From NCBI RefSeq assembly GCF_000242635.2, contig NC_017770.1:4724669-4788668 (forward strand): a DNA stretch of 64,000 nt, given 5' to 3'. Under the pieces are notes generated by a model. That model worked only from the letters and a program-made list of their open reading frames with translations, was not told the origin of the DNA and did not search any database. A program made the translations under genes and the position numbers. This document shows, in pieces, positions 1 through 64,000 of the stretch; position 1 is the first letter of the stretch, and the number at the start of each line of letters is the position of its first letter. Source of the DNA: Solitalea canadensis DSM 3403 (GTDB lineage: Bacteria > Bacteroidota > Bacteroidia > Sphingobacteriales > Sphingobacteriaceae).

Positions 1-202
1 TTTGGTAAAAACACTAAGCCTGATCAAATTAAAAGATGCCGCAGGAAAATTGATAAATCTTCAATCTTATTTTTATAATACCTGCATTGTTCCATTCTTT
101 TCTCCTCTAAATGCATCATTAGTGTATGCAATTGTATGGGTGTTATGTTTTATGGCATTGATGATGTACATGTATAAAAAGAAGATCATCATCAAGGTTT
201 AA
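1..202 (+). CDS. Membrane acyltransferase-like protein, C-terminal end (5' partial)
   Basis: This is the last 66 or so codons of a gene that starts before the window; the frame is open to the first base. The residues form one loop and a final membrane helix (about 23 hydrophobic residues), followed by a short basic tail ending KKKIIIKV. A loop reading PLNASLVYA before the last helix and a tail ending in IKV resemble the C-terminus of the DUF5009 / heparan-alpha-glucosaminide N-acetyltransferase-like family, which are multi-pass inner-membrane proteins common in Bacteroidetes. That assignment rests on a short tail only. A hairpin terminator follows. Confidence 0.5.
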   Translation, partial: LVKTLSLIKLKDAAGKLINLQSYFYNTCIVPFFSPLNASLVYAIVWVLCFMALMMYMYKKKIIIKV

Positions 203-223
203 TAGTTATATTCCTCAAAATTG

Positions 224-257
224 AAGCGGCTGATAGTTGTTTAATTATCAGCCGCTT
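224..257 (+). terminator. Rho-independent terminator
   Basis: Twelve-base arms (AAGCGGCTGATA at 224-235 and its exact complement at 246-257) enclose a 10-base loop and are followed by a T-rich stretch. It lies just after the stop codon of the partial gene at the left edge. Confidence 0.75.
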
Positions 258-310
258 TAATTTTATTTTCTCAATAATAATGGCTAAATTTTCTTACATT
301 CTTTTTAGCC

Positions 311-1525
311 ATGAAACGTTTATTCGCTCTTTTTTTTGCGTTTCTTTTTTTAATTAATATAGGCAAATGCCAGGTGGTCATCTATGGATTTACTTTTAAT
401 TCAAAAGATAAATCCGTGGTGCCTTACGCTAGCGTTGAACTGTATGACCAAAGCAAGGGAACTTTGAGTAATGATAACGGTCATTTTGAACTTCATATAG
501 ATAGCTTACCCACTGTAATTAAAGTTTCGTGCCTGGGTTTTGAAAGTAAAATCATCCCTATTCCAGATACTTCATTTCTAAGTATTTCATTAGTTCCAAC
601 AGTAATCCGGTTAAAAGAAGTACAAGTACACTACACCGATGTTATTTCCAAGTTAGTTGATAAGGCACGTGAGAAGGCGCTTAAGACGCGACGGAATCAG
701 CTAACCGGACGAGCATTTTATCGTCAATTCAATAATAACGATTCTGTTTGCACGGAAGTTCTTGAATCATTCTATAATATCTGCACAAACAATAACGGAA
801 TTAGAGGTTGGGAACTCACCCAAGCTCGTTATGGAATAAAGGACGTAGATACTGGTAATAGAGTTTACGTATATAACCAGTCGACACTGACCCGTTTCCT
901 GAAAGTATATTCTGATGCCACCTATGGATTGGAAATCACTCAGCCTGTTGTTAATACACGAAATGAAAGGGTGATCTATGAACTGCTCAATCAATACAAT
1001 GATCCTGTGAGTGGACAAAAAATATCAGAATTAGGATTCCATTCCGCTAAAAACAAGCATGATAGTACTTATGGGAAGATTTATATTGATGAAGATAGTT
1101 ATGATATTTTAAAAGTAGTCGGGACATATATCGACAAAGACAATAGATTGATTGAGCCGAGCGGTTGGGAGCGTGAATATATGGAAACGATAAAAAACAC
1201 CCGTTTTGACTACGAAGTAAGGTTTAAAAAGATAGATGATTTTGTTGTACTGGATTATCTGAAAACTAAAGTTTCCTTATTTACAATTTACAAGAAGCGT
1301 AAGATAAATCTTGTCTCCGAAGGTTTTCTATATGTTTATGAAATTGATCCGACATTGAGGTTTCATGACATGAATCCTGAAGCACATGATTATGAAAGCA
1401 TAAAAAAAACGCCTTATGATCCGGTATTTTGGTTTAATAACCCGATCATAAAGCGTAATCCACTCGAGCAAAAACTTATTTCAGAATTCGAAAAAGAAAA
1501 TATTATCGGTAATCTGCTTAATTGA
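311..1525 (+). CDS. Secreted protein with CarboxypepD_reg-like N-terminal domain
   Basis: A 404-residue protein with a signal peptide (about residues 1-20, cleaved near GKCQ). Residues about 22-100 form a beta-sandwich of the carboxypeptidase regulatory-like type (pattern YASVELYDQSKGTLSNDNG, then KVSCLGFESK), the module found at the N-terminus of SusC-like receptors and DUF5686-type surface proteins. The remaining 300 residues have no motif I can name. No TonB plug or barrel is present. It is probably exported to the periplasm or outer membrane. The gene converges on the next one and their 3' ends overlap by 8 bp. Function unknown. Confidence 0.7.
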   Translation: MKRLFALFFAFLFLINIGKCQVVIYGFTFNSKDKSVVPYASVELYDQSKGTLSNDNGHFELHIDSLPTVIKVSCLGFESKIIPIPDTSFLSISLVPTVIRLKEVQVHYTDVISKLVDKAREKALKTRRNQLTGRAFYRQFNNNDSVCTEVLESFYNICTNNNGIRGWELTQARYGIKDVDTGNRVYVYNQSTLTRFLKVYSDATYGLEITQPVVNTRNERVIYELLNQYNDPVSGQKISELGFHSAKNKHDSTYGKIYIDEDSYDILKVVGTYIDKDNRLIEPSGWEREYMETIKNTRFDYEVRFKKIDDFVVLDYLKTKVSLFTIYKKRKINLVSEGFLYVYEIDPTLRFHDMNPEAHDYESIKKTPYDPVFWFNNPIIKRNPLEQKLISEFEKENIIGNLLN

Positions 1526-3044
1526 CCGGCAAGGATATAACACAGTAGTCTGTACTTTCATTTTGCATACGGTCTAAGCTCGTGACGATATAAATATAAT
1601 TTTGCTTGGTTTTAGGCTCTGTATCAATGAACGTTGTTTGATCGTAAACAATTCCAATGATTTTACGAGGATCATTTGCATCAAATGGTTCCCCTTGCGT
1701 TATTCTATAGATCACATAACCCCTTGCAGTGTCACCATCGATCGCTTTTTCAGGAGTTTCCCAGGTTAATTTAACGACGCCTGGATTCGTTTGTTCTGCC
1801 GCAAGGTGCTGAGGGGCATGCGGCGGTATGCTATCTATCCAAGGCATTGTTGGAAGTAATGCCGGATAACGGTAATAATTTTTTCGCAATGTATCGGTAA
1901 AACCCATTGGATTTCGAATCAGTGATTTTGAACTAAAGTACACCTGTCCATAGATATCTTCATACTCTCTTGTAAATTTTATCTGATCAGACATATGCAT
2001 TGGCCTTCTCCAAGCAGGATCGCTTCCAATTCTATAGGCGCCAATTCCGATATAGATATGCCTGCCAAAAGCGTTTGCTGCCCACCATTCACTAATGGTT
2101 TCAAAATCAGCCCTAGGATGCCCTATGTTGAAGTAAACTTGTGGAACCATATAATCTATCCAGCCTTCTTCAAGCCACTTGCGTGAGTCTGCAAACTGGT
2201 TGTAATAAGATGCTCCTCCCCGGGTATCAGAGCCATCCGGGTCCTGAGTTGAGTTTTTCCAAATTCCAAACGGACTGATTCCAAATTTAACGTATGGTTT
2301 TACGGCTGCAATACTATCATGTACCATTGCTATCAGCAAATCCACGTTATTTCTGCGCCAGTCTTCAATAGTAGAGAATCCGTTAGGGTATTTTTTAAAA
2401 GTGTTCCAATCCGCTATGTATTGTCCCGCCTCTGGATAAGGATAAAAGTAGTCGTCAAAATGAATTCCATCCACATCATAGTTTCTCACTACGTCCATGA
2501 TAACAGAAGCAATGTACTGACGGACTTCAGGGATACCTGGATTAAACAATAACTGACCGCCGTAATTGAAAAACCACTCTGGTTTTTGTTTGGTGATATG
2601 ATTATAGGCTACACTCTTGGCACTTTTGTGAGTTGCCCGATATGGGTTAAACCATGCATGGAGCTCCATCCCTCGTTTGTGACATTCATTAACCATGAAC
2701 TCCAGTGGATCGTATGCAGGGTATGGAGCACGACCTTGCTGACCCGTTAACCATGATGACCAAGGCTCTCTACTTTTAGCATAAAAAGCGTCAGCAGCAG
2801 GCCTTACTTGTCCGAAGATTGCATTTATCCCCGTTCTTTTATGATGATCCAACAGGTATTTGAACTCATCCTGTTGTTCCGTTGCCGATAAATTGCTAGT
2901 ACTTGGCCAGTCAATATTGGCAACTGTGGCTACCCAAACGCCACGAAGTTCTCTTTTTATTGGATAATTAGTTTGTGAAAAAGCTTGTTTAAAATTACAA
3001 AATGTTAAAACCGCTATTAGGACAGGTATTAGTATTTTCTTCAT
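1518..3044 (-). CDS. Glycoside hydrolase family 10-like protein (GHL10/DUF187, YngK-like)
   Basis: A 508-residue secreted protein with signal peptide at about residues 1-23 (ends QAFSQ). The family opening RELRGVWVATVANIDWPS follows at once, then a TIM-barrel of the GHL10 type with GINAIFGQVRPAADAFY, LHAWFNPYR and GIHFDDYFYPYPE, which carries the acidic residues expected near the active site. Residues about 410-505 form a fibronectin type III-like module (VVKLTWETP). Such proteins act on polysaccharide or glycan in the cell envelope; the substrate cannot be read from sequence. Length fits the family. The 3' end overlaps the convergent gene by 8 bp. Confidence 0.85.
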   Translation of the reverse strand: MKKILIPVLIAVLTFCNFKQAFSQTNYPIKRELRGVWVATVANIDWPSTSNLSATEQQDEFKYLLDHHKRTGINAIFGQVRPAADAFYAKSREPWSSWLTGQQGRAPYPAYDPLEFMVNECHKRGMELHAWFNPYRATHKSAKSVAYNHITKQKPEWFFNYGGQLLFNPGIPEVRQYIASVIMDVVRNYDVDGIHFDDYFYPYPEAGQYIADWNTFKKYPNGFSTIEDWRRNNVDLLIAMVHDSIAAVKPYVKFGISPFGIWKNSTQDPDGSDTRGGASYYNQFADSRKWLEEGWIDYMVPQVYFNIGHPRADFETISEWWAANAFGRHIYIGIGAYRIGSDPAWRRPMHMSDQIKFTREYEDIYGQVYFSSKSLIRNPMGFTDTLRKNYYRYPALLPTMPWIDSIPPHAPQHLAAEQTNPGVVKLTWETPEKAIDGDTARGYVIYRITQGEPFDANDPRKIIGIVYDQTTFIDTEPKTKQNYIYIVTSLDRMQNESTDYCVISLPVN

Positions 3045-3235
3045 TATTATCTCCTACGTTCAATCGGGTAAGTCATGTTTTCCGGCTCTACACACTGCGT
3101 GGAAAACATTGCCCAATTTATTGAAACCTTGTTAGTAAACAACAGTATAAATGCTTAAAATGCAATGGCATTAAACTTGTAACACCTCTGTAAGCTCAAT
3201 TTAAACTTTAAAAAAGTGCATTTATTGTTGAGTCG

Positions 3236-3243
3236 CAAAAGTA
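3236..3243 (-). promoter_or_regulatory. Candidate -7 promoter element for the GHL10 gene
   Basis: On the minus strand this reads TACTTTTG, an exact match to the Bacteroidetes -7 consensus TAnnTTTG, about 190 bases before the GHL10 start codon. No clear -33 TTTG is seen at the right distance. The rest of the 291-base gap to the divergent gene at 3336 shows no other structure. Confidence 0.35.
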
Positions 3244-3335
3244 TGCAAACATTACGAGTTTTATTTTGATAATTAATACTAAAAAAAGATAAACAGTTAG
3301 CTTATTAAAGAGGGAACCACTAAAACTAATTTATA

Positions 3336-4259
3336 ATGGAAAATACAATGACTACTGACGAATCAAAATCTAAAAATTGGATTTACATTCTTGCCGGCAT
3401 TATCGTTCTTTTACTTGGAGCAAATGCCTATTTGTTTTTGAATAAGAATGAGAAAGAGGCGAAATTAATTACTATCACTGATGAAAAATTATCACTTCAG
3501 TTAGAGCTTGAAAAACTTAAGACAGAACTTAATACAGTTAAGTCTTCTAATCAGACTTTAACAACTGACTTAGAGGCAAAAGAAAAAGAACTTACTGCTA
3601 AGATCGATGAACTTGAGGTGGCTTTACGTAACGGTAAGTTATCAGCAGCTCAGTTATCTAAAACTAAGAAAGAAATCAGCGCATTGAGAGAGACTATCAA
3701 TCAATATGTTGCTGAGATCGAAACTTTAAAGCAGGAAAAAGAGCAGTTAACGGCAGAGAATACCACGCTTAAAACTACTGTTGAGGAGTCCAATAAGAAA
3801 AATACGGACTTAACTTCTCAAAACACTGAGTTAAGTAATAAAGTTACTTTGGCTTCAATGTTGAAAGCTTCTTCTGTAAATTCTAAAACTTTCAAACGCA
3901 AAAGCAGCGGACGTTTTGTTGATAACGTAAAAGCTAAAAACGTTGATAAGTTAGTTTCTGAGTTTGCGGTAGCTCCGAATGATTTAGCAGCTGAAGGCCC
4001 TTATATGGTATTCATGCAAATTGTTGACCCAAGTGGAAAGGTACTTTCTACCGGTGCTGCAAGCGAAACTCCTAAAGATTTAGTAATCGGTGGTGAAAAA
4101 GTTCAATACACTACTTCAACCACAATGGTATATGCTAAAAATAATCCAAACTATGCTATTGAGTATTTGAATAGCGAAGGATGGGGAGCAGGTACTTACA
4201 CTGTAAACTTATATACTGAAGGTTCAAAATTAGGTTCATCAACCTTCACCTTAAAATAA
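3336..4259 (+). CDS. Membrane-anchored coiled-coil protein of unknown function
   Basis: A 307-residue protein with a short polar N-terminus, one membrane helix at about residues 15-33 (WIYILAGIIVLLLGANAY), and a long coiled coil at about 40-172 with heptad-spaced leucines and many Lys/Glu. A C-terminal globular part (about 185-307) is rich in beta-type residues and contains GPYMVFMQIVDPSGKVLSTG and a closing strand. The layout suggests a single-pass inner-membrane protein with its coiled coil and terminal domain in the periplasm. Two in-frame ATG codons (3336, 3348) are possible starts. A strong terminator follows. I do not recognise a named family. Confidence 0.7.
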   Translation: MENTMTTDESKSKNWIYILAGIIVLLLGANAYLFLNKNEKEAKLITITDEKLSLQLELEKLKTELNTVKSSNQTLTTDLEAKEKELTAKIDELEVALRNGKLSAAQLSKTKKEISALRETINQYVAEIETLKQEKEQLTAENTTLKTTVEESNKKNTDLTSQNTELSNKVTLASMLKASSVNSKTFKRKSSGRFVDNVKAKNVDKLVSEFAVAPNDLAAEGPYMVFMQIVDPSGKVLSTGAASETPKDLVIGGEKVQYTTSTTMVYAKNNPNYAIEYLNSEGWGAGTYTVNLYTEGSKLGSSTFTLK

Positions 4260-4275
4260 AGTTAACTAAACCTGG

Positions 4276-4321
4276 TATAAAAAAAATAAGCGAGCTATTT
4301 AGCTCGCTTATTTTTTTTATA
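4276..4321. terminator. Bidirectional terminator with perfect 22-bp arms
   Basis: Positions 4276-4297 and 4300-4321 are exact reverse complements with a 2-base centre. The core stem AAGCGAGCTA is flanked by eight A on the left and eight T on the right, so it can terminate transcripts from both strands. It sits between the 3' ends of two convergent genes. Confidence 0.9.
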
Positions 4322-7300
4322 CCTTTTCTATTTAAATATGTCCATTCTTAACAACCGGAAGGTTAATGTAGAATGTTGTGCCTACTCCTGATACTGAATT
4401 GAAGCGTATCATTCCACCTGCATTTTCAATCGAGTTTTTAACAAAAGCAAGTCCGATACCCATTCCTGAACTCTTGGTAGTAAAGTTTGGCGTAAATACC
4501 TTTTCTCTCATTTCATCAGCAATACCACTTCCTGTATCAGAGATCGTAATAGAAACTTCATTTTCAGAACCGGTTAAGTCGATCATAATTATGCCTTTTT
4601 CATTTGTAGGCATTGCTTGGAGTGCATTTTTTACCAGATTGTTAAATGAGCGTAACAACTGATCTTTATCGGCATATACATTTGTATTAGTGTAATTCCA
4701 AGATCGGAACGTTACATCGGCACTATCGGTTTCCTTGAATATATTAACCGTTTGTTCCAATATTTCTTTAACATCAAACACTTCATTTCGTGTTTCGGGC
4801 ATCTTTGCAAAGCTTGAAAACTCTGAAGCAATGAACGAAAGACTGTCGATTTGCTGGATAAAGCTTTTACTAAATTTTTCAAATTTTTGATCAAAGTTCG
4901 GATCCTTATCCCTCCAGGAACGCTCTAGGTGCTGAATGCCCAAGCGCAAGGGTGTAAGAGGGTTTTTGATCTCATGTGCTATTTGCTTGGCCATTTCCTT
5001 CCAGGCGTTCTCCCGTTCAGACATAGCCAGTTTATGGGCGCTTAACTCCAACGCAGAAATCATATTGTTATATTCCTGCACCATCGCCCCTATTTCATCA
5101 TTACTCTCCCATTCAATAGGTGTATTCTTACCTATTTGGGTAGTTTTAAAATTCTGCAACAGCATGGCTAGAGGGGCTGTAATAGAATTGGCAAACACAA
5201 AAGCTATAATACCAATGGCCAGGAATACAAAGGAATAGACATTGATAATGGAACTCAAAAACGATGAGATTTTCGTTTTGTAATCTTGTTCATTCTCAAA
5301 ATAAGGGATGTTGATATACCCTAATATCTTATTACGCGAATTAAGAATTGGGGCATACGCTGATATGTAATTTAATTTGCCCAATTGTTCTTCTTCTGTA
5401 ATGTATTCTGTGAAACCGTTTTCATCAATGTCATAAAAAGGTTTGGGGTTGATGTATTCGGAAACAAGTCCCCTGTCGAATAACTTTGGTTGTGTTGAAC
5501 GAATCAGGTGTCCATCAGGACCGTATAGATTAACGTCGGAGGAACTTACTTCTGCAAACGACGCGAATTTCATTGGGAACTCATCATTAATTACCAAGGT
5601 GTCATTTTGAATCAGTTGAGCGTTAAAGTTCACATTAGCCAGATTTATCCGTTCAATAATTAAACGCGTCTGTTGATCCTTGTATTGAGCCCTAACATTT
5701 GAAAGTGTTACCCATCCAATAACAACAATTGAGGCCATTACAGCTATAATCATTGATAATTGAATCCGTGTTTTAAAAAGCAGGTTTAGAGAAGTAAGAA
5801 ACTGCTTAGGATTTAAGGTTGAAAGTTGATCATAATTAGTGACAGTGAAATTAAAAACGCCCCGGAAAAAGAAAATGAGTGATGCATAGATGATGGCAAA
5901 TCCTAATACATAAGAGAATATAGCCAAATCTGTAAAGAAGTTATTGTTCTTTCGGCTGACAACGATTTCTGTGTTTTTCCCTGCTTTGTAAATTAAGTGA
6001 TTATAGCCTTTTAGATTGAAAAAATAACTATCCTCAGATTTAAAGTTAGTCTTAAATTCAGCGTTGTTAACCCTGTATGAATAAGTACCTTTATTTGTTA
6101 AGAGTTTCCCATTGTTATATAATGCATAGGAGTAGTTTTCCAGCTCCTTGTTAACGTTTATATTGCCTTCAAGGAGTAATTGAGGAAACCTGCTTCCATG
6201 TTCCGCAAGTTTAGAATGAATATCAAAAAAGAGCTTGGCGTTTTTAATTCCATTTACTGACACCACAGCAATATAGCGTTGAATACCAGGGATCCCTTTG
6301 GGCTGAAATAGTGTGTCGGATGATCTGAAAAGTTGAGCTGAATCTATTCCACTATCTTTTATTAATAATTTTATACCACTTGCCTCATTGTCTTTTTGTA
6401 AACGTACTGTGTCAATAAGTGGAAACGTATTTACTTCATACCTTGAAAAATATCCGCCAAAATAGATTTTTTGAAGGCGTTCATTTAATAGGAGCCTGTT
6501 TTTATTGTCTGAAAGAAAGTAATTTACAACAACCGGATCTGTCTTTATTTTTTTGCGTATATCGGTAAATAAAAACTCAGCAATCGGATCATTAGGGTCT
6601 TCTAGTTTTAAGGCAAGTAGCTTACGGTTTTCCTTTTCCTTTTCAGCGAGAAAATTGTTAAGACTAGAGGCAACTATTGTTGAGAAGATAAGTAATACAA
6701 GTGTACGTTCCGGAAAGTCGAGTACAGGTTTTCCCGAACGAATGCTTCGCTCAAGTATGATGATAAAGAGCGCTATCAATAAATAATAAACAGTAAAACT
6801 TTGTCGGATTATAAGATAAATGGTAATTATCCCAAGAGCTATTAAGAAAATGCTGAGTTTTTCCTTCTCAGTAAAATTAAACTGAACAAAAAAACGAACG
6901 ATAAGAAAACAAATAAGGAAGAATGTATAAATGATCAATCCCACGATTGCTAACCCAACTATACTGTAGCTCGTAAGGTCTAGCACTTTAGACAAGTCAA
7001 ACTCAATCCTCGAGTTGATGATCAACCCTTCAAATATTGAATACTGTAAAACGCAGAGCTTATAAACCGCAAAAAGTCCAAACGCAGTAACAGCATAAGC
7101 AATCGGCTTTTTGCCATAAGAAAGGTCAGTCGGTTGAAGTTTTCTGGTGAAATACCAGGTGATTCCAAATGCTAGCAAACTGTTCAGCAAAAGATCGCCT
7201 AGTGAATTATTTGGGTAGGCGGAAGCATAGATGGTTGGTCCGAATAGTTTAGTTCGGTAAAATTCTCCTGGAATGCTGAATTCGAGCATTAAAAAACGCA

Positions 7301-7411
7301 AACCAATCGGAATAATAACTGCAAAGATGATGGAGAGCCATTTTCTATTCTGGTCAAAAAAATGATTGGAGATGGTTAACAGTAATAAGAAGATAATTAT
7401 GATAATTAAAC

Positions 7412-7419
7412 TCTCGATG
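7412..7419. repeat. Target site duplication, left copy (TCTCGATG)
   Basis: TCTCGATG directly precedes the element and recurs directly after it at 8807-8814. The base before each copy is also C, so a 9-bp duplication cannot be excluded. IS256-family elements are known to make 8-9 bp duplications. Confidence 0.85.
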
Positions 7420-7446
7420 GAGGGTGGAAAATAAACTGTGTCAAAG
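7420..7446 (+). repeat. IS left terminal inverted repeat
   Basis: Begins GAGGGTGG and then AAAATAAACTGTGTCAA. With an 8-bp duplication it aligns without gaps to the reverse complement of the right end (GGGTCTGT, then the same 17 bases). The outer eight bases match only in part. Confidence 0.8.
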
Positions 7447-7478
7447 GTTAGAAAGAATTAAGACCTTTAACACAGTTT
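7433..7478 (+). promoter_or_regulatory. Hairpin just upstream of the transposase start
   Basis: Positions 7433-7448 (AAACTGTGTCAAAGGT) pair with 7463-7478 with one mismatch in 16, around a 14-base loop. The stem ends three bases before the transposase ATG at 7482. Its left arm lies in the terminal inverted repeat. A transcript entering from outside could fold it and occlude the ribosome site, as known for some other insertion sequences; this role is inferred. Confidence 0.45.
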
Positions 7479-7481
7479 TTT

Positions 7482-8702
7482 ATGGAAACACCAGAATTTG
7501 ATTTAGAGTTTATTAAGAAGAAAGCCTTGGAGCAGTTTCGCTCAGGTAAGTCTCTGTACGGCAAAGAAGGGGCATTCGCACCATTGCTGAAACATTTTTT
7601 AGAAGCCGCCTTGCAAGCAGAGTTAGAGGGCCATTTGGATGAGGAGGAACGCAACTCGGGCAATCGGAAGAATGGCAAAGGCCAAAAGCAACTCAAAACG
7701 TCCGATGGAACGCTGACCATCGAGACTCCCCGCGACCGAACCGGCACCTTTGAACCCGAACTGATCCGAAAACGGGAAACCATCCTGGCCGAAAGCCTAG
7801 AGTCCAAGATACTGGGGATGTACGGCCTGGGGATGAGCTTCCGGGACATCTCCAAACACATCAAGGATATGTATGACACGGACATCTCCCACGCCACCCT
7901 GAGCGCCATTACCGACAAGATCCTCCCGCAGATAAAAGAATGGCAAAGCCGTCCTTTGGAAGAACTGTACACTATCGTTTGGCTGGATGCCATGCATTAT
8001 AAGGTGAAAGAAGATAACCGGGTGGTATCGCGGGCTGTTTACAACATTCTGGGCATCAATCGTTATGGTAAAAAAGAGCTATTGGGCATGTACGTCTCGC
8101 AAAGTGAAGGCGCCAATTTCTGGCTGGGCGTACTGACCGATTTAAAGAACCGTGGAGTCAGCGACATCCTGATCGCCTGCATTGATAACTTAAAAGGCTT
8201 TGCAGAAGCCATTAACGCTGTTTTTACCGAAACAGAAGTACAAACCTGCATCGTTCATCAAATCCGCAACAGTCTGAAATACGTGGCCTCTAAAGATCAA
8301 AAAGAGTTCATGAAAGACCTGAAGCCTGTTTACCAGGCTGTAAACAAAGATCTGGCCGAATTACGGCTGGAGGAACTGGAGGAGAAATGGGGCAGGAAGT
8401 ATCCGGTGGTCTTGCAGTCCTGGCGCCATAACTGGGAAAAGCTTAGTACGTATTTCAAATACGATGTGGCTATCCGACGTTTGATCTATACGACCAATAC
8501 CATTGAAGGCTTTCATCGGCAGGTACGCAAAGTGACCAAAACCAAAGGCGCCTTCACCTCGGACACGGCCCTGATCAAATTGATTTATCTGGCCCATGGC
8601 AACATCAGCCAGAAATGGACCATGCCGCTGACCAACTGGGCCCAAACCGCCTCTCACCTGGCCATTTGGTTTGATGGAAGAATGAAGTTAGATTTGAACT
8701 AA
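7482..8702 (+). CDS. IS256-family (Mutator-type) transposase
   Basis: A 406-residue DDE transposase that cuts and joins the element ends. Family features are GAFAPLLKHFLEAALQAELEGHL near the N-terminus, then the catalytic acids in IVWLDAMHYKV (first D), ILIACIDNLKGF (second D) and TTNTIEGFHRQVRK (E). The C and H of TCIVHQIRNSLKYV, which typify the family, are also present. Length is normal, with no frameshift. It is transcribed opposite to the gene it interrupts. Confidence 0.96.
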   Translation: METPEFDLEFIKKKALEQFRSGKSLYGKEGAFAPLLKHFLEAALQAELEGHLDEEERNSGNRKNGKGQKQLKTSDGTLTIETPRDRTGTFEPELIRKRETILAESLESKILGMYGLGMSFRDISKHIKDMYDTDISHATLSAITDKILPQIKEWQSRPLEELYTIVWLDAMHYKVKEDNRVVSRAVYNILGINRYGKKELLGMYVSQSEGANFWLGVLTDLKNRGVSDILIACIDNLKGFAEAINAVFTETEVQTCIVHQIRNSLKYVASKDQKEFMKDLKPVYQAVNKDLAELRLEELEEKWGRKYPVVLQSWRHNWEKLSTYFKYDVAIRRLIYTTNTIEGFHRQVRKVTKTKGAFTSDTALIKLIYLAHGNISQKWTMPLTNWAQTASHLAIWFDGRMKLDLN

Positions 8703-8779
8703 CAAACAAAGGTGTTGAAATATGGAAAACTCGAAAAGAGTTTACCACATTCCAACTCCTCAACAATAACAATAATAAT

Positions 8780-8806
8780 GGTTGACACAGTTTATTTTAC
8801 AGACCC
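8780..8806 (-). repeat. IS right terminal inverted repeat
   Basis: Reverse complement of the left end over the shared 17-base core, ending in GGGTCTGT when read inward from the right tip. The 8-bp target duplication starts at 8807. Confidence 0.8.
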
Positions 8807-8814
8807 TCTCGATG
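8807..8814. repeat. Target site duplication, right copy (TCTCGATG)
   Basis: Identical to 7412-7419 on the other side of the element. Only one copy belongs to the original kinase gene. Confidence 0.85.
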
Positions 8815-9496
8815 ATGATCTTAGCAATTGAAATATCCTGATCTTTCAGTATAGAATCGATCTTTAAACCGAACAGCACCATGTCTCCTCCATCGGTTAC
8901 GTAAACTATGCCACTTTCATCAATATCTGCCAGTTTAAAGTAGTTGGGAATTTCCAACTCCGGAGAGAAGGTATTCTCCAGGTAATTGTTTTGAAAGGAG
9001 TATTCATTCTTTACCAAGATAAAGAACAAGCTTATCAGGTCTCCATCCTTTTTTTTATCCACAAAGTACCATCCATTGGAAAGCTTCATGAATGAATTTC
9101 CTGTTTTTATTGTGGAAGGATCATTAACAATGATCTGGTTGGAGCTCCAAAAAACTAATCGGTTCTTCTTAAATTGTAATAAGTTTACACCTTGTTCGTT
9201 TAAACGGTTGAGTATTTCTGTTGTATTAATGTTTGAGTTGCCGAGGTTACTTCTTTTGATAATATTGAAGTAAAAATTGTCAATAAAGGCAGACTTTTCA
9301 GAAAATATACTGCTAGTACGGCCCGCCACCATTCTTAGCTCAGTATCTGGCTTTGAAAAATAAGTAACCGCAAAATTGACTATAAAGAGTAGACCTATTA
9401 GAGTGAGCGTATAAAAAATGAGCTTAGCGTTGTTTTTTAGCATGCTAAATGAAAAAAAATCATATCTAACCTACAAGATTTTAAGCATAAAAAAAA

Positions 9497-9515
9497 CTCC
9501 TTTTATCAGAAGGAG
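9497..9515 (-). terminator. Second terminator downstream of secG
   Basis: On the minus strand CTCCTT pairs with AAGGAG, followed by a run of eight T. It lies 26 bases beyond a stronger terminator, giving tandem termination before the split kinase gene. Confidence 0.5.
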
Positions 9516-9540
9516 CTGCCATAATAATCTGTATACAAAA

Positions 9541-9571
9541 AAAGCAGTCTAGGCTCGGCCTAAACTGCTTT
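9541..9571 (-). terminator. Terminator of the lptE-secG transcript
   Basis: On the minus strand the arms AAAGCAGTTTAGGC and GCCTAGACTGCTTT pair over 14 bases, with one T-G wobble and a 3-base loop, followed by a T run. It lies just after the secG stop codon. Confidence 0.8.
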
Positions 9572-9591
9572 AATATTTTTAATGCAATGTA

Positions 9592-9954
9592 TTATTTTTT
9601 GCTTGTGTCTGCTGATGGAGTTGCAGCAGGTGCAGCATTGTTTGCAGCAGGAAGTTTTGCCGGACTTTGAGCAGGCATAGTGGTGTTGTTCATTTGTTTT
9701 TGAATTGCTGACTCACCAGCTTCACCACCGCTACGGTTAATGAAAAAGTTGGTAGAAAGACTTACCACTAATAAACCAATAGCAAGCGTCCAGGTTGCTT
9801 TCTCAAGAACATCTGAAGTTTTCTGAACACCCATCATTTGATTACCACCACCAAAAGATGAGCTTAAACCTCCTCCTTTTGGATTTTGAACCAATACGAT
9901 CAATACCAATAAAATGGCTACAAAAATTGCTAAAATCACTAATGCCGTATACAT
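9592..9954 (-). CDS. secG: Preprotein translocase subunit SecG
   Basis: A 120-residue inner-membrane protein, accessory subunit of the SecYEG channel that works with SecA (39384-42683). The first helix (about residues 2-22) is followed by the family signature VLVQNPKGGGLSSSFGG, and a second helix lies at about 53-72. The C-terminal tail of about 45 residues is rich in Ala, Pro and Asn, as is common in Bacteroidetes. It is the last gene of a run transcribed with the TPR-like gene and lptE, and is followed by two hairpin terminators. Confidence 0.93.
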   Translation of the reverse strand: MYTALVILAIFVAILLVLIVLVQNPKGGGLSSSFGGGNQMMGVQKTSDVLEKATWTLAIGLLVVSLSTNFFINRSGGEAGESAIQKQMNNTTMPAQSPAKLPAANNAAPAATPSADTSKK

Positions 9955-10002
9955 CTTTTTATAAATTATAATTCGTTTTGTTTAATTGCTGTCTGAAAAA
10001 CC

Positions 10003-11388
10003 TTAGCCATTTTGCCTAAGTTTCTCAATTTGAGCCGCAAAGTAAGTATTTTTTTCGGGATATTTCAAACTCAATTTTTCATAAACTGAAATGGCTTTGT
10101 CAAATAAATGCTGATCGACATAAATTTTTGCCATTGTTTCACTTACAATGCCCATATTATCGGATGTACTTTTTTCCGATTTATCCTCAAATGAAATCTC
10201 ATTGATCTGTACAGCCCTTATCATTGGCTCTTCACGGATGAATTTCTCAATGATCTGATCTTCCTTTTTTGATAAGTCGAACTCAATAACAACCTTTTGT
10301 TCAAGATCATTAAGGTTGGATACGTGTAAAGCATTCTCCAGAAACTCCTTTCCGATATCTGAAGTAACCACACGCTTTATGGGCTTGGTTGTATCCAGCT
10401 TAATACTATCTGCAGCATTATTTACTTCCTGTTGCATACCGCGAATACGGCGTAACCAGAAAGTAAATGTATGAGGTAACTTATCATCAATGCTTAACGC
10501 AATGTTATTATCACCTTTGATAATTGCAGGAAGAGGTTCAAACACCTGGAAAGTTGGTTGTTTTGATTCTTTAACTTCTTCAATAGTTTCAGATACATTT
10601 TCCTTCTCCATTTCTTTTGCCACAACATCATCTGCTTGCAGCTTTAATGGTACAGGGGTTTCCAGGCTATCTTTCCATCGATGAAATTCGGGAGGAGTTT
10701 CGTATTCCTCCTCTTGAGCACTAACCTCCTCATCATGTTTTAGTGCTTCTGAATCACTATACTGGGTATTCTTTGCTGAAATAAATTCAGCTGGAATTTC
10801 GTCTTCAACTTCAAAGTAATCATCAGGAATGTATATAGGTTCAGGTGTTATCGATTCCTGTATTACTTCCTCTTGTTTAGTCTGTGAGATTCTGCTTTCT
10901 CTTTCAGCAAGAATCTGATCAGCTATACTCAATGGTTTTGCAGGCTCTGTAAAAGACTCTTCAACGAATTGTTCCGCTGAAATAGGAGCCTCATTTGCTA
11001 TTGTTTCATTTTTTGCAAATGGATCAACTGGTATTTCCTCAACCTCTGTTAACTCATTTTGTATGGTAACTTCTTCAAAAGGAGTGAAAGCAGAAACCTG
11101 GTTATTGCTTATAGGTGCAGCAAAATTCGTTTTTGGTTCAGAATACAGTACAATCTGTGGCGGGTTTAGATAACAATATAAAGCTTCTCTAGTTGTGGCA
11201 TAGGCTGCAGCCATATCTCTGATGATCAAATGATCATGGCTGTGTTGATGCTTTGAGAGTTTAGCCAGCATAAAGTGTAAAGAAGCACAATAAGGATACT
11301 TTTGCAGTTCCTTTTTTAAGGTTGCTTCTGAAATATGTTCCAGTTTTGATGACTGGATAAGTGAAGTGTTAAAATCTTCTGCGTTCAA
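10003..11388 (-). CDS. Acidic protein with C-terminal TPR-like repeat, unknown function
   Basis: A 461-residue protein starting with TTG three bases after the lptE stop codon; no better start lies upstream in frame. The N-terminus (about 1-70) is helical and includes PYCASLHFMLAKLSKH. The middle (about 95-330) is strongly acidic, rich in Glu, Ile and Pro, and looks disordered. The C-terminus (about 415-461) contains MAKIYVDQHLFDKAISVYEKL, typical of a tetratricopeptide repeat. There is no signal peptide, so it is probably cytoplasmic. Its place between lptE and secG suggests an envelope-linked role, but this is inference from position only. Confidence 0.7.
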   Translation of the reverse strand: MNAEDFNTSLIQSSKLEHISEATLKKELQKYPYCASLHFMLAKLSKHQHSHDHLIIRDMAAAYATTREALYCYLNPPQIVLYSEPKTNFAAPISNNQVSAFTPFEEVTIQNELTEVEEIPVDPFAKNETIANEAPISAEQFVEESFTEPAKPLSIADQILAERESRISQTKQEEVIQESITPEPIYIPDDYFEVEDEIPAEFISAKNTQYSDSEALKHDEEVSAQEEEYETPPEFHRWKDSLETPVPLKLQADDVVAKEMEKENVSETIEEVKESKQPTFQVFEPLPAIIKGDNNIALSIDDKLPHTFTFWLRRIRGMQQEVNNAADSIKLDTTKPIKRVVTSDIGKEFLENALHVSNLNDLEQKVVIEFDLSKKEDQIIEKFIREEPMIRAVQINEISFEDKSEKSTSDNMGIVSETMAKIYVDQHLFDKAISVYEKLSLKYPEKNTYFAAQIEKLRQNG

Positions 11389-11391
11389 ATT

Positions 11392-11907
11392 TTACCAGTT
11401 TGAGAAAGCTCTGTTATAAATATCTGTTGTTAAAAGATCAATAATCTCGCCATTTAATTGTTGCTGTACTGAAGCAAAGTTGTTTCCCTTAGGAAAGTTC
11501 TTAAACTGCGAGAATGATTGTTCAAAACTTAATTTTTCGTCTTTTGTGTTGGTACATTTAACCTGCACGGTTATAGTTAAACGGTTTTGCTCAGCTTCAC
11601 CTCTGTCATCGTTGCCGGCAGAAGTAAATGATACGGGTTCAACGCGGTAACCAGTAATTGTGCCTTCAAAATTTACATCACCAAAACCTCTTGTAATGCC
11701 CAACGGCGATTGACGTGAAATCCGGTCTTTTAATCCTTCTGTAAATTTCTGACTTAATGTTGGGTCAACCAAAGGAGCTCGATTCTCAAAAAACTGCACA
11801 GAAAATGTTTTTACAGTCGGAGGAATTGAAGCTCCGGTAAAAGAATAACATCCTGTATCTATTATGTTTAGCAGTAAAAAGCCTGCTATGTAGATCAATT
11901 TCTTCAT
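11392..11907 (-). CDS. lptE: LPS assembly lipoprotein LptE
   Basis: A 171-residue outer-membrane lipoprotein, the partner of LptD in inserting lipopolysaccharide into the outer membrane. A signal peptide ends in a lipobox with Cys at about residue 20 (IIDTGC), followed by YSFTGASIPPTVKTFSVQFF, the usual start of Bacteroidetes LptE. SQKFTEGLKDRI and FEGTITGYRVEPVS continue the family pattern. The length is normal. The next gene begins three bases after its stop, so they are cotranscribed. It fits with the lipid A genes elsewhere in the window. Confidence 0.9.
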   Translation of the reverse strand: MKKLIYIAGFLLLNIIDTGCYSFTGASIPPTVKTFSVQFFENRAPLVDPTLSQKFTEGLKDRISRQSPLGITRGFGDVNFEGTITGYRVEPVSFTSAGNDDRGEAEQNRLTITVQVKCTNTKDEKLSFEQSFSQFKNFPKGNNFASVQQQLNGEIIDLLTTDIYNRAFSNW

Positions 11908-11950
11908 TGTATGATTATGTTGCCTGCTTGTAGGAACGCGCTTAAATAAC

Positions 11951-13195
11951 CTATAAATTTAACTCTTTAATTTTACGATACAGCGTCCGTTCAGAAATTC
12001 CTAACTCTGAGGCTGCATATTTGCGTTTGCCTTTGTGTTTTTTCAGCGCTTTTTTAATCAGATCAGCTTCCTGATCATTTAAGGATAAACTTTCTTCCAC
12101 TTCTTCAGCAAAATTGATCGGGTGATATTGTGGCTGAGGAGTTGGACTTACAGTTACCGGCTGAAGATTTATAGCAGGTTGTACGATATCATTATCTAAT
12201 GGCTGAACATCCTGGTATAATTTGGTAACCAACTGAGCATTCGATTGAATAACATGCCCCATTGATTCGGGGTGTTGAATGATTTCGACCACTAACTTTT
12301 TAAGGTCAGAAATATCTTTTTTCATATCAAACAATACCTTGTACAGTATATCGCGTTCAGAGAAATCATTTGTCTGCTGATCATCTTTACGAATCATTGG
12401 CAATGTAGTGGATTGCTCAACAGGCAAATAATGACGCAATGTGAGGGCATCAACTTCACGATTTTTCTCTAATACAGCAATTTGTTCTGCAAGGTTACGT
12501 AACTGGCGCACGTTACCGGGCCATGGATACGCCTCCAGCACTTGTCGTGCATCTTCTGTAAGCTGAATCGAAGGACTACGGTATTTCTCGCTGAAATCCG
12601 AAACAAATTTCCTAAAGAGGAGATAAATATCCTCTTTACGCTCGCGTAATGAAGGAATACGTAAAGGAACCGTATTTAAACGATAATAAAGATCTTCACG
12701 GAATTTACCTTTTTGTACGGCCTCAAACACATCAACATTTGTTGCCGCAACAATACGTACATCTGTTTTCTGAACTTTTGATGATCCTACCCGGAGGTAT
12801 TCACCAGTCTCCAAAATACGTAATAAACGAGCTTGGGTTCCCAAAGGAAGTTCGGCAACCTCATCTAAAAAGATAGTACCGCCGTTAACTACCTCGAAGT
12901 AACCTTTTCGGTCGTCAACAGCATTGGTAAAAGAACCTTTTACGTGACCAAAAAGCTCTGAATCAACTGTGCCTTCTGGAATTGCACCACAGTTTACTGC
13001 TATAAACGGACCGTGTTTACGATGACTTAAATTGTGTAATACGTGCGAAAACGCCTCTTTACCCGAACCGCTTTCACCAGTTACAAGAACAGAAATATCG
13101 GTAGGTGCCACCTGACGGGCAATATCGATTGCTCTGTTCAAAAGTGGGGAATTACCAATTATTCCAAATCGTTGTTTAATTTCCTGAACGTCCAA
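11951..13195 (-). CDS. Sigma-54-dependent transcriptional activator without a receiver domain
   Basis: A 414-residue bacterial enhancer-binding protein. The AAA+ domain (about 10-240) carries Walker A GESGSGKEAF, the sigma-54 contact loop as GSFTNA (usual form GAFTGA), Walker B GGTIFLDEVAEL and ALLRILETGEYLRVGSSK. The C-terminus (about 370-414) is a Fis-type helix-turn-helix (AASELGISERTLYRKIKEL). It lacks an N-terminal response-regulator domain, so its activity is not set by direct phosphorylation. The start is TTG (13195), with no in-frame ATG upstream. A terminator separates it from miaB; lptE follows 43 bases later. Confidence 0.92.
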   Translation of the reverse strand: MDVQEIKQRFGIIGNSPLLNRAIDIARQVAPTDISVLVTGESGSGKEAFSHVLHNLSHRKHGPFIAVNCGAIPEGTVDSELFGHVKGSFTNAVDDRKGYFEVVNGGTIFLDEVAELPLGTQARLLRILETGEYLRVGSSKVQKTDVRIVAATNVDVFEAVQKGKFREDLYYRLNTVPLRIPSLRERKEDIYLLFRKFVSDFSEKYRSPSIQLTEDARQVLEAYPWPGNVRQLRNLAEQIAVLEKNREVDALTLRHYLPVEQSTTLPMIRKDDQQTNDFSERDILYKVLFDMKKDISDLKKLVVEIIQHPESMGHVIQSNAQLVTKLYQDVQPLDNDIVQPAINLQPVTVSPTPQPQYHPINFAEEVEESLSLNDQEADLIKKALKKHKGKRKYAASELGISERTLYRKIKELNL

Positions 13196-13227
13196 ATGAG
13201 AGAAATTTAGTGTTATGTAAAAACCAA

Positions 13228-13273
13228 AAAGACATTAAGTCGCAAGGATGAATCTTGGCGACTTAAGGTCTTT
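13228..13273 (-). terminator. Terminator of miaB
   Basis: On the minus strand AAAGAC and GTCTTT close a long stem whose inner part TTAAGTCGC pairs with GCGACTTAA, with one mismatch between the two blocks. T-rich sequence follows. It lies between miaB and the sigma-54 activator. Confidence 0.75.
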
Positions 13274-13286
13274 GCAGAATAAAAAT

Positions 13287-14705
13287 CTAAACTACTGTAC
13301 CGATTAAAGTCGCCGTTGTACAACGATCAACAAAAACGTTTACATAATCGCCAGGCTTAATGTTGTCAGAAACTGGGAAGATAACCATTGCATTCTGGTC
13401 ATTACGTCCACAATAATCTTTATCAGATTTTTTAGAAAAACCTTCTATTAGAACTTTCTGAACTTTACCCACCTGTTGGTCAAGACGAACCTTTGAATGA
13501 TCCCGTTGCTTGCTAATAATCTCATTTAAGCGACGATTTTTAATATTTTCGGGGATATCATCCGTTAGTTTTTTAGCTGCAGGAGTTCCCGGACGCTCTG
13601 AATACATAAACATGTAAGCATAGTCATAGATAGCAAAATCCATAATGCTTAACGTATCCTGATGTTCTTCTTCAGTTTCTGAACAGAAACCGGCAATAAT
13701 ATCTGTTGAAATTGCGCAATCAGGCAAAATACGGCGAATGGCATTTACGCGCTCCATGTACCACTCACGGTCGTATGTACGGTTCATCAAATCAAGGATT
13801 CGGCTGTTACCCGATTGTACCGGTAAATGAATGTATTTGCAGATATTATCGTATTTATCCATGGTATAAAGCACTTCATCGGTAATATCTTTCGGGTGCG
13901 AAGTTGAGAATCTGATACGTACGTCGGGACTAACCAAAGCGACACGTTCCAGCAGCTGAGCAAAATTAACTTTTTCAGTTCCATCCTCACTGCTCCACTT
14001 ATAAGAATCGACATTCTGCCCCAAAAGTGTTACCTCTTTATAACCATTATTATAAAGCTCAGTTACCTCCTGCACAATTGAATGAGCGTCCCTGCTTCGT
14101 TCTCGTCCACGGGTAAAGGGCACCACACAGAATGAACACATATTATCACATCCACGCATGATTGAAACAAATGCGGAAATTCCGTTGCTTGTTAAACGCA
14201 CCGGATTAATATCTGCGTAAGTTTCTTCACGAGAAAGGAGTACGTTAACAGCCTTGTTTCCTTCATCAGCACTGTTAATAAGATTTGGAAGATCTCGGTA
14301 AGCATCAGGGCCAACAACAATATCTACCAATTTTTCTTCTTCTAAAAATTTGGCTTTTAAACGTTCTGCCATACAGCCCAAAACACCAACCATCATATCC
14401 GGTTTACGAAGTTTTGCTACTGCAAAATCTTTCAGGCGGTTACGTACACGCTGTTCCGCATTTTCGCGGATAGAGCAGGTATTAATAAAGATAACATCAG
14501 CCTCCTGGTAAGTGCCGGTGGTAGTAAAACCCATATCCATCATTATGGACGCTACGATTTCTGAATCAGAAAAATTCATCTGGCAACCATAGCTTTCTAT
14601 ATAAAGTTTTCGGCCGTTATTTTTTCCGGATTTACTATCCAATACTAACGCCTCACCTTGGCGTGTTTCATCATGCTCTTTAACTGTAATCCCAGGATTA
14701 AACAT
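13287..14705 (-). CDS. miaB: tRNA-2-methylthio-N6-dimethylallyladenosine synthase MiaB
   Basis: A 472-residue radical SAM methylthiotransferase that adds a methylthio group to i6A37 of tRNAs. The N-terminal domain has the three cluster cysteines ([21 protein letters not shown]). The radical SAM site is [20 protein letters not shown], with the CxxxCxxC spacing. The C-terminal TRAM domain contains [18 protein letters not shown]. The length fits MiaB rather than RimO or MtaB. An exact -7 element lies upstream and a hairpin terminator follows. Confidence 0.96.
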
Positions 14706-14829
14706 ATCTTGCTATAAAAATTAATATGAGTTTACCGACGATAAATACAACTGCTGTTTAATAACGAAATAGTAATCAGCATAATTGCATCATTTATTTG
14801 GTTCTATCGCCTAAAATAAAATCAGAGCG

Positions 14830-14837
14830 CAAAAATA
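14830..14837 (-). promoter_or_regulatory. Candidate -7 promoter element for miaB
   Basis: Minus strand TATTTTTG matches TAnnTTTG exactly, about 125 bases before the miaB start. No convincing -33 element is seen. Confidence 0.4.
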
Positions 14838-14913
14838 AGCAATAAACCCGATAAATGACACTTTGGCAGTAAGTTTGTCTTAATAATTAGTAATTTGATG
14901 TTTTTATCTGCTT

Positions 14914-16695
14914 ATGGCTGCCGGAAAGAAGAAATTGATTTATTGGATAGGAGGTATTTTAACCGGATTGTTAGTAATAATCGGCGGATTTACACTCTAT
15001 GTGGCTATCCGATTTGAACCAATTCTTAAGGATCAGCTACAAAAGCAAGTAACTAGATCATCCAACGGGCTATATTCTTTGAAGATGGATGGTCTTAGTA
15101 TTAGCTTGTTTTTAGGGAGAATCTATATTCAAAATCCAACATTCATCCCGGATACGATCTTGTACCAAAAACGGAAAGAAAATAATATTGCTCCTCCCTC
15201 ATTATATACTTTCTCCTCTGAATATATAAGGCTGAGTTCACTTGATTTCTGGAGTTTTTATATGCACAGGGAGCTAAATGCAGGATTGTTCTTAGTTCAT
15301 CAGCCTCAATTATTGCTTGTTAAGGATCTGGATGTTAAACAACCTGATCAAAACAAGAAACCGAAGGATTTGTACCAGTTGATATCGAAATTGTTCAGGT
15401 CGATTAATATTGATGAAATTAAAGTAGTAAATGGCAATGTTATTTACAAGCGGGTAAAAGGGTCTAAAACAACGACAATAGAAATCAATAACTTTACGAT
15501 CCTGATGGATGAAGTGCTTGTCGATTCGCTTTCGGATATTGATACTTCCCGTTTCTTTTACGCGAAAAATATCAGGGTTCAGGTCGATAGCTATAAATAT
15601 TCAACACCAAATAAACAATATGATCTTAAGATCGGCCAATTTAATTTATCAACCAAAGACTCATCCATTTTACTGCAACATGTGGCAATGGTTCCCCGCT
15701 ATGGTAAACTGGAGTTTGCAAGAAAAGTAGGAGAACAGGTCGACCGGTTTAACATTACTGCTGATACCGTTGCAATAAAAGGACTGCATTTAAAAACACT
15801 TTTGTTTGATGAGCGGATAGTAGTGGATGAGATCGATATTATGAAGCCATCTGTTGAGTCATTCAGAGATAAAAACATACCCCGCAAAAATCTGAAAAAT
15901 AAGCTGTTGTTTCATAAAATGTTACAAGAGGTACCTCATGAGGTATTCGTTAAGAAGGTATTGATAACTGATGGATATATTGAGTACAGTGAGGTGCCGG
16001 AAGGAACCAGGTATTCAGGTACTGTTTATTTTTCGAATCTGAAAGGAGCTTTCAGAAACGTAACCAACAGTATTGATTCTCAACGACCGTTTATTACTGT
16101 AGATGCCCAGGCTTTTCTAATGGGTTCGGGAGTACTTAACGCTGAGTTTAAATTTCCCATCGATCCCAAACGATCGACATTTACAGTTACAGGAGGAATA
16201 AGATCAATGGACCTGCGAAGAATGAATCCTGCAGTAGAAAAACTTGCCTTTGTAAGGATCAAAAGTGGCTCACTGCAGCGAATGGATTTTACGATTAATG
16301 CAACGCCTGTTTCTTCAAAAACATACATGAAGTTTTTATACAATGATCTTGAAGTTCAATTATTAAACAAAGAAACAGGAACAACAGCCAATCAAGGATT
16401 AGCTTCTACAGTTGTAAATGCATTGATTATTGATAAAAGTAATCCGATACAGGGTCTATCTCCTAGAATTGCGGATGTAAATTATACAAGAGATCAGTCT
16501 CGCTCTATTTTTAATTTTCTTTGGAAAAGCTTATTCTCTGCATTAAAACCTTCTGTTGGGGTGTCAGGAAAAAAAGAACTGAAGATTAATGAATTGAAGG
16601 ACAGGATCAAAGCAAGTAAAGAACGGAAAGCGTTAAAACGAAAAGAACGCCAGCGACAACGTGAGGAAAAAGAAAACAGTATCCCTAAAAAATAA
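14914..16695 (+). CDS. AsmA-like membrane-anchored protein, unknown function
   Basis: A 593-residue protein with one membrane helix at about 7-28 (LIYWIGGILTGLLVIIGGFTLYVAIRF region), followed by a long, beta-rich extracytoplasmic part. Segments such as GLYSLKMDGLSISLFLGRIYI and NFTILMDEVLVDSL resemble the AsmA/DUF748 class of proteins linked to envelope lipid transport, but the match is by style rather than by a fixed motif. The last 45 residues form a highly charged, mostly basic helix (about 555-593). The stop codon overlaps the first bases of a strong terminator shared with ilvE. Confidence 0.6.
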   Translation: MAAGKKKLIYWIGGILTGLLVIIGGFTLYVAIRFEPILKDQLQKQVTRSSNGLYSLKMDGLSISLFLGRIYIQNPTFIPDTILYQKRKENNIAPPSLYTFSSEYIRLSSLDFWSFYMHRELNAGLFLVHQPQLLLVKDLDVKQPDQNKKPKDLYQLISKLFRSINIDEIKVVNGNVIYKRVKGSKTTTIEINNFTILMDEVLVDSLSDIDTSRFFYAKNIRVQVDSYKYSTPNKQYDLKIGQFNLSTKDSSILLQHVAMVPRYGKLEFARKVGEQVDRFNITADTVAIKGLHLKTLLFDERIVVDEIDIMKPSVESFRDKNIPRKNLKNKLLFHKMLQEVPHEVFVKKVLITDGYIEYSEVPEGTRYSGTVYFSNLKGAFRNVTNSIDSQRPFITVDAQAFLMGSGVLNAEFKFPIDPKRSTFTVTGGIRSMDLRRMNPAVEKLAFVRIKSGSLQRMDFTINATPVSSKTYMKFLYNDLEVQLLNKETGTTANQGLASTVVNALIIDKSNPIQGLSPRIADVNYTRDQSRSIFNFLWKSLFSALKPSVGVSGKKELKINELKDRIKASKERKALKRKERQRQREEKENSIPKK

Positions 16696-16725
16696 AAAGC
16701 GTCCCGATTAAATCGGGACGCTTTT
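16695..16725. terminator. Bidirectional terminator
   Basis: Arms AAAAGCGTCCCGAT (16695-16708) and ATCGGGACGCTTTT (16712-16725) pair perfectly around a 3-base loop, with A and T runs on both sides. It serves the AsmA-like gene and the convergent ilvE. Confidence 0.9.
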
Positions 16726-16743
16726 ATATAGAATTGGTCACTA

Positions 16744-17808
16744 TTAAACTTTATAAATCCAGCCATGAGGATCAGCAACAGTTCCTTTTTTTATTGCGTC
16801 AAGCTCCTTGTGAACTTTATTTGAAAATTCACGATTTGCAGGATCTGGCAGGATATAATCCTTAGTGCCGTTGGTAATTTGAGCAATCTGGCTGATAGTA
16901 GCAGCGGTACCTACACCGAATGCTTCTGTCAAACGACCTTCTTCAATTGCAGTCACTACTTCACTTACACTAACCGGACGTTCTTCAACAGCCATACCCC
17001 AATCACGAGCTACAGTTAGAACGCTATCGCGGGTAATACCCTTTAAAATGGTGTCTTTTGCCGGAGGAGTAATTAATTTGCCGTCAATAACAAACATTAC
17101 ATTCATTACACCTGATTCTTCAATGAATTCATGCTTGCTTGAGTCGGTCCAGATCACCTGATCGAAACCTTCTTTCTGTGCCAACATAGTAGGATACATA
17201 GCACCGCCATAGTTTGCAGCAGCTTTTGCAAAGCCAATACCTCCAGGGCATGAACGAGAGTAAGTAGTTTCAAATTTAACTTTAACCGGTTTGCTGTAAT
17301 AAGCACCTACCGGACAAGTAAAGATGATGAACATGTATTTAGCCGAAGGACGAACCCCAATGAACTCATCAGTTGAGAACATGAATGGGCGGATATATAA
17401 TGCATGATCCGGCTTGTTCGGAACCCACTCGTTATCAATGTCGATTAACTGTGACATACCTTTCATGAAAATATCTTCAGGAACAGTTGGCATGCACATG
17501 CGCTCTGCGGATAGATTAAAACGCTCGAAGTTTGCTTCCGGACGGAAAATTACTGCTTCGCCTTGCTCGTTTTTGAAAGCCTTTAATCCTTCAAAAATAG
17601 CCTGACCATAATGTAAAGAAGCCATTGCCGGAGTAAACTCAATTGGAGCGTAAGGTTTGATGGAAACATTTTTCCATTCGCCGTCACTATATTCGGCCAC
17701 TAACATGTGGTCTGAAAAAACTTTGCCGAAAGGTAAATCGCTAAAATCAACAGAACTGATTTTAGATTTTGCAACTTTCTGAACATCAATATTCAATGTC
17801 TCAAGCAT
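16744..17808 (-). CDS. ilvE: Branched-chain amino acid aminotransferase
   Basis: A 354-residue PLP enzyme (fold type IV) that exchanges the amino group between glutamate and the keto acids of Val, Leu and Ile. Family marks are HYGQAIFEGLKAF near the N-terminus, RPFMFSTDEFIGVRPS, GGIGFAKAAANYGGAMYP containing the PLP lysine, SKHEFIEESGVMNVMFV and EAFGVGTAATI. The length fits the eukaryote-like BCAT type usual in Bacteroidetes. No other branched-chain biosynthesis gene is adjacent. Confidence 0.95.
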   Translation of the reverse strand: MLETLNIDVQKVAKSKISSVDFSDLPFGKVFSDHMLVAEYSDGEWKNVSIKPYAPIEFTPAMASLHYGQAIFEGLKAFKNEQGEAVIFRPEANFERFNLSAERMCMPTVPEDIFMKGMSQLIDIDNEWVPNKPDHALYIRPFMFSTDEFIGVRPSAKYMFIIFTCPVGAYYSKPVKVKFETTYSRSCPGGIGFAKAAANYGGAMYPTMLAQKEGFDQVIWTDSSKHEFIEESGVMNVMFVIDGKLITPPAKDTILKGITRDSVLTVARDWGMAVEERPVSVSEVVTAIEEGRLTEAFGVGTAATISQIAQITNGTKDYILPDPANREFSNKVHKELDAIKKGTVADPHGWIYKV

Positions 17809-17934
17809 CTTTTTATTGTTAATGGGTTAATTATCTGCAAGATTACTCATTTTTTGTGAGACTTGCCCGATTTTTTTGATCATCATTCTGTTAAAATAAA
17901 GGCCTAAAAGCAACTTTATTATGACAAAATCATA

Positions 17935-18894
17935 CTACATTTCGCGTGGTTGTACATTTTCGTCTACCCATTTTTTACCCCATTCATCAACTTCTTCCTG
18001 AGTCCACAATTCCGGATAAAAAACAAGTTTTTGAAAACGTGGAGGCAAATACTTCTGCCAGTTGGTTCCACCGGTAGCTTTAATATCTTCGGGGTCGCGT
18101 TGCATATAGCGAACGGCTGAACGGTAGTGCATCAACTTCCAATTTACATTAACGTGTATGTCGAAACTACGAAGGAGTTGCTCTAAACTACTAACGTTTT
18201 CACCTTTGCTTTTAAGCGCTAAGTACTGTTGCCAGAAGTTTTTCTCCTTCAAGGTTTCCGCTAAACTAATAAACTGTTTACTGTACTTTTCTTCAAACTG
18301 TTTTAAGGTTAATGTCTTCTTTCCTGTAGAAAGTTCTGTCGCTCCGGTTTTCCAGTAAAGGTTTTCGAAGATTGCCGATGCCGATTCTCCTTTTAATGCA
18401 TCACGTTTTTCTGGTGGCACAAGTGTTAAAAAGTCGGATGCATAAATTTCAATCATCCGGTATTGGCCAGACTGAAATCCACTTGCCGGTAATAGTGACA
18501 TACGGAAAGCAAGGAATTGCTCTTTTTCCATCCCATCAACCATTACATCAAAGGAATCAATTAATGTTTCAAAGTAACGATTGATCCGTTTTAAGCGTGC
18601 TTCAAAGAAAGTGGCCGTCAGGTTTTCTTTATGGGCGATCTGTTCACATTCATGTAAGATCAGGTTCAGGTATAATTCTGTAATCTGATGATACATGATG
18701 AAGATTTTTTCATCAGGGAACTGCGTTTTAGGGCGCTGCAAAGTTAATAAAGTATCAAGATGAATATAATCCCAATAAGTTAGAAAATCAGCATAAAGTA
18801 ATCCATCGAGGTATGAATTCATATCTTGCCCCATCGCATCATACTTTTGCTGCAATTGTTTTAATCGCGTTAAAAGATCTTCACTTAATTCCAT
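17935..18894 (-). CDS. Tryptophan 2,3-dioxygenase family protein
   Basis: A 319-residue heme enzyme of the TDO family, which opens the indole ring of tryptophan to give N-formylkynurenine. EKIFIMYHQITELYLNLIL has the expected substrate-site His and glutamate, and LLPASGFQSGQYRMIEI is the family signature. YLDGLLYADFLTYWDYIHLD at about residues 28-47 matches the N-terminal region. No other kynurenine pathway gene is next to it, so its role here (degradation, or NAD supply) is open. An exact -7 element lies 34 bases before the ATG. Confidence 0.88.
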   Translation of the reverse strand: MELSEDLLTRLKQLQQKYDAMGQDMNSYLDGLLYADFLTYWDYIHLDTLLTLQRPKTQFPDEKIFIMYHQITELYLNLILHECEQIAHKENLTATFFEARLKRINRYFETLIDSFDVMVDGMEKEQFLAFRMSLLPASGFQSGQYRMIEIYASDFLTLVPPEKRDALKGESASAIFENLYWKTGATELSTGKKTLTLKQFEEKYSKQFISLAETLKEKNFWQQYLALKSKGENVSSLEQLLRSFDIHVNVNWKLMHYRSAVRYMQRDPEDIKATGGTNWQKYLPPRFQKLVFYPELWTQEEVDEWGKKWVDENVQPREM

Positions 18895-18927
18895 AATAAT
18901 TGGTTATTGATATAAGGTTAGGCACTT

Positions 18928-18935
18928 CAAATGTA
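18928..18935 (-). promoter_or_regulatory. -7 promoter element for the TDO gene
   Basis: Minus strand TACATTTG, an exact TAnnTTTG match, 34 bases before the start codon. It also argues that the divergent ClC gene starts at 19027 rather than further left. Confidence 0.5.
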
Positions 18936-19026
18936 CTTTAATGACTTGAAAAACTACGCATTTAAAGGATTTTTCAGTAGTCAATTTTTTTATCTTCGTT
19001 CAGTTAAAAAAATCGTCAGGCACATT

Positions 19027-20316
19027 ATGCTAAAAAATAGTTACCTCAATAAGATTCCGGCTTTAAAAGAACAAATCCTGTTAACGGGTTATCTATTTAA
19101 GTGGATCTTATTATGTGTGATCATTGGTGTATTGGCGGGCACAGCTTCGGCTGGTTTTTTATTATCATTAGAGTGGGTGACCAATTGGCGTGAGCATCAT
19201 TTTTGGATGATTTACTTCTTGCCTTTAGGAGGATTATTGATCGGTTTGATTTACCATTATTATGGTCAAGATGTTTCAGACGGGAATAATCAATTACTGG
19301 AAGAATTTCACCATCCTAAAAAGATCATACCTTTTAAAATGGCTCCCATGATATGGTTTACAACAGTTCTTACGCATTTTGTGGGAGGATCTGCTGGTCG
19401 CGAGGGAACTGCAGTACAGATGGGTGGATCAATTGCCGACCAGTTGACTCATATTTTCAAATTTAAACCGCGTGATCGAAAAGTGCTATTGATCGCAGGT
19501 ATTGCAGCAGGATTTGCTTCCGTTTTTGGAACACCATTAGCTGGAACAATTTTCGGTTTAGAAGTGCTCATTATCGGCCAACTTTCTTATTCAGCCATTT
19601 TACCAAGCTTATTATCAGCAATAATTGCCGACCAAACTTGCCGTGCCTGGAAGGTGGGTCATACTCATTATCCTATTGAATCAATACCTTTTTTAGATCA
19701 ATGGGGTGTTTTGAGTGCTATTGTTGCCGGAATACTATTCGGAATAACGGCCATGTTGTTTTCAAAAGTGATGCATAAGATATCGGCCTTTTTTAAGCAA
19801 AAGATTTCATATGCTCCGTTACGTCCGTTTATTGGAGGAGGTATTTTAGTAGTTGTTATTTGCTTATTAAAATGGGTTGTCCCTGCTTACTCCACCCGCT
19901 ATTTAGGTTTAGGGATTCCGGTCATTGTTGAGTCATTTGGCCAACAGCTTTCTTTTATTGATTTCGCTGCCAAATTGCTGTTTACTGCATTTACATTAGG
20001 AGTAGGATTTAAAGGAGGAGAAGTTACCCCGTTATTCTTTATCGGCGCCACGTTAGGAAGCGCATTGTCCATTGTTTTACCATTGCCGGTCGGTTTGTTA
20101 GCGGGAATGGGATTCGTTTCTGTATTCGCCGGGGCTGCCAACACTCCATTGGCATGTATTGTAATGGGCTGTGAGCTTTTTGGGATTCAGGCAGGCGTAT
20201 TTATTGCAATTGCATGTATTGTTTCTTTCCTGTTTTCAGGTAATTCAGGAATTTATTCTTCTCAACGAATTGGTAATTATAAGCATCCACTATTGAGAAG
20301 ATATTCTAATAAATAG
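19027..20316 (+). CDS. ClC-family chloride channel or transporter
   Basis: A 429-residue multi-pass membrane protein. ClC signatures are GGSAGREGTAVQMGGSIADQ (selectivity filter region, with T in place of the common P in GREGP), GIAAGFASVFGTPLAGTIFGLEVL, and GFKGGEVTPLFFIGATLGSA. No cytoplasmic CBS domain is present. The frame is open further upstream to an ATG at 18931, but that would start inside the divergent promoter; the ATG at 19027 leads straight into family-like sequence and has TATCTTCG (one mismatch to TAnnTTTG) 29 bases before it. Whether it is a channel or a Cl-/H+ or F- exchanger cannot be decided here. Confidence 0.9.
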   Translation: MLKNSYLNKIPALKEQILLTGYLFKWILLCVIIGVLAGTASAGFLLSLEWVTNWREHHFWMIYFLPLGGLLIGLIYHYYGQDVSDGNNQLLEEFHHPKKIIPFKMAPMIWFTTVLTHFVGGSAGREGTAVQMGGSIADQLTHIFKFKPRDRKVLLIAGIAAGFASVFGTPLAGTIFGLEVLIIGQLSYSAILPSLLSAIIADQTCRAWKVGHTHYPIESIPFLDQWGVLSAIVAGILFGITAMLFSKVMHKISAFFKQKISYAPLRPFIGGGILVVVICLLKWVVPAYSTRYLGLGIPVIVESFGQQLSFIDFAAKLLFTAFTLGVGFKGGEVTPLFFIGATLGSALSIVLPLPVGLLAGMGFVSVFAGAANTPLACIVMGCELFGIQAGVFIAIACIVSFLFSGNSGIYSSQRIGNYKHPLLRRYSNK

Positions 20317-20329
20317 CTATTAAAAATGA

Positions 20330-20363
20330 AAAGCGCCTTTGTAATCAATTACAAAGGCGCTTT
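20330..20363. terminator. Bidirectional terminator
   Basis: Sixteen-base perfect arms (AAAGCGCCTTTGTAAT at 20330-20345 and its complement at 20348-20363) with a 2-base centre, between the convergent ClC and efp genes. Confidence 0.85.
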
Positions 20364-20382
20364 CGTTATATACAGTTGAAAA

Positions 20383-20946
20383 TTATTCTTTTACACGCTC
20401 AATGTAATCCCCTGTACGGGTATCGATACGTACTTTATCTCCTTCATTGATGAATAAAGGTACACGAATCTCAGCTCCTGTAGAAACAGTAGCTGCTTTA
20501 GTTACGTTAGTTGCCGTATCACCTTTAACAGCTGGCTCAGAGTAAGTGATTTCCAATGTAACGTGACTTGGCATGGTAGCCATAATTGGCTCATCATTTT
20601 CAATTGCCACCGTTACCTGCATTCCTTCTGCTAAGAAGCGAACAGCATCACCGAACATAGCTTTTGGTACGTAAATCTGATCGTAAGTATTGTTATCCAT
20701 TACCACCAGGTTTTCACCGTCTTCGTATAAGTATTGATAGTTTTGAGTTTCAACGCGAGCAATCGTAACCTCTTCATCTGTACGGAAACGGTACTCAACC
20801 AATTTATTGGTTTTTACGTTACGCATACTTGCCTGATAAAATGCGCGAAGGTTGCCCGGAGTACGGTGAATAAATTCTTCTACTAATACTAATTCGTTGT
20901 TAAAACGAAGAATATTACCGGTTTTTACGTCTGAAGCCTTAGCCAT
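20383..20946 (-). CDS. efp: Elongation factor P
   Basis: A 187-residue translation factor that relieves ribosome stalling at polyproline. It has the three beta-barrel layout; the C-terminal signature IRVPLFINEGDKVRIDTRTGDYIERV is clear when read in two parts (VPLFINEGDKV, RTGDYIERV). The loop of domain I reads RTPGNLRAFYQ, so the tip residue aligned with Lys34 of E. coli EF-P is Asn (about residue 32). Lysine or arginine modification at that place is therefore not possible in the usual form. The leader holds an exact -7 element. Confidence 0.96.
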   Translation of the reverse strand: MAKASDVKTGNILRFNNELVLVEEFIHRTPGNLRAFYQASMRNVKTNKLVEYRFRTDEEVTIARVETQNYQYLYEDGENLVVMDNNTYDQIYVPKAMFGDAVRFLAEGMQVTVAIENDEPIMATMPSHVTLEITYSEPAVKGDTATNVTKAATVSTGAEIRVPLFINEGDKVRIDTRTGDYIERVKE

Positions 20947-20975
20947 AAAAAATATTAATGTTTGAAATTGAGGTG

Positions 20976-20983
20976 CAAAGATA
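20976..20983 (-). promoter_or_regulatory. -7 promoter element for efp
   Basis: Minus strand TATCTTTG, an exact TAnnTTTG match, 30 bases before the efp start codon. Confidence 0.5.
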
Positions 20984-21310
20984 ATAAAAAAGTTTTTCAG
21001 TCACTATGTTTGGTTATTGTATGAAATTGGCCTTGAAGTTGATTTGGTGATGTTAACCATTTATAAATTTTGTTAAATAGCCATCAGCAGTCTAGAGGTT
21101 TTGGGTGTTCTTCAATAAAAGTTGCTTTAGACTAGGAGTAAATTGTGAATTGAAATTTACCGCTGGGTCTTATAGTTAATTTTGAAGTGAAAGCAGTCGA
21201 TTCATTCAACTTAAAATTATTTTTACATCGCTAAACGCTTATGGATAATTTAATGATAGTACCTTGCAAAGAATGTTACTCTAATACACTACCAACAACA
21301 AGGCAAACCA
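20984..21310. other. Intergenic stretch without recognisable genes
   Basis: Apart from the efp promoter at its left edge, this AT-rich stretch before the WYL regulator shows no open frame of note, no tRNA-like fold and no clear inverted repeat. Confidence 0.6.
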
Positions 21311-22009
21311 ATGAATGATAACGAGACAACAAGACTCTCAAGATTAACGGCCATACTGATACAACTGCAAACCAAACAACTTATCACTGCGACAATGCTC
21401 GCTGATAAATTTAGTGTTAGTGTTAGGACAATCTACCGTGACATTAGAGCTTTGGAACAATCAGGCGTACCCATTTTGACAGAAGAAGGGAAAGGTTATT
21501 CATTAATGGAAGGTTACCGAATCCCTCCAGTTACTTTTACTGAAAGTGAGGCAAATGCATTAATTACGGCAGAGCAATTTGTGTTGAGAAATAAGGATGC
21601 CTCGTTTGTTAAAGAATTCACTGGAGCCATAAGTAAGATAAAATCGGTATTGCGACAAACTACAAAGGAGAATGCAAACCTACTTTCAGATCGGATTGCT
21701 GTTAGTCAAAATAGCGGACTTGACAGAACCAGTAATTACCTGGTGAGTTTGCAGTTAGCCCTAACCAACTTTAATCTGGCTGTAATCGATTATCAAAAGC
21801 CGGATACCACTGAAGTAAGTAAAAGAGTTGTTGAACCGTTTGCCTTATTAAGCACCCAAGAAAATTGGCTATTAGTCGCTTGGTGTCGTTTGCGCAAAGA
21901 GTTCAGAATTTTTCGCCTCGACAGAATTACAAGTTTACTTATCCAAAACGAAAAGTTTGAACCGCATAAAATTACCTTACAAGATTTTTTTGCACTTTCT
22001 CAAAAATAA
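21311..22009 (+). CDS. YafY-type transcriptional regulator (HTH_11 plus WYL domain)
   Basis: A 232-residue DNA-binding regulator. The N-terminal winged helix (about 8-65) reads MLADKFSVSVRTIYRDIRAL, typical of HTH_11, followed by the YafY linker EGKGYSLMEGYRIPPV. The C-terminal half (about 140-225) is a WYL-type ligand-sensing domain, with WLLVAWCRLRKEFRIFRLDR. WYL proteins sense small molecules or nucleic acid and act as repressors or activators. An inverted repeat at 22020-22035 lies directly between it and the VOC gene, and is the likely operator. It heads an accessory block of small stress-type genes. Confidence 0.88.
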   Translation: MNDNETTRLSRLTAILIQLQTKQLITATMLADKFSVSVRTIYRDIRALEQSGVPILTEEGKGYSLMEGYRIPPVTFTESEANALITAEQFVLRNKDASFVKEFTGAISKIKSVLRQTTKENANLLSDRIAVSQNSGLDRTSNYLVSLQLALTNFNLAVIDYQKPDTTEVSKRVVEPFALLSTQENWLLVAWCRLRKEFRIFRLDRITSLLIQNEKFEPHKITLQDFFALSQK

Positions 22010-22019
22010 AATTTACCCC

Positions 22020-22054
22020 TGACATAAGGCTGTCATATCCCTGTTCTACTTTTG
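22020..22054 (+). promoter_or_regulatory. Promoter of the VOC gene with inverted-repeat operator
   Basis: TGACA (22020-22024), six bases, then TGTCA (22031-22035) form an inverted repeat. Eleven bases on comes TACTTTTG (22047-22054), an exact -7 element. The repeat occupies the place of the -33 element, for which no TTTG is present. This fits control by the adjacent WYL regulator. Confidence 0.55.
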
Positions 22055-22083
22055 TTAAACAAATAATATAAAGCAAAATCAAC

Positions 22084-22506
22084 ATGGAAAACACACACGT
22101 ATTAAGAGGTTTAGCAACAATTAATTTTTATGCAACTGATCATGCTGCAGCAAAAAAATGGTATAGCGAATTCTTAGGTGTTGAGCCTTATTTTAACGTT
22201 CCGGGTTATACAGAGTTTCGTATTGGCGACTATCAACATGAATTAGGAATAATAGATAGCAGTTATGCTCCGGAGGGATACTCGACCAAACCATCGGGTG
22301 CTATTGCACATTGGCATGTTGACGATTTAACAACAACCCTCACCCAACTGATTGCAATGGGAGCAAAGGAATATCTGCCAATTACAGACCATAGTCAGGG
22401 AAAAGGAACATTTGTTACAGCATCAGTAGTTGACCCTTTTGGAAATGTTCTTGGGTTGATGACAAACGTACATTACCTTGAAATCTTAAACCAAAAGAAT
22501 TCTTAA
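22084..22506 (+). CDS. VOC family protein (glyoxalase/bleomycin resistance fold)
   Basis: A 140-residue protein with two beta-alpha-beta-beta-beta units. The N-terminal half has NFYATDHAAAKKWYSEFLGV and EFRIGDYQHELGIID; the second has AHWHVDDLTTTLTQLIAMGA and ASVVDPFGNVLGLM. His in AHWHVDD and Glu/His residues in the first half could bind metal. VOC proteins include isomerases, dioxygenases and drug-binding proteins, so the substrate is unknown. It probably forms an operon with the next gene, three bases later, under the promoter at 22020-22054. Confidence 0.85.
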   Translation: MENTHVLRGLATINFYATDHAAAKKWYSEFLGVEPYFNVPGYTEFRIGDYQHELGIIDSSYAPEGYSTKPSGAIAHWHVDDLTTTLTQLIAMGAKEYLPITDHSQGKGTFVTASVVDPFGNVLGLMTNVHYLEILNQKNS

Positions 22507-22509
22507 GCA

Positions 22510-22887
22510 ATGGAAACAAAAGATGGGAAACAAGCTATTTATGCCATGTCGAGGATGGAATGGCGGAGATGGTTGGAGCAAAACAGTCAAACGGAGAGAT
22601 CTGTTTGGCTGATCCTATACCACAAAAAAAGTACAGTCCAAAGTGTTAATGTTAATGATGCTACTGAAGAAGCATTATGCTTTGGCTGGATCGATAGCCT
22701 ATGCAAAAAACGGGATGCTGAAAGTTACTATCTGACCTTTTCTCCACGTAATCCCAAAAGAAGCAAATGGAGTAAACCCAATATAGAACGAGCGGAAAAA
22801 ATGATAGAACAAGGCCTTATGACTATACAAGGACAACGGCTCATTGACGTTGCTAAAAGCACAGGAAAATGGGAATTGGTACTATAG
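22510..22887 (+). CDS. YdeI/OmpD-associated family protein, C-terminally shortened
   Basis: A 125-residue protein beginning three bases after the VOC stop. It matches the N-terminal two thirds of the YdeI family, with EWRRWLEQNSQTERSVWLIL, EEALCFGWIDSLCKKRD, TFSPRNPKRSKWSKPNIERA and GLMTIQGQRLIDVAKSTGKW. Typical members are about 190 residues and continue with a helical C-terminal part; here translation ends right after GKWELVL, and the next 180 bases contain nothing like the missing part in any frame. It is either a short form or a decaying gene. The biochemical role of the family is poorly known. Confidence 0.75.
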   Translation: METKDGKQAIYAMSRMEWRRWLEQNSQTERSVWLILYHKKSTVQSVNVNDATEEALCFGWIDSLCKKRDAESYYLTFSPRNPKRSKWSKPNIERAEKMIEQGLMTIQGQRLIDVAKSTGKWELVL

Positions 22888-23066
22888 CGGTAACGATATC
22901 TGAGTAAATAGTAAAGAAAATAAGGAAGTCGAGATATTAGGGAATAACAGTAGCCTTACTTAAAAGCAAATCTATTTAATTGATTTTAACTTACAGACAT
23001 TAGCCTATCTGCTTGCGAATTAAAGTATAAAGCCTCTGTCGTATACATAACAAAGCTAATAACCCA

Positions 23067-23513
23067 ATGAAAGCATTTTTTAAAGAGTTATTTGAATATA
23101 ATTTCAACTTCAACCAGAAAACGCTGACTATTTTAACTGAAAACCAAGGTTTGGTTTCTGATAAGTTAATAAAACTACATAGTCATGTCGCAAATTCTCA
23201 CGGTATATGGAATAGTAAAATCAGACCGTCAAATAGAAGTTATAAACCATGGGACATCTACAGCGTGCCAGAATTGATTGAACTTAATCTGGATAATTTT
23301 AATACTTCAATGGCTATAATTGATGAATTCGATTTGGACTTACCGATCAATTACTCATTAAGCACTGGCAAAATGTTCACACATAGTATCCGTGATATTT
23401 TATTTCAGATAATCAATCATTCAACTTATCATAGAGGGCAAATTGCCACAGAATTCAGACAATGTAATATGGAACCTATATTAACCGATTGGATAGTTTA
23501 TAAAATGAGCTAA
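23067..23513 (+). CDS. DinB family protein
   Basis: A 148-residue four-helix bundle protein. The metal-ligand pattern of the DinB/YfiT superfamily is visible as a His in the early helix (KLHSHVANSHGIW) and the pair in NHSTYHRGQIATEFRQ near the C-terminus. FKELFEYNFNFNQKTLTIL is the usual first helix. Members include thiol transferases and damage-induced proteins; the activity of this one is unknown. It lies in the accessory block, separated by about 180 bases from the YdeI-like gene. Confidence 0.82.
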   Translation: MKAFFKELFEYNFNFNQKTLTILTENQGLVSDKLIKLHSHVANSHGIWNSKIRPSNRSYKPWDIYSVPELIELNLDNFNTSMAIIDEFDLDLPINYSLSTGKMFTHSIRDILFQIINHSTYHRGQIATEFRQCNMEPILTDWIVYKMS

Positions 23514-23649
23514 ATTCCAAAACTGTAGCATTTATTTAATGAAAAACGTATGGTTAATAAGCATCTGCTATAGTTCTGAATTGTAGTTATTTGAATGCTG
23601 CTCTGCAAGAACTTATTACTATTCGTTAACAATAAATCTAAAGTAAGAA

Positions 23650-24177
23650 ATGAAAACAATCAGGTTCTTTATCCTTATTCTCCTGATCGGATTATTTGCA
23701 TGCGATAAAAGCGATAACAACAAAACAACACTTCTTAAGAATTATAATGAGAGTTATGTAAAATGGACCAAACTCAAAGCCCAAAACGGAAATTCTTATA
23801 CTTACCAAACGACGTTTGGCTCCTGGACCGGAGGTGGTAGCACTACTGAATTAAAAATTGAAAATGGTAAAGTAACAGGTAGGAACTATCATCGGTTTAT
23901 CCTCAACGGCTCCAATGGAAAAAAAGATACTGTGGCTTCATATGTTGAAACGGTTGGCGACCTTGGTAGTCATGAAAGTGGCGCAAAACTTTTAACTATC
24001 GATGAACTATATCGCTCTTGTATTGGCGAATATTTAGTGGTGGATGAGGACAATAATCAGCTGTTCTTCGAAAGTAATACAGAGGGTGTAATGTACTTAT
24101 GTGGATTTGTACCGGATGGCTGCGTTGATGACTGTTTTAATGGAATAACAATCGAGAACCTTAAGTGGATTAAGTAA
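23650..24177 (+). CDS. Small lipoprotein of unknown function
   Basis: A 175-residue protein with a lipoprotein signal peptide (about 1-18, lipobox GLFAC with Cys at about residue 18) followed by a short Asp/Asn/Lys-rich spacer, the usual Bacteroidetes surface-lipoprotein pattern. The rest includes four further Cys in MYLCGFVPDGCVDDCFNG and an earlier YRSCIGE. I know no named family for it. Predicted location is the outer membrane or cell surface. Confidence 0.7.
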   Translation: MKTIRFFILILLIGLFACDKSDNNKTTLLKNYNESYVKWTKLKAQNGNSYTYQTTFGSWTGGGSTTELKIENGKVTGRNYHRFILNGSNGKKDTVASYVETVGDLGSHESGAKLLTIDELYRSCIGEYLVVDEDNNQLFFESNTEGVMYLCGFVPDGCVDDCFNGITIENLKWIK

Positions 24178-24205
24178 TTGCTAATGGTTTTTTGCGGAAA
24201 ATCGA

Positions 24206-24823
24206 TTATTTATAATCGACCACATTTAGTCTTTCCTCACAAAACTCATATTCGTGAAGTTGGTTAGAGCAAATGATTGTTAAACGATCTTTGGAGAATT
24301 GTTGGATAAGATCAAGATACCACTCACTTCCTTGCGTATCCAGATTGGCTGTTGGTTCATCCAATAATAATAATGGGGTATCAGAGCAAAAAGCCAAAGC
24401 AAGTTTAACACGTTGTTTCATCCCAGATGAATAGTTTTTGATCTGGCGATGCAGGTATTTCTCAAAACCTAATAACTCAACTACCTTTTGTTTATTAAAT
24501 CCCGGAAGTAGTTTCTTGAATTTGAAGTGAAAATCGATGGTTTCGTCAAGAGAGAAATCTTGAACCAGTTCAAGGTATGGAGAGGCAAAACTCAAATGCT
24601 GAAATATCTCTTCTGCCGGAATATTCTTGCCTTTATTAGAATGATTAATTGAGCCTTCAGAAGGACTAAGGCTTCCTGCGATTACTTGTACAAGGGTAGA
24701 TTTGCCTGAACCGTTTGGTCCGAGAATGGCGTAAGAGTGACCTTGTTCAAAGTCAAAGTCGATTCCGCGAAAAATCCAATCACGGTTAAATCTACGTCCA
24801 ATGTTTTGCAGGCTTATTCTCAT
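24206..24823 (-). CDS. ABC transporter ATP-binding protein
   Basis: A 205-residue ATPase with Walker A GPNGSGKST (about 35-43), signature YSSGMKQR, Walker B PLLLLDEPTANLD, and a switch region in which the usual His appears as ICSNQLHE. No permease gene is next to it, so its membrane partner must be elsewhere. It is somewhat short but complete. It lies downstream of lpxA, separated by a repeat-rich 70-base gap. Confidence 0.88.
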   Translation of the reverse strand: MRISLQNIGRRFNRDWIFRGIDFDFEQGHSYAILGPNGSGKSTLVQVIAGSLSPSEGSINHSNKGKNIPAEEIFQHLSFASPYLELVQDFSLDETIDFHFKFKKLLPGFNKQKVVELLGFEKYLHRQIKNYSSGMKQRVKLALAFCSDTPLLLLDEPTANLDTQGSEWYLDLIQQFSKDRLTIICSNQLHEYEFCEERLNVVDYK

Positions 24824-24839
24824 AGCTATAAAAAAGACA

Positions 24840-24894
24840 GAGATATGAGATCAAAGCTGTTATTTCTCAAATCTCATATCTCATGCCTCAAATC
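24840..24894. repeat. Short inverted and tandem ATCTCATATCTC-type repeat
   Basis: GAGATATGAGAT (24840-24851) is the exact reverse complement of 24871-24882. The right arm lies in a run of related words (CTCAAATCTCAT, ATCTCATG, CTCAAATCT) up to the end of lpxA. It fills the gap between lpxA and the ABC gene. Confidence 0.6.
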
Positions 24895-25676
24895 TAATTG
24901 CTTGAAAAGCCTTTCATAATTCCGCGGTTTGAGTTGCGAATGAAATTCACAATTTCATCACGCTCTTCAGTAGGGGCAATTTCTGCATCAATAATATCCA
25001 GTGCTTTCGTCGTATTATAGTTCTTCATGAACAGGATACGATAAACTTCCTGAATCTGGTTGATCTGTGCAGAATCAAATCCGCGACGACGCAAGCCAAC
25101 AGAATTAATACCTACATAAGAAAGAGGTTCGCGCCCGGCTTTCGTATAAGGAGGAATATCTTTTTTAACTAATGAACCGCCTGAAACCATAACGTGAGCT
25201 CCGATTGATACAAACTGGTGAACGGCAGAAGTTCCACCTATAATTGCCCAGTCATCAACGGTTACGTGTCCGGCAAGTTGAACTGCGTTAGCCAGAATAC
25301 AATTGTCGCCAATGATACAATCATGAGCAACGTGTGTATAAGCCATCAATAAACAGTTTTTGCCTATTCTTGTTTCCTTACGGTCATTTGTACCGCGATT
25401 TACAGTTACACATTCACGAATAGTAGTTCCATCCCCAATTACAGCAGTAGTGTACTCACCGCCAAACTTAAGATCTTGAGGAACTGCGGAGATAACTGCA
25501 CCAGGGAAAATACGGCAGTTTTTTCCAATGCGGGCACCATCCATTATGGTAACATTTGATCCAATCCAGGTACCTTCGCCAATCTCCACATCTTTGTGGA
25601 TAGTTACAAATGGCTCGATCACTACATTTTCTGCAATCTTAGCCTGTGGGTGTATGTATGCTAATGGTTGAATCAT
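24894..25676 (-). CDS. lpxA: Acyl-ACP--UDP-N-acetylglucosamine O-acyltransferase LpxA
   Basis: A 260-residue enzyme for the first step of lipid A synthesis, the 3-O-acylation of UDP-GlcNAc. A left-handed beta-helix of hexapeptide repeats fills about residues 1-190, with the catalytic His region MAYTHVAHDCIIGDNCILAN and the downstream GGTSAVHQFVSIGAHVMV. The C-terminal part is helical (about 190-260). Its start codon overlaps the stop of lpxC/fabZ by 4 bp, so the two are translated together. Confidence 0.96.
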   Translation of the reverse strand: MIQPLAYIHPQAKIAENVVIEPFVTIHKDVEIGEGTWIGSNVTIMDGARIGKNCRIFPGAVISAVPQDLKFGGEYTTAVIGDGTTIRECVTVNRGTNDRKETRIGKNCLLMAYTHVAHDCIIGDNCILANAVQLAGHVTVDDWAIIGGTSAVHQFVSIGAHVMVSGGSLVKKDIPPYTKAGREPLSYVGINSVGLRRRGFDSAQINQIQEVYRILFMKNYNTTKALDIIDAEIAPTEERDEIVNFIRNSNRGIMKGFSSN

Positions 25677-27073
25677 ACGTTTGGTTTTCTTACAATTTGA
25701 GCCATCATTTCGGCTTCGGTAACAACTTTGTCGCCAACAATTACTAAACCTCTCATTTGACAGATACCGCGACGAATTGGGGTCATCAAATCACAGCGAA
25801 GTACTAACGTATCACCCGGAAGAACTTTATCTTTAAAGCGAACGTTTTCTATCTTAAGGAAATAGGTAAGATAATTTTGAGGATCAGGAACGGTATTTAA
25901 TACTAAAATTCCGCCATTTTGAGCTAATGCTTCAATCTGTAACACCCCTGGCATTACCGGGCTACCTGGGAAATGACCTACGAAGAATGGCTCATTCATC
26001 GTTACATTTTTTACCCCAACTACATGGTTCTGACTTAATTCAAGAATTTTGTCAACCAATAAGAATGGAGGACGATGTGGTAAGCGGGCCATAATCTCGG
26101 TAACATCATATACCGGCTTTGCATTTGTATCGTAAAGAGGGATTCCTTTACCTCTGCGCTCTTTCTTAATTAATGCTTTAATTTTCTTAGCGAATGCCAC
26201 GTTTGCAGCATGACCTGGACGAGCCGCCATGATGTGTGCCTTTAATGGCATACCTGCTAAGGCAAGATCACCGATTACATCCAATAGTTTGTGACGAGCA
26301 GGTTCGTTCTGATGACGCAAAGAAATGTTATTTAAAATACCTTCTTTGGCTACAGAAAGTTTCTCACGATTGAAAACGTGAGCCAAATGAGATAATTCAG
26401 CATCATTAACCTCTCGGTCGACAATTACAATTGCATTATTAAGATCTCCGCCTTTGATTAGGCCATGTTTTAATAATGCCTCTAATTCGTGTAAGAAAAC
26501 GAAAGTTCTGCACGATGCAATTTCACTTCTAAAATCAGAGATATGAGTGATATTGGCATGTTGAGTACCTAAAACAGGTGAGTTATAGTCAACCATAACA
26601 GTTAAACGATAATCATCTGCAGGCATTGCAATCATTTCAACCTTACGGTCAGATTCAGAATAATGGATATTTTGATTGATCGAGAAGTATTCACGATCAG
26701 ACTTTTGGTCTTCAAAGCCAACTTTTTCCAATGCTTCGATGAACTGTATTGAACTTCCGTCCATAATAGGCGCTTCAGGTCCGTCCAGTTCGATTAAAAC
26801 GTTATCAACTTCTGATCCTACTAAAGCCGCTAAAACGTGCTCAATAGTACTAACGCGACCTCCGTTTTGTTCAATGGTGGTTCCGCGAGAAGTATCAACA
26901 ACATTGTCTACATCTGCATCAATAATAGGATTACCAGGCAGGTCGATTCGTTGAAATTTGTAGCCATGGTTATCAGGTGCGGGCTTAAAAGTCATGGTAA
27001 CACTTGCACCAGTGTGTAGCCCTACCCCTGAAACAGTTACAGGAGCCTTAAGGGTTCTTTGCTTAACGTTCAT
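25673..27073 (-). CDS. lpxC/fabZ: Bifunctional LpxC deacetylase / FabZ dehydratase
   Basis: A 466-residue fusion. Residues about 1-300 are UDP-3-O-acyl-N-acetylglucosamine deacetylase, the committed lipid A step, with zinc-site sequences STIEHVLAAL and HKLLDVIGDLALAG, and catalytic DGSSIQFIEAL. Residues about 320-466 are 3-hydroxyacyl-ACP dehydratase, with LPHRPPFLLVDKI and HFPGSPVMPGVLQIEALAQ carrying the catalytic His and Glu. The fusion is characteristic of Bacteroidetes. It is followed by lpxA with a 4-bp overlap and preceded by lpxD. Confidence 0.96.
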   Translation of the reverse strand: MNVKQRTLKAPVTVSGVGLHTGASVTMTFKPAPDNHGYKFQRIDLPGNPIIDADVDNVVDTSRGTTIEQNGGRVSTIEHVLAALVGSEVDNVLIELDGPEAPIMDGSSIQFIEALEKVGFEDQKSDREYFSINQNIHYSESDRKVEMIAMPADDYRLTVMVDYNSPVLGTQHANITHISDFRSEIASCRTFVFLHELEALLKHGLIKGGDLNNAIVIVDREVNDAELSHLAHVFNREKLSVAKEGILNNISLRHQNEPARHKLLDVIGDLALAGMPLKAHIMAARPGHAANVAFAKKIKALIKKERRGKGIPLYDTNAKPVYDVTEIMARLPHRPPFLLVDKILELSQNHVVGVKNVTMNEPFFVGHFPGSPVMPGVLQIEALAQNGGILVLNTVPDPQNYLTYFLKIENVRFKDKVLPGDTLVLRCDLMTPIRRGICQMRGLVIVGDKVVTEAEMMAQIVRKPNV

Positions 27074-27155
27074 TCAGAGTAATTTTATTCGGCTGTTGCC
27101 ATAAATAATATAAATATGGCCTTTATGTTAAGACAGCGTCTTGTTAATCAGCCTG

Positions 27156-27163
27156 CAAAATTA
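27156..27163 (-). promoter_or_regulatory. -7 promoter element for lpxC/fabZ-lpxA
   Basis: Minus strand TAATTTTG, an exact TAnnTTTG match, 83 bases before the lpxC/fabZ start. It suggests this pair has a promoter separate from lpxD. Confidence 0.42.
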
Positions 27164-27247
27164 CTAAAAACTGGCTTTTTAGCAGCCTAATTTGAAATTT
27201 TTAGAAAATAAGGGATATACTATTTTAGGTTTTGGTATAAAAACAGC

Positions 27248-28291
27248 CTATTTGCCTTCTTTTAATTCCTTTATTGTTTTCTCGAGCTCATGAATTTTAC
27301 GCTCAAGTTCAGGAAGGTGAGATAAACTATTGATTGTTTTTAATGAACTTAAATAGGGAACTATTGGAGAACCGTTCCATTTTTTGTTTTCTTCTGTGAT
27401 ACTTTTGTGTATGCCAGACTGAGCTCCGAACTGCGAGCCTTTGGCAATGTTGATATGTCCTACAATACCTACCTGTCCTCCGATAATACAGTTTTCGCCG
27501 ATTTTGGTACTTCCCGAAACACCTGCCTGAGCAGCCATTACTGTGTTTTGACCAATCTCAACGTTATGTGCTACCTGAATAAGGTTATCGAGCTTAACAC
27601 CCTTACCAATAACAGTTGAACCCATGGTTGCACGGTCAATTGTAGTGTTTGCGCCGATCTCAACATCATCCTCAATTACTACATTCCCAATCTGAGCAAC
27701 TTTTGAATAACTTCCGTCTGCCTGAGGGGCAAAACCAAAGCCATCACTTCCAACCACTGTTCCTGAATGGATAACTACATTTTTGCCTAATACACAATCA
27801 GAATAGATTTTTACACCTGCATAGATCACTGAATTGTCGCCAACTGTTACATTGTCGCCAATGAAAGCCTGCGGATAGATCTTTACATTCTTACCGATTT
27901 TGGCATTGTTACCAATATAAGCAAATGCGCCAAGGTATAAATTATCTCCTACGGTAGCCGATTGACTGATGTAAGAAGGCTGTTCGATACCTGATTTATT
28001 TTGCTTGATGGTATTATATTTTTCCAACAAAACTGAAAATGCAGAATAGGCATCGTCAACACGAATTAGCGTGCATTTTACTTCAGCAGTAAGCGCTAAA
28101 TCTTTATTGACAATTACGATTGACGATTCAGTTGTGTATAGATGTGGCAAATATTTAGGATTTGCTAAAAAAGATAAAGAACCAGGGGTTCCTTCTTCAA
28201 TTTTAGCAAGTTCTGAAACTGCAATATCCGGATTGCCTTCAACAACCCCATTTAATAATAAACTTAATTCCGCTGCGGTAAACCGGATCAT
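27248..28291 (-). CDS. lpxD: UDP-3-O-(3-hydroxyacyl)glucosamine N-acyltransferase LpxD
   Basis: A 347-residue enzyme for the third lipid A step. The N-terminal domain (about 1-100) begins [15 protein letters not shown], typical of LpxD; the beta-helix of hexapeptide repeats follows, with [17 protein letters not shown] and the catalytic His region [21 protein letters not shown] short helical coil ends the protein ([19 protein letters not shown]). The frame is open 21 codons further upstream, but that part does not resemble the family, so the ATG at 28291 is preferred. Same strand as lpxC/fabZ, 174 bases upstream of it. Confidence 0.95.
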
Positions 28292-28477
28292 GTAACGCTG
28301 TTCTCTAAATTTAAAAATTTTACAAAGGTGAATAAAAATACACCATATTAACAAATGTATCTTTTAGATTAAATTAAATTAAAATCAGGAGTTAATCTAA
28401 ATAGCTGATACCATGCTACAATAATATTGACAGTATGCCGTTATGTATTATTTGTTTTTATGAGATGCTAAACAATT

Positions 28478-29698
28478 TTAAAGTTTAACACTGCATAAAT
28501 AATACTTTTCGACAGTTTTGGCCAGCGCTTCAATATTAAAGTTGTCGGAAGCTTCGGTAATATCCACTACAGAGCCATCTTTTCTTAAAATTTCTATTGT
28601 ATCAACTTTTTTATAAGCACTATTAGAAATGGTGTCAGTAAATACAAAGTAATGCATGTCTTTTTCCTCAAGATCAAAGCGTTCCTTTATCTGTCGTTTA
28701 ACTTCTTCCACTTTAATCTTTCCTATTGGTTCTTTTTGGATCTCGACTCTATATAATTTACGATTTATAAACGACTGACATAGGTAAGATAAAATTTTGT
28801 CTTCGTGGTCGGCCCATATTTTAATACAGGCATTGATATCATGATCGTCTAACTTTACAAATTCCTTCAGGTATTTTTCATCCGATACAAAACGGTTTTG
28901 CGTTATTCTGTTATAAAGGAAAACTTTGAAAGGAGGGGTGGTAAATAATTCAACTCCTTGTAACGCTAGTTCTTTTGCTCTTCTCAGAATTTTGGTGAGC
29001 ATGGTTTCTGCAGCAATTACCGTTTTATGTAAATACACCTGCCAATACATTAATCGGCGTGCTATTAAAAACTTTTCTACAGAATAGATGCCTTTTTCTT
29101 CAACAACTATACGATCATTAACAACATTCAGCATTTTAATAATGCGGTCGAAGCTAATTACCCCTTCTGAAACACCTGTGAAAAAACTGTCGCGATTCAG
29201 GTAATCCATCCGATCAAGGTCGAGCTGACTGGAAACAAGCTGATGCAAGAATTTTTTGTGGTACCGGTCGTTAAAAATTTCAATCGCTAAACTTAAACGG
29301 CCGTTAAACTCTTCATTCAACTTGTCCATTATAAGCGCCGAAATAGTTTCGTGGTGTACATTTTCAATGATGCAATTTTCCAATGCATGAGAAAAAGGCC
29401 CATGTCCAATATCGTGCAATAAAATTGCGGCTGTCACTGCTTCTGCCTCTTCGTCAGTAATATCATGCCCTTTAGATCGGAGGGTTTCCAATGCAAGGCA
29501 CATTAAGTGCGTGGCACCCAGTGCATGATGGAAACGAGTATGCATGGCTCCCGGATAAACGAAATGAGTCATGGCACACTGCTTGATATTACGTAAGCGC
29601 TGAAAATAGGGGTGTGACAATAAATCGAAGATGATTTCGTATTGTATATTAATAAACCCATACACCGGGTCGTTAACAATTTTCTTCTTATTGAGCAT
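28478..29698 (-). CDS. HD-domain phosphohydrolase (dGTPase-like)
   Basis: A 406-residue protein with the HD metal site: H in MHTRFHHALGATHLM, HD in AAILLHDIGHGPFSHALEN and D in SQLDLDRMDYLNRDS. The opening NDPVYGFINIQ...SHPYFQRLRNIKQ is the usual start of the SAMHD1/YdhJ-like branch, enzymes that act on nucleotides such as dGTP. The exact substrate is not known. It is divergent from porX, sharing a 112-base gap. Confidence 0.88.
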   Translation of the reverse strand: MLNKKKIVNDPVYGFINIQYEIIFDLLSHPYFQRLRNIKQCAMTHFVYPGAMHTRFHHALGATHLMCLALETLRSKGHDITDEEAEAVTAAILLHDIGHGPFSHALENCIIENVHHETISALIMDKLNEEFNGRLSLAIEIFNDRYHKKFLHQLVSSQLDLDRMDYLNRDSFFTGVSEGVISFDRIIKMLNVVNDRIVVEEKGIYSVEKFLIARRLMYWQVYLHKTVIAAETMLTKILRRAKELALQGVELFTTPPFKVFLYNRITQNRFVSDEKYLKEFVKLDDHDINACIKIWADHEDKILSYLCQSFINRKLYRVEIQKEPIGKIKVEEVKRQIKERFDLEEKDMHYFVFTDTISNSAYKKVDTIEILRKDGSVVDITEASDNFNIEALAKTVEKYYLCSVKL

Positions 29699-29810
29699 AT
29701 CTACATTAAGGCTACAAATTTGGTAAATTTACAGGTGAAAACGCATACGCCTTTTCATTGTTTAATTTATAGCTCCTTTTTAATTAATAATAACGCTAAC
29801 AACACACAAT

Positions 29811-31361
29811 ATGCAGGAACCAACTATTCTTTGGGCTGATGACGAAATTGATTTATTAAAGCCACATATTCTTTTTTTAAAAGATAAAGGTTATTCTGTA
29901 AAAACAGTTACGAACGGAAGTGATGCTTTAGATGCATTTAAATCTGAGCATTTCGATCTAATTTTCCTAGATGAAAATATGCCCGGCCTAACCGGCCTTG
30001 AAACGCTTACTGAAATAAAAAATATAAATACCGATGTTCCCGTTGTTCTTATCACTAAAAGTGAAGAAGAATACCTTATGGAGGATGCTATCGGTGCTAA
30101 AATAGCGGATTATCTGATAAAACCGGTTAATCCTAAGCAGATTTTGCTTACAATAAAGAAAATACTAGATAATAAACGCTTGGTTGGAGCAAAAACAGCC
30201 TCAGCTTATCAACAAGATTTCCGTAATCTGTTAATGACCCTAAATGATAATCTCAACTTTGAGGAATGGGCGGATGTTTATAAAAAATTAGTGTATTGGG
30301 AACTTGAACTTCAAAACCTGGAAGATCAGGGAATGCATGAAATTCTGACTCAGCAAAAGCGTGAGGCCAATATGCAGTTTAGCAAGTTTGTTGAGAAAAA
30401 CTATGTGAAATGGCTTAATGATCCTGAAAATGCGCCAACTCAATCGCATCAACTGATGCGGACAAAGGTTTTTCCTTTTATCGATTCAGCACCTACATTT
30501 TTTGTACTTGTCGACAATTTAAGGTATGATCAATGGAAAATTATCAGTCCCATTATTGCTGAATATTTCAGAATTGAAAGTGAAGAAACTTATTACAGTA
30601 TTCTTCCTACAGCAACCCAATATGCCCGTAATGCAATTTTCTCAGGATTGCTTCCTTCGGAGATGGAGAAACGTCACCCTAATTTGTGGCAAAACGACGA
30701 CGACGAGGGTGGAAAAAACCTGTATGAAGAGGAGTTTTTGGTTGAACAACTTAAGCGACTACGTCGTGATCTGAAAATATCCTATAATAAAGTGCTGACG
30801 TATGATCAGGGTAAAGAATTGGTAGAAAATCTTCATTTGTTGATGAATAATCAGCTAAATGTGATGGTATACAACTTTGTCGATATGCTTTCTCACGCCC
30901 GTACAGAAATGGAGATGATCAGAGAGCTTGCATCGGATGAAAAGGCCTACCGTTCGCTTACATTATCGTGGTTTGAAAATTCTCCGTTATTGGAGGCTTT
31001 GAAAAAAATATCCCAAAAGAATGTGAGAGTGATTATCACTACTGACCACGGAACGATAAGGGTGAAAACGCCAAGTAAAGTTATCGGCGACAGGAATACC
31101 AACACCAATCTGCGTTACAAACAGGGTAAAAACCTTGCTTACGAACCCAAGGAAGTGTTTTTAGTAAAGAACCCTGCTGATGCCTTTTTGCCAAGAGTAA
31201 ATGTAAGCCAGAGCTTTATTTTTGCTAAGGAAGATGAGTATTTCATCTACCCGAATAATTATAACCAGTTTGTTAATTATTATAACAATACGTTCCAGCA
31301 TGGTGGTATTTCTCTGGAAGAAATGATTATTCCTTTTGTGGTGCTTACTCCGAAAGGATAG
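29811..31361 (+). CDS. porX: PorX: response regulator with PglZ/alkaline phosphatase-type domain
   Basis: A 516-residue two-domain protein. Residues about 1-120 are a CheY-like receiver with acidic pocket (WADDEIDLL), phospho-acceptor Asp in LIFLDENMPGLTG, the T/S and K sites (VLITKS, DYLIKPVN). The rest is a PglZ-type domain of the alkaline phosphatase fold, with metal-site sequences FFVLVDNLRYDQWK and VIITTDHGTIRV. PorX is the cytoplasmic regulator of the type IX secretion system, working with the kinase PorY and an ECF sigma factor. Neither partner is encoded here, which is usual for the family. Confidence 0.93.
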   Translation: MQEPTILWADDEIDLLKPHILFLKDKGYSVKTVTNGSDALDAFKSEHFDLIFLDENMPGLTGLETLTEIKNINTDVPVVLITKSEEEYLMEDAIGAKIADYLIKPVNPKQILLTIKKILDNKRLVGAKTASAYQQDFRNLLMTLNDNLNFEEWADVYKKLVYWELELQNLEDQGMHEILTQQKREANMQFSKFVEKNYVKWLNDPENAPTQSHQLMRTKVFPFIDSAPTFFVLVDNLRYDQWKIISPIIAEYFRIESEETYYSILPTATQYARNAIFSGLLPSEMEKRHPNLWQNDDDEGGKNLYEEEFLVEQLKRLRRDLKISYNKVLTYDQGKELVENLHLLMNNQLNVMVYNFVDMLSHARTEMEMIRELASDEKAYRSLTLSWFENSPLLEALKKISQKNVRVIITTDHGTIRVKTPSKVIGDRNTNTNLRYKQGKNLAYEPKEVFLVKNPADAFLPRVNVSQSFIFAKEDEYFIYPNNYNQFVNYYNNTFQHGGISLEEMIIPFVVLTPKG

Positions 31362-31374
31362 TTCTTTGATTATA

Positions 31375-31412
31375 ACACACCCTAACCCCTCTCAAGAGGG
31401 GTTAGGGTGTGT
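31375..31412. repeat. Perfect 18-bp inverted repeat between convergent genes (possible terminator)
   Basis: ACACACCCTAACCCCTCT (31375-31392) is exactly complementary to 31395-31412 with a 2-base centre. It lacks a T run, so it may be an intergenic repeat unit acting as a transcript end between porX and the MBL-fold gene. Its CCTAACCCCTCT core resembles the arms of the larger repeat at 46770-46896. Confidence 0.65.
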
Positions 31413-31420
31413 AAACCTTG

Positions 31421-32194
31421 TTAAAACAACATAGTTTCCCCATCTGAAGGAATCAGCACCTTATCCAGATAATCTTTTGCAGAAAGTTCTTTCCTCAAAT
31501 CAACTCTGCTCACTTTTGCATGACTTACGGTATCCATATGCACTGCAATTATTTTAGTGGAAGGCAGATGATTGGCAACCTGCATAATGTCATTAGGAGT
31601 CATCGTTATGGGATCGCCAACCATGTATTGGGGAGCACCGGCATTTACAATGGTGATAGTTGGATTGAAATTGTTTAACGCCTCTTCTACTTCTTCACAC
31701 CAAATAGTATCCCCGGCAACATATACTTTGGTTGTTCCATCGTTTAATACAAACCCTGAGACAATACCCATTTTTTTACCTATTTCGCCTGTTCCGTGTT
31801 GTCCTCCTGTTCTATTAATGGAAACGCCATTATAGGTTAACTGATCATTTACTGCCATTACGTTTTTAAAACCCTGTTGCTTTAGCAAGTCTAGGTCGGT
31901 AGGTTGACATAGCAAAGGCTTGTCTTTGGGAATAATGGCTTGTGCAACTGTATCCCAGTGATCATTGTGTATATGTGTTACTAAGACAGCATCCACTTCA
32001 TTAATTATTTGTTCGATTTCCGACTGATCAAAAGGCAATCCTACCATTGGGTAACGAATGTTATTGCCTGAGTGTGGGAGCGGATCATAAGCATCCTTTT
32101 CGGCAAATAACGGATCAACAAGGAATTTTGTATTAGCTATTTCTATTGTTAGTGTAGCGTGTCTCAACAGACGAACTTGTACGTCGCTTTTCAT
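31421..32194 (-). CDS. MBL-fold metallohydrolase (UlaG-like)
   Basis: A 257-residue protein of the metallo-beta-lactamase superfamily. The opening VRLLRHATLTIEIANTKFLV and DPLF match UlaG-like enzymes. The zinc site is VLVTHIHNDHWD (HxHxDH type with the first His inside), followed by GGQHGTGE, VAGDTIW and a final IAVHMDTVSHA. Substrate unknown. It lies 84 bases downstream of an AraC-type regulator on the same strand, which may control it. Confidence 0.85.
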   Translation of the reverse strand: MKSDVQVRLLRHATLTIEIANTKFLVDPLFAEKDAYDPLPHSGNNIRYPMVGLPFDQSEIEQIINEVDAVLVTHIHNDHWDTVAQAIIPKDKPLLCQPTDLDLLKQQGFKNVMAVNDQLTYNGVSINRTGGQHGTGEIGKKMGIVSGFVLNDGTTKVYVAGDTIWCEEVEEALNNFNPTITIVNAGAPQYMVGDPITMTPNDIMQVANHLPSTKIIAVHMDTVSHAKVSRVDLRKELSAKDYLDKVLIPSDGETMLF

Positions 32195-32278
32195 ATTATA
32201 TCCTATTTAAGTGATACAAATATGGAAAAGAATCAGCTGGTACGCTGTGCTGAAAAGTTTTACTTATGTGCTGAAAAG

Positions 32279-33136
32279 CTACTCCTGAACAGCCAATGAA
32301 ACACGTGAAGTCGTTGGCGTTTCACCGTATTTTAGCTTGTATACGCGTGAAAAATGAGAAGTGTTTTCAAATCCGCATTCATAAGCAATTGTGGCTACAG
32401 AATCTGCAGATTTGTTTAGTAAGTAATGGGCGCGTTCTAATCTTTTGTTAACCAACCACCGCTGTGGCGATGTTCCAAAAAGTTTGACAAAATCCTTTTT
32501 AAAGGCGCTTAAACTTCTTCCGGTTAATTTTGACATTTCTTCTAAACTCAGATTTTGTGTGAAATTAGTTTCCATAAAATAGCTAAGATCGGCTTTTCGA
32601 TCCTTTATCAAAAACCTTAAATAGGCAATGAATTGTTTGGAGGATTCTGTAGAGAATAATTGAAAGAATACTTGTAATGCAGTAAGTTTAACAATGCAAG
32701 GTGAAAAGGTTTCATAGTTAATGATCTTCTTTAAAGCATGGTCCATATTATTCTTAATGAAATCAGAGCTATTGAAAAGAAAAAGAGGACGATCTGCTGT
32801 AAGTGTAGGTGCAGGTAATCTTTCTACTTCTTTTATAAAATCGACAATAAAATCATCATCGATGAAAAATAATATTGCGGAATATTGTTCATCGGGCTCC
32901 AACTGATAATTTCCTCTTTTTTTGAATAGAATGTCATTCTGTGTTATATCCTGGTATTGATCATTAAAATGCACCCGCATAGTTCCTGACAGCACTAATT
33001 CAAGACAATGTTTAGTTTGAAGAACATTCCCGCCTTTGAAAGAACCATCAGCGGGAATGGTAACAGCATCCATTTCAGCATGTTTTAAACCAACATGAGC
33101 ATAAGTGGCAATAATGTCTTTTGGAAATGAGATCAT
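32279..33136 (-). CDS. AraC-family transcriptional regulator
   Basis: A 285-residue regulator. The C-terminal 100 residues hold two helix-turn-helix units, with FTQNLSLEEMSKLTGRSLSAFKKDF and VATIAYECGFENTSHFSRVYKLKYG, the classic AraC signature. The N-terminal part looks like a cupin-like effector domain (SGTMRVHFNDQYQDITQNDILF). An upstream TTG would add two residues, but the ATG at 33136 is preferred. An exact TAnnTTTG lies only three bases before this ATG. Likely target is the MBL-fold gene downstream, by position. Confidence 0.9.
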   Translation of the reverse strand: MISFPKDIIATYAHVGLKHAEMDAVTIPADGSFKGGNVLQTKHCLELVLSGTMRVHFNDQYQDITQNDILFKKRGNYQLEPDEQYSAILFFIDDDFIVDFIKEVERLPAPTLTADRPLFLFNSSDFIKNNMDHALKKIINYETFSPCIVKLTALQVFFQLFSTESSKQFIAYLRFLIKDRKADLSYFMETNFTQNLSLEEMSKLTGRSLSAFKKDFVKLFGTSPQRWLVNKRLERAHYLLNKSADSVATIAYECGFENTSHFSRVYKLKYGETPTTSRVSLAVQE

Positions 33137-33139
33137 AAC

Positions 33140-33147
33140 CAAATTTA
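33140..33147 (-). promoter_or_regulatory. -7 element abutting the AraC start codon
   Basis: Minus strand TAAATTTG matches TAnnTTTG and ends three bases before the ATG at 33136, leaving little or no room for a leader. No -33 element is clear. Confidence 0.35.
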
Positions 33148-33166
33148 ATGATTTGGTGATAATTCA

Positions 33167-33931
33167 TTAGGATAAATCAGGGTCCCAGTTTCTGAATTTA
33201 ATCTTCAATCCAAAATTCAAACCAATGCTCTTTCGGAAATCTCTCATATAAGAATACCACACCGGCTTAGAAAGAATAGTAGCTCCATTTTTGTATAAAA
33301 TTGAGCGTCTTTCTTTAGAATACTTGGTGTTTCCGGTGGCGGTTTTATTAGTTGAATAAGATCGGAATGCCGACAATGGGCCTGGATGAGAAACAATGGG
33401 ACCGTGATTTAAAAGGCGCAACCATAAATCAAGGTCCATACAATAATGGAGTTTTTCATTTAATAGGTTGTTGGGTTTTAAATACTTGCTGTTATAAAAT
33501 GATCCGGGTTGTACAACACTTGAATCCTTATGAACCAAATGTGCCTTGTTTGGAATACTAAAGGTCTTGGAATTAATTTTCTTGCTGTTTGAATTAATGT
33601 AGTCAATTTTCTTTCCATAAATTATGGAAGCCTCCGGATGTTGCAGGTAGAGATCGACTATGTTTTTTATGCAATCACTGTAAAGAATGTCATCAGAGTT
33701 AATCCAGCCAATTAGCTCTCCCGTAGCCAGCTTAAAACCTTTGTTGATTGCATCACTTTGGCCGTTATCCTTTTCAATAATTGCACCATGTAACCGATGT
33801 CGGTACTTCTCAATAATACTTATTGAGTTGTCTTTTGAATCACCGTCAACTACAAAGTATTCAATGTTAGGATAGCTTTGATTAAGAACACTGTTGATCG
33901 TTTCTTCGAGATACTCGCCTTGGTTATACAG
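33167..33931 (-). pseudogene. GT2 glycosyltransferase lacking its N-terminal start
   Basis: An open frame of about 254 codons encodes nearly all of a family 2 glycosyltransferase: YNQGEYLEETINSVLNQSYP, EYFVVDGDSKDNSISIIEKY, KDNGQSDAINKGFKLA and WINSDDILY (the DxD-type site), then a C-terminal helical part. The usual first ten or so residues ending in TPS before YNQG are missing; directly upstream lies an in-frame stop and the truncated flippase in a different frame. No start codon remains near the family N-terminus. It is most simply a deletion remnant of an exopolysaccharide or O-antigen locus. Confidence 0.8.
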
Positions 33932-34814
33932 GCATTAGCTTTTTGATCATTTCGATTCCGTCATTTTTGTTTCTGCCAAATGCATCTCCGATAAAGGGAA
34001 ATAAAGATTGATTGACAGGTTGGAAGAAAATTGCTCTAATTACACCAATTAACTTTAATGCTGCTGTATAATAACCAACGTGTACCACCGACTCAAATAG
34101 CCCTAAAATGATAATATTGGTTGTTGAATAAAGATTGATCGTTACCAGTGAAAGAAAAATCATTCGCCCATCAAATAGCGTCTTTTTAACAGCACTGAAG
34201 TTAAATGCAGTGAGTTTTATGCCATACCATTTAAATGCCCAGTAAAATGAAAATATGCTGACAAGTAACTGTGACCCACTAACGATTAATGGCTGCCATA
34301 TATAATCATTTGCATGCCTAATGATGAGAACAATTGCAACGGTAAAGAATAGTTTGGTGAATAGATTGAATAAGGCAATTTTAGTAAGGTCTTGTAAACC
34401 TTGATATAACCAATTGGGAGTAATTACCCATGCAAAGCAGATCAAAAATGAAAATACAGCAACTAGCTTTTCGTCTTTTAGATTTGGAAAATAGAATAGT
34501 AAGGGGATAAAGCAGATGGTAGAAAATAAGACTAGTAATGCCTTGGCATAAAATACATTTGAAAATATGTGATTAAGCATTTCTTTGTTATCCTTGTTTT
34601 GGGCAACCTCCCGAGTGGCAGTCATGTCGAAGCCATAGTTGATGATTAAAACAAAATAAGCGATAACAGAAGAAGCATAATTAATCACTCCGAATTTTTC
34701 AGGTCCAATTATTCGGGCTATAAGTGGTAAAGTAATGAGTGGGAATAGTAAGTTTGCCACCTGTACTATCCCCAGCGATACTATGTTTTTCTTGACAGAT
34801 TTACCACTGTTCAT
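33924..34814 (-). pseudogene. Polysaccharide flippase (Wzx-like), C-terminally truncated
   Basis: A 296-residue protein matching the first two thirds of Wzx/RfbX-type oligosaccharide flippases: SLGIVQVANLLFPLITLPLI, ARIIGPEKFGVINYASSVIA, GFDMTATREVA and PNWLYQGLQDL. About eight membrane helices are present, against 12-14 in the family. The frame stops after MIKKLMPV, and the very next bases belong to a glycosyltransferase in another frame. The missing C-terminal 130-180 residues are not found nearby. The two pieces overlap by 8 bp. Probably non-functional. Confidence 0.82.
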
Positions 34815-34847
34815 GAGCGCATTTTAAGAGTTGTTAATATTCGTTTT

Positions 34848-35447
34848 CTATTCCGTTTTCCTAATAAATTTTGCTGGATTACCACCCCAAATTTCATCTG
34901 CAGGAACATTCTTGGTTACAATACTCCCAGCTCCAATAATTGAGCGTGCTCCAATAGTGACTCCTTTTAAGATGATGCTATTGGCTCCAATAAAAACGTC
35001 TTGCTCAATTACTATTGGCTCTTTTTTTATGGTCTCCAACTCATTATTTCTCCTTGATAAATATTCTAATGGATGAAAATCTGTATCCCAAATTGATACA
35101 TTTCCTCCACAATTAACATTCTCGTGTATAGTTATGTGCTCTGAGCAGAAGATGGAGATTCCTGAGAAACCGCAATTATCTTTGATAATTAATGTAGCAG
35201 TTGGCATTACCGCAATGGTGCAAGGCTTGAATAGGCCAACAAAATTTGATTCTATTGAAGAGTTGAATTTTACATTTCTTTTAATTTCGAATTTCCCCTG
35301 ATTACGGATTTTTAGTACTCCACTTATGGTAGGTAATGTCTCGTAAACAACTTTGTTGTGCTTTAAAGTGTAGTGATTGATAATTTTATTGTAATGAGAT
35401 AATATTCTTTTTCTTACTGACTCAATAAACCATATAATACGCATCAT
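34848..35447 (-). CDS. Hexapeptide-repeat acyltransferase (polysaccharide O-acetyltransferase-like)
   Basis: A 199-residue protein with a C-terminal left-handed beta-helix of hexapeptide repeats (about 100-190), including EQDVFIGANSIILKGVTIGA, RSIIGAGSIVTKNVP and the closing WGGNPAKFIRK, typical of sugar O-acetyltransferases. WDTDFHPLE supplies the expected His. It lies 33 bases upstream of the truncated flippase on the same strand, and completes the remains of a surface polysaccharide locus. Acceptor sugar unknown. Confidence 0.85.
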   Translation of the reverse strand: MMRIIWFIESVRKRILSHYNKIINHYTLKHNKVVYETLPTISGVLKIRNQGKFEIKRNVKFNSSIESNFVGLFKPCTIAVMPTATLIIKDNCGFSGISIFCSEHITIHENVNCGGNVSIWDTDFHPLEYLSRRNNELETIKKEPIVIEQDVFIGANSIILKGVTIGARSIIGAGSIVTKNVPADEIWGGNPAKFIRKTE

Positions 35448-35610
35448 AGGTGCTATAGATATGGCATTTGTTTAACAATTTGAGTACCAAATATTTAAAT
35501 TCAATTAGTGATAGGGGATTTTTAAAGAAATTGCTAAAAACCTAGTCCAATAATCTTAATAAAATGAAAATTTGGGTAACTGATGTATTCTTAGAGCTAC
35601 AGTTCAAACA

Positions 35611-35644
35611 AAAAATGGGATGCTCTGTAAAGCATCCCATTTTT
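35611..35644 (-). terminator. Terminator of the DUF2911 gene
   Basis: Fourteen-base arms (AAAAATGGGATGCT and its complement) around a 6-base loop, with a T run on the minus strand, just after the DUF2911 stop codon. Confidence 0.85.
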
Positions 35645-35667
35645 ATAATCTGATATATCTTAGCTAA

Positions 35668-36519
35668 TTATTTGCCTTTTGCTTCAGCAATTAATTTATC
35701 ATTTAGTGCTACGTAATCATTGTTATTAGCTTTAGCTGCAACAGCTTTTGACTGTTCAGCAGTAGTAATAGCACCTTTGTAATCTTTCATTTTGTATTGA
35801 ATCTTAGCTTTTAAGTGCATCACCCAAAAAGCATCAGGTTGAGCCTTAACTGCTTCATCAGCCCAAGTTAATGCTTGCTTAAGATCACGGTTGGTTTCGT
35901 AGTAATAAGTAGCAGCTTGGAAATAAGGTTTTTTCTCACCTTTCATCGCCTCATCAATAGAAGCCATAATTTTTGAGTCGATATCAGCAGTCACAGTGAA
36001 GTACATCTCAACGTTATCCCACATTAGATCAATATCGGCTGAAGTAGGCTTAACATTATCAATAGTCATGGTTAATGTTTCAACGCTGAAAGGCAGTTTG
36101 CGTGTTTTAGCTTTAAAGCGGGCAACATCTTCCTCTTGTTTGTATCCGTCAATTCCCCAGTTTTTCAACCCTTTATTGATAACTACTTCCCAATCGCCTT
36201 CAGTAGGAATTGTGTAAATAACATATTCACCGGCAGGAACTGCTACGCCGTTTAATTTAACATCTTCTCCGAATTTGATCTTTGTTGCCGCATTAGCTCC
36301 TGTTCTCCAAAGTTTGCCAAAAGGAACCAGGTCGCCATAGATCTTACGGCCTTTCATACTCGGACGAGAATAGGTTAATTCAATAGTAGAAAGTGCAAAG
36401 TCTTGCTTTAGGGTTTGCGTAGGACTAGGAGCAGGCATCTTTATGCCTTGAGCCATAACATCCGAACCAGCTGCAGAAATAAGAATAGCTGCCAGAAGAG
36501 TAATAATCGTTTTTCTCAT
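35668..36519 (-). CDS. DUF2911 domain secreted protein
   Basis: A 283-residue protein with signal peptide (about 1-23, ends DVMAQ). DUF2911 covers about 30-175, with IELTYSRPSMKGRKIYGDLV, FGKLWRTGANAATKI and VPAGEYVIYTIP. The last 80 residues form helical repeats like a TPR pair (ALTWADEAVKAQPDAFWVMH, LKAKIQYKMKDYKGAITTAE). Widespread in Bacteroidetes, function unknown; predicted periplasmic. An isolated transcription unit with its own terminator. Confidence 0.85.
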   Translation of the reverse strand: MRKTIITLLAAILISAAGSDVMAQGIKMPAPSPTQTLKQDFALSTIELTYSRPSMKGRKIYGDLVPFGKLWRTGANAATKIKFGEDVKLNGVAVPAGEYVIYTIPTEGDWEVVINKGLKNWGIDGYKQEEDVARFKAKTRKLPFSVETLTMTIDNVKPTSADIDLMWDNVEMYFTVTADIDSKIMASIDEAMKGEKKPYFQAATYYYETNRDLKQALTWADEAVKAQPDAFWVMHLKAKIQYKMKDYKGAITTAEQSKAVAAKANNNDYVALNDKLIAEAKGK

Positions 36520-36652
36520 GATATATATTTGGTTAACTGCATTAAAGGTAATAAAGTATATTATAGTGAAGGTTAATTTTTTTGTTACGTAAGCAACTAA
36601 AAATTGCTAGCAAGAGTCGTTTGTAATAACATGTAAATTAGATTGTTCCTGC

Positions 36653-37213
36653 TTATTGCTCTTTACCCAATAATCCGTCATGTTCTCTAAAATAAGCTTC
36701 TGTTGAGTAATAGATTTGGCCGATAAACTTTCCCTGCGGGTCATATCTCTTTTCTAATATGATTTTCTGATCGGTATCATCGGTAAGAGGTTCTCCACTG
36801 GTCCATAATTTTTTCTTTGCCAAATAGTCGTTCTTTTTAAGTATAAAATATTGTGAAACTGAAAGATTAGAAATTGCGGGTAATATTCCTGCTGGTTGTC
36901 CTTCTGCATTAAAGAATGACCGTTTATACAGATCTCCATCTTTATTATATTCAGATAGCTCAAAGACTATGTCTGATTGAAATGGGATTAGTTTGTTATT
37001 AAAGAATCTAAATCTTAATAGTTGTCGACTGGTATTATAGAGGTCAATTGCTGCAGTATCGGTAGTTTTAATCTGACTACCCTTAAGTGTTAATTCAGTT
37101 AGCTTAAACTGCTTTATCTTTTTCGCTTCGTTGACATACTTATTGTCTACAGCCTGACACCAGCCATAAAGGTTTATGAATGTAAACAATAGTACAACGA
37201 CTACAAATTTCAT
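36653..37213 (-). CDS. Secreted protein of unknown function
   Basis: A 186-residue protein with a signal peptide (about 1-19, ends YGWCQ). Later parts are mixed, with repeated YDP/YNKDG-type turns (LSEYNKDGDLYKRSFFNAEG, EKRYDPQGKFIGQIYYS) that resemble short beta-hairpin repeats seen in MORN-like or antitoxin-like surface proteins. No family is recognised. Confidence 0.6.
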   Translation of the reverse strand: MKFVVVVLLFTFINLYGWCQAVDNKYVNEAKKIKQFKLTELTLKGSQIKTTDTAAIDLYNTSRQLLRFRFFNNKLIPFQSDIVFELSEYNKDGDLYKRSFFNAEGQPAGILPAISNLSVSQYFILKKNDYLAKKKLWTSGEPLTDDTDQKIILEKRYDPQGKFIGQIYYSTEAYFREHDGLLGKEQ

Positions 37214-37335
37214 AAAATCAGCGCAAAGTTTAGTTTAGGTATTTTCCCTAAAGTTTAGCACTTTAAGGTGAAAATTCATATTTGGTGGTGGAGTATCGAA
37301 AACCGCCTATACAAAATCTATATACTTAATATATG

Positions 37336-37364
37336 AAAAAAGCTCCCTAAAAGGAAGCTTTTTT
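37336..37364 (-). terminator. Terminator of the M20 hydrolase gene
   Basis: On the minus strand AAAAAAGCTTCC pairs with GGGAGCTTTTTT, with one T-G wobble and a 5-base loop, ending in T. It lies 20 bases beyond the stop codon. Confidence 0.7.
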
Positions 37365-37383
37365 GTATACAATTATTAGTTTT

Positions 37384-38568
37384 TTAATTACCTAATTCTT
37401 TTACTGCAATATATGCCATCAGCCCTGTACTGGTTTCCAAAGCTTTCTCATCAATATCAAATGTTGGGGTATGAACGGAAGAGGTAATTCCTCTGGCTTC
37501 ATTACGAGTTCCTAGGCGATAAAAACATGCATTGGTAACTTGTGAATAATAAGCGAAATCTTCTGCAGCCATCCAAATATCAAGGTCCTCAACGTTTTCT
37601 TTACCTAAGTATTCTTCAGCCGATTTACGTGCAGCCTCCGTGATTTTTTCTTCGTTAACCAAAAATGGATAACCATTAGCAATCACAAAATCACAACTTC
37701 CGCCCATGCTTTCTGCAATTCCTTCTGCAATTTTCTTCATGCGCAAATGAGCCTCTTTTCTCCATTTTTCATCAAGTGTGCGGAAAGTACCTTCCATTTT
37801 TACTTCATTCGGAATTACATTTGTTGCTCCGTTTGCATTGATCTTTCCAATAGAAAGGACGGAAGGTAAACGAGGATCGGCAATACGACTGACTACTTGT
37901 TGTAATGCGACAATAATATGTGCTGAAATTAAAACAGGATCAATATTCATGTGAGGTTGAGCTCCATGTCCACCTTTCCCTTTTACGGTTATGTAAAGTT
38001 CGTCTGTTGAAGCCATGTACTGTCCTGACCGGAATCCAACTTTTCCTGCATCTATCAACGGCATTACATGTTGCCCGATGATTCCATTTGGTTTAGGATT
38101 TTCAAGTACTCCTTCCTTTATCATTATGCTTGCACCACCCGGCAATAATTCTTCTCCTGGCTGAAAAATCAATTTTACAGTTCCGCCGAATTCAGATTTT
38201 AAAGAAGAAAGGATTTTTGCTGTGCCCAAAAGAGATGCGCTATGTACATCGTGACCGCAGGCATGCATTACACCTTCGTTCATTGATTTATATTCAACAT
38301 TATTGGCTTCGATGATTGGCAATGCATCCATGTCTGCCCGTAAGGCAATAACTTTATCTGAAGTTTTCTCTCCTCTTATTAAGCCTACAATACCTGTTTC
38401 AGCTTTTTTCTCGAAAGGAATTCCCCATTCCGTTAGTTTTGAGGCAATAAAATCTGATGTCTGATATTCTTTGAAAGAAAGTTCGGGATTGGCATGTATA
38501 TGACGACGATTGGCAATAGTTTCCTGATGGATATCTTTTGCCAATGCCTGAATTTTTTCCTTTAACAT
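37384..38568 (-). CDS. M20-family amidohydrolase (HipO-like)
   Basis: A 394-residue metal-dependent amidase. The sequence follows the N-acyl-L-amino acid amidohydrolase branch: RRHIHANPELSFKEYQTS, IALRADMDALPI, MHACGHDVHSASLLG (metal ligands), IFQPGEELLPGGASIMI, the dimerisation domain GGHGAQPHMNIDPVLIS and AAEDFAYYSQ. Such enzymes hydrolyse N-acyl or hippurate-type amides; the substrate is not readable. Cytoplasmic, no signal peptide. Confidence 0.92.
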   Translation of the reverse strand: MLKEKIQALAKDIHQETIANRRHIHANPELSFKEYQTSDFIASKLTEWGIPFEKKAETGIVGLIRGEKTSDKVIALRADMDALPIIEANNVEYKSMNEGVMHACGHDVHSASLLGTAKILSSLKSEFGGTVKLIFQPGEELLPGGASIMIKEGVLENPKPNGIIGQHVMPLIDAGKVGFRSGQYMASTDELYITVKGKGGHGAQPHMNIDPVLISAHIIVALQQVVSRIADPRLPSVLSIGKINANGATNVIPNEVKMEGTFRTLDEKWRKEAHLRMKKIAEGIAESMGGSCDFVIANGYPFLVNEEKITEAARKSAEEYLGKENVEDLDIWMAAEDFAYYSQVTNACFYRLGTRNEARGITSSVHTPTFDIDEKALETSTGLMAYIAVKELGN

Positions 38569-38652
38569 ATAATTAGGTATGGATACATAATTCAGGTACC
38601 AATGATTCTTAAAAAGAAACTAGAGGTTATGAATTATTAACTGTGGACTATT

Positions 38653-39297
38653 TTACTGAGGTAATTCCGTTTCTCCTTCTTGATAAACCTTTTGTTGGTT
38701 TAGTTTGTCAGAAACGATAAATGCTACATCAAAGTCTTTATCAAGTAATTTTTTTACGCGTTCTGCATCTGTACGAGTTGCAAAGTCGCCAACCCTTAAT
38801 TTATAATTTGGGACTTGATAACTCAAATAACTTCCTAATTCAGGGTATTTAAGGGCAAACTTTATTTGCAGGCTATAAGCCTCATTTCTGTTAGGTCCAG
38901 AATAAATTTGTAAACGAAATCCAAAAGCTGGTGGTTTTCTGTTGATCTCAATGCGTTTTGCCAGTAGCTCATTGATTCCTGGTTGAGCCACCACTTCCAC
39001 ATTTGATAATAAGATTGAGTCTCTAACAATTGAAGTGTTTTCAAAGCCAGAATTATCATCAATCAATGGTTTTTTAGGAGCTTCAACAGGTGATTTTTCT
39101 GGTTTAACAGCAGGTACCGTAGTTGGTTTAGCCGGAGCGTTTTGTTTAGCTGGAGTAGTGGCCGGTTTTTGACCCGGTTTGTTGGTAGTAGTAGAGGGTT
39201 TGGTAACCGGTTTAGTGGGTTTCTGTTGTGCACAAACCAGTACCGGAACTGCCAGAAGCAGTGAGAGCACTATAAAAATCCTTTTTCCTGTCAACAT
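38653..39297 (-). CDS. SPOR-domain secreted protein
   Basis: A 214-residue protein with signal peptide (about 1-23, ends VLVCAQ), a Pro/Thr/Lys/Ala-rich low-complexity linker (about 25-75) and a C-terminal SPOR domain (about 120-205), with FGFRLQIYSGPNRNEAYSLQ and YKLRVGDFATRTDAERVKKL. SPOR domains bind denuded peptidoglycan glycan at division sites. It is probably periplasmic and wall-associated. It lies just downstream of secA, separated by a hairpin. Confidence 0.85.
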   Translation of the reverse strand: MLTGKRIFIVLSLLLAVPVLVCAQQKPTKPVTKPSTTTNKPGQKPATTPAKQNAPAKPTTVPAVKPEKSPVEAPKKPLIDDNSGFENTSIVRDSILLSNVEVVAQPGINELLAKRIEINRKPPAFGFRLQIYSGPNRNEAYSLQIKFALKYPELGSYLSYQVPNYKLRVGDFATRTDAERVKKLLDKDFDVAFIVSDKLNQQKVYQEGETELPQ

Positions 39298-39331
39298 TGA
39301 ACAATGAATGATTTTAAATTAAAATATAAAG

Positions 39332-39359
39332 GTACAATTCCGAATGCTCGGAATTGTAC
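39332..39359 (-). terminator. Hairpin terminator downstream of secA
   Basis: GTACAATTCCGA (39332-39343) is complementary to 39348-39359 around a 4-base loop. On the minus strand it is followed by a moderately T-rich stretch. Confidence 0.6.
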
Positions 39360-39383
39360 TCTATAGCTGTTTTTTTAATTTTT

Positions 39384-42300
39384 TTATGCCATTCCGGCTC
39401 CGTGGCAGTTTTTGTATTTTTTGCCACTTCCGCATGGACAAGGATCATTTCTGCCGATTTTTGGATCAACTCTAACAGGCTGTTGTTTTACTGCAACATC
39501 AGCTGCAAGGTCTGCAGGTAAATGGCCTCCATTATCTTGATATTCTGGGTGACTTACTTTTAAGTTACTCAAATCAGTACGTTGAATCGGAGCAGCTTCA
39601 CGAACTTCCTCTGGCTCATTCATTGGAATAGTTCCTTTGAATAAGAAGTCGATCACATCTTTATTAATGCTTGATAAACGTTGCTTGAATAAATTGAATG
39701 ATTCAAACTTGTACACCAATAAAGGATCTTTTTGTTCGTAAACAGCGTTTTGAACGGACTGTTTTAACTCATCCATCTCACGCAAATGCTCTCTCCAAGC
39801 ATCGTCAATCGTATATAGCAATACAGAACGTTCGAATGCTCTAACTACTTCAGCGCCATGAGTATCATATGCTTTCTTAAGGTTTACCGGAATCTGAACT
39901 CCACGAACGCCATCAGAGAAAGGAACAACAATGTTTTCAATCACTTCTCCTCTGGTTTCAAAAACATCTTTAATAACTGGGTAAGCAGTATTTCCGATAG
40001 CTTCTGATTTACGACGATAGTGATCGGCTAATTGTTGATATACAGTTGACACCGTACTTGCCGAATTTCCATCCAGAAACTCTTTTTCATCCATTTCTGT
40101 ATGGTAAGCGAATAAACGAAGCAATTCAAGTTTGAAACCTTCGTAGTTACGGTCTTCTTTATATTGTTGAACAAGTTCTTCAGCTGTATCGAAAATCATA
40201 TTGTCGATATCAACCTCCAAACGCTCACCAAATAATGCATTATGACGTTTGCTATAGATAACAGTACGTTGTGAGTTCATCACATCGTCATATTCTAACA
40301 AACGTTTACGAGTACCGAAGTGGTTTTCTTCTACTTTTTTCTGGGCGCGTTCAATAGATTTGGTGATCATTGAATGCTGAATTACTTCACCTTCTTCTAA
40401 TCCCATTTTATCCATTAAAGAAGCAATACGCTCAGAGCCGAACAAGCGCATCAACTCATCTTGTAAGGAAACGAAGAATTGTGAAGATCCCGGATCTCCC
40501 TGACGACCTGCACGACCACGTAACTGACGGTCAACACGACGCGATTCATGACGTTCGGTACCTATAATTGCTAAACCTCCGGCATCTTTAACGCCTGGGC
40601 CTAACTTAATGTCGGTACCACGACCAGCCATGTTGGTGGCAATAGTTACTGTACTAGCCTGACCAGCTTCAGCAACGATTTCAGCCTCACGTTGGTGTAA
40701 TTTTGCGTTCAGTACGTTGTGCTTGATGCCACGAAGCTTAAGCATACGGCTTAATAATTCCGAAATTTCAACTGAGGTTGTACCTACCAGCACAGGGCGA
40801 CCTGCCTCGGTAAGTTTTACAATCTCATCAACAACGGCATTGTATTTTTCACGCGCAGTTTTATAAACTAAATCTTCCTGGTCTTTACGAGAAATTCCTC
40901 TGTTTGTAGGCACCTCAACAACGTCCAGTTTATAGATTTGCCAGAACTCACCCGCTTCTGTTGTAGCTGTACCGGTCATACCACAAAGTTTGTGATACAT
41001 ACGGAAGTAGTTCTGTAAGGTAATAGTAGCAAAAGTTTGTGTTGCGTCTTCAACTTTAACATTCTCTTTTGCTTCGATCGCCTGGTGCAAGCCATCCGAA
41101 TAACGACGACCCTCCATGATACGACCTGTCTGTTCGTCAACGATTTTTACTTTTCCTTCATCAATGATGTATTCAACATCTTTTTCAAATAAGGTATAAG
41201 CTTTTAATAATTGGTTGATCGAGTGGATACGCTCTGATTTAACAGAGAAGTCACGCATTAATTCATCTTTACGTGCAATTTTCTCTTCATCAGAAAGGGT
41301 TGATTTCTCAATTTCAGCGATTTCATTACCAACATCAGGCATAATGAAGAAATGAGGGTCTTCACCGGTAGCGGTGATCATTTCAATACCTTTTTCAGTA
41401 AGCTCAATTGAGTTATTTTTTTCGTCGATTACGAAGAATAGTTCCGCATCGGCTTTTGGCATTTCTTTTTGTTGATCCTGCAGATAATAGTTTTCAGTTT
41501 TCTGCAACACCTGGCGCATACCTTGTTCACTTAAGAACTTGATTAACGCTTTGCTTTTTGGTAAACCACGGAATGCACGTAATAAGGCTAAACCTCCCTC
41601 ATCAGATTTGCTCTCAGCAAGGGCTTTTTTAGCTTCGGTGATAAATCCGTTTACTGCATTTTTTTGAGCATTAACTAAGCGCTCGATACGTGGTTTTAAA
41701 TCATAGAATTCATGTTGATCTCCGCGTGGAATTGGTCCTGAGATAATCAAAGGAGTACGAGCATCGTCAATTAAAACGGAGTCAACCTCATCCACCATTG
41801 CATAGTGTAATTTACGTTGAACCAGCTCTTCCGGATTACGTGCCATATTGTCGCGCAGGTAATCGAAACCAAATTCGTTATTCGTACCGAAAGTAATATC
41901 TGCCAAGTAAGCCTGACGACGTTCTTCTGAGTTAGGTTGGTGTTTATCGATACAATCAACAGTTAAGCCATGGAACTCATACAGAGGGCCCATCCACTCA
42001 CTGTCACGACGAGCTAGGTAATCATTCACGGTTACAATGTGAACGCCCTGGCCTGCAATTGCATTTAAGTAAGCCGGTAATGTTGCCACAAGGGTTTTAC
42101 CCTCACCGGTAGCCATTTCCGAAATTTTACCCTGGTGTAAAACCGCTCCACCCAATAACTGCACATCATAATGAATCATGTTCCAGGTTACTTCATTGCC
42201 AGCAGCTAACCAGGTGTTTTTATGAATGGCTTTGTCACCGTTGATGATCACATTGCTCTTACGAGCCGCCAATTCACGGTCAGCTTGTGTAGCAGTTACC

Positions 42301-42683
42301 TCTATTTGAGTGTTTTCAGTAAAGCGACGAGCGGTTTCTTTAACAACAGCAAAGGCTTCAGGCAATAATTGCAAAAGAACCTTTTCTAACTCCTGATCTC
42401 GTTCTTTTTTTAGTTTATCAACTTTTTCATAGATGCCTACTTTTTCAGTAATGCCAATCGTTAGGTCTTCACCTTCTTTTTGAAGACTGTCGATTTGCTC
42501 ATCTATGCTTTTAAGATGATCCGCAATTCTCTGTTTAAACTCAATGGTCTTAGCACGAAGTTCATCATGGCTAAGACTCTGTAATTTGGAGTATTCTGCC
42601 TTCGTCTGCTCAACTAACGGGAGCAAGGCTTTGATATCTCTTTCCGACTTGCTGCCGAATAGTTTTGTTAAAAACCCTAACAT
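39384..42683 (-). CDS. secA: Preprotein translocase ATPase SecA
   Basis: A 1099-residue motor ATPase of the Sec export pathway. Walker [20 protein letters not shown], the DEAD-type [31 protein letters not shown] and [18 protein letters not shown] are all clear. The C-terminus ends in the zinc-binding [14 protein letters not shown]. It is longer than E. coli SecA (about 900) because of inserts in the first nucleotide-binding and preprotein regions, as is usual for Bacteroidetes. It works with the SecG encoded at 9592-9954. Confidence 0.98.
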
Positions 42684-42880
42684 TCTTCTAAAATTTTACT
42701 GCAATAAAAACTCAAGTATCGAGCCAAATGATTTGTACAGACATTTTGACACAACCCGAAGCGGTAAAGTTAATGTTTTTTGGGAATTGGAGTTTACAGA
42801 CGCTGAAAGTTTTACATTAGAAAAGGATTAGAATTTCAAAAAATCATAGTTCTTCTCTCTATCGACTTTGTGGAATATAA

Positions 42881-42888
42881 TATTTTTG
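42881..42888 (+). promoter_or_regulatory. Candidate -7 element for the EEP-family gene
   Basis: TATTTTTG, an exact TAnnTTTG match, 82 bases before the start at 42971. The rest of the gap from 42684 shows no further structure. Confidence 0.35.
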
Positions 42889-42970
42889 TTACTTTGCGGG
42901 TAACCCAATGTATCAATATATCCTTCTCTGAGGTTAAATCGTTATCTTGTTAACCGTTAAACTGTAAATT

Positions 42971-43732
42971 ATGAGAAGTGTCGTAACTCTTTTTACTTTT
43001 TTGTTGCCAATAGCTTTTGCTAAATCGTATGCTCAAACCAAGCTGAAAGTTATTACTTACAGCATAAAGTATGGTGAGAATCCTTTTGAGAATAAATCCA
43101 ATATCGAGGATGTTGGTAAATTTCTTTATGATATGCAAGCAGATTTTGTTGCTCTGCAAGCAGTAGATAGTGTAACAACACGATCCGGAAAAGTGAATCA
43201 GCCTCAGGAATTTGAACAGATCACTAGTTTATATAAAGTGTTTTCTGCGTCACAACAGATAGATAATGGTAAGACCGGAATACTTTTGCTATCAAAATGG
43301 CCGATTACTTCTACGCGGATTATAAAATTACCTGACAATAAGTTAGGAACTCCTCAAACTGCAATAATAGCTGATGTTAAGATGGAGGGAAATAAGAGCA
43401 TGACTTTCATTTGTGCCAATCTTGATGATAAATATGGGGCCAATCGGGAAAATCAGTTGAATGCAATTACCAAAGCCGCAAATACGGATAATCCGGTTAT
43501 TTTTGCTGGCAATCTGAATATTGATCCTGCCGATCTTGAATTTGATAGTATCAAGAAAAAATGGCAAGATACCGGTAACTCTGCTTACACCTATGATTTT
43601 AACGGAACTCAAAAACGGATTGATTATATCTTGCTTTCAAAGAAGAATACATGGAATGTGGTAGAATATAAAGTATATCCACAACGATATTCTGATCATT
43701 TTCCGGTAGTGACGAAGTTGGAGGTTTTTTAG
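42971..43732 (+). CDS. Secreted endonuclease/exonuclease/phosphatase-family protein
   Basis: A 253-residue protein with signal peptide (about 1-21, ends KSYAQ). The EEP fold is shown by LKVITYSIKYGENPF, ADFVALQAVDSVTTRSG (the usual catalytic Glu after LQ is replaced by Ala), VIFAGNLNIDPADLE (usually GDxN, here GNLN) and the closing YPQRYSDHFPVVTKLE with the SDHxP motif. Two usual catalytic acids are changed, so it may lack hydrolase activity. Probable role in the periplasm unknown. The gene is followed by a repeat-flanked terminator. Confidence 0.82.
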   Translation: MRSVVTLFTFLLPIAFAKSYAQTKLKVITYSIKYGENPFENKSNIEDVGKFLYDMQADFVALQAVDSVTTRSGKVNQPQEFEQITSLYKVFSASQQIDNGKTGILLLSKWPITSTRIIKLPDNKLGTPQTAIIADVKMEGNKSMTFICANLDDKYGANRENQLNAITKAANTDNPVIFAGNLNIDPADLEFDSIKKKWQDTGNSAYTYDFNGTQKRIDYILLSKKNTWNVVEYKVYPQRYSDHFPVVTKLEVF

Positions 43733-43740
43733 TCGAGAGC

Positions 43741-43882
43741 CTTGAGTCCGGAGTCTTGAGTCGCAAACTATAACGCAGAGAATTAAATAGTATAAAAGAA
43801 GAAGGCTTTCATAATTGAAAGCCTTCTTCTTTTATACATTCCGGACTCTTGACCCCAGACTCTTAACTCCAGACTCAGGACT
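43741..43882. repeat. Inverted GAGTCCGGAGTCTT repeats flanking a terminator
   Basis: Left of the hairpin (43744-43762) lies GAGTCCGGAGTCTT followed by GAGTC. Right of it (about 43840-43882), on the minus strand, are three related units: GAGTCTGGAGTTAA, GAGTCTGGGGTCAA and GAGTCCGGA. The units face each other across the hairpin at 43791-43836. Confidence 0.65.
43791..43836. terminator. Bidirectional terminator with perfect 21-bp arms
   Basis: Positions 43791-43811 and 43816-43836 are exact complements around a 4-base loop, with core GAAGGCTTTCA and A/T-rich outer ends. It lies between the convergent EEP-family gene and polA. Confidence 0.9.
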
Positions 43883-43885
43883 AAA

Positions 43886-46714
43886 TTAATGCGCTTCTAA
43901 CCAGTTTTGGCCTAAACCACTTTCTACAAGGATTGGAACTTCCATTTTTATAGCTGACTTCATCAATTCTTCAATAACAGGGCGAACTCGTTCTACTTCT
44001 GTTTTAGGAACATCAAAAACCAGCTCATCATGCACCTGCAATATCATCTGGGTTTCTACTTTCATGGATTTTAGTTCGCGATGAATATTAATCATGGCGA
44101 CTTTGATCATATCGGCTGCAGAGCCTTGAATTGGGGCGTTAATCGCATTTCGTTCGGCGAATCCACGAACCACCGCGTTAGCAGAGGTAATGTCGCGCAG
44201 GTATCTTCTTCTACCTAAAATAGTTTGAACGTAACCGTTTTCGCGAGCAAAGTTCATCGTATCACTCATGTATTGTTTAATACCTGAATATTGGCGGAAA
44301 TACTCGTCAATAATCTCAGCGGCCTCTTTACGGGGAATGCCAAGGTTTTGAGACAAACCGAAAGCTGATTGACCGTAAATGATACCAAAGTTCACCGCTT
44401 TTGCATTTCTGCGTTGATCAGAAGTAACTTCATCCAATGTGACGCCATAAACCTTTGCCGCAGTAGCCCGGTGAATATCGTATCCTTTCAGGAAAGCATC
44501 TAACATACCTTCGTCTTTACTGATTTCGGCGATAATACGAAGTTCGATCTGCGAATAATCGGCAGAAAGAAGAATGAAATCATCATTTTTAGGAATGAAG
44601 GCTCTTCTTACTTCTCTACCCTTTTCGGTTCTGATCGGAATATTTTGCAAATTCGGATTTACTGAACTCAATCTTCCTGTTGCTGCTACAGCCTGGTTAA
44701 ACGAGGTGTGTACTCGTCCCGTTTTAGGATTGATCATCAACGGAAGTGCATCTACATAAGTAGATTTCAGTTTCTGCAATTGTCGGAAATCCAAAACATC
44801 CTGAACCATTTCGTGCTTGGGTGCCAAAGCCGTCAACACATCTTCGCCAGTTTGATATTGGCCGGTTTTGGTCTTTTTAGCTTTAGGGTCGAGTTGAAGT
44901 TTCTCGAATAATACTTCTCCTAATTGTTTTGGAGAAGCAATATTAAAACGTACGCCTGCTTTTTCGTAGATCTGACGTTCTAAACGGGTGATATCATTTT
45001 GTAATTCCTTAGAATAATCTGCAAGGCCTTTTTCGTCAATTTTAATGCCCTCTTTTTCCATGTCGGCTAAAACATAGATAAGTGGATTTTCTACTTCGCG
45101 AGCTAATTTATCAGCATTTAGTGTTGGAAGAATAGGTTCAAAGGCATGTTTAAGTTGAAGGGTAATATCGGCATCTTCAGACGCATATTCACCGGCTTTA
45201 TCAACATCCACATTGCGCATGTTATCCTGACCTTTGCCTTTTTTGCCAATCAGTTCAGTAATGGAAATCGGGGAGTAATTCAGGTAAGATTCAGCCAGAA
45301 AATCCATGTTATGACGAGTGTCAGCATCGATCAGGTAATGAGCGAGCATGGTGTCAAATAATACCCCCTGCACTTCAATTCCGTACCATTTCAGGATCAA
45401 AATGTCATATTTTATATTTTGACCAATCTTTTCAATCGCTGCATTCTCAAAGAAACTTCTAAATTCGTTAACAATCTTTTGCGCTTCGATTTGATCTTCT
45501 GGAACGGGAACATAAAAACCTTCACCAGTTTTCCACGAGAAAGAAAAACCAACAAGTTCTGCATTATTAGCATCAGTTCCGGTGGTTTCAGTATCAAAAC
45601 AAACAGACTTTTGCATTAATAACTGCGAAAGAAGTTGCTGTCTTTCCTCGGCGGTGTTAAGAACTTGGTAATTGTGTTCAGTATTGGCAATCGTTTTAAA
45701 ACTGGTTGGCGTTTCGTAGGCTTCCTCTTCCGCTTCTTCAATCTGCACAGCTACCGTAATTGCCGGCCCGCCAACCGGATTTCCAAACAGATCTGTTTGC
45801 ATGTTGCGATTTTGCATTGCCTGACCGCCAGTTACAACAAATTGCTCACCGAAAACACGTTTTCCTATAGTTCTGAATTCAAGTTCAGCAAAAAGAGGCT
45901 CTAACAATTCCTTGCTTGGCTCCTTAAGTTTTAGGGCATCATCATCAAGTTCAATCGGAACATTAACAAGAATGGTAGCTAACTTTTTAGAAAGTAATCC
46001 TTGTTCTTTAAATGTTTCCAGATTTTCTTTTTGTTTTCCTTTTAATTCGTGTGTATTGGCGAAGATGTTTTCCATTGAGCCGTATTTCTGGATCAATGTT
46101 TTTGCCGTTTTTTCACCAATTCCAGGAACGCCAGGTATATTGTCAACTGCATCGCCCCATAAACCTAATATATCAATTACTTGGTCAACACGCTCTACCT
46201 CCCATTTTTGCAATACTTCCTTAACCCCCATAATTTCCATTTCGTTACCCATACGTGCAGGTTTATAAATGAAAATTTTATCAGTTACGAGCTGTGCAAA
46301 ATCCTTGTCAGGCGTCATCATATAGGTAATGAATCCGTGTTGTTCAGCTTTTTTTGCTAAAGTTCCTATAATATCATCTGCCTCATAACCATCAAAAGTG
46401 ATAACCGGAATATTGAAGCCTTCAATAATTCGCTTTACATATGGCAATGCAGCTGAAAGATCCTCGGGCATTGCTTCGCGATGCGCTTTATAATGTTCAA
46501 AGTCAGTATGACGTTCTGTTGGAGCATCAGTATCAAATACTACAGCAATATGTGTAGGTTGTTCTTTTTTAATCACCTCTAACAAGGTATTCGTAAAACC
46601 CATCATTGCCGAAGTGTTGAGGCCGGATGAAGTGAAACGAGGATTTTTGCTTAATGCAAAATGGGCGCGATAAATCAGCGCCATACCATCTAACAGGAAT
46701 AATTTTTTAGTCAA
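43886..46714 (-). CDS. polA: DNA polymerase I
   Basis: A 942-residue replication and repair polymerase with three domains. The 5'-3' exonuclease (about 1-290) has FLLDGMALIYRAHFA, VVFDTDAPTERH and YEADDIIGTLAKKAE. The 3'-5' exonuclease (about 350-530) keeps its acidic site (CFDTETTGTDANNAELVGF), so proofreading is likely active. The polymerase domain (about 560-942) has LLSADYSQIELRIIAEIS, RRNAKAVNFGIIYGQSAFGL and ILQVHDELVFDVP. The length fits. An exact -7 element lies 24 bases before the start. Confidence 0.98.
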   Translation of the reverse strand: MTKKLFLLDGMALIYRAHFALSKNPRFTSSGLNTSAMMGFTNTLLEVIKKEQPTHIAVVFDTDAPTERHTDFEHYKAHREAMPEDLSAALPYVKRIIEGFNIPVITFDGYEADDIIGTLAKKAEQHGFITYMMTPDKDFAQLVTDKIFIYKPARMGNEMEIMGVKEVLQKWEVERVDQVIDILGLWGDAVDNIPGVPGIGEKTAKTLIQKYGSMENIFANTHELKGKQKENLETFKEQGLLSKKLATILVNVPIELDDDALKLKEPSKELLEPLFAELEFRTIGKRVFGEQFVVTGGQAMQNRNMQTDLFGNPVGGPAITVAVQIEEAEEEAYETPTSFKTIANTEHNYQVLNTAEERQQLLSQLLMQKSVCFDTETTGTDANNAELVGFSFSWKTGEGFYVPVPEDQIEAQKIVNEFRSFFENAAIEKIGQNIKYDILILKWYGIEVQGVLFDTMLAHYLIDADTRHNMDFLAESYLNYSPISITELIGKKGKGQDNMRNVDVDKAGEYASEDADITLQLKHAFEPILPTLNADKLAREVENPLIYVLADMEKEGIKIDEKGLADYSKELQNDITRLERQIYEKAGVRFNIASPKQLGEVLFEKLQLDPKAKKTKTGQYQTGEDVLTALAPKHEMVQDVLDFRQLQKLKSTYVDALPLMINPKTGRVHTSFNQAVAATGRLSSVNPNLQNIPIRTEKGREVRRAFIPKNDDFILLSADYSQIELRIIAEISKDEGMLDAFLKGYDIHRATAAKVYGVTLDEVTSDQRRNAKAVNFGIIYGQSAFGLSQNLGIPRKEAAEIIDEYFRQYSGIKQYMSDTMNFARENGYVQTILGRRRYLRDITSANAVVRGFAERNAINAPIQGSAADMIKVAMINIHRELKSMKVETQMILQVHDELVFDVPKTEVERVRPVIEELMKSAIKMEVPILVESGLGQNWLEAH

Positions 46715-46737
46715 AACGGATATGGTTATGAGACGTA

Positions 46738-46745
46738 CAAATGTA
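46738..46745 (-). promoter_or_regulatory. -7 promoter element for polA
   Basis: Minus strand TACATTTG, an exact TAnnTTTG match, 24 bases before the polA start codon. Confidence 0.5.
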
Positions 46746-46769
46746 AAGGTAATTTTTAATTGGAGATAT

Positions 46770-46896
46770 ACCTCATCCCCGGCCCTTCTCCTTAAGAAGA
46801 AGGGAGCGCTCGGAATGGTATAAAGGTTTTATTGCTTAATAAAATCATTTTAGAGTGGAAACTCTCTTTCTTGAGGAGAAGGGTTGGGGATGAGGT
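46770..46896. repeat. Large structured inverted repeat (29-bp arms, inner hairpins)
   Basis: Arms 46770-46798 (ACCTCATCCCCGGCCC onward) and 46868-46896 are complementary at 26 of 29 positions; the other three are G-T wobbles in a plus-strand transcript. The 69-base centre holds smaller stems: TTTTATT/AATAAAA (46827-46844) and AGAGT/ACTCT (46852-46865). It lies between divergent polA and hutH. It looks like a REP- or MITE-type element without coding capacity. Confidence 0.7.
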
Positions 46897-46911
46897 GTTA
46901 AAATCTTTTTC

Positions 46912-46919
46912 TATTTTTG
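46912..46919 (+). promoter_or_regulatory. -7 promoter element for hutH
   Basis: TATTTTTG, an exact TAnnTTTG match, 31 bases before the hutH start codon and directly beyond the structured repeat. Confidence 0.5.
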
Positions 46920-46950
46920 GGCATCAATCAATAATCAATAAACCAAAAGA

Positions 46951-48444
46951 ATGAAGGTACATCATATTAGTACAGCTCCCATTACATTGGAGCTGATTAG
47001 CTCAATTGTGGAGAATGGACAACAATTGGCACTTTCTCCTGAATCTGCTCAAAAGATTACGGCGTGTTTTAATTATTTGCACGAGAAAATTAAGGAGAGC
47101 ACTGAGCCTATATATGGCATTAATACAGGTTTTGGATCATTACAAAATGTTTCTGTTGATAATGATAAACTGGAAACCTTACAAAGCAATTTGTTGAAAT
47201 CACATGCTTGTGGTACCGGGGATGAGGTTCCACAGGAGATCGTGAAATTAATGTTGCTATTGAAAATCCAATCGTTAAGTTATGGTCATTCTGGTGTGCA
47301 ACTTTCAACAGTTGAACGTCTAATTGATTTTTATAATCATGATGTATTGCCTGTAGTTTATACACAGGGCTCATTAGGTGCTTCCGGGGATTTAGCGCCA
47401 CTTGCTCATCTTTCATTGCCATTATTAGGTTTAGGTGAAGTTTATGTAGAAGGAAAGAAAAAAGCTTCTTCGGCTATGCTTCAGCAATTCGGCTGGGAAC
47501 CGTTGCATATGAAAGCAAAAGAAGGTTTAGCATTGATCAATGGAACTCAGTTTATGAGTGCTTATGGTGTTCATTGTTTGTTGCTTTCTAAGAAACTTTC
47601 ACGTGTTGCAGATGTGGTAGCGGCTACATCAATTGATGCGTTTGATTGTCGAATTGATCCTTTTAATGAACTGATTCACCAAATCCGTCCGCATAAAGGC
47701 CAGTTGGAAACAGCCAAATTTATTGCTGAGATTTTGGAGGGAAGTGAATTAATCAGCCAGGGCGGTAAACAGACACAAGATCCATACTCATTCCGCTGTG
47801 TGCCGCAGGTACATGGCGCATCAAAAGATGCGATTAATTATGTGGAATGGGTTTTCTTAACTGAGATCAATGCTGTAACTGACAATCCAAACGTTTTTCC
47901 AGAAGCCGATAAAATTCTTTCAGGAGGTAATTTCCATGGACAACCACTGGCATTGGCATTAGATTTCTTGTGTCTGGCATTGTCAGAACTTGGAAGTATT
48001 TCAGAAAGAAGAACATTTCAATTGATTTCAGGTTTACGCAAATTGCCTGCCTTTTTAGTGGCAAAACCAGGTTTGAATTCAGGTTTAATGATTCCTCAGT
48101 ATACAGCGGCATCAATTGCAAGTCAGAACAAACAGTTATGTACTCCTGCATCTGTAGATTCTATTGTTTCTTCAAACGGACAAGAAGATCATGTAAGTAT
48201 GGGAGCCAATGCTGCAGTTAAAGCTCATAAGGTTGTAAAAAACCTGGTTTCTATATTAGGTATTGAATGGTTGAATGCCACTCAGGCATTAGAACTGCGC
48301 AAGCCGTTGAAATCCTCACCTTTTATTGAGAAATTATTAGTGGATTTTAGAAAAGAGGTAGCATTCATTACTGAAGATCGTCAACTATCCATTGATATTG
48401 AGAAATCGAAAGAATTTATCGTTGAGCGGATTGTTATAGAATAA
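46951..48444 (+). CDS. hutH: Histidine ammonia-lyase
   Basis: A 497-residue enzyme that removes ammonia from histidine to give urocanate. The MIO prosthetic group forms from Ala144-Ser145-Gly146 in GSLGASGDLAPLAHLSLP. YGINTGFGSLQNV, ALINGTQFMSAYG, QDPYSFRCVPQVHGA and NFHGQPLALALDFL are the other family blocks. The length fits HAL. No other histidine-use gene (hutU, hutI, hutG) is next to it, so it stands alone here. It is followed by a 46-bp palindrome that doubles as terminator and operator. Confidence 0.95.
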   Translation: MKVHHISTAPITLELISSIVENGQQLALSPESAQKITACFNYLHEKIKESTEPIYGINTGFGSLQNVSVDNDKLETLQSNLLKSHACGTGDEVPQEIVKLMLLLKIQSLSYGHSGVQLSTVERLIDFYNHDVLPVVYTQGSLGASGDLAPLAHLSLPLLGLGEVYVEGKKKASSAMLQQFGWEPLHMKAKEGLALINGTQFMSAYGVHCLLLSKKLSRVADVVAATSIDAFDCRIDPFNELIHQIRPHKGQLETAKFIAEILEGSELISQGGKQTQDPYSFRCVPQVHGASKDAINYVEWVFLTEINAVTDNPNVFPEADKILSGGNFHGQPLALALDFLCLALSELGSISERRTFQLISGLRKLPAFLVAKPGLNSGLMIPQYTAASIASQNKQLCTPASVDSIVSSNGQEDHVSMGANAAVKAHKVVKNLVSILGIEWLNATQALELRKPLKSSPFIEKLLVDFRKEVAFITEDRQLSIDIEKSKEFIVERIVIE

Positions 48445-48454
48445 TCTACTTTAA

Positions 48455-48500
48455 ACAAAAAAGCGTGTTGTACAAAATTTTGTACAACACGCTTTTTTGT
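48455..48500. promoter_or_regulatory. 46-bp perfect palindrome: hutH terminator and likely YefM-YoeB operator
   Basis: Positions 48455-48477 and 48478-48500 are exact reverse complements with no spacer. The outer part (AAAAAAGCG ... CGCTTTTTT) has the look of a terminator for hutH. The inner part contains TGTACA twice, at 48469-48474 and 48481-48486, with centres 12 bp apart. TGTACA pairs at this spacing are what E. coli YefM-YoeB binds to repress its own operon. The right copy overlaps the -33 element. Confidence 0.75.
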
Positions 48501-48509
48501 TTACTTTTG
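48479..48509 (+). promoter_or_regulatory. yefM-yoeB promoter
   Basis: TTTG at 48479-48482, 19 bases, then TACTTTTG at 48502-48509: an exact -33/-7 pair for Bacteroidetes. The start codon is 20 bases beyond. The -33 element lies inside the palindromic operator. Confidence 0.65.
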
Positions 48510-48528
48510 TTCAAAAATACTATTGAAG

Positions 48529-48783
48529 ATGGAAATTACAACGTACTCATACTTCAGGCAAAACCTTAAGACATTCCTTGATAAGGTTTTATCAAGTCAT
48601 TCGCCCTTATTTGTTACGAGGAATAATGGTGAAGATGTAGTAGTTCTGTCAAAGTCTGACTATGAAAGCATGCAAGAAACTTTTTACTTGCTTAAGAGTC
48701 CAAACAATGCACTCCGACTATTAAAAGGCATAGATGAATATAATAAAGGCATGGGGCAACAGCGGGATTTAATTGAAGAATGA
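48529..48783 (+). CDS. yefM: Antitoxin of the YefM/Phd family
   Basis: An 84-residue antitoxin that binds and neutralises the YoeB toxin and represses its own operon. The N-terminal DNA-binding part reads MEITTYSYFRQNLKTFLDKV, followed by PLFVTRNNGEDVVVLSKSDYESM, the standard YefM pattern. The C-terminal tail, acidic at its end, is the toxin-binding part. A TTG two codons upstream is open but the ATG at 48529 is preferred. Its stop overlaps the toxin start by 4 bp. Confidence 0.93.
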   Translation: MEITTYSYFRQNLKTFLDKVLSSHSPLFVTRNNGEDVVVLSKSDYESMQETFYLLKSPNNALRLLKGIDEYNKGMGQQRDLIEE

Positions 48784-49034
48784 AGATTGTTTTTTTAAGT
48801 GACGCATGGGATGATTATCTGTTTTGGCAATTGACAGATAAAATAATCCTCAAAAAAATTAACAACCTGATAAAAGAAATTGAAAGACAACCTTACGATG
48901 GCAACGGAAAACCTGAACCATTAAAGCATAATTTGGCTGGTTGGAGGTCTCGTAGAATAAACCTGGAACATCGTCTTGTTTATCGGATAGACAATGATTC
49001 TATAATCGTTTTACAATGCAGATATCATTATTAA
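48780..49034 (+). CDS. yoeB: YoeB/Txe-family mRNA interferase toxin
   Basis: An 84-residue toxin of the RelE superfamily that cuts mRNA on the ribosome. The sequence follows YoeB closely: FLSDAWDDYLFWQLTDKIIL, KINNLIKEIERQPYDGNGKP, EPLKHNLAGWRSRRINLEHRLVYRI and the terminal CRYHY. The catalytic Glu, Arg, His and Tyr of the family all have candidates here (E in EIERQP, R in SRRINLEHRLVY, terminal HY). It appears intact, translated with yefM through a 4-bp overlap. Confidence 0.94.
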   Translation: MKIVFLSDAWDDYLFWQLTDKIILKKINNLIKEIERQPYDGNGKPEPLKHNLAGWRSRRINLEHRLVYRIDNDSIIVLQCRYHY

Positions 49035-49067
49035 TAAAGAAGGCTGGAATTTCCAGCCTTCTTTATT
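49033..49067. terminator. Bidirectional terminator
   Basis: Seventeen-base perfect arms (AATAAAGAAGGCTGGAA and complement) around a single central base. It overlaps the yoeB stop codon and precedes the end of the convergent gmhA. Confidence 0.85.
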
Positions 49068-49637
49068 TTATAAAACATTTCGTTCGATATAATCAATTAA
49101 GGAGTGAATGCATTTGATGTGGATCTCCTGCGCTCTATCAGCGTATGTAGAATGTGGAGCCCTGATCTCTACATCGCATTCAGCCGACATTTTTCCACCA
49201 TCTTTTCCAGTAAGTCCAATAATAGAGATTCCTTTCTCTTTGGCAACTTTAATGGCATTCAGTACATTCTCAGAATTTCCACTTGTACTTATTCCCAATA
49301 AAACATCACCTTTTTGTCCGATAGCTTCAAGATACCTTGAAAACACATAAGCATAACCGTAATCATTACCAACACAGCTCATATGTGAGGGATCAGAAAT
49401 CGAGATGGCAGCCAATGCCTTTCGGTCATTCCTGTAGCGGCCCGATAGTTCTTCAGCAAAATGCATTGCATCACACATAGAGCCTCCATTTCCACACGAA
49501 ATGATCTTTTTGCCACTTTTTAATGCATCAACCATTAATTGTCCGGCAGTCTCAAGTGCTTCAAAATTTTTATCATTAGTCAGAAACGCTGTTAAAACGT
49601 CATGCGCTTCTGAAAAGTGTTGTTTTATTTCGTTCAA
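49068..49637 (-). CDS. gmhA: Sedoheptulose 7-phosphate isomerase
   Basis: A 189-residue SIS-domain isomerase that makes D-glycero-manno-heptose 7-phosphate, the first step to ADP-heptose for LPS core. Signature blocks are [57 protein letters not shown] and the C-terminal [14 protein letters not shown]. The start is TTG; no in-frame ATG lies upstream before a stop, and the first internal ATG is too far in. An exact -7 element lies 22 bases before it. Confidence 0.93.
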
Positions 49638-49658
49638 GACTTATTAATTTTGAAAGCC

Positions 49659-49666
49659 CAAAAATA
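49659..49666 (-). promoter_or_regulatory. -7 promoter element for gmhA
   Basis: Minus strand TATTTTTG, an exact TAnnTTTG match, which supports the TTG start at 49637. Confidence 0.48.
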
Positions 49667-49712
49667 GGTTTTAAAAACAATACTTTTCACAGACTGCGGA
49701 CTAAGACAATAA

Positions 49713-50939
49713 TTAATCGCTTGCTATTAATTTGTAAACAGCTCCCGTTGGACTTAATGGTTGTGTGTCTAAACTCGTAAGCACATAAAGCTGATGATCC
49801 ATGTCCTCTCCAAAGCTTAATACACGCAAATTTTCCGGTTTATTTTTAACCTCCAGTTTTTCTCCACTCCATGTTGTTCCGCTACCCGACAGTGTGAAAA
49901 AAACACCTGTCCAATCAGCAAAAACATACTTGTTTAATAGTGCAGGAACCGCCTCACTGCAGGCAAAATAGCCTCCTGTTACACTTACTCCGTTGTCATG
50001 GTCATATTCATAAATAGGAAGAGTTAGGCCGGTTTGATCACAGTTTGTAGCAGGGTTATAGCAATGAGATGCTTCCATTATCCGCCATCCGTAATTTTTT
50101 CCCTTTTCAACTATATTGATTTCTTCATATTTGTTTTGTCCCACATCCGCGCAGAACAGGCGACCAGTGTTTTTTCTGTCAAAAGAAAACTTCCAAGGAT
50201 TTCTGAAGCCATATGCCCATATTTCTTTACGTTGATTAGGGCCTGAAAAAGGATTGTCAGCTGGGATACCGTAAGGATCGCCACTGTTTACATCAATTCT
50301 GATTATTTTTCCTAAAAGTGTATTCAGATTTTGGCCGTTTCCTATTGTTCCATGTTCATCACCGGCACCACCTCCGTCACCTAATCCCACATATAAGAAA
50401 CCATCAGGACCAAACTCCATATGCCCTCCGTTGTGATTCGATTCTGGCTCTTCAATTTCCATTATTATTCGCTCTGAAGCATCAGCTACATTGGCGTTTG
50501 AGGAGACTTTATACTCGGCTAAAATACTTTTGTGATCACTCCCGGCAGCAGATGAGGGGGCTGAGTAATAAATGTAGAACTTCCCATTTGTTTTATACTG
50601 AGGATGGAAAGCTAATCCGAGAAGTCCACGTTCAGTGTACCTATCGTTCATTTCTACCATTTTACTACTTACATTCAGGAAAGGAGTGGAGATTAGGCTT
50701 CCGTTTTCAATAATTTTGATCGTTCCTTTTTGTTCTACAATGAACAATCGTTTGGACCCATCATCCGGGACCGCCATTTCAACGGGGGATTCCAGGCCTT
50801 CAGTTACTAATCCTAATGCTACAGAACTACCCGGTTGTTGGGGGGTACCGTCGCCCGAATTGCTCTTCCCAGAACAATTCACTAAAAGCGCAAGGCTCAT
50901 TAGTGCGACAAAAGCGAGATATATTGGTTGGTTTTTCAT
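49713..50939 (-). CDS. PQQ-type glucose/sorbosone dehydrogenase lipoprotein
   Basis: A 408-residue beta-propeller protein of the soluble glucose/sorbosone dehydrogenase family. A lipoprotein signal peptide ends at LLVNC, with a Ser/Gly-rich spacer after. Propeller blocks include GLLGLAFHPQYKTNGKFYIYYS, HNGGHMEFGPDGFLYVGLGD and EIWAYGFRNPWKFSFDR. The His and Arg residues used for PQQ binding in the family have candidates here. Some relatives do not bind PQQ, so the reaction is not certain. The ATG at 50939 is chosen over one five codons upstream because the signal peptide starts there. Confidence 0.87.
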   Translation of the reverse strand: MKNQPIYLAFVALMSLALLVNCSGKSNSGDGTPQQPGSSVALGLVTEGLESPVEMAVPDDGSKRLFIVEQKGTIKIIENGSLISTPFLNVSSKMVEMNDRYTERGLLGLAFHPQYKTNGKFYIYYSAPSSAAGSDHKSILAEYKVSSNANVADASERIIMEIEEPESNHNGGHMEFGPDGFLYVGLGDGGGAGDEHGTIGNGQNLNTLLGKIIRIDVNSGDPYGIPADNPFSGPNQRKEIWAYGFRNPWKFSFDRKNTGRLFCADVGQNKYEEINIVEKGKNYGWRIMEASHCYNPATNCDQTGLTLPIYEYDHDNGVSVTGGYFACSEAVPALLNKYVFADWTGVFFTLSGSGTTWSGEKLEVKNKPENLRVLSFGEDMDHQLYVLTSLDTQPLSPTGAVYKLIASD

Positions 50940-51017
50940 AACCATAATATACACTTTTAATCGTTAAAATGAGCCTAACTATTTGATTAAATGCAGTTTA
51001 TGTTTTTTAAAGAAAAG

Positions 51018-51986
51018 TTAAGAGGCTAATATGCCAACCATTCTTAGCATTTCCACATCCATTTTTGCTTCGTCTTTAATTGCTTCAGCAAAAGGAGTAT
51101 AAACGATTTTTTTATCAATCTTACCTACCATCACACCTTTTTGACCGGCAATTAAAGCTTCCACAGCATGAAAACCCAATTCACTAGCCAGCATGCGATC
51201 GAAACATGATGGAGACCCCCCACGTTGGATGTGACCCAACACAGAAACTTTGGTATCAAATTGAGGAAACTTCTCTTTTACCTTTTCAGCTACTGCAAAT
51301 GCGCCACCGGCTTCATCGCCTTCAGCTACAATAATGATCTTTGCAGATTTGCGACGTCCTTTTTCCAAACGATCATATAGTCTTTCCAGATCAAATTTTA
51401 CTTCAGGTAATAAGATGGCTTCTGCACCAGTTCCAATTCCTGTTGCTAAAGCAATTTGACCAGAGTCTCGGCCCATAACTTCAACAAAGAATAAACGGTC
51501 GTGTGATTCAGCGGTATCACGAATTGCATCAACTGCCTTGATTACGGTATTAATAGCAGTGTCGTAGCCTAAGGTAAAATCAGTACCTGATAAGTCATTA
51601 TCAATTGTACCCGGAGCTCCAACTGCAGGAATTCCGTATTCCTTTTCAAATACAGTAGCGCCAGTAAATGTTCCGTTGCCACCAATTGCTACCAACGCAT
51701 CAATGCCTTGAGCTTTTAATTGTTCATAAGCTTTTTTACGACCCTCAGGAGTCATAAAATCCTTACTCCTTGCGGTTTTAAGAATAGTTCCTCCTCGTTG
51801 AATAATATTAGCTACAGATTGAGTTTCTAATGGTACAAACTCGCCATTGATCATTCCTTCGTAACCACGCATTATTCCAACAACTTCAATATTATGATAT
51901 ATAGCAGTACGTACTACTGCTCTTACACATGCATTCATGCCAGGAGCGTCACCTCCGGAAGTAAAAACACCAATTTTCTTAATCAT
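51018..51986 (-). CDS. pfkA: 6-phosphofructokinase
   Basis: A 322-residue ATP-type glycolytic kinase. Signature blocks are IGVFTSGGDAPGMNACVRAV, IGGNGTFTGA, GAPGTIDNDLSGTDFTLGYD with the catalytic Asp, EVMGRDSGQIALATGIG and SVLGHIQRGGSPSCFDRMLA. Length fits bacterial PfkA. The leader of about 65 bases contains an exact -7 element. Confidence 0.96.
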   Translation of the reverse strand: MIKKIGVFTSGGDAPGMNACVRAVVRTAIYHNIEVVGIMRGYEGMINGEFVPLETQSVANIIQRGGTILKTARSKDFMTPEGRKKAYEQLKAQGIDALVAIGGNGTFTGATVFEKEYGIPAVGAPGTIDNDLSGTDFTLGYDTAINTVIKAVDAIRDTAESHDRLFFVEVMGRDSGQIALATGIGTGAEAILLPEVKFDLERLYDRLEKGRRKSAKIIIVAEGDEAGGAFAVAEKVKEKFPQFDTKVSVLGHIQRGGSPSCFDRMLASELGFHAVEALIAGQKGVMVGKIDKKIVYTPFAEAIKDEAKMDVEMLRMVGILAS

Positions 51987-52053
51987 TGTTCAAAAAATTT
52001 TAAGCGCTATTAATTTTTAGGTAAAATACTCGTATACCATTAAACTAATGTGG

Positions 52054-52061
52054 CAAATGTA
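52054..52061 (-). promoter_or_regulatory. -7 promoter element for pfkA
   Basis: Minus strand TACATTTG, an exact TAnnTTTG match, 68 bases before the pfkA start codon. Confidence 0.45.
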
Positions 52062-52122
52062 TATAAATTTTGTAATCTACTTTATGACTTTGGTTATAGA
52101 TTACGATATTCAAGATGCAAAA

Positions 52123-52165
52123 ATAAGAAAGGCCTTCTGAAATATACTCAGAAGGCCTTTCTTAT
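52123..52165 (-). terminator. Terminator of the DsbD-like gene
   Basis: Eighteen-base perfect arms (ATAAGAAAGGCCTTCTGA and complement) around a 7-base loop, followed on the minus strand by a run of T. Confidence 0.88.
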
Positions 52166-52179
52166 GTGTTATTTAATTT

Positions 52180-54288
52180 TTATTTCATTGTTAATTTCTG
52201 ATTCTCAAATGCTTGTTTTCCGCTATCGAGGAAACGAACGTAGTTTTGAATATCAGGGTTGTAAGCCTGAGGTTGTACTAATGCTTTACCAGCATGATCT
52301 ATTAGCACATAATATGGTTGAGAGTTCGTATTGTAGGTTGAAGCTTGTAAATCACTCCATTTTTTTCCAACAGTTGTGATTTTTTTACCGGTTGTTTTTG
52401 AGACATATTGTTCGCTTTCCGGCAATTCGGTTCTATCATCAACGTACAATGAAATCAATACATAATCACCTTTTAAGCGCTGTAATACATCCGGATTTGA
52501 CCAAACATTTGCTTCCATCTTACGACAATTTACACAGCTGTGTCCGGTAAAGTCGACCATTACAGGCTTGCCAACCTTTTTCGCGTAAGCCAACCCTTCT
52601 TCATAATCAAAGAATGCATCAATTCCGTGTGGAGCGTGGAAAATACCTGCATATTTTTTTGCGGTATGAGCCGAAGCCTGATTATTGTTATTAGACCCGC
52701 CACCTACAGTAAGAACTGACAGATCGAAATCTTGAGTTCCCATTGGAGGAGCAAAAGCACTGATCGATTTTAAAGGAGCACCCCATAATCCTGGGATCAT
52801 ATAAATTGCAAATGCAAAAGAAGTTAGCGATAGAAACAGACGAGGAACAGACACATAATGCAGGTCGCTATCATGCGAGAATTTGAGTTTTCCTAATAAA
52901 TAGAATCCTAACATGGTGAAGATCACGATCCATAATACAAGGAATACTTCTCTGTCTAAAATACCCCAGTGATAAGCAAGGTCTACATTCGATAAGAATT
53001 TCAATGCGAATGCCAACTCAATAAAGCCTAACGTAACTTTTACTGAGTTTAACCAACCGCCTGATTTAGGCAGATTTTGTAGCCAGCTTGGAAATATTGC
53101 AAACAAGGTAAAAGGAATTGCCAGCGAAGTAGAAAAACCTAACATTCCCATTGCAGGACCTAAATACTGTCCTTTTCTTGCTGCTTCTACCAACAAGTTA
53201 CCAATAAGTGGGCCTGTACATGAAAACGACGCTAATGCTAAAGCTAATGCCATGAAGAATATTCCCAGTATTCCTCCTTTATCTGCTTTTTCATCCGCTT
53301 TAGTCGCCCATGAGCTTGGCAAAGTAATTTCGAATGCACCAAAGAATGAAGCAGCGAAAACCACTAATACCACAAAGAATATAAGGTTTGCAATTGCGTT
53401 ACTTGCCAGTTGATTTAATGCATCTTCTCCAAGCGCAATTGTAATTCCTAAACCAAATATCACATAGATACCTATGATAGCTAATCCGAATATGATTGCT
53501 TTGCGGATACCTGCAGCACGTGAAGGACTGCGTTTGGTAAAAAAGCTAACTGTTAACGGAATCATAGGGAATATACAAGGCATTAATAAAGCCACAAAGC
53601 CAAATAAAAAGCCTTCTATGAAAATTCCCCAGGTTGACGCTGATTTAATTTCGGTTGGTCCGCCATTTTCATGAGTGGTAATTGGAGTTACTCCACTTTT
53701 TGAAACAGTATCATTCGCAGCTGTATCAACAGTTGTTGCATGTGCGGCTGTACTAGTGCTATCAACTTTTGTAGTTGCCTGTGCTGTTTTAGGATCTGTT
53801 ACAGCAGGAGCAACAGTTGCATCTGCAGTTTTTGGAGTTCCGGTTGCTGAAATGGTGAATTCAACCTCTTCAGGAGGTAAGCACTGTTGGTCGTTACAAA
53901 CCATGTACTCTAATTTACCGCTGATTTTCGCTGAAGGAACTTTTAGTCTTATTTTTTGTTCAAAAACTGCTTTGCCTTCAAAATAAGCGATGTTCATTTG
54001 AAAGGTCTGATCAAATCCTTTGTGAGCAGGAGTTTTCTCGTCAACCTTGCCAACTAATTCATAATCCTTTGAAGGGGTGAATTTAAAGGAAGTCGGAACC
54101 GGGCCTCCATCAGCGATGAACTGTGAATACATATGCCATCCACCATCGATTTTTGCAGTAAGAATCAATACGGCCTCATCACCTTTGGTATTCTTGCTAG
54201 AATACGACCAGGTAACCGGTGTTTCGATCTGTGCATAAACAGCAATGCTACTTATCAGCATCGCTAACATTACTAGTACTCTCTTCAT
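52180..54288 (-). CDS. dsbD: DsbD-like thiol:disulfide interchange protein
   Basis: A 702-residue membrane protein that passes electrons from the cytoplasm to periplasmic thiols. The order is signal peptide (ends AVYAQ), an N-terminal DsbD-type sandwich domain with a Cys pair (MVCNDQQCLPPEEVEF), a Thr/Ala-rich linker, eight or so membrane helices with conserved Cys (LLMPCIFPMIPLTVSFF, ALASFSCTGPLIGNLL), and a C-terminal thioredoxin domain with GHSCVNCRKME. The frame is open upstream to 54336, but an exact -7 element covers that point, so the ATG at 54288 is the start. Confidence 0.93.
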   Translation of the reverse strand: MKRVLVMLAMLISSIAVYAQIETPVTWSYSSKNTKGDEAVLILTAKIDGGWHMYSQFIADGGPVPTSFKFTPSKDYELVGKVDEKTPAHKGFDQTFQMNIAYFEGKAVFEQKIRLKVPSAKISGKLEYMVCNDQQCLPPEEVEFTISATGTPKTADATVAPAVTDPKTAQATTKVDSTSTAAHATTVDTAANDTVSKSGVTPITTHENGGPTEIKSASTWGIFIEGFLFGFVALLMPCIFPMIPLTVSFFTKRSPSRAAGIRKAIIFGLAIIGIYVIFGLGITIALGEDALNQLASNAIANLIFFVVLVVFAASFFGAFEITLPSSWATKADEKADKGGILGIFFMALALALASFSCTGPLIGNLLVEAARKGQYLGPAMGMLGFSTSLAIPFTLFAIFPSWLQNLPKSGGWLNSVKVTLGFIELAFALKFLSNVDLAYHWGILDREVFLVLWIVIFTMLGFYLLGKLKFSHDSDLHYVSVPRLFLSLTSFAFAIYMIPGLWGAPLKSISAFAPPMGTQDFDLSVLTVGGGSNNNNQASAHTAKKYAGIFHAPHGIDAFFDYEEGLAYAKKVGKPVMVDFTGHSCVNCRKMEANVWSNPDVLQRLKGDYVLISLYVDDRTELPESEQYVSKTTGKKITTVGKKWSDLQASTYNTNSQPYYVLIDHAGKALVQPQAYNPDIQNYVRFLDSGKQAFENQKLTMK

Positions 54289-54333
54289 TCGTTTATCTAT
54301 GTTTAGGTTAAGCCAACTGAGCATCGGCAATCG

Positions 54334-54341
54334 CAAAATTA
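54334..54341 (-). promoter_or_regulatory. -7 promoter element for the DsbD-like gene
   Basis: Minus strand TAATTTTG, an exact TAnnTTTG match, 46 bases before the ATG at 54288. It excludes the longer start at 54336. Confidence 0.5.
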
Positions 54342-54377
54342 GAAAAATATTTATGCGTAATTGTAAGATTTACATTA

Positions 54378-55139
54378 CTATATAAACTCTATTTCTTTAA
54401 AGGAGAATGACTTAACCTCATTATTTATATCTACTTGAAGCTGACCGCATTGGCTAACTCCAACTATTTCACCATAAAAAACTTCGCCATTAGCCCTATA
54501 AAGGTCTCTTACGCCAAGTCTGTATAACTGATTAAGATAATCAGTATTTAATTTATCTAGTGCCCCATTCTTTAGTTGTAGATATCGGGCTTCAAGATAT
54601 ACGCTTAATGCATTTAAACAGTTTTGTAACAAGTAATCTTCATTTTTTATCAATTTAAATGAGATGGCTTTTACAGCTTGAGGAAAATGACTTTGATTGA
54701 TATTTAAACCGATTCCCACTATCGATTGTTTTAGGTGAGTGCCCGAAAGAAAATTCTCAATTAAAATACCTCCAAGCTTATTGTCTTCCCAATAAATATC
54801 ATTAGGCCATTTTATGCTAACTTTACCCCCTAGAAAATGAACTGCAAAGTCAGCAACGCCTAAACTAACTGCTTTATTGAGATCAAATTGATCAACGGCT
54901 TTTACAAAAGTTGGACAGAGCAAAAAGCTAACAGTAAGGTTCTTTCCCGGCTCTGCAAACCATTTGTTCTGCATTTGCCCCCGCCCGCTATGCTGGTTTT
55001 CTGCCATAATAACAGTACCTTCGGGAGGTGGCGTAGAATTTGTAAGTAAATTCTTTAAATAATTGTTGGTCGAATCAACTTCGCTTAATGCAACGAGATT
55101 TTGACCTATAAATAATGCAGAATTAGTAGTAAATTGCAT
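54378..55139 (-). CDS. birA: Biotin--[acetyl-CoA-carboxylase] ligase
   Basis: A 253-residue enzyme that joins biotin to its carrier protein. The family blocks are SEVDSTNNYLKNLL, AENQHSGRGQMQNKWFAEPGKNL (biotinyl-AMP loop, usual GRGRxGR form altered), VSIKWPNDIYWEDNKLGGIL and GIGLNINQSHFP. There is no N-terminal helix-turn-helix, so it is a catalytic-only form. An ATG at 55175 is open but falls inside the -7 element, so 55139 is used. Divergent from rsfS. Confidence 0.93.
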   Translation of the reverse strand: MQFTTNSALFIGQNLVALSEVDSTNNYLKNLLTNSTPPPEGTVIMAENQHSGRGQMQNKWFAEPGKNLTVSFLLCPTFVKAVDQFDLNKAVSLGVADFAVHFLGGKVSIKWPNDIYWEDNKLGGILIENFLSGTHLKQSIVGIGLNINQSHFPQAVKAISFKLIKNEDYLLQNCLNALSVYLEARYLQLKNGALDKLNTDYLNQLYRLGVRDLYRANGEVFYGEIVGVSQCGQLQVDINNEVKSFSFKEIEFI

Positions 55140-55172
55140 TTTAGTGAGTATTAAATCAAGTTTATAAATTTT

Positions 55173-55180
55173 CAAAGTTA
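55173..55180 (-). promoter_or_regulatory. -7 promoter element for birA
   Basis: Minus strand TAACTTTG, an exact TAnnTTTG match, 34 bases before the ATG at 55139. Confidence 0.5.
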
Positions 55181-55189
55181 GGTTTTTGA

Positions 55190-55564
55190 ATGGTAAAAAA
55201 CAGAAGAACGGATGAATCCCAAATGATTTCAGATGTTATCATTCACGGAATTCAGGAGAAGAAAGGAAATGAAATTGTGAGGCTTGACCTCCGAAATATA
55301 CACAGTTCTGTTACCGATTATTTCATCATTTGTGATGCAGAATCGACTACCCAGGTAAGAGCCATTGCTAATTCAGTGGAAGCAGAAGTGTATAAAGCAT
55401 TGAAAGAAGAACCCTGGAGAAAAGAAGGGTTAGATCATTGCGAATGGGTTTTGTTAGATTTTGTGAATGTGGTTGTACACATTTTTAAAAAAGACAAACG
55501 TTTATATTATGGTGTTGAAGAATTGTGGGGTGACGCGGAAATAAAGACCTACCAAAGCGCCTAA
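55190..55564 (+). CDS. rsfS: Ribosomal silencing factor RsfS
   Basis: A 124-residue protein that binds ribosomal protein uL14 and blocks joining of the subunits in poor growth. The family blocks are VRLDLRNIHSSVTDYFIICD, AESTTQVRAIANSVEAEV, WVLLDFVNVVVHIF and RLYYGVEELWGDAE. Normal length. It lies before ftsH on the same strand, a common arrangement in the phylum, with about 146 bases between them. Confidence 0.95.
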   Translation: MVKNRRTDESQMISDVIIHGIQEKKGNEIVRLDLRNIHSSVTDYFIICDAESTTQVRAIANSVEAEVYKALKEEPWRKEGLDHCEWVLLDFVNVVVHIFKKDKRLYYGVEELWGDAEIKTYQSA

Positions 55565-55710
55565 TTGTTTGGTTAGTTATCACGTAGCTATGTAACAATA
55601 GTTTGTTATTGACAAACAGATTATTAATTATGTAATTATTTGATTATCTCGCAGCAGAATAAAACAAACTTGCAACCCTCAGGTTATAAAATCTATTAAT
55701 TACAACTTTA

Positions 55711-57789
55711 ATGAGAGAGAACAATTCCGAACCGAAAAACTCACGGGATAAGATGCCAAAGAAAATTCTTCCTAAACCACCAAAGTTTAGCGGATTATGG
55801 ATTTACGGAACTATTCTGGCATTGATTATCGGCTTTAACCTGTTCTATTCAGGTTCTTCGCCTAAGCCTATCGATGAGAAAGGTTTTTTAAATGATGTGC
55901 TGAAATCACACGATGTAGACTATATCAATGTTTACAAAAGCAATGATACATATGAGTTCTATATATATATTAAGAAAGACAAATTGTCTACTGATAAATA
56001 TAAGGATGTAAATGGTAAAGGAACTTTTGGCTCTAATACCGGCCCTCAATATGTACTTACTGTTTATGATTACAAAGATCTGAAGAGCAAAATTGATGCG
56101 GTACAAAAAGATTGGTCAGAGGCAGATCAAATAAAAATCACTGATAAGAAGAAGGAAGAAAACTATTTACTGACATTCTTCTTGCAATGGATTTTACCGA
56201 TTGCCTTGGTGGCAATTTTCTGGATCTTCATTATGCGCCGTATGACTGGCGGTGGAGGTGGTCCGGGTGGACAGATCTTCAATATCGGAAAATCTAAAGC
56301 GACTTTATTTGATAAAGAATCACAAGTAAACATTACATTTAATGATGTAGCCGGATTAGAAGAGGCGAAACTGGAAGTTATGGAAGTCGTTGATTTCCTT
56401 AAATATCCTAAAAAATACACCAGTTTGGGTGGTAAAATTCCTAAAGGCGTACTTTTAGTAGGCCCTCCGGGAACCGGTAAAACGTTACTAGCTAAAGCAG
56501 TAGCAGGTGAAGCACAAGTGCCTTTCTTCTCACTTTCAGGTTCAGATTTTGTTGAAATGTTTGTGGGTGTGGGTGCATCTCGTGTTCGTGACTTGTTCCG
56601 TCAAGCTCGTGATAAAGCTCCTTGTATTATTTTTATTGACGAGATCGATGCGATTGGTCGTGCACGTGGTAAAAATCAAATAATGGGAGGAAATGATGAG
56701 CGTGAAAACACCTTAAATGCATTGCTGGTTGAAATGGATGGTTTCGCTACAGATTCAGGAGTTATCATTATGGCGGCTACTAACCGTCCGGATGTATTAG
56801 ATTCTGCTTTATTGCGTCCAGGACGTTTCGACAGACAAATCTCAATTGATAAACCGGATTTAAATGGTCGTGAAGAAATTTTCAGAGTTCACCTTAAACC
56901 ATTGAAGTTAGCTCCGGATGTTGATCCTAAGAAGCTTTCGGCTCAAACTCCAGGTTTTGCAGGTGCTGAGATCATGAACGTTTGTAATGAAGCGGCATTA
57001 ATTGCGGCCCGTAGAAATAAAAAGGAAATTGATTTAAAAGACTTCCAGGATGCTATTGATAGAGTTATTGGTGGCCTTGAGAAGAAAAATAAGATCATTT
57101 CACCTGAAGAGAAACGAATCGTTGCCTATCACGAAGCAGGCCACGCAATTGCTGGCTGGTTCCTTGAACACGCTGATCCGTTAGTAAAGGTTTCTATCGT
57201 TCCTCGTGGTGTTGCTGCCTTAGGTTATGCACAGTATCTGCCAAAAGAGCAGTATTTATATACTACAGAGCAGTTGACCGATGGTATGTGTATGACAATG
57301 GGTGGACGTGTTGCAGAAGATATCATCTTTGGTAAAATTTCTACCGGTGCACAAAATGACCTTGAGCGCATTACCAAACTTGCTTATGCAATGGTTACCA
57401 TTTACGGTATGAATGAAAAAGTTGGTAATGTTTCGTTTAATGATCAGCAAAATGAGTATGGTTTCAGTAAGCCTTACTCTGAAAAAACTTCAGAACTGAT
57501 TGACCATGAGGTGCGTGATTTGATCAACAATATTTATGCGCGCACTAAAGATCTGTTAACTGAGAAACGCTCAGGATTAGAAGCATTAGCTCAAAAACTA
57601 TTGGAAAAAGAAATTTTATTCCAGTCTGACTTGGAGGAAATTTTAGGTAAACGTCCTTTTGATACCCGAACTACTTATGATGAATTTGTAAATGGTACTC
57701 AAAACGGAGCAGAGCATCCTTTAGCAGAAGGTAATCAAAGCTTACCAATTGAGGTTACAAATACTGAAAGCTCTGAAGAAAAAGCTTAA
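55711..57789 (+). CDS. ftsH: ATP-dependent zinc metalloprotease FtsH
   Basis: A 692-residue membrane protease. Two membrane helices (about 28-46 and 155-174) flank a periplasmic domain. The AAA+ module has Walker [18 protein letters not shown], pore loop [15 protein letters not shown], Walker [18 protein letters not shown] and the second region [20 protein letters not shown]. The protease site is [13 protein letters not shown] (HExxH). The Gly-rich linker [14 protein letters not shown] is usual. A terminator follows. Confidence 0.98.
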
Positions 57790-57820
57790 CTATAGATGAT
57801 CTATAATTAATAAAATAAGG

Positions 57821-57853
57821 AAAACGTCTCAAACGCTATGTTTGGGACGTTTT
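57821..57853 (+). terminator. Terminator of ftsH
   Basis: AAAACGTCTCAAAC and GTTTGGGACGTTTT pair over 14 bases, with one U-G wobble and a 5-base loop, followed by T. Its right arm touches the -33 element of the next gene. Confidence 0.85.
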
Positions 57854-57885
57854 TTGTTTGTAAAGTTCATAAATTATTATTTTTG
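57852..57885 (+). promoter_or_regulatory. Promoter of the LUD-domain gene, abutting its start codon
   Basis: TTTTG at 57852-57856, a 21-base spacer, then TATTTTTG at 57878-57885, an exact -7 match. The ATG follows four bases later, so the transcript would have almost no leader. Confidence 0.5.
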
Positions 57886-57889
57886 CAAA

Positions 57890-58570
57890 ATGAATAAAAA
57901 ACCGATCACCACTCCTCGTGAAAGGATGCTAAAAAATATCCGTAAAGCATTGTTGGAAAAACGCGATAATCCTTATCCTAATTATGAAGATTCGCCAGTT
58001 TATCCTCCCAATCATGAACTATTGGAAATTATTTTTGCAGAGGAATTGAATAAAATATCGGGTCATTTTTTGTTTTGTGAAGATGAAATTCAATTTATTG
58101 AAAATATACTTAATCTTGCTGAGGAGAAAGATTGGTTAAAGATTATCTGTTGGGATACCAAACTTCAGCAATTACTGAAAAAATACGATTACCCATATAT
58201 AGGAGATGATTCAGGTTTTGTTGACGCAGAAGTGGGTATAACAACCTGTGAAGCATTAATTGCTCGTAATGGAAGCGTTTTGGTTTCGAGTGCTCAGCAA
58301 AGCGGACGACGATTAAGTGTTTATCCGCACACACATATTGTATTAGCTTATGCATCACAATTGGTAATGGACCTGAAAGATGCTTTCGCCTTATTAAAAG
58401 AAAAATATGAGGAGCATCTTCCAAGCAACATTACGGTGATTACAGGCCCCAGTCGAACGGCAGATATCGAAAAAACATTGGTGTTGGGTGCTCACGGTCC
58501 CAAAGAGTTTTATGTTTTTCTGATTGACGATTCAACGATGCCTACTGAGGATCTTGACAAAAAAGAATAA
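57890..58570 (+). CDS. LutC/YkgG-type LUD-domain protein
   Basis: A 226-residue protein of the LUD family, members of which serve in lactate oxidation with LutA and LutB. The family fold is shown by GITTCEALIARNGSVLVSS, GRRLSVYPHTHIVLAYASQ and ITGPSRTADIEKTLVLGAHGPKEFYVFLID. No lutA or lutB lies nearby, and this stand-alone copy next to ftsH may have another role. The frame is open upstream to 57842 but that part overlaps the terminator and promoter. Confidence 0.85.
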   Translation: MNKKPITTPRERMLKNIRKALLEKRDNPYPNYEDSPVYPPNHELLEIIFAEELNKISGHFLFCEDEIQFIENILNLAEEKDWLKIICWDTKLQQLLKKYDYPYIGDDSGFVDAEVGITTCEALIARNGSVLVSSAQQSGRRLSVYPHTHIVLAYASQLVMDLKDAFALLKEKYEEHLPSNITVITGPSRTADIEKTLVLGAHGPKEFYVFLIDDSTMPTEDLDKKE

Positions 58571-58629
58571 ACTGATAACGAGAATCACTGAAATGAGTGT
58601 GCATTAATTTTTTTGATGGGATATCTTTC

Positions 58630-58995
58630 TCATCTTGGAAAAAATGCATCTTCAATATGATGTACCTGATAGCTTTTTCCATCGGTTGAAAAAGTGATGG
58701 AAACTATATCAAATCGGCACTCTCCGGTGTGCGCGCTTCGATAGATAAATTCGTCGGCCGCCAATCCAAACAATTTCTCTTTCCGGCTTGTTACAAATTC
58801 TTCAGGGAATCCAAAGAAATTTCCGGTTCTCGTTTTAACTTCAATAAAAATAAGTTCGTTGTTTTTTTGTGCGATAAGATCAACTTCTGAATGCTGGTAT
58901 CGCCAGTTGCGTTCAATAATCGCATAGCCGTTTTTTACAAGATGATCGAATGCAATTTGTTCACCTGCTTTTCCAAGGTCGTTATGTGTTGCCAT
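58630..58995 (-). CDS. YraN-family protein (UPF0102), predicted endonuclease
   Basis: A 121-residue protein of the restriction endonuclease-like fold. LGKAGEQIAFDHLVKNGYAI, RNWRYQHSEVDLIAQKNNEL and IFIEVKTRTGNFFG show the E, D and ExK residues of a PD-(D/E)xK nuclease. Its cellular role is unsettled. It is divergent from lipB, with 111 bases between them. Confidence 0.92.
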   Translation of the reverse strand: MATHNDLGKAGEQIAFDHLVKNGYAIIERNWRYQHSEVDLIAQKNNELIFIEVKTRTGNFFGFPEEFVTSRKEKLFGLAADEFIYRSAHTGECRFDIVSITFSTDGKSYQVHHIEDAFFPR

Positions 58996-59106
58996 AGAGA
59001 GATGTAATTAGACGGTGGCAAGTTATAAGATTTAGTTAATTTTGGCAAAATTGTCGGATTTGCACTGATGCTAATGTGTAAATCTGGTTTTAATAAAGTA
59101 TGAAGT

Positions 59107-59853
59107 ATGCAAGCGGATAACATAAATCAGGTTTCTTCGGATGAAGCAGGAATAAAAAAAGTTCAATTTTTAGATTGGGGACTTATTGATTATAAGGAGG
59201 CTTGGGATAAGCAGGAAGCATTATTTGATGAAACCGTTCGCATCAAAACGTTAAATAGAGATAATAAGGACGGAATACAACAACCGACGAATGATTACCT
59301 TATTTTTTGCGAGCATCCGCATGTTTATACATTAGGAAAAAGCGGTAAGCCGGAGCATTTGTTGCTTGACGAACAAGGACTGGAAGATAAACACGCTACC
59401 TATTATAAGATAAATCGTGGTGGTGATATCACTTATCATGGTCCGGGACAAATTGTCGGTTATCCTATTTTGGATCTTGATCATTTCTTTACAGATATTC
59501 ATAAATACCTTCGTTTTCTGGAAGAGGCCATTATTTTAACGCTCAAGGAATACGGCATTACTGCTGGAAGAACAGAGGGACAAACAGGTGTATGGCTTGA
59601 TGGTGATGATCCATGGGCTGCACGTAAAATCTGTGCGATGGGAGTTCGTTGTAGCCGTTGGGTTACCATGCATGGTTTTGCTTTTAATGTAAATGCAGAT
59701 CTGAATTACTTCGGTAATATTGTGCCTTGTGGTATTCAGGATAAAGCGGTTACCTCCTTAAACAAAGAGTTGGGTCGCGATATAGATATCAATGAAACAA
59801 AAGAAATTTTGAAATCTAAGCTTTGTCAACTTTTTGAAATGAATCTTGTTTGA
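59107..59853 (+). CDS. lipB: Octanoyltransferase LipB
   Basis: A 248-residue enzyme that moves octanoyl from ACP to lipoate-dependent proteins. The family blocks are VYTLGKSGKPEHLL, INRGGDITYHGPGQIVGYPI, RKICAMGVRCSRWVTMHGFAFN with catalytic Lys, and NYFGNIVPCGIQDKAVTSL with catalytic Cys. The first 16 residues are extra compared with many homologues, and an initiation slightly inside the frame is possible. Confidence 0.95.
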   Translation: MQADNINQVSSDEAGIKKVQFLDWGLIDYKEAWDKQEALFDETVRIKTLNRDNKDGIQQPTNDYLIFCEHPHVYTLGKSGKPEHLLLDEQGLEDKHATYYKINRGGDITYHGPGQIVGYPILDLDHFFTDIHKYLRFLEEAIILTLKEYGITAGRTEGQTGVWLDGDDPWAARKICAMGVRCSRWVTMHGFAFNVNADLNYFGNIVPCGIQDKAVTSLNKELGRDIDINETKEILKSKLCQLFEMNLV

Positions 59854-59916
59854 TCAATCACTTCACGCAGCTAAGGCAAACCTATGCTTTGCGGTTTTGC
59901 GTGACAATATCTTACC

Positions 59917-60525
59917 ATGTCGAATCAACAACTTACTTATCTCGCTTTAGGCGATTCCTATACAATTGGTGAAGCAGTAGAAATCTCTGACCGTTATCCG
60001 GTTCAGCTGGTGGAACTCTTGAAAAAAGATGGAATCGATGTGGATCATCCCGAAATAATTGCCACAACTGGTTGGACAACAGACGAGCTGATGAAAGGCA
60101 TTGAAAAAGCAAAACTTAGTACCACATTTGATTTTGTAACACTGCTCATCGGCGTTAATAATCAATACCGTAAACGAAGTACAGAAGCATACCGAAGCAA
60201 TTTCAAAAGGTTGTTGCGGACTGCGAAACAGTTTGCAAAGGGCAATAAAAAACGTGTTTTTGTGCTTTCAATTCCTGATTGGGGAGTTACGCCTTATGGT
60301 AAAGACAACTTGGAAAAAATTACGCCTGAGATTAACAGATTTAATGCGGTAAACAAAGAAGAAAGTGAAGCATTCGGAGTGCATTATATTGATATTACCC
60401 AGACATCCTATGCTGCCCTAAATGATTTAAGTTTGATTGCAAGTGATGATCTCCATTTTTCGGGTAAACTGTATGCTCAATGGGCTGAAATGGCGTTGCC
60501 GGTGGTAAAAGAGGAACTGAAGTAA
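59917..60525 (+). CDS. SGNH/GDSL-family hydrolase
   Basis: A 202-residue esterase-type protein. Block I is TYLALGDSYTIGEAV with the nucleophile Ser in GDS, block III is TLLIGVNNQYRKRS (GxxN), and block V is SDDLHFSGKLYAQWAEM with catalytic Asp and His. It has no signal peptide, so it is cytoplasmic; the ester substrate is unknown. A strong terminator follows and separates it from the M61 peptidase gene. Confidence 0.9.
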   Translation: MSNQQLTYLALGDSYTIGEAVEISDRYPVQLVELLKKDGIDVDHPEIIATTGWTTDELMKGIEKAKLSTTFDFVTLLIGVNNQYRKRSTEAYRSNFKRLLRTAKQFAKGNKKRVFVLSIPDWGVTPYGKDNLEKITPEINRFNAVNKEESEAFGVHYIDITQTSYAALNDLSLIASDDLHFSGKLYAQWAEMALPVVKEELK

Positions 60526-60531
60526 TATAAG

Positions 60532-60565
60532 AAAAAACGCTCTGATTGTCATCAGAGCGTTTTTT
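60532..60565. terminator. Bidirectional terminator
   Basis: Fifteen-base perfect arms (AAAAAACGCTCTGAT and complement) with a 4-base loop between the convergent SGNH and M61 genes. Confidence 0.9.
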
Positions 60566-60568
60566 AGT

Positions 60569-62422
60569 TTAACTTTTCTTGAGTAATAGCTTTAAGTTAT
60601 TCTTTTCGTCGTCCGACGATTTAGTTGAAGGAATTAAATAGTTTTTGATGGTGGCTGTTCCAGAATAAATTTTACCGCTCAGCACCTTCTCTTGTCCATT
60701 CCGGTTCACTACAATTGAAATCTCGGGATACTCCGTATTCATATTGAAGAATTTATTCCAAACTTCATCGATATTATTCGAGTCAACCATCATATTGTTG
60801 ATCTTTACCAGTGTATCATTCTCTTGAATACCTAGTGCATTTTGTTCTACCTGAGAAAACAGGAAATTATTGTTTTCAAATTTTAACCCAACTCTTCCAG
60901 GATAATAAACCTGAATTTTAGTTTCTGGGGTATAGCTGTAACCTAATTTTGAAAAATAGTATTGATAAGGAAGGGGCTTGTTGCCAGTTATGTAATCATT
61001 AATAAAGGCAGATACATCCGGATGTGAATACGAAACGAGCTCTTTTAGAAGATCACCGTCTTTAAAAGGCTTATTAGGACCGTATTGTGTTGAAAGATAC
61101 TGTACAACAGTTTTTAAATCCTTTTGATTGTTGGTTTTTTCGCGGATGCATAGATCTAACATTAAAGCGATTAATGCACCACGATTATAAACTGATTGAT
61201 ACTTAGGGTTGTATTCTTTCGTTAGCACATTCTTGCTCATTTCGGTCATTGAGAAATCGCCAAACTCCTCCGCTTGATTTATTTTATCGCGCATATTCTT
61301 GAAGAATTCTTCTTCTGTGAGTAAGCCATTTTGCGCCTGTACCAGATTTGCAAAATATTCTGTTACTCCTTCATACAACCATAAGTGCTGAGACATTTTT
61401 GGATTAACAAAGTCGAAATTTTCAATTTCTTCGCTATGTAAATTTAACGGCGTTTGTATATGCAAAAACTCATGGCTTGAAACCTCATTGACCAATGATT
61501 TAAGTTGTTTCTCCAACTCCATCTCAGGTAAAAAGTACAACGAAGAATAGTTGTGTTCTAATGCACCGTAACCGCCTAACCCTTTTCCTGTTAACGCACT
61601 CTTTGGATCTTCAAAATAATAAAGGAACTGGTACGAGTCTACCGGGAACCCATTGAAAAATTTCTCCAGTGCAGCAGCCATTGGTTTAAGGTATTCAGCG
61701 ATCTGAGCACTCTTAACCTTGCCATTAGCCGAATAAACAGAAACGTTTATTTTACTTTTGCCTACATTAAACGATGTGGTGTCTGGGGTGGCATATATAA
61801 TCGGATTATCGGCCAAATAAACAAAGTCCTTGGCTTTGATGATATCAAGATTAGGACTTTTTCTGTCTACTTCTAAATGTGTTGATGCATATAACTGTTC
61901 AGGTTTGGTTATGGTAAGTTCAAATGGCAGCATTCTGTATCCTTCGAAATAACCAAAGAATGCAAAATTATTGATGACAAAATTCTTATCCGCTTCAATA
62001 TTAGAACCTCCTGGTTGGAAGATGAAATCAGGTCTTTTTTCATCCCAGGTATCATTCACTCGATATTGAACCTGAGCAAGTTCTTTTGAATTACTGATTT
62101 CGTATTGATTTTCATTGACCTTAGCGATTTTTAGTTTTTTACCATTTTTATCGATGGCTGTAAAACCTTCAATGAATCTGCCGTAATTTTTCTCACTATA
62201 AGAACCCGGTATCACTTTCGGGAATGAAAATACGATTTGGTTTTCAGCAATAGGAGGAGTTGTCAGGTTGATCTGTACCTGATCATTTTTAACGGTTTTT
62301 AGATCGACATGGTAAACGTATTTACTTTGTGCCGACAAACTAAAAGGGATCGCAATTAAAGCGAAAGTGGTTTTTAGAATGGCTTTCATGGAATAAGGAT
62401 TTTTCATAGTTGAATGTTTCAA
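60569..62422 (-). CDS. M61-family (glycyl aminopeptidase-like) metallopeptidase
   Basis: A 617-residue secreted peptidase. A signal peptide (ends SLSAQ) follows one of three clustered ATG codons (62422, 62407, 62389); the choice is unclear. The M61 N-terminal beta domain leads to the zinc site SSHEFLHIQTPLNLHSEE (HExxH) and WLYEGVTEYFANLV with the third ligand Glu. A PDZ domain lies at about 505-590 (VGLKFENNNFLFSQVEQNAL, ENDTLVKINNMMVDS). Periplasmic or outer-membrane role in peptide breakdown is likely. Confidence 0.93.
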   Translation of the reverse strand: MKHSTMKNPYSMKAILKTTFALIAIPFSLSAQSKYVYHVDLKTVKNDQVQINLTTPPIAENQIVFSFPKVIPGSYSEKNYGRFIEGFTAIDKNGKKLKIAKVNENQYEISNSKELAQVQYRVNDTWDEKRPDFIFQPGGSNIEADKNFVINNFAFFGYFEGYRMLPFELTITKPEQLYASTHLEVDRKSPNLDIIKAKDFVYLADNPIIYATPDTTSFNVGKSKINVSVYSANGKVKSAQIAEYLKPMAAALEKFFNGFPVDSYQFLYYFEDPKSALTGKGLGGYGALEHNYSSLYFLPEMELEKQLKSLVNEVSSHEFLHIQTPLNLHSEEIENFDFVNPKMSQHLWLYEGVTEYFANLVQAQNGLLTEEEFFKNMRDKINQAEEFGDFSMTEMSKNVLTKEYNPKYQSVYNRGALIALMLDLCIREKTNNQKDLKTVVQYLSTQYGPNKPFKDGDLLKELVSYSHPDVSAFINDYITGNKPLPYQYYFSKLGYSYTPETKIQVYYPGRVGLKFENNNFLFSQVEQNALGIQENDTLVKINNMMVDSNNIDEVWNKFFNMNTEYPEISIVVNRNGQEKVLSGKIYSGTATIKNYLIPSTKSSDDEKNNLKLLLKKS

Positions 62423-62514
62423 CTTGCGTGAACTAAATTTGCTACAAGTATATAAATAGTTGTTGAAATAATATTTTTAAGTTTAAACCCAGAAATCTGC
62501 GTAATGAAAACATC

Positions 62515-63228
62515 ATGAGTAAAACATTTCATAATTATCCGGTTGAACAGTCGATGAAACTTGCGGTAGATGCAGTTGTTTTTGGTTATACGAAAGAAAC
62601 TGGGCTCTCTGTACTCTTAATAAAAAGAAAGATTGCCCCATTCGCACATCAATGGGCTATTCCCGGAGGTTTTGTACATAATAATGAGAGTTTGGAGGAT
62701 GGAGTGGTAAGAGAGTTACAGGAAGAAACGGGTTTAACAGTTAATTATCTTGAACAGTTATATACGTTTGGCAATCCGGACCGTGATCCTCGCTACCGTG
62801 TTGTTTCAGTTGCTTACTATGCATTGGTAAAACCTGATTCTTTTGTTACCTCTGCAGGCAGTGATGCGGAAGATGTTTCATGGTTTGCTGTGAATCAGCT
62901 GCCATCATTGGCTTTTGATCACGTTGATATTATTAACTCCGCGATCCAACGACTACGTGGGAAGATAACTTACGAACCTATTGGTTTTGAGTTGCTGGAT
63001 GCGAAATTCCCTTTTTCAGACCTTGAACACCTTTATGTAAATCTTCTTGGAAGAGAAATAGACAGAAGGAATTTTAAAAGGAAAATAAAACAGTTGGATC
63101 TTTTGATTGAACTTGATGAAACCGCGCCGATGAGCTCAGCAGGGCGTCCGGGCAAATTGTATTCCTTTAATAAAGAGAAGTACTTTAGTTTGAAAAACCG
63201 AGGCTTTCTTTTTGATATGTCCTTTTAG
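62515..63228 (+). CDS. nrtR: NrtR-type transcriptional regulator (Nudix plus winged helix)
   Basis: A 237-residue regulator. The N-terminal Nudix domain (about 15-145) has WAIPGGFVHNNESLEDGVVR and ELQEETGL; the sequence keeps much of the Nudix box, but in this family the domain mainly senses ADP-ribose or related molecules. The C-terminal part (about 155-237) is a winged helix with FPFSDLEHLYVNLLGREIDR, NFKRKIKQ and AGRPGKLYSFN. NrtR proteins control NAD synthesis, and the next gene is nadM-nudix. Related proteins in Bacteroides control arabinose use, but that is not suggested by this context. Confidence 0.9.
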   Translation: MSKTFHNYPVEQSMKLAVDAVVFGYTKETGLSVLLIKRKIAPFAHQWAIPGGFVHNNESLEDGVVRELQEETGLTVNYLEQLYTFGNPDRDPRYRVVSVAYYALVKPDSFVTSAGSDAEDVSWFAVNQLPSLAFDHVDIINSAIQRLRGKITYEPIGFELLDAKFPFSDLEHLYVNLLGREIDRRNFKRKIKQLDLLIELDETAPMSSAGRPGKLYSFNKEKYFSLKNRGFLFDMSF

Positions 63229-63269
63229 ATTCAATTATTTTTATTGATAATCAATGATTTAGTGTGATG

Positions 63270-63304
63270 AATTTAATTTGCGTCAAATTAACGCAAATTA
63301 AATT
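63270..63304. promoter_or_regulatory. Inverted repeat over the nadM promoter (candidate NrtR operator 1)
   Basis: AATTTAATTTGCGT (63270-63283) is exactly complementary to 63291-63304, with a 7-base centre. The core ATTTGCGT...ACGCAAAT recurs with one mismatch at 63331-63353. The repeat covers both -33 and -7 elements. Confidence 0.65.
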
Positions 63305-63306
63305 TG
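63277..63306 (+). promoter_or_regulatory. nadM promoter
   Basis: TTTG at 63277-63280, 18 bases, then TAAATTTG at 63299-63306, an exact -7 match. The leader is about 45-50 bases. Both elements lie within or at the edge of operator 1. Confidence 0.5.
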
Positions 63307-63330
63307 CTCCTTGTTTTTTATTTGTTTTAA

Positions 63331-63353
63331 TTTGTGTCATTAAGACGCAAATA
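63331..63353. promoter_or_regulatory. Second inverted repeat before nadM (candidate NrtR operator 2)
   Basis: ATTTGTGTC (63331-63339) and GACGCAAAT (63345-63353) are complementary at eight of nine positions around 5 bases. It has the same total length as the 23-base core of operator 1 and lies in the leader, four bases before the start codon. Confidence 0.55.
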
Positions 63354-63357
63354 GATA

Positions 63358-64000
63358 TGAAAACCACAGGAGTAATCATTGCACGCTTTCAGACCCCACA
63401 TTTACATGAAGGACATCATAAGATCATACGTCACGTTCGTGAGCGCCATAACAAAATCGTTATCCTCTTAGGCGTGGCTCCTACAAAATTAAGCAGAAAG
63501 AATCCGCTTGATTTTTATACTCGCGAACGTATGGTAAAAATGGCGTACGCAGATCTTACCATCCTGCCATTACCTGATATGAAGTATGATGAGGTTTGGT
63601 CGGCCAATCTGGACACACTTTTACAGGCCTCTTTCCCAAATGAGAAATTCGTTTTATATGGAAGTCGTAATAGCTTCATTCCCTACTATTCGGGTCGGTT
63701 TGAGACAGAAGAAATTCCAGAAGAAGGAAATCATAACAGTACAGATCTACGCGAACAGATCAGTGATAGAGTTAAAGGAAGTGAAGATTTCAGACATGGA
63801 ATTATTTATGCAGCTTATAATCAATATTCAAAAGTGTATCCAACGGTTGATATTGCTGTTTTTAGAAATAACAAAACGGAATTGTTATTAGCTAAACGTG
63901 ACAGAGAGGGAAAATGGAGATTCCCCGGTGGTTTTGTTGATCCAAGTGATGATAATTATGAAGCAGCAGCCAAAAGGGAATTGACAGAAGAATGTGGCGA
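63358..64000 (+). CDS. nadM: Bifunctional NadM adenylyltransferase / Nudix hydrolase (3' partial)
   Basis: At least 214 residues, running off the right edge. Residues about 1-170 are the NMN adenylyltransferase domain: TGVIIARFQTPHLHEGHHKI has the nucleotide-binding HxGH form, then VILLGVAPTKLSRKNPLDFY and the later NSTDLREQI (ISTSTxxR-type site). From about 185 a Nudix domain begins (VDIAVFRNNKTELLLAKRD, WRFPGGFVDP), with the start of the Nudix box RELTEECG at the edge. Such fusions make NAD or recycle its breakdown products. It follows nrtR by 129 bases, which hold two inverted repeats. Confidence 0.93.

Follow-up and report, generated by a model that had tools for sequence, protein, structure and literature searches.

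The window analysed here, a 64-kb stretch of the 5.2-Mb Solitalea canadensis genome, contains a region in which the order is hutH, a palindrome, yefM, yoeB, a hairpin and a convergent gene. The individual features are as follows.

46951–48444, + strand: hutH, histidine ammonia-lyase, the upstream gene (TIGR01225, 588 bits, cut-off 539; PF00221)
48452–48503, no strand: perfect 52-bp palindrome, predicted YefM-YoeB operator and hutH terminator hairpin (from its arms and fold)
48457–48462, + strand: A6 tract in the outer left arm (read from the sequence)
48469–48474, no strand: left TGTACA core (exact paired site)
48479–48482, + strand: predicted -33 box of yefM, TTTG (60 of 62 loci of this layout have TTG in the right core)
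48481–48486, no strand: right TGTACA core, sharing bases with the -33 box (167 of 201 loci have a GTAC pair at 12 bp)
48493–48498, + strand: T6 tract, predicted site of hutH RNA 3' ends, also within the promoter spacer (from the sequence)
48502–48509, + strand: -7 box TACTTTTG of the predicted yefM promoter (62 of 167 loci have TAnnTTT 16–18 bp past the right GTAC)
48529–48783, + strand: yefM antitoxin gene (PF02604, 81.9 bits, cut-off 29.8)
48780–49034, + strand: yoeB toxin gene (PF06769, 122.7 bits; TIGR02116, 113.2 bits, cut-off 51.8)
49033–49067, no strand: hairpin where yoeB and the convergent gene meet, which probably terminates both (17-nt arms, loop of 1; -23.3 kcal/mol)
49068–49637, - strand: convergent gene (called gene), which we take to resemble gmhA

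The yefM and yoeB genes overlap by 4 bp and form one operon, pairing a YoeB/Txe-family toxin with a PhdYefM-family antitoxin, and matches to both protein models point to a cassette of the YefM-YoeB type II toxin-antitoxin family. The window YefM passes TIGR01552 and scores 84.4 against the NCBIfam equivalog model of E. coli YefM, below that model's cut-off of 121. It carries arginine at both positions 10 and 31, and R10 and R31 are described in the available text of PMC4803016 as essential for DNA binding by E. coli YefM.

The palindrome and its paired cores

The two arms of the palindrome (48452–48477 and 48478–48503) are 26 nt each and 100% complementary, with a loop of 0. An initial annotation of this DNA had reported a perfect palindrome of 46 bp; perfection was borne out, and the length is corrected here to 52 bp. 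The two TGTACA cores that it placed inside, 12 bp apart from start to start, are present as described. No other site in the 64-kb window has arms of at least 9 nt with a loop of 0, and the longest zero-loop arms in 30 first-order Markov windows were 7–10 nt, compared with the 26 nt observed. As RNA, the palindrome folds into 24 pairs around an AAUU loop (-33.1 kcal/mol, z = -10.5).

Across the 5.2-Mb genome there are two exact matches to TGTACA-N6-TGTACA, each before a yefM, and a control search for the exact pair at 11-bp spacing gave no matches in the genome. When one mismatch was allowed, the genome scan returned 11 matches per strand, equal to the reversed control, and therefore only the exact paired-core sites are informative. 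We also considered a dispersed repeat family; this was rejected, as the exact paired cores appear at no third site in the genome and the palindrome is therefore not a dispersed element. Three YoeB loci are present in the genome, and GTAC pairs at 12 bp lie upstream of all three yefM genes. Their arm extensions are 18 (the window copy), 1 and 0 pairs, so that long arms are confined to the window copy. One paralogous yefM (L001; G000:C1:2393597-2393836, - strand) has three GTAC cores in 12-bp steps, at -31, -19 and -7 from the start codon, the last of them close to that codon.

The initial annotation had called for a search of homologous operons for a conserved TGTACA pair. Our collection of yoeB-type loci drew on named genomes, represented by the best 80 of 562 relatives, and on other genomes with YoeB (3 of 4 in the genus, 209 of 399 in the family and 98 of 395 in the class), of whose matches a part was used; the match lists contributed in part, as 29 new loci plus 60 regions and as 25 loci plus 40 regions. 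The 239 loci entered were reduced by four for which no antitoxin was found (L041, L067, L112 and L236), and loci sharing their last 100 bp were merged, to give 201 distinct upstream regions. The class-wide set, which left out L215–L217 and L228 (already included) and L240 (partial, with an in-frame stop), added 37 loci with a GTAC pair and none with arms of at least 8.

A GTAC pair at exactly 12 bp was found upstream in 167 of the 201 distinct loci, and the search therefore did not refute the operator proposed in the initial annotation. A 24-bp spacing occurs in 34 of the 201 loci, and any other spacing between 5 and 30 bp in at most 5. All 167 loci with the pair encode a YefM-like antitoxin; among the 34 that lack it, 8 have a non-YefM-like antitoxin and 26 a YefM-like one (E < 1e-3), 16 of which match YefM at E < 1e-13. 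We regard the predicted operator role of the palindrome as strongly supported, and repression by YefM-YoeB at the paired cores would follow by analogy with the known family.

Several variations on this arrangement were seen. The 24-bp spacing is what three cores in a row would give, and an uncultured Enterobacterales contig (L058) has two separate, successive GTAC pairs of 12-bp spacing ahead of yefM, at -71/-59 and -51/-39. Of the 167 loci, 135 have R at residue 31 of YefM, 30 have S and 2 have N. The outer flanks of the pair read ATGTAC...GTACAT in 23 of the 30 S31 loci and are mixed in R31 loci; S31 may thus go with a changed core flank.

The position of the cores relative to the promoter also recurs. 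In the window, the -33 TTTG (48479–48482) overlaps the right core and is followed, after a 19-bp spacer, by the -7 box TACTTTTG (48502–48509), in agreement with the initial annotation, and these boxes fit the Bacteroidota primary-sigma pattern TTTG / TAnnTTTG. A TAnnTTT motif lies 16–18 bp after the right GTAC in 62 of the 167 loci (17 bp in 50, 16 bp in 11 and 18 bp in 1). The right core reads TTG in 60 of these 62 same-layout loci, and therefore the core supplies the -33 TTG. In another 50 loci the TTTG of the -7 box runs into a core (the left in 28, the right in 23, both in one), and 55 of the 167 fit neither layout.

The E. coli yefM-yoeB operator with its L and S palindromes is said to have been described by Kedzierska in 2007 and by Bailey and Hayes in 2009, and the S. 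pneumoniae operator by Chan in 2011. As presented in the available portions of PMC7730913 and PMC4803016, the E. coli operator contains two TGTACA cores 12 bp apart within the L and S palindromes, and the core and its 12-bp spacing are kept in many bacteria; in those same portions we found no mention of Bacteroidetes. The window resembles E. coli in having two TGTACA cores, 12 bp from centre to centre, over the yefM-yoeB promoter. It differs in that the E. coli L palindrome covers the -10 box (PMC7730913, in the text available), whereas the right core in the window lies over the -33 box and the arms make up the predicted terminator hairpin of the upstream gene.

Predicted terminator features and arm length

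The hairpin begins 7 bp 3' of the hutH stop codon and combines a stable stem with a T-tract, the T6 run forming the lower 3' part of the stem, with more T-rich sequence beyond. Because the T6 tract sits in the promoter spacer, hutH transcripts are predicted to end immediately ahead of the -7 box, which would leave the hairpin out of the yefM leader. The window contains 12 hairpins with arms of at least 11 nt and loops of at most 8, all 12 no more than 60 bp from a called gene's 3' end (for 49033–49067, the gene counted is the - strand gene at 49068, although yoeB also ends there); long, near-perfect hairpins are therefore the usual style of gene end in the window. One of the hairpins in the window, at 39332–39359, has arms that begin and end with GTAC, 24 bp apart, and lies 25 bp away from where a 1099-aa ORF on the - strand ends; it is probably a terminator, and a link to YefM is unlikely.

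The palindrome shares with the intrinsic (Rho-independent) terminators of convergent genes in the window a long stem and A- and T-tracts near a stop codon. Unlike those terminators, its inner stem would be the operator of the next operon and its T-tract lies in the promoter spacer of that operon. The general gene-end style lends some support to the idea that this is a hutH terminator of the common kind in which TGTACA arose by chance, with the true operator of yefM elsewhere or nonexistent. We consider this highly improbable, since the only two exact core pairs in 5.2 Mb each precede a yefM, and the spacing and promoter register agree with those of other yefM loci. While hairpins are otherwise common at gene ends, the paired cores are a special feature of this palindrome.

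The hutH gene is present in all 4 genomes of the genus, allowing a comparison of its 3' flanks. One congener (G002) has no YoeB match, and its hutH is followed by a hairpin with arms TAAACAAAAAA / TTTTTTGTTTTA and no TGTACA (-21.8 kcal/mol), beyond which the sequence resembles the gene at 49068. We read the window hairpin, relative to that of the congener, as having kept its outer stem and acquired a new inner one. In the window genome, TAAACAAAAAA occurs 51 times (both palindrome arms counted) against 33 for the reversed control. Some likeness of the two outer arms is expected because of their A-tracts, and automatic alignment of the two regions fails to match up the shared outer-arm letters. 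The other two congeners (G001 and G003) have different hairpins 3' of hutH, as read by eye.

Arm length was defined as strict complementarity outside the GTAC pair, and a simple longest-ORF rule served to identify the upstream genes. Among 61 same-layout loci, arms of at least 8 were found in 13 of the 17 with a co-directional gene ending 13–60 bp upstream, in 3 of the 15 where such a gene ends within 12 bp, and in none of the 7 where it ends beyond 60 bp or of the 22 with a divergent gene. The contrast is thus 13 of 17 against 3 of the remaining 44, and with a 62nd locus added (3 of 45) Fisher's test gives p = 1.3e-7, with phylogeny ignored. Swapping flanks among the 17 loci gave a mean of 0.94 long-arm cases and a maximum of 5 in 5000 trials, and outside this promoter layout long arms were found in 2 of 105 loci. 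When a T-tract was also required, the terminator scan returned 9 of 17 loci at 13–60 bp, 2 of 15 at up to 12 bp and none of the 7 with a gap of more than 60 bp; 2 of these last 7 have a separate terminator. Long arms are missing from 4 of the 17 loci at 13–60 bp, from 12 of the 15 within 12 bp and from the two paralogues in the window's own genome, and are therefore not required.

The arms also covary. In the 17 loci, a set not selected by arm length, both partners vary in 10 of 11 arm pairs, and 89.6% of arm cells pair, compared with 77.2% when shuffled (0 of 500 as high) and 28–49% when slid. The letters drift while pairing stays, with four pair types at one position. Covariation alone fits either an RNA hairpin or a symmetric DNA site.

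Placed on a tree, the 61 loci require at least 7 changes of the long-arm state, and the contrasts averaged 1.4 with the neighbour trait, 0.1 against it and 0.5 with no difference; only 2 independent contrasts fall on supported branches, too few to reach significance in a sign test, for which at least 6 differing contrasts are required. A single supported clade accounts for 10 of the 16 long-arm loci; the window represents a separate lineage. Few independent origins of long-arm loci are supported.

Long arms are also found behind uvrA and several other upstream genes. We asked of Mucilaginibacter-type genomes whether the arms there were inherited from an older uvrA terminator. With uvrA matched in 59 of the 61 genomes, 30 loci were examined, 25 of them without an adjacent cassette, and 1 of these 25 has a terminator by the scan. 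This makes inheritance from an older uvrA terminator unlikely there and weakens the case that uvrA needs a terminator. Behind uvrA in L293 and L303 the sequence, read by eye, encodes pieces resembling a decayed YefM (SYLLKSPAN), with no adjacent intact cassette by the motif used, and this looks like a site at which cassettes come and go.

These data bear on two alternatives. In the first, the palindrome is only an operator whose long arms extend the YefM-YoeB dyad, and hutH termination there is incidental or absent. The available text of PMC3760812 describes an extended inverted repeat around both cores in pat, the axe-txe promoter of Enterococcus faecium, so a purely DNA-level reason for such arms is possible; that text places a terminator downstream of txe and describes no role of pat as terminator of an upstream gene. 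The pneumococcal yefM-yoeB operator, as far as PMC4803016 is available, likewise holds TGTACA inside a palindrome that overlaps the -35 region, as in the window; unlike that of the window, it is an incomplete palindrome (44 bp) at a sigma-70 promoter with no terminator role described. A symmetric DNA site would also produce arm covariation, and a terminator may be dispensable behind uvrA, where 24 of 25 cassette-free loci lack one by the scan. We nevertheless judge this alternative unlikely, as long arms in the same layout occur at 0 of 22 divergent loci and 13 of 17 co-directional ones at 13–60 bp, drift of the arm letters with pairing kept is odd for a site read by its bases, and the congener hutH hairpin exists without TGTACA.

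In the second alternative, both functions are real and were never selected together, the cassette having landed beside an existing hutH terminator to give an overlap without advantage. The congener hairpin, with similar outer arms and no cassette, fits this view, as does the fact that most loci with the operator no more than 12 bp from the upstream stop do without long arms. It is nonetheless quite improbable: long arms stand behind uvrA and other genes, and with terminators at 1 of 25 cassette-free uvrA loci terminator inheritance fails to explain those arms, while arm covariation points to upkeep. The terminator reading of the palindrome is, in our assessment, a good one. The merger with the hutH terminator that the initial annotation had proposed gains support from the hutH hairpin of the cassette-free congener, the arm covariation and the link to close co-directional genes.

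A predicted fusion of operator and terminator

The explanation we favour, with a probability of roughly 0.7, is that an operator for YefM-YoeB and the intrinsic terminator of hutH are fused in the palindrome. Given the conserved cores, the arms and the neighbour link, it is very likely that operator, -33 box and terminator share one element. Some related bacteria appear to have a merger of the same kind. The earlier proposal that repression and the end of upstream transcription share one DNA element is supported, at the sequence level, by the combined evidence of cores, spacing, arms and congener comparison. Other bacteria were already known to have the TGTACA core and its 12-bp spacing; the apparent novelty is that one set of bases would form both the terminator of the upstream gene and the -33 box. 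We found no relevant report of operator-terminator fusions in the open-licence PMC literature.

At the DNA level, YefM dimers, with YoeB as co-repressor, would bind the two TGTACA cores 12 bp apart; since the -33 TTTG belongs to the right core, this would keep RNA polymerase off the yefM promoter. At the RNA level, the hutH transcript would fold into the 24-pair hairpin and be released in the T-tract at 48493–48498, before the -7 box. Such an arrangement would shield the toxin-antitoxin operon from hutH read-through in very little space. As to its history, we propose that a cassette came to an existing hutH terminator and that the operator replaced the inner stem.

A further possibility, which we put forward tentatively and think somewhat unlikely, is that the fused element couples hutH to the toxin-antitoxin operon. 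A polymerase leaving hutH would have to melt both cores before stopping in the T-tract, and so could strip off YefM-YoeB and disturb the yefM promoter; in the other direction, bound YefM-YoeB might act as a roadblock that sharpens hutH termination. If this coupling were true, cassettes of the same layout would sense how active their particular upstream gene is. Our analysis maps the positions of yefM-yoeB operators on Bacteroidota-type promoters and allows an effect of upstream transcription on a toxin-antitoxin operon to be tested for directly. It also suggests that a toxin-antitoxin cassette in a tight intergenic space may be insulated by an operator growing into a terminator.
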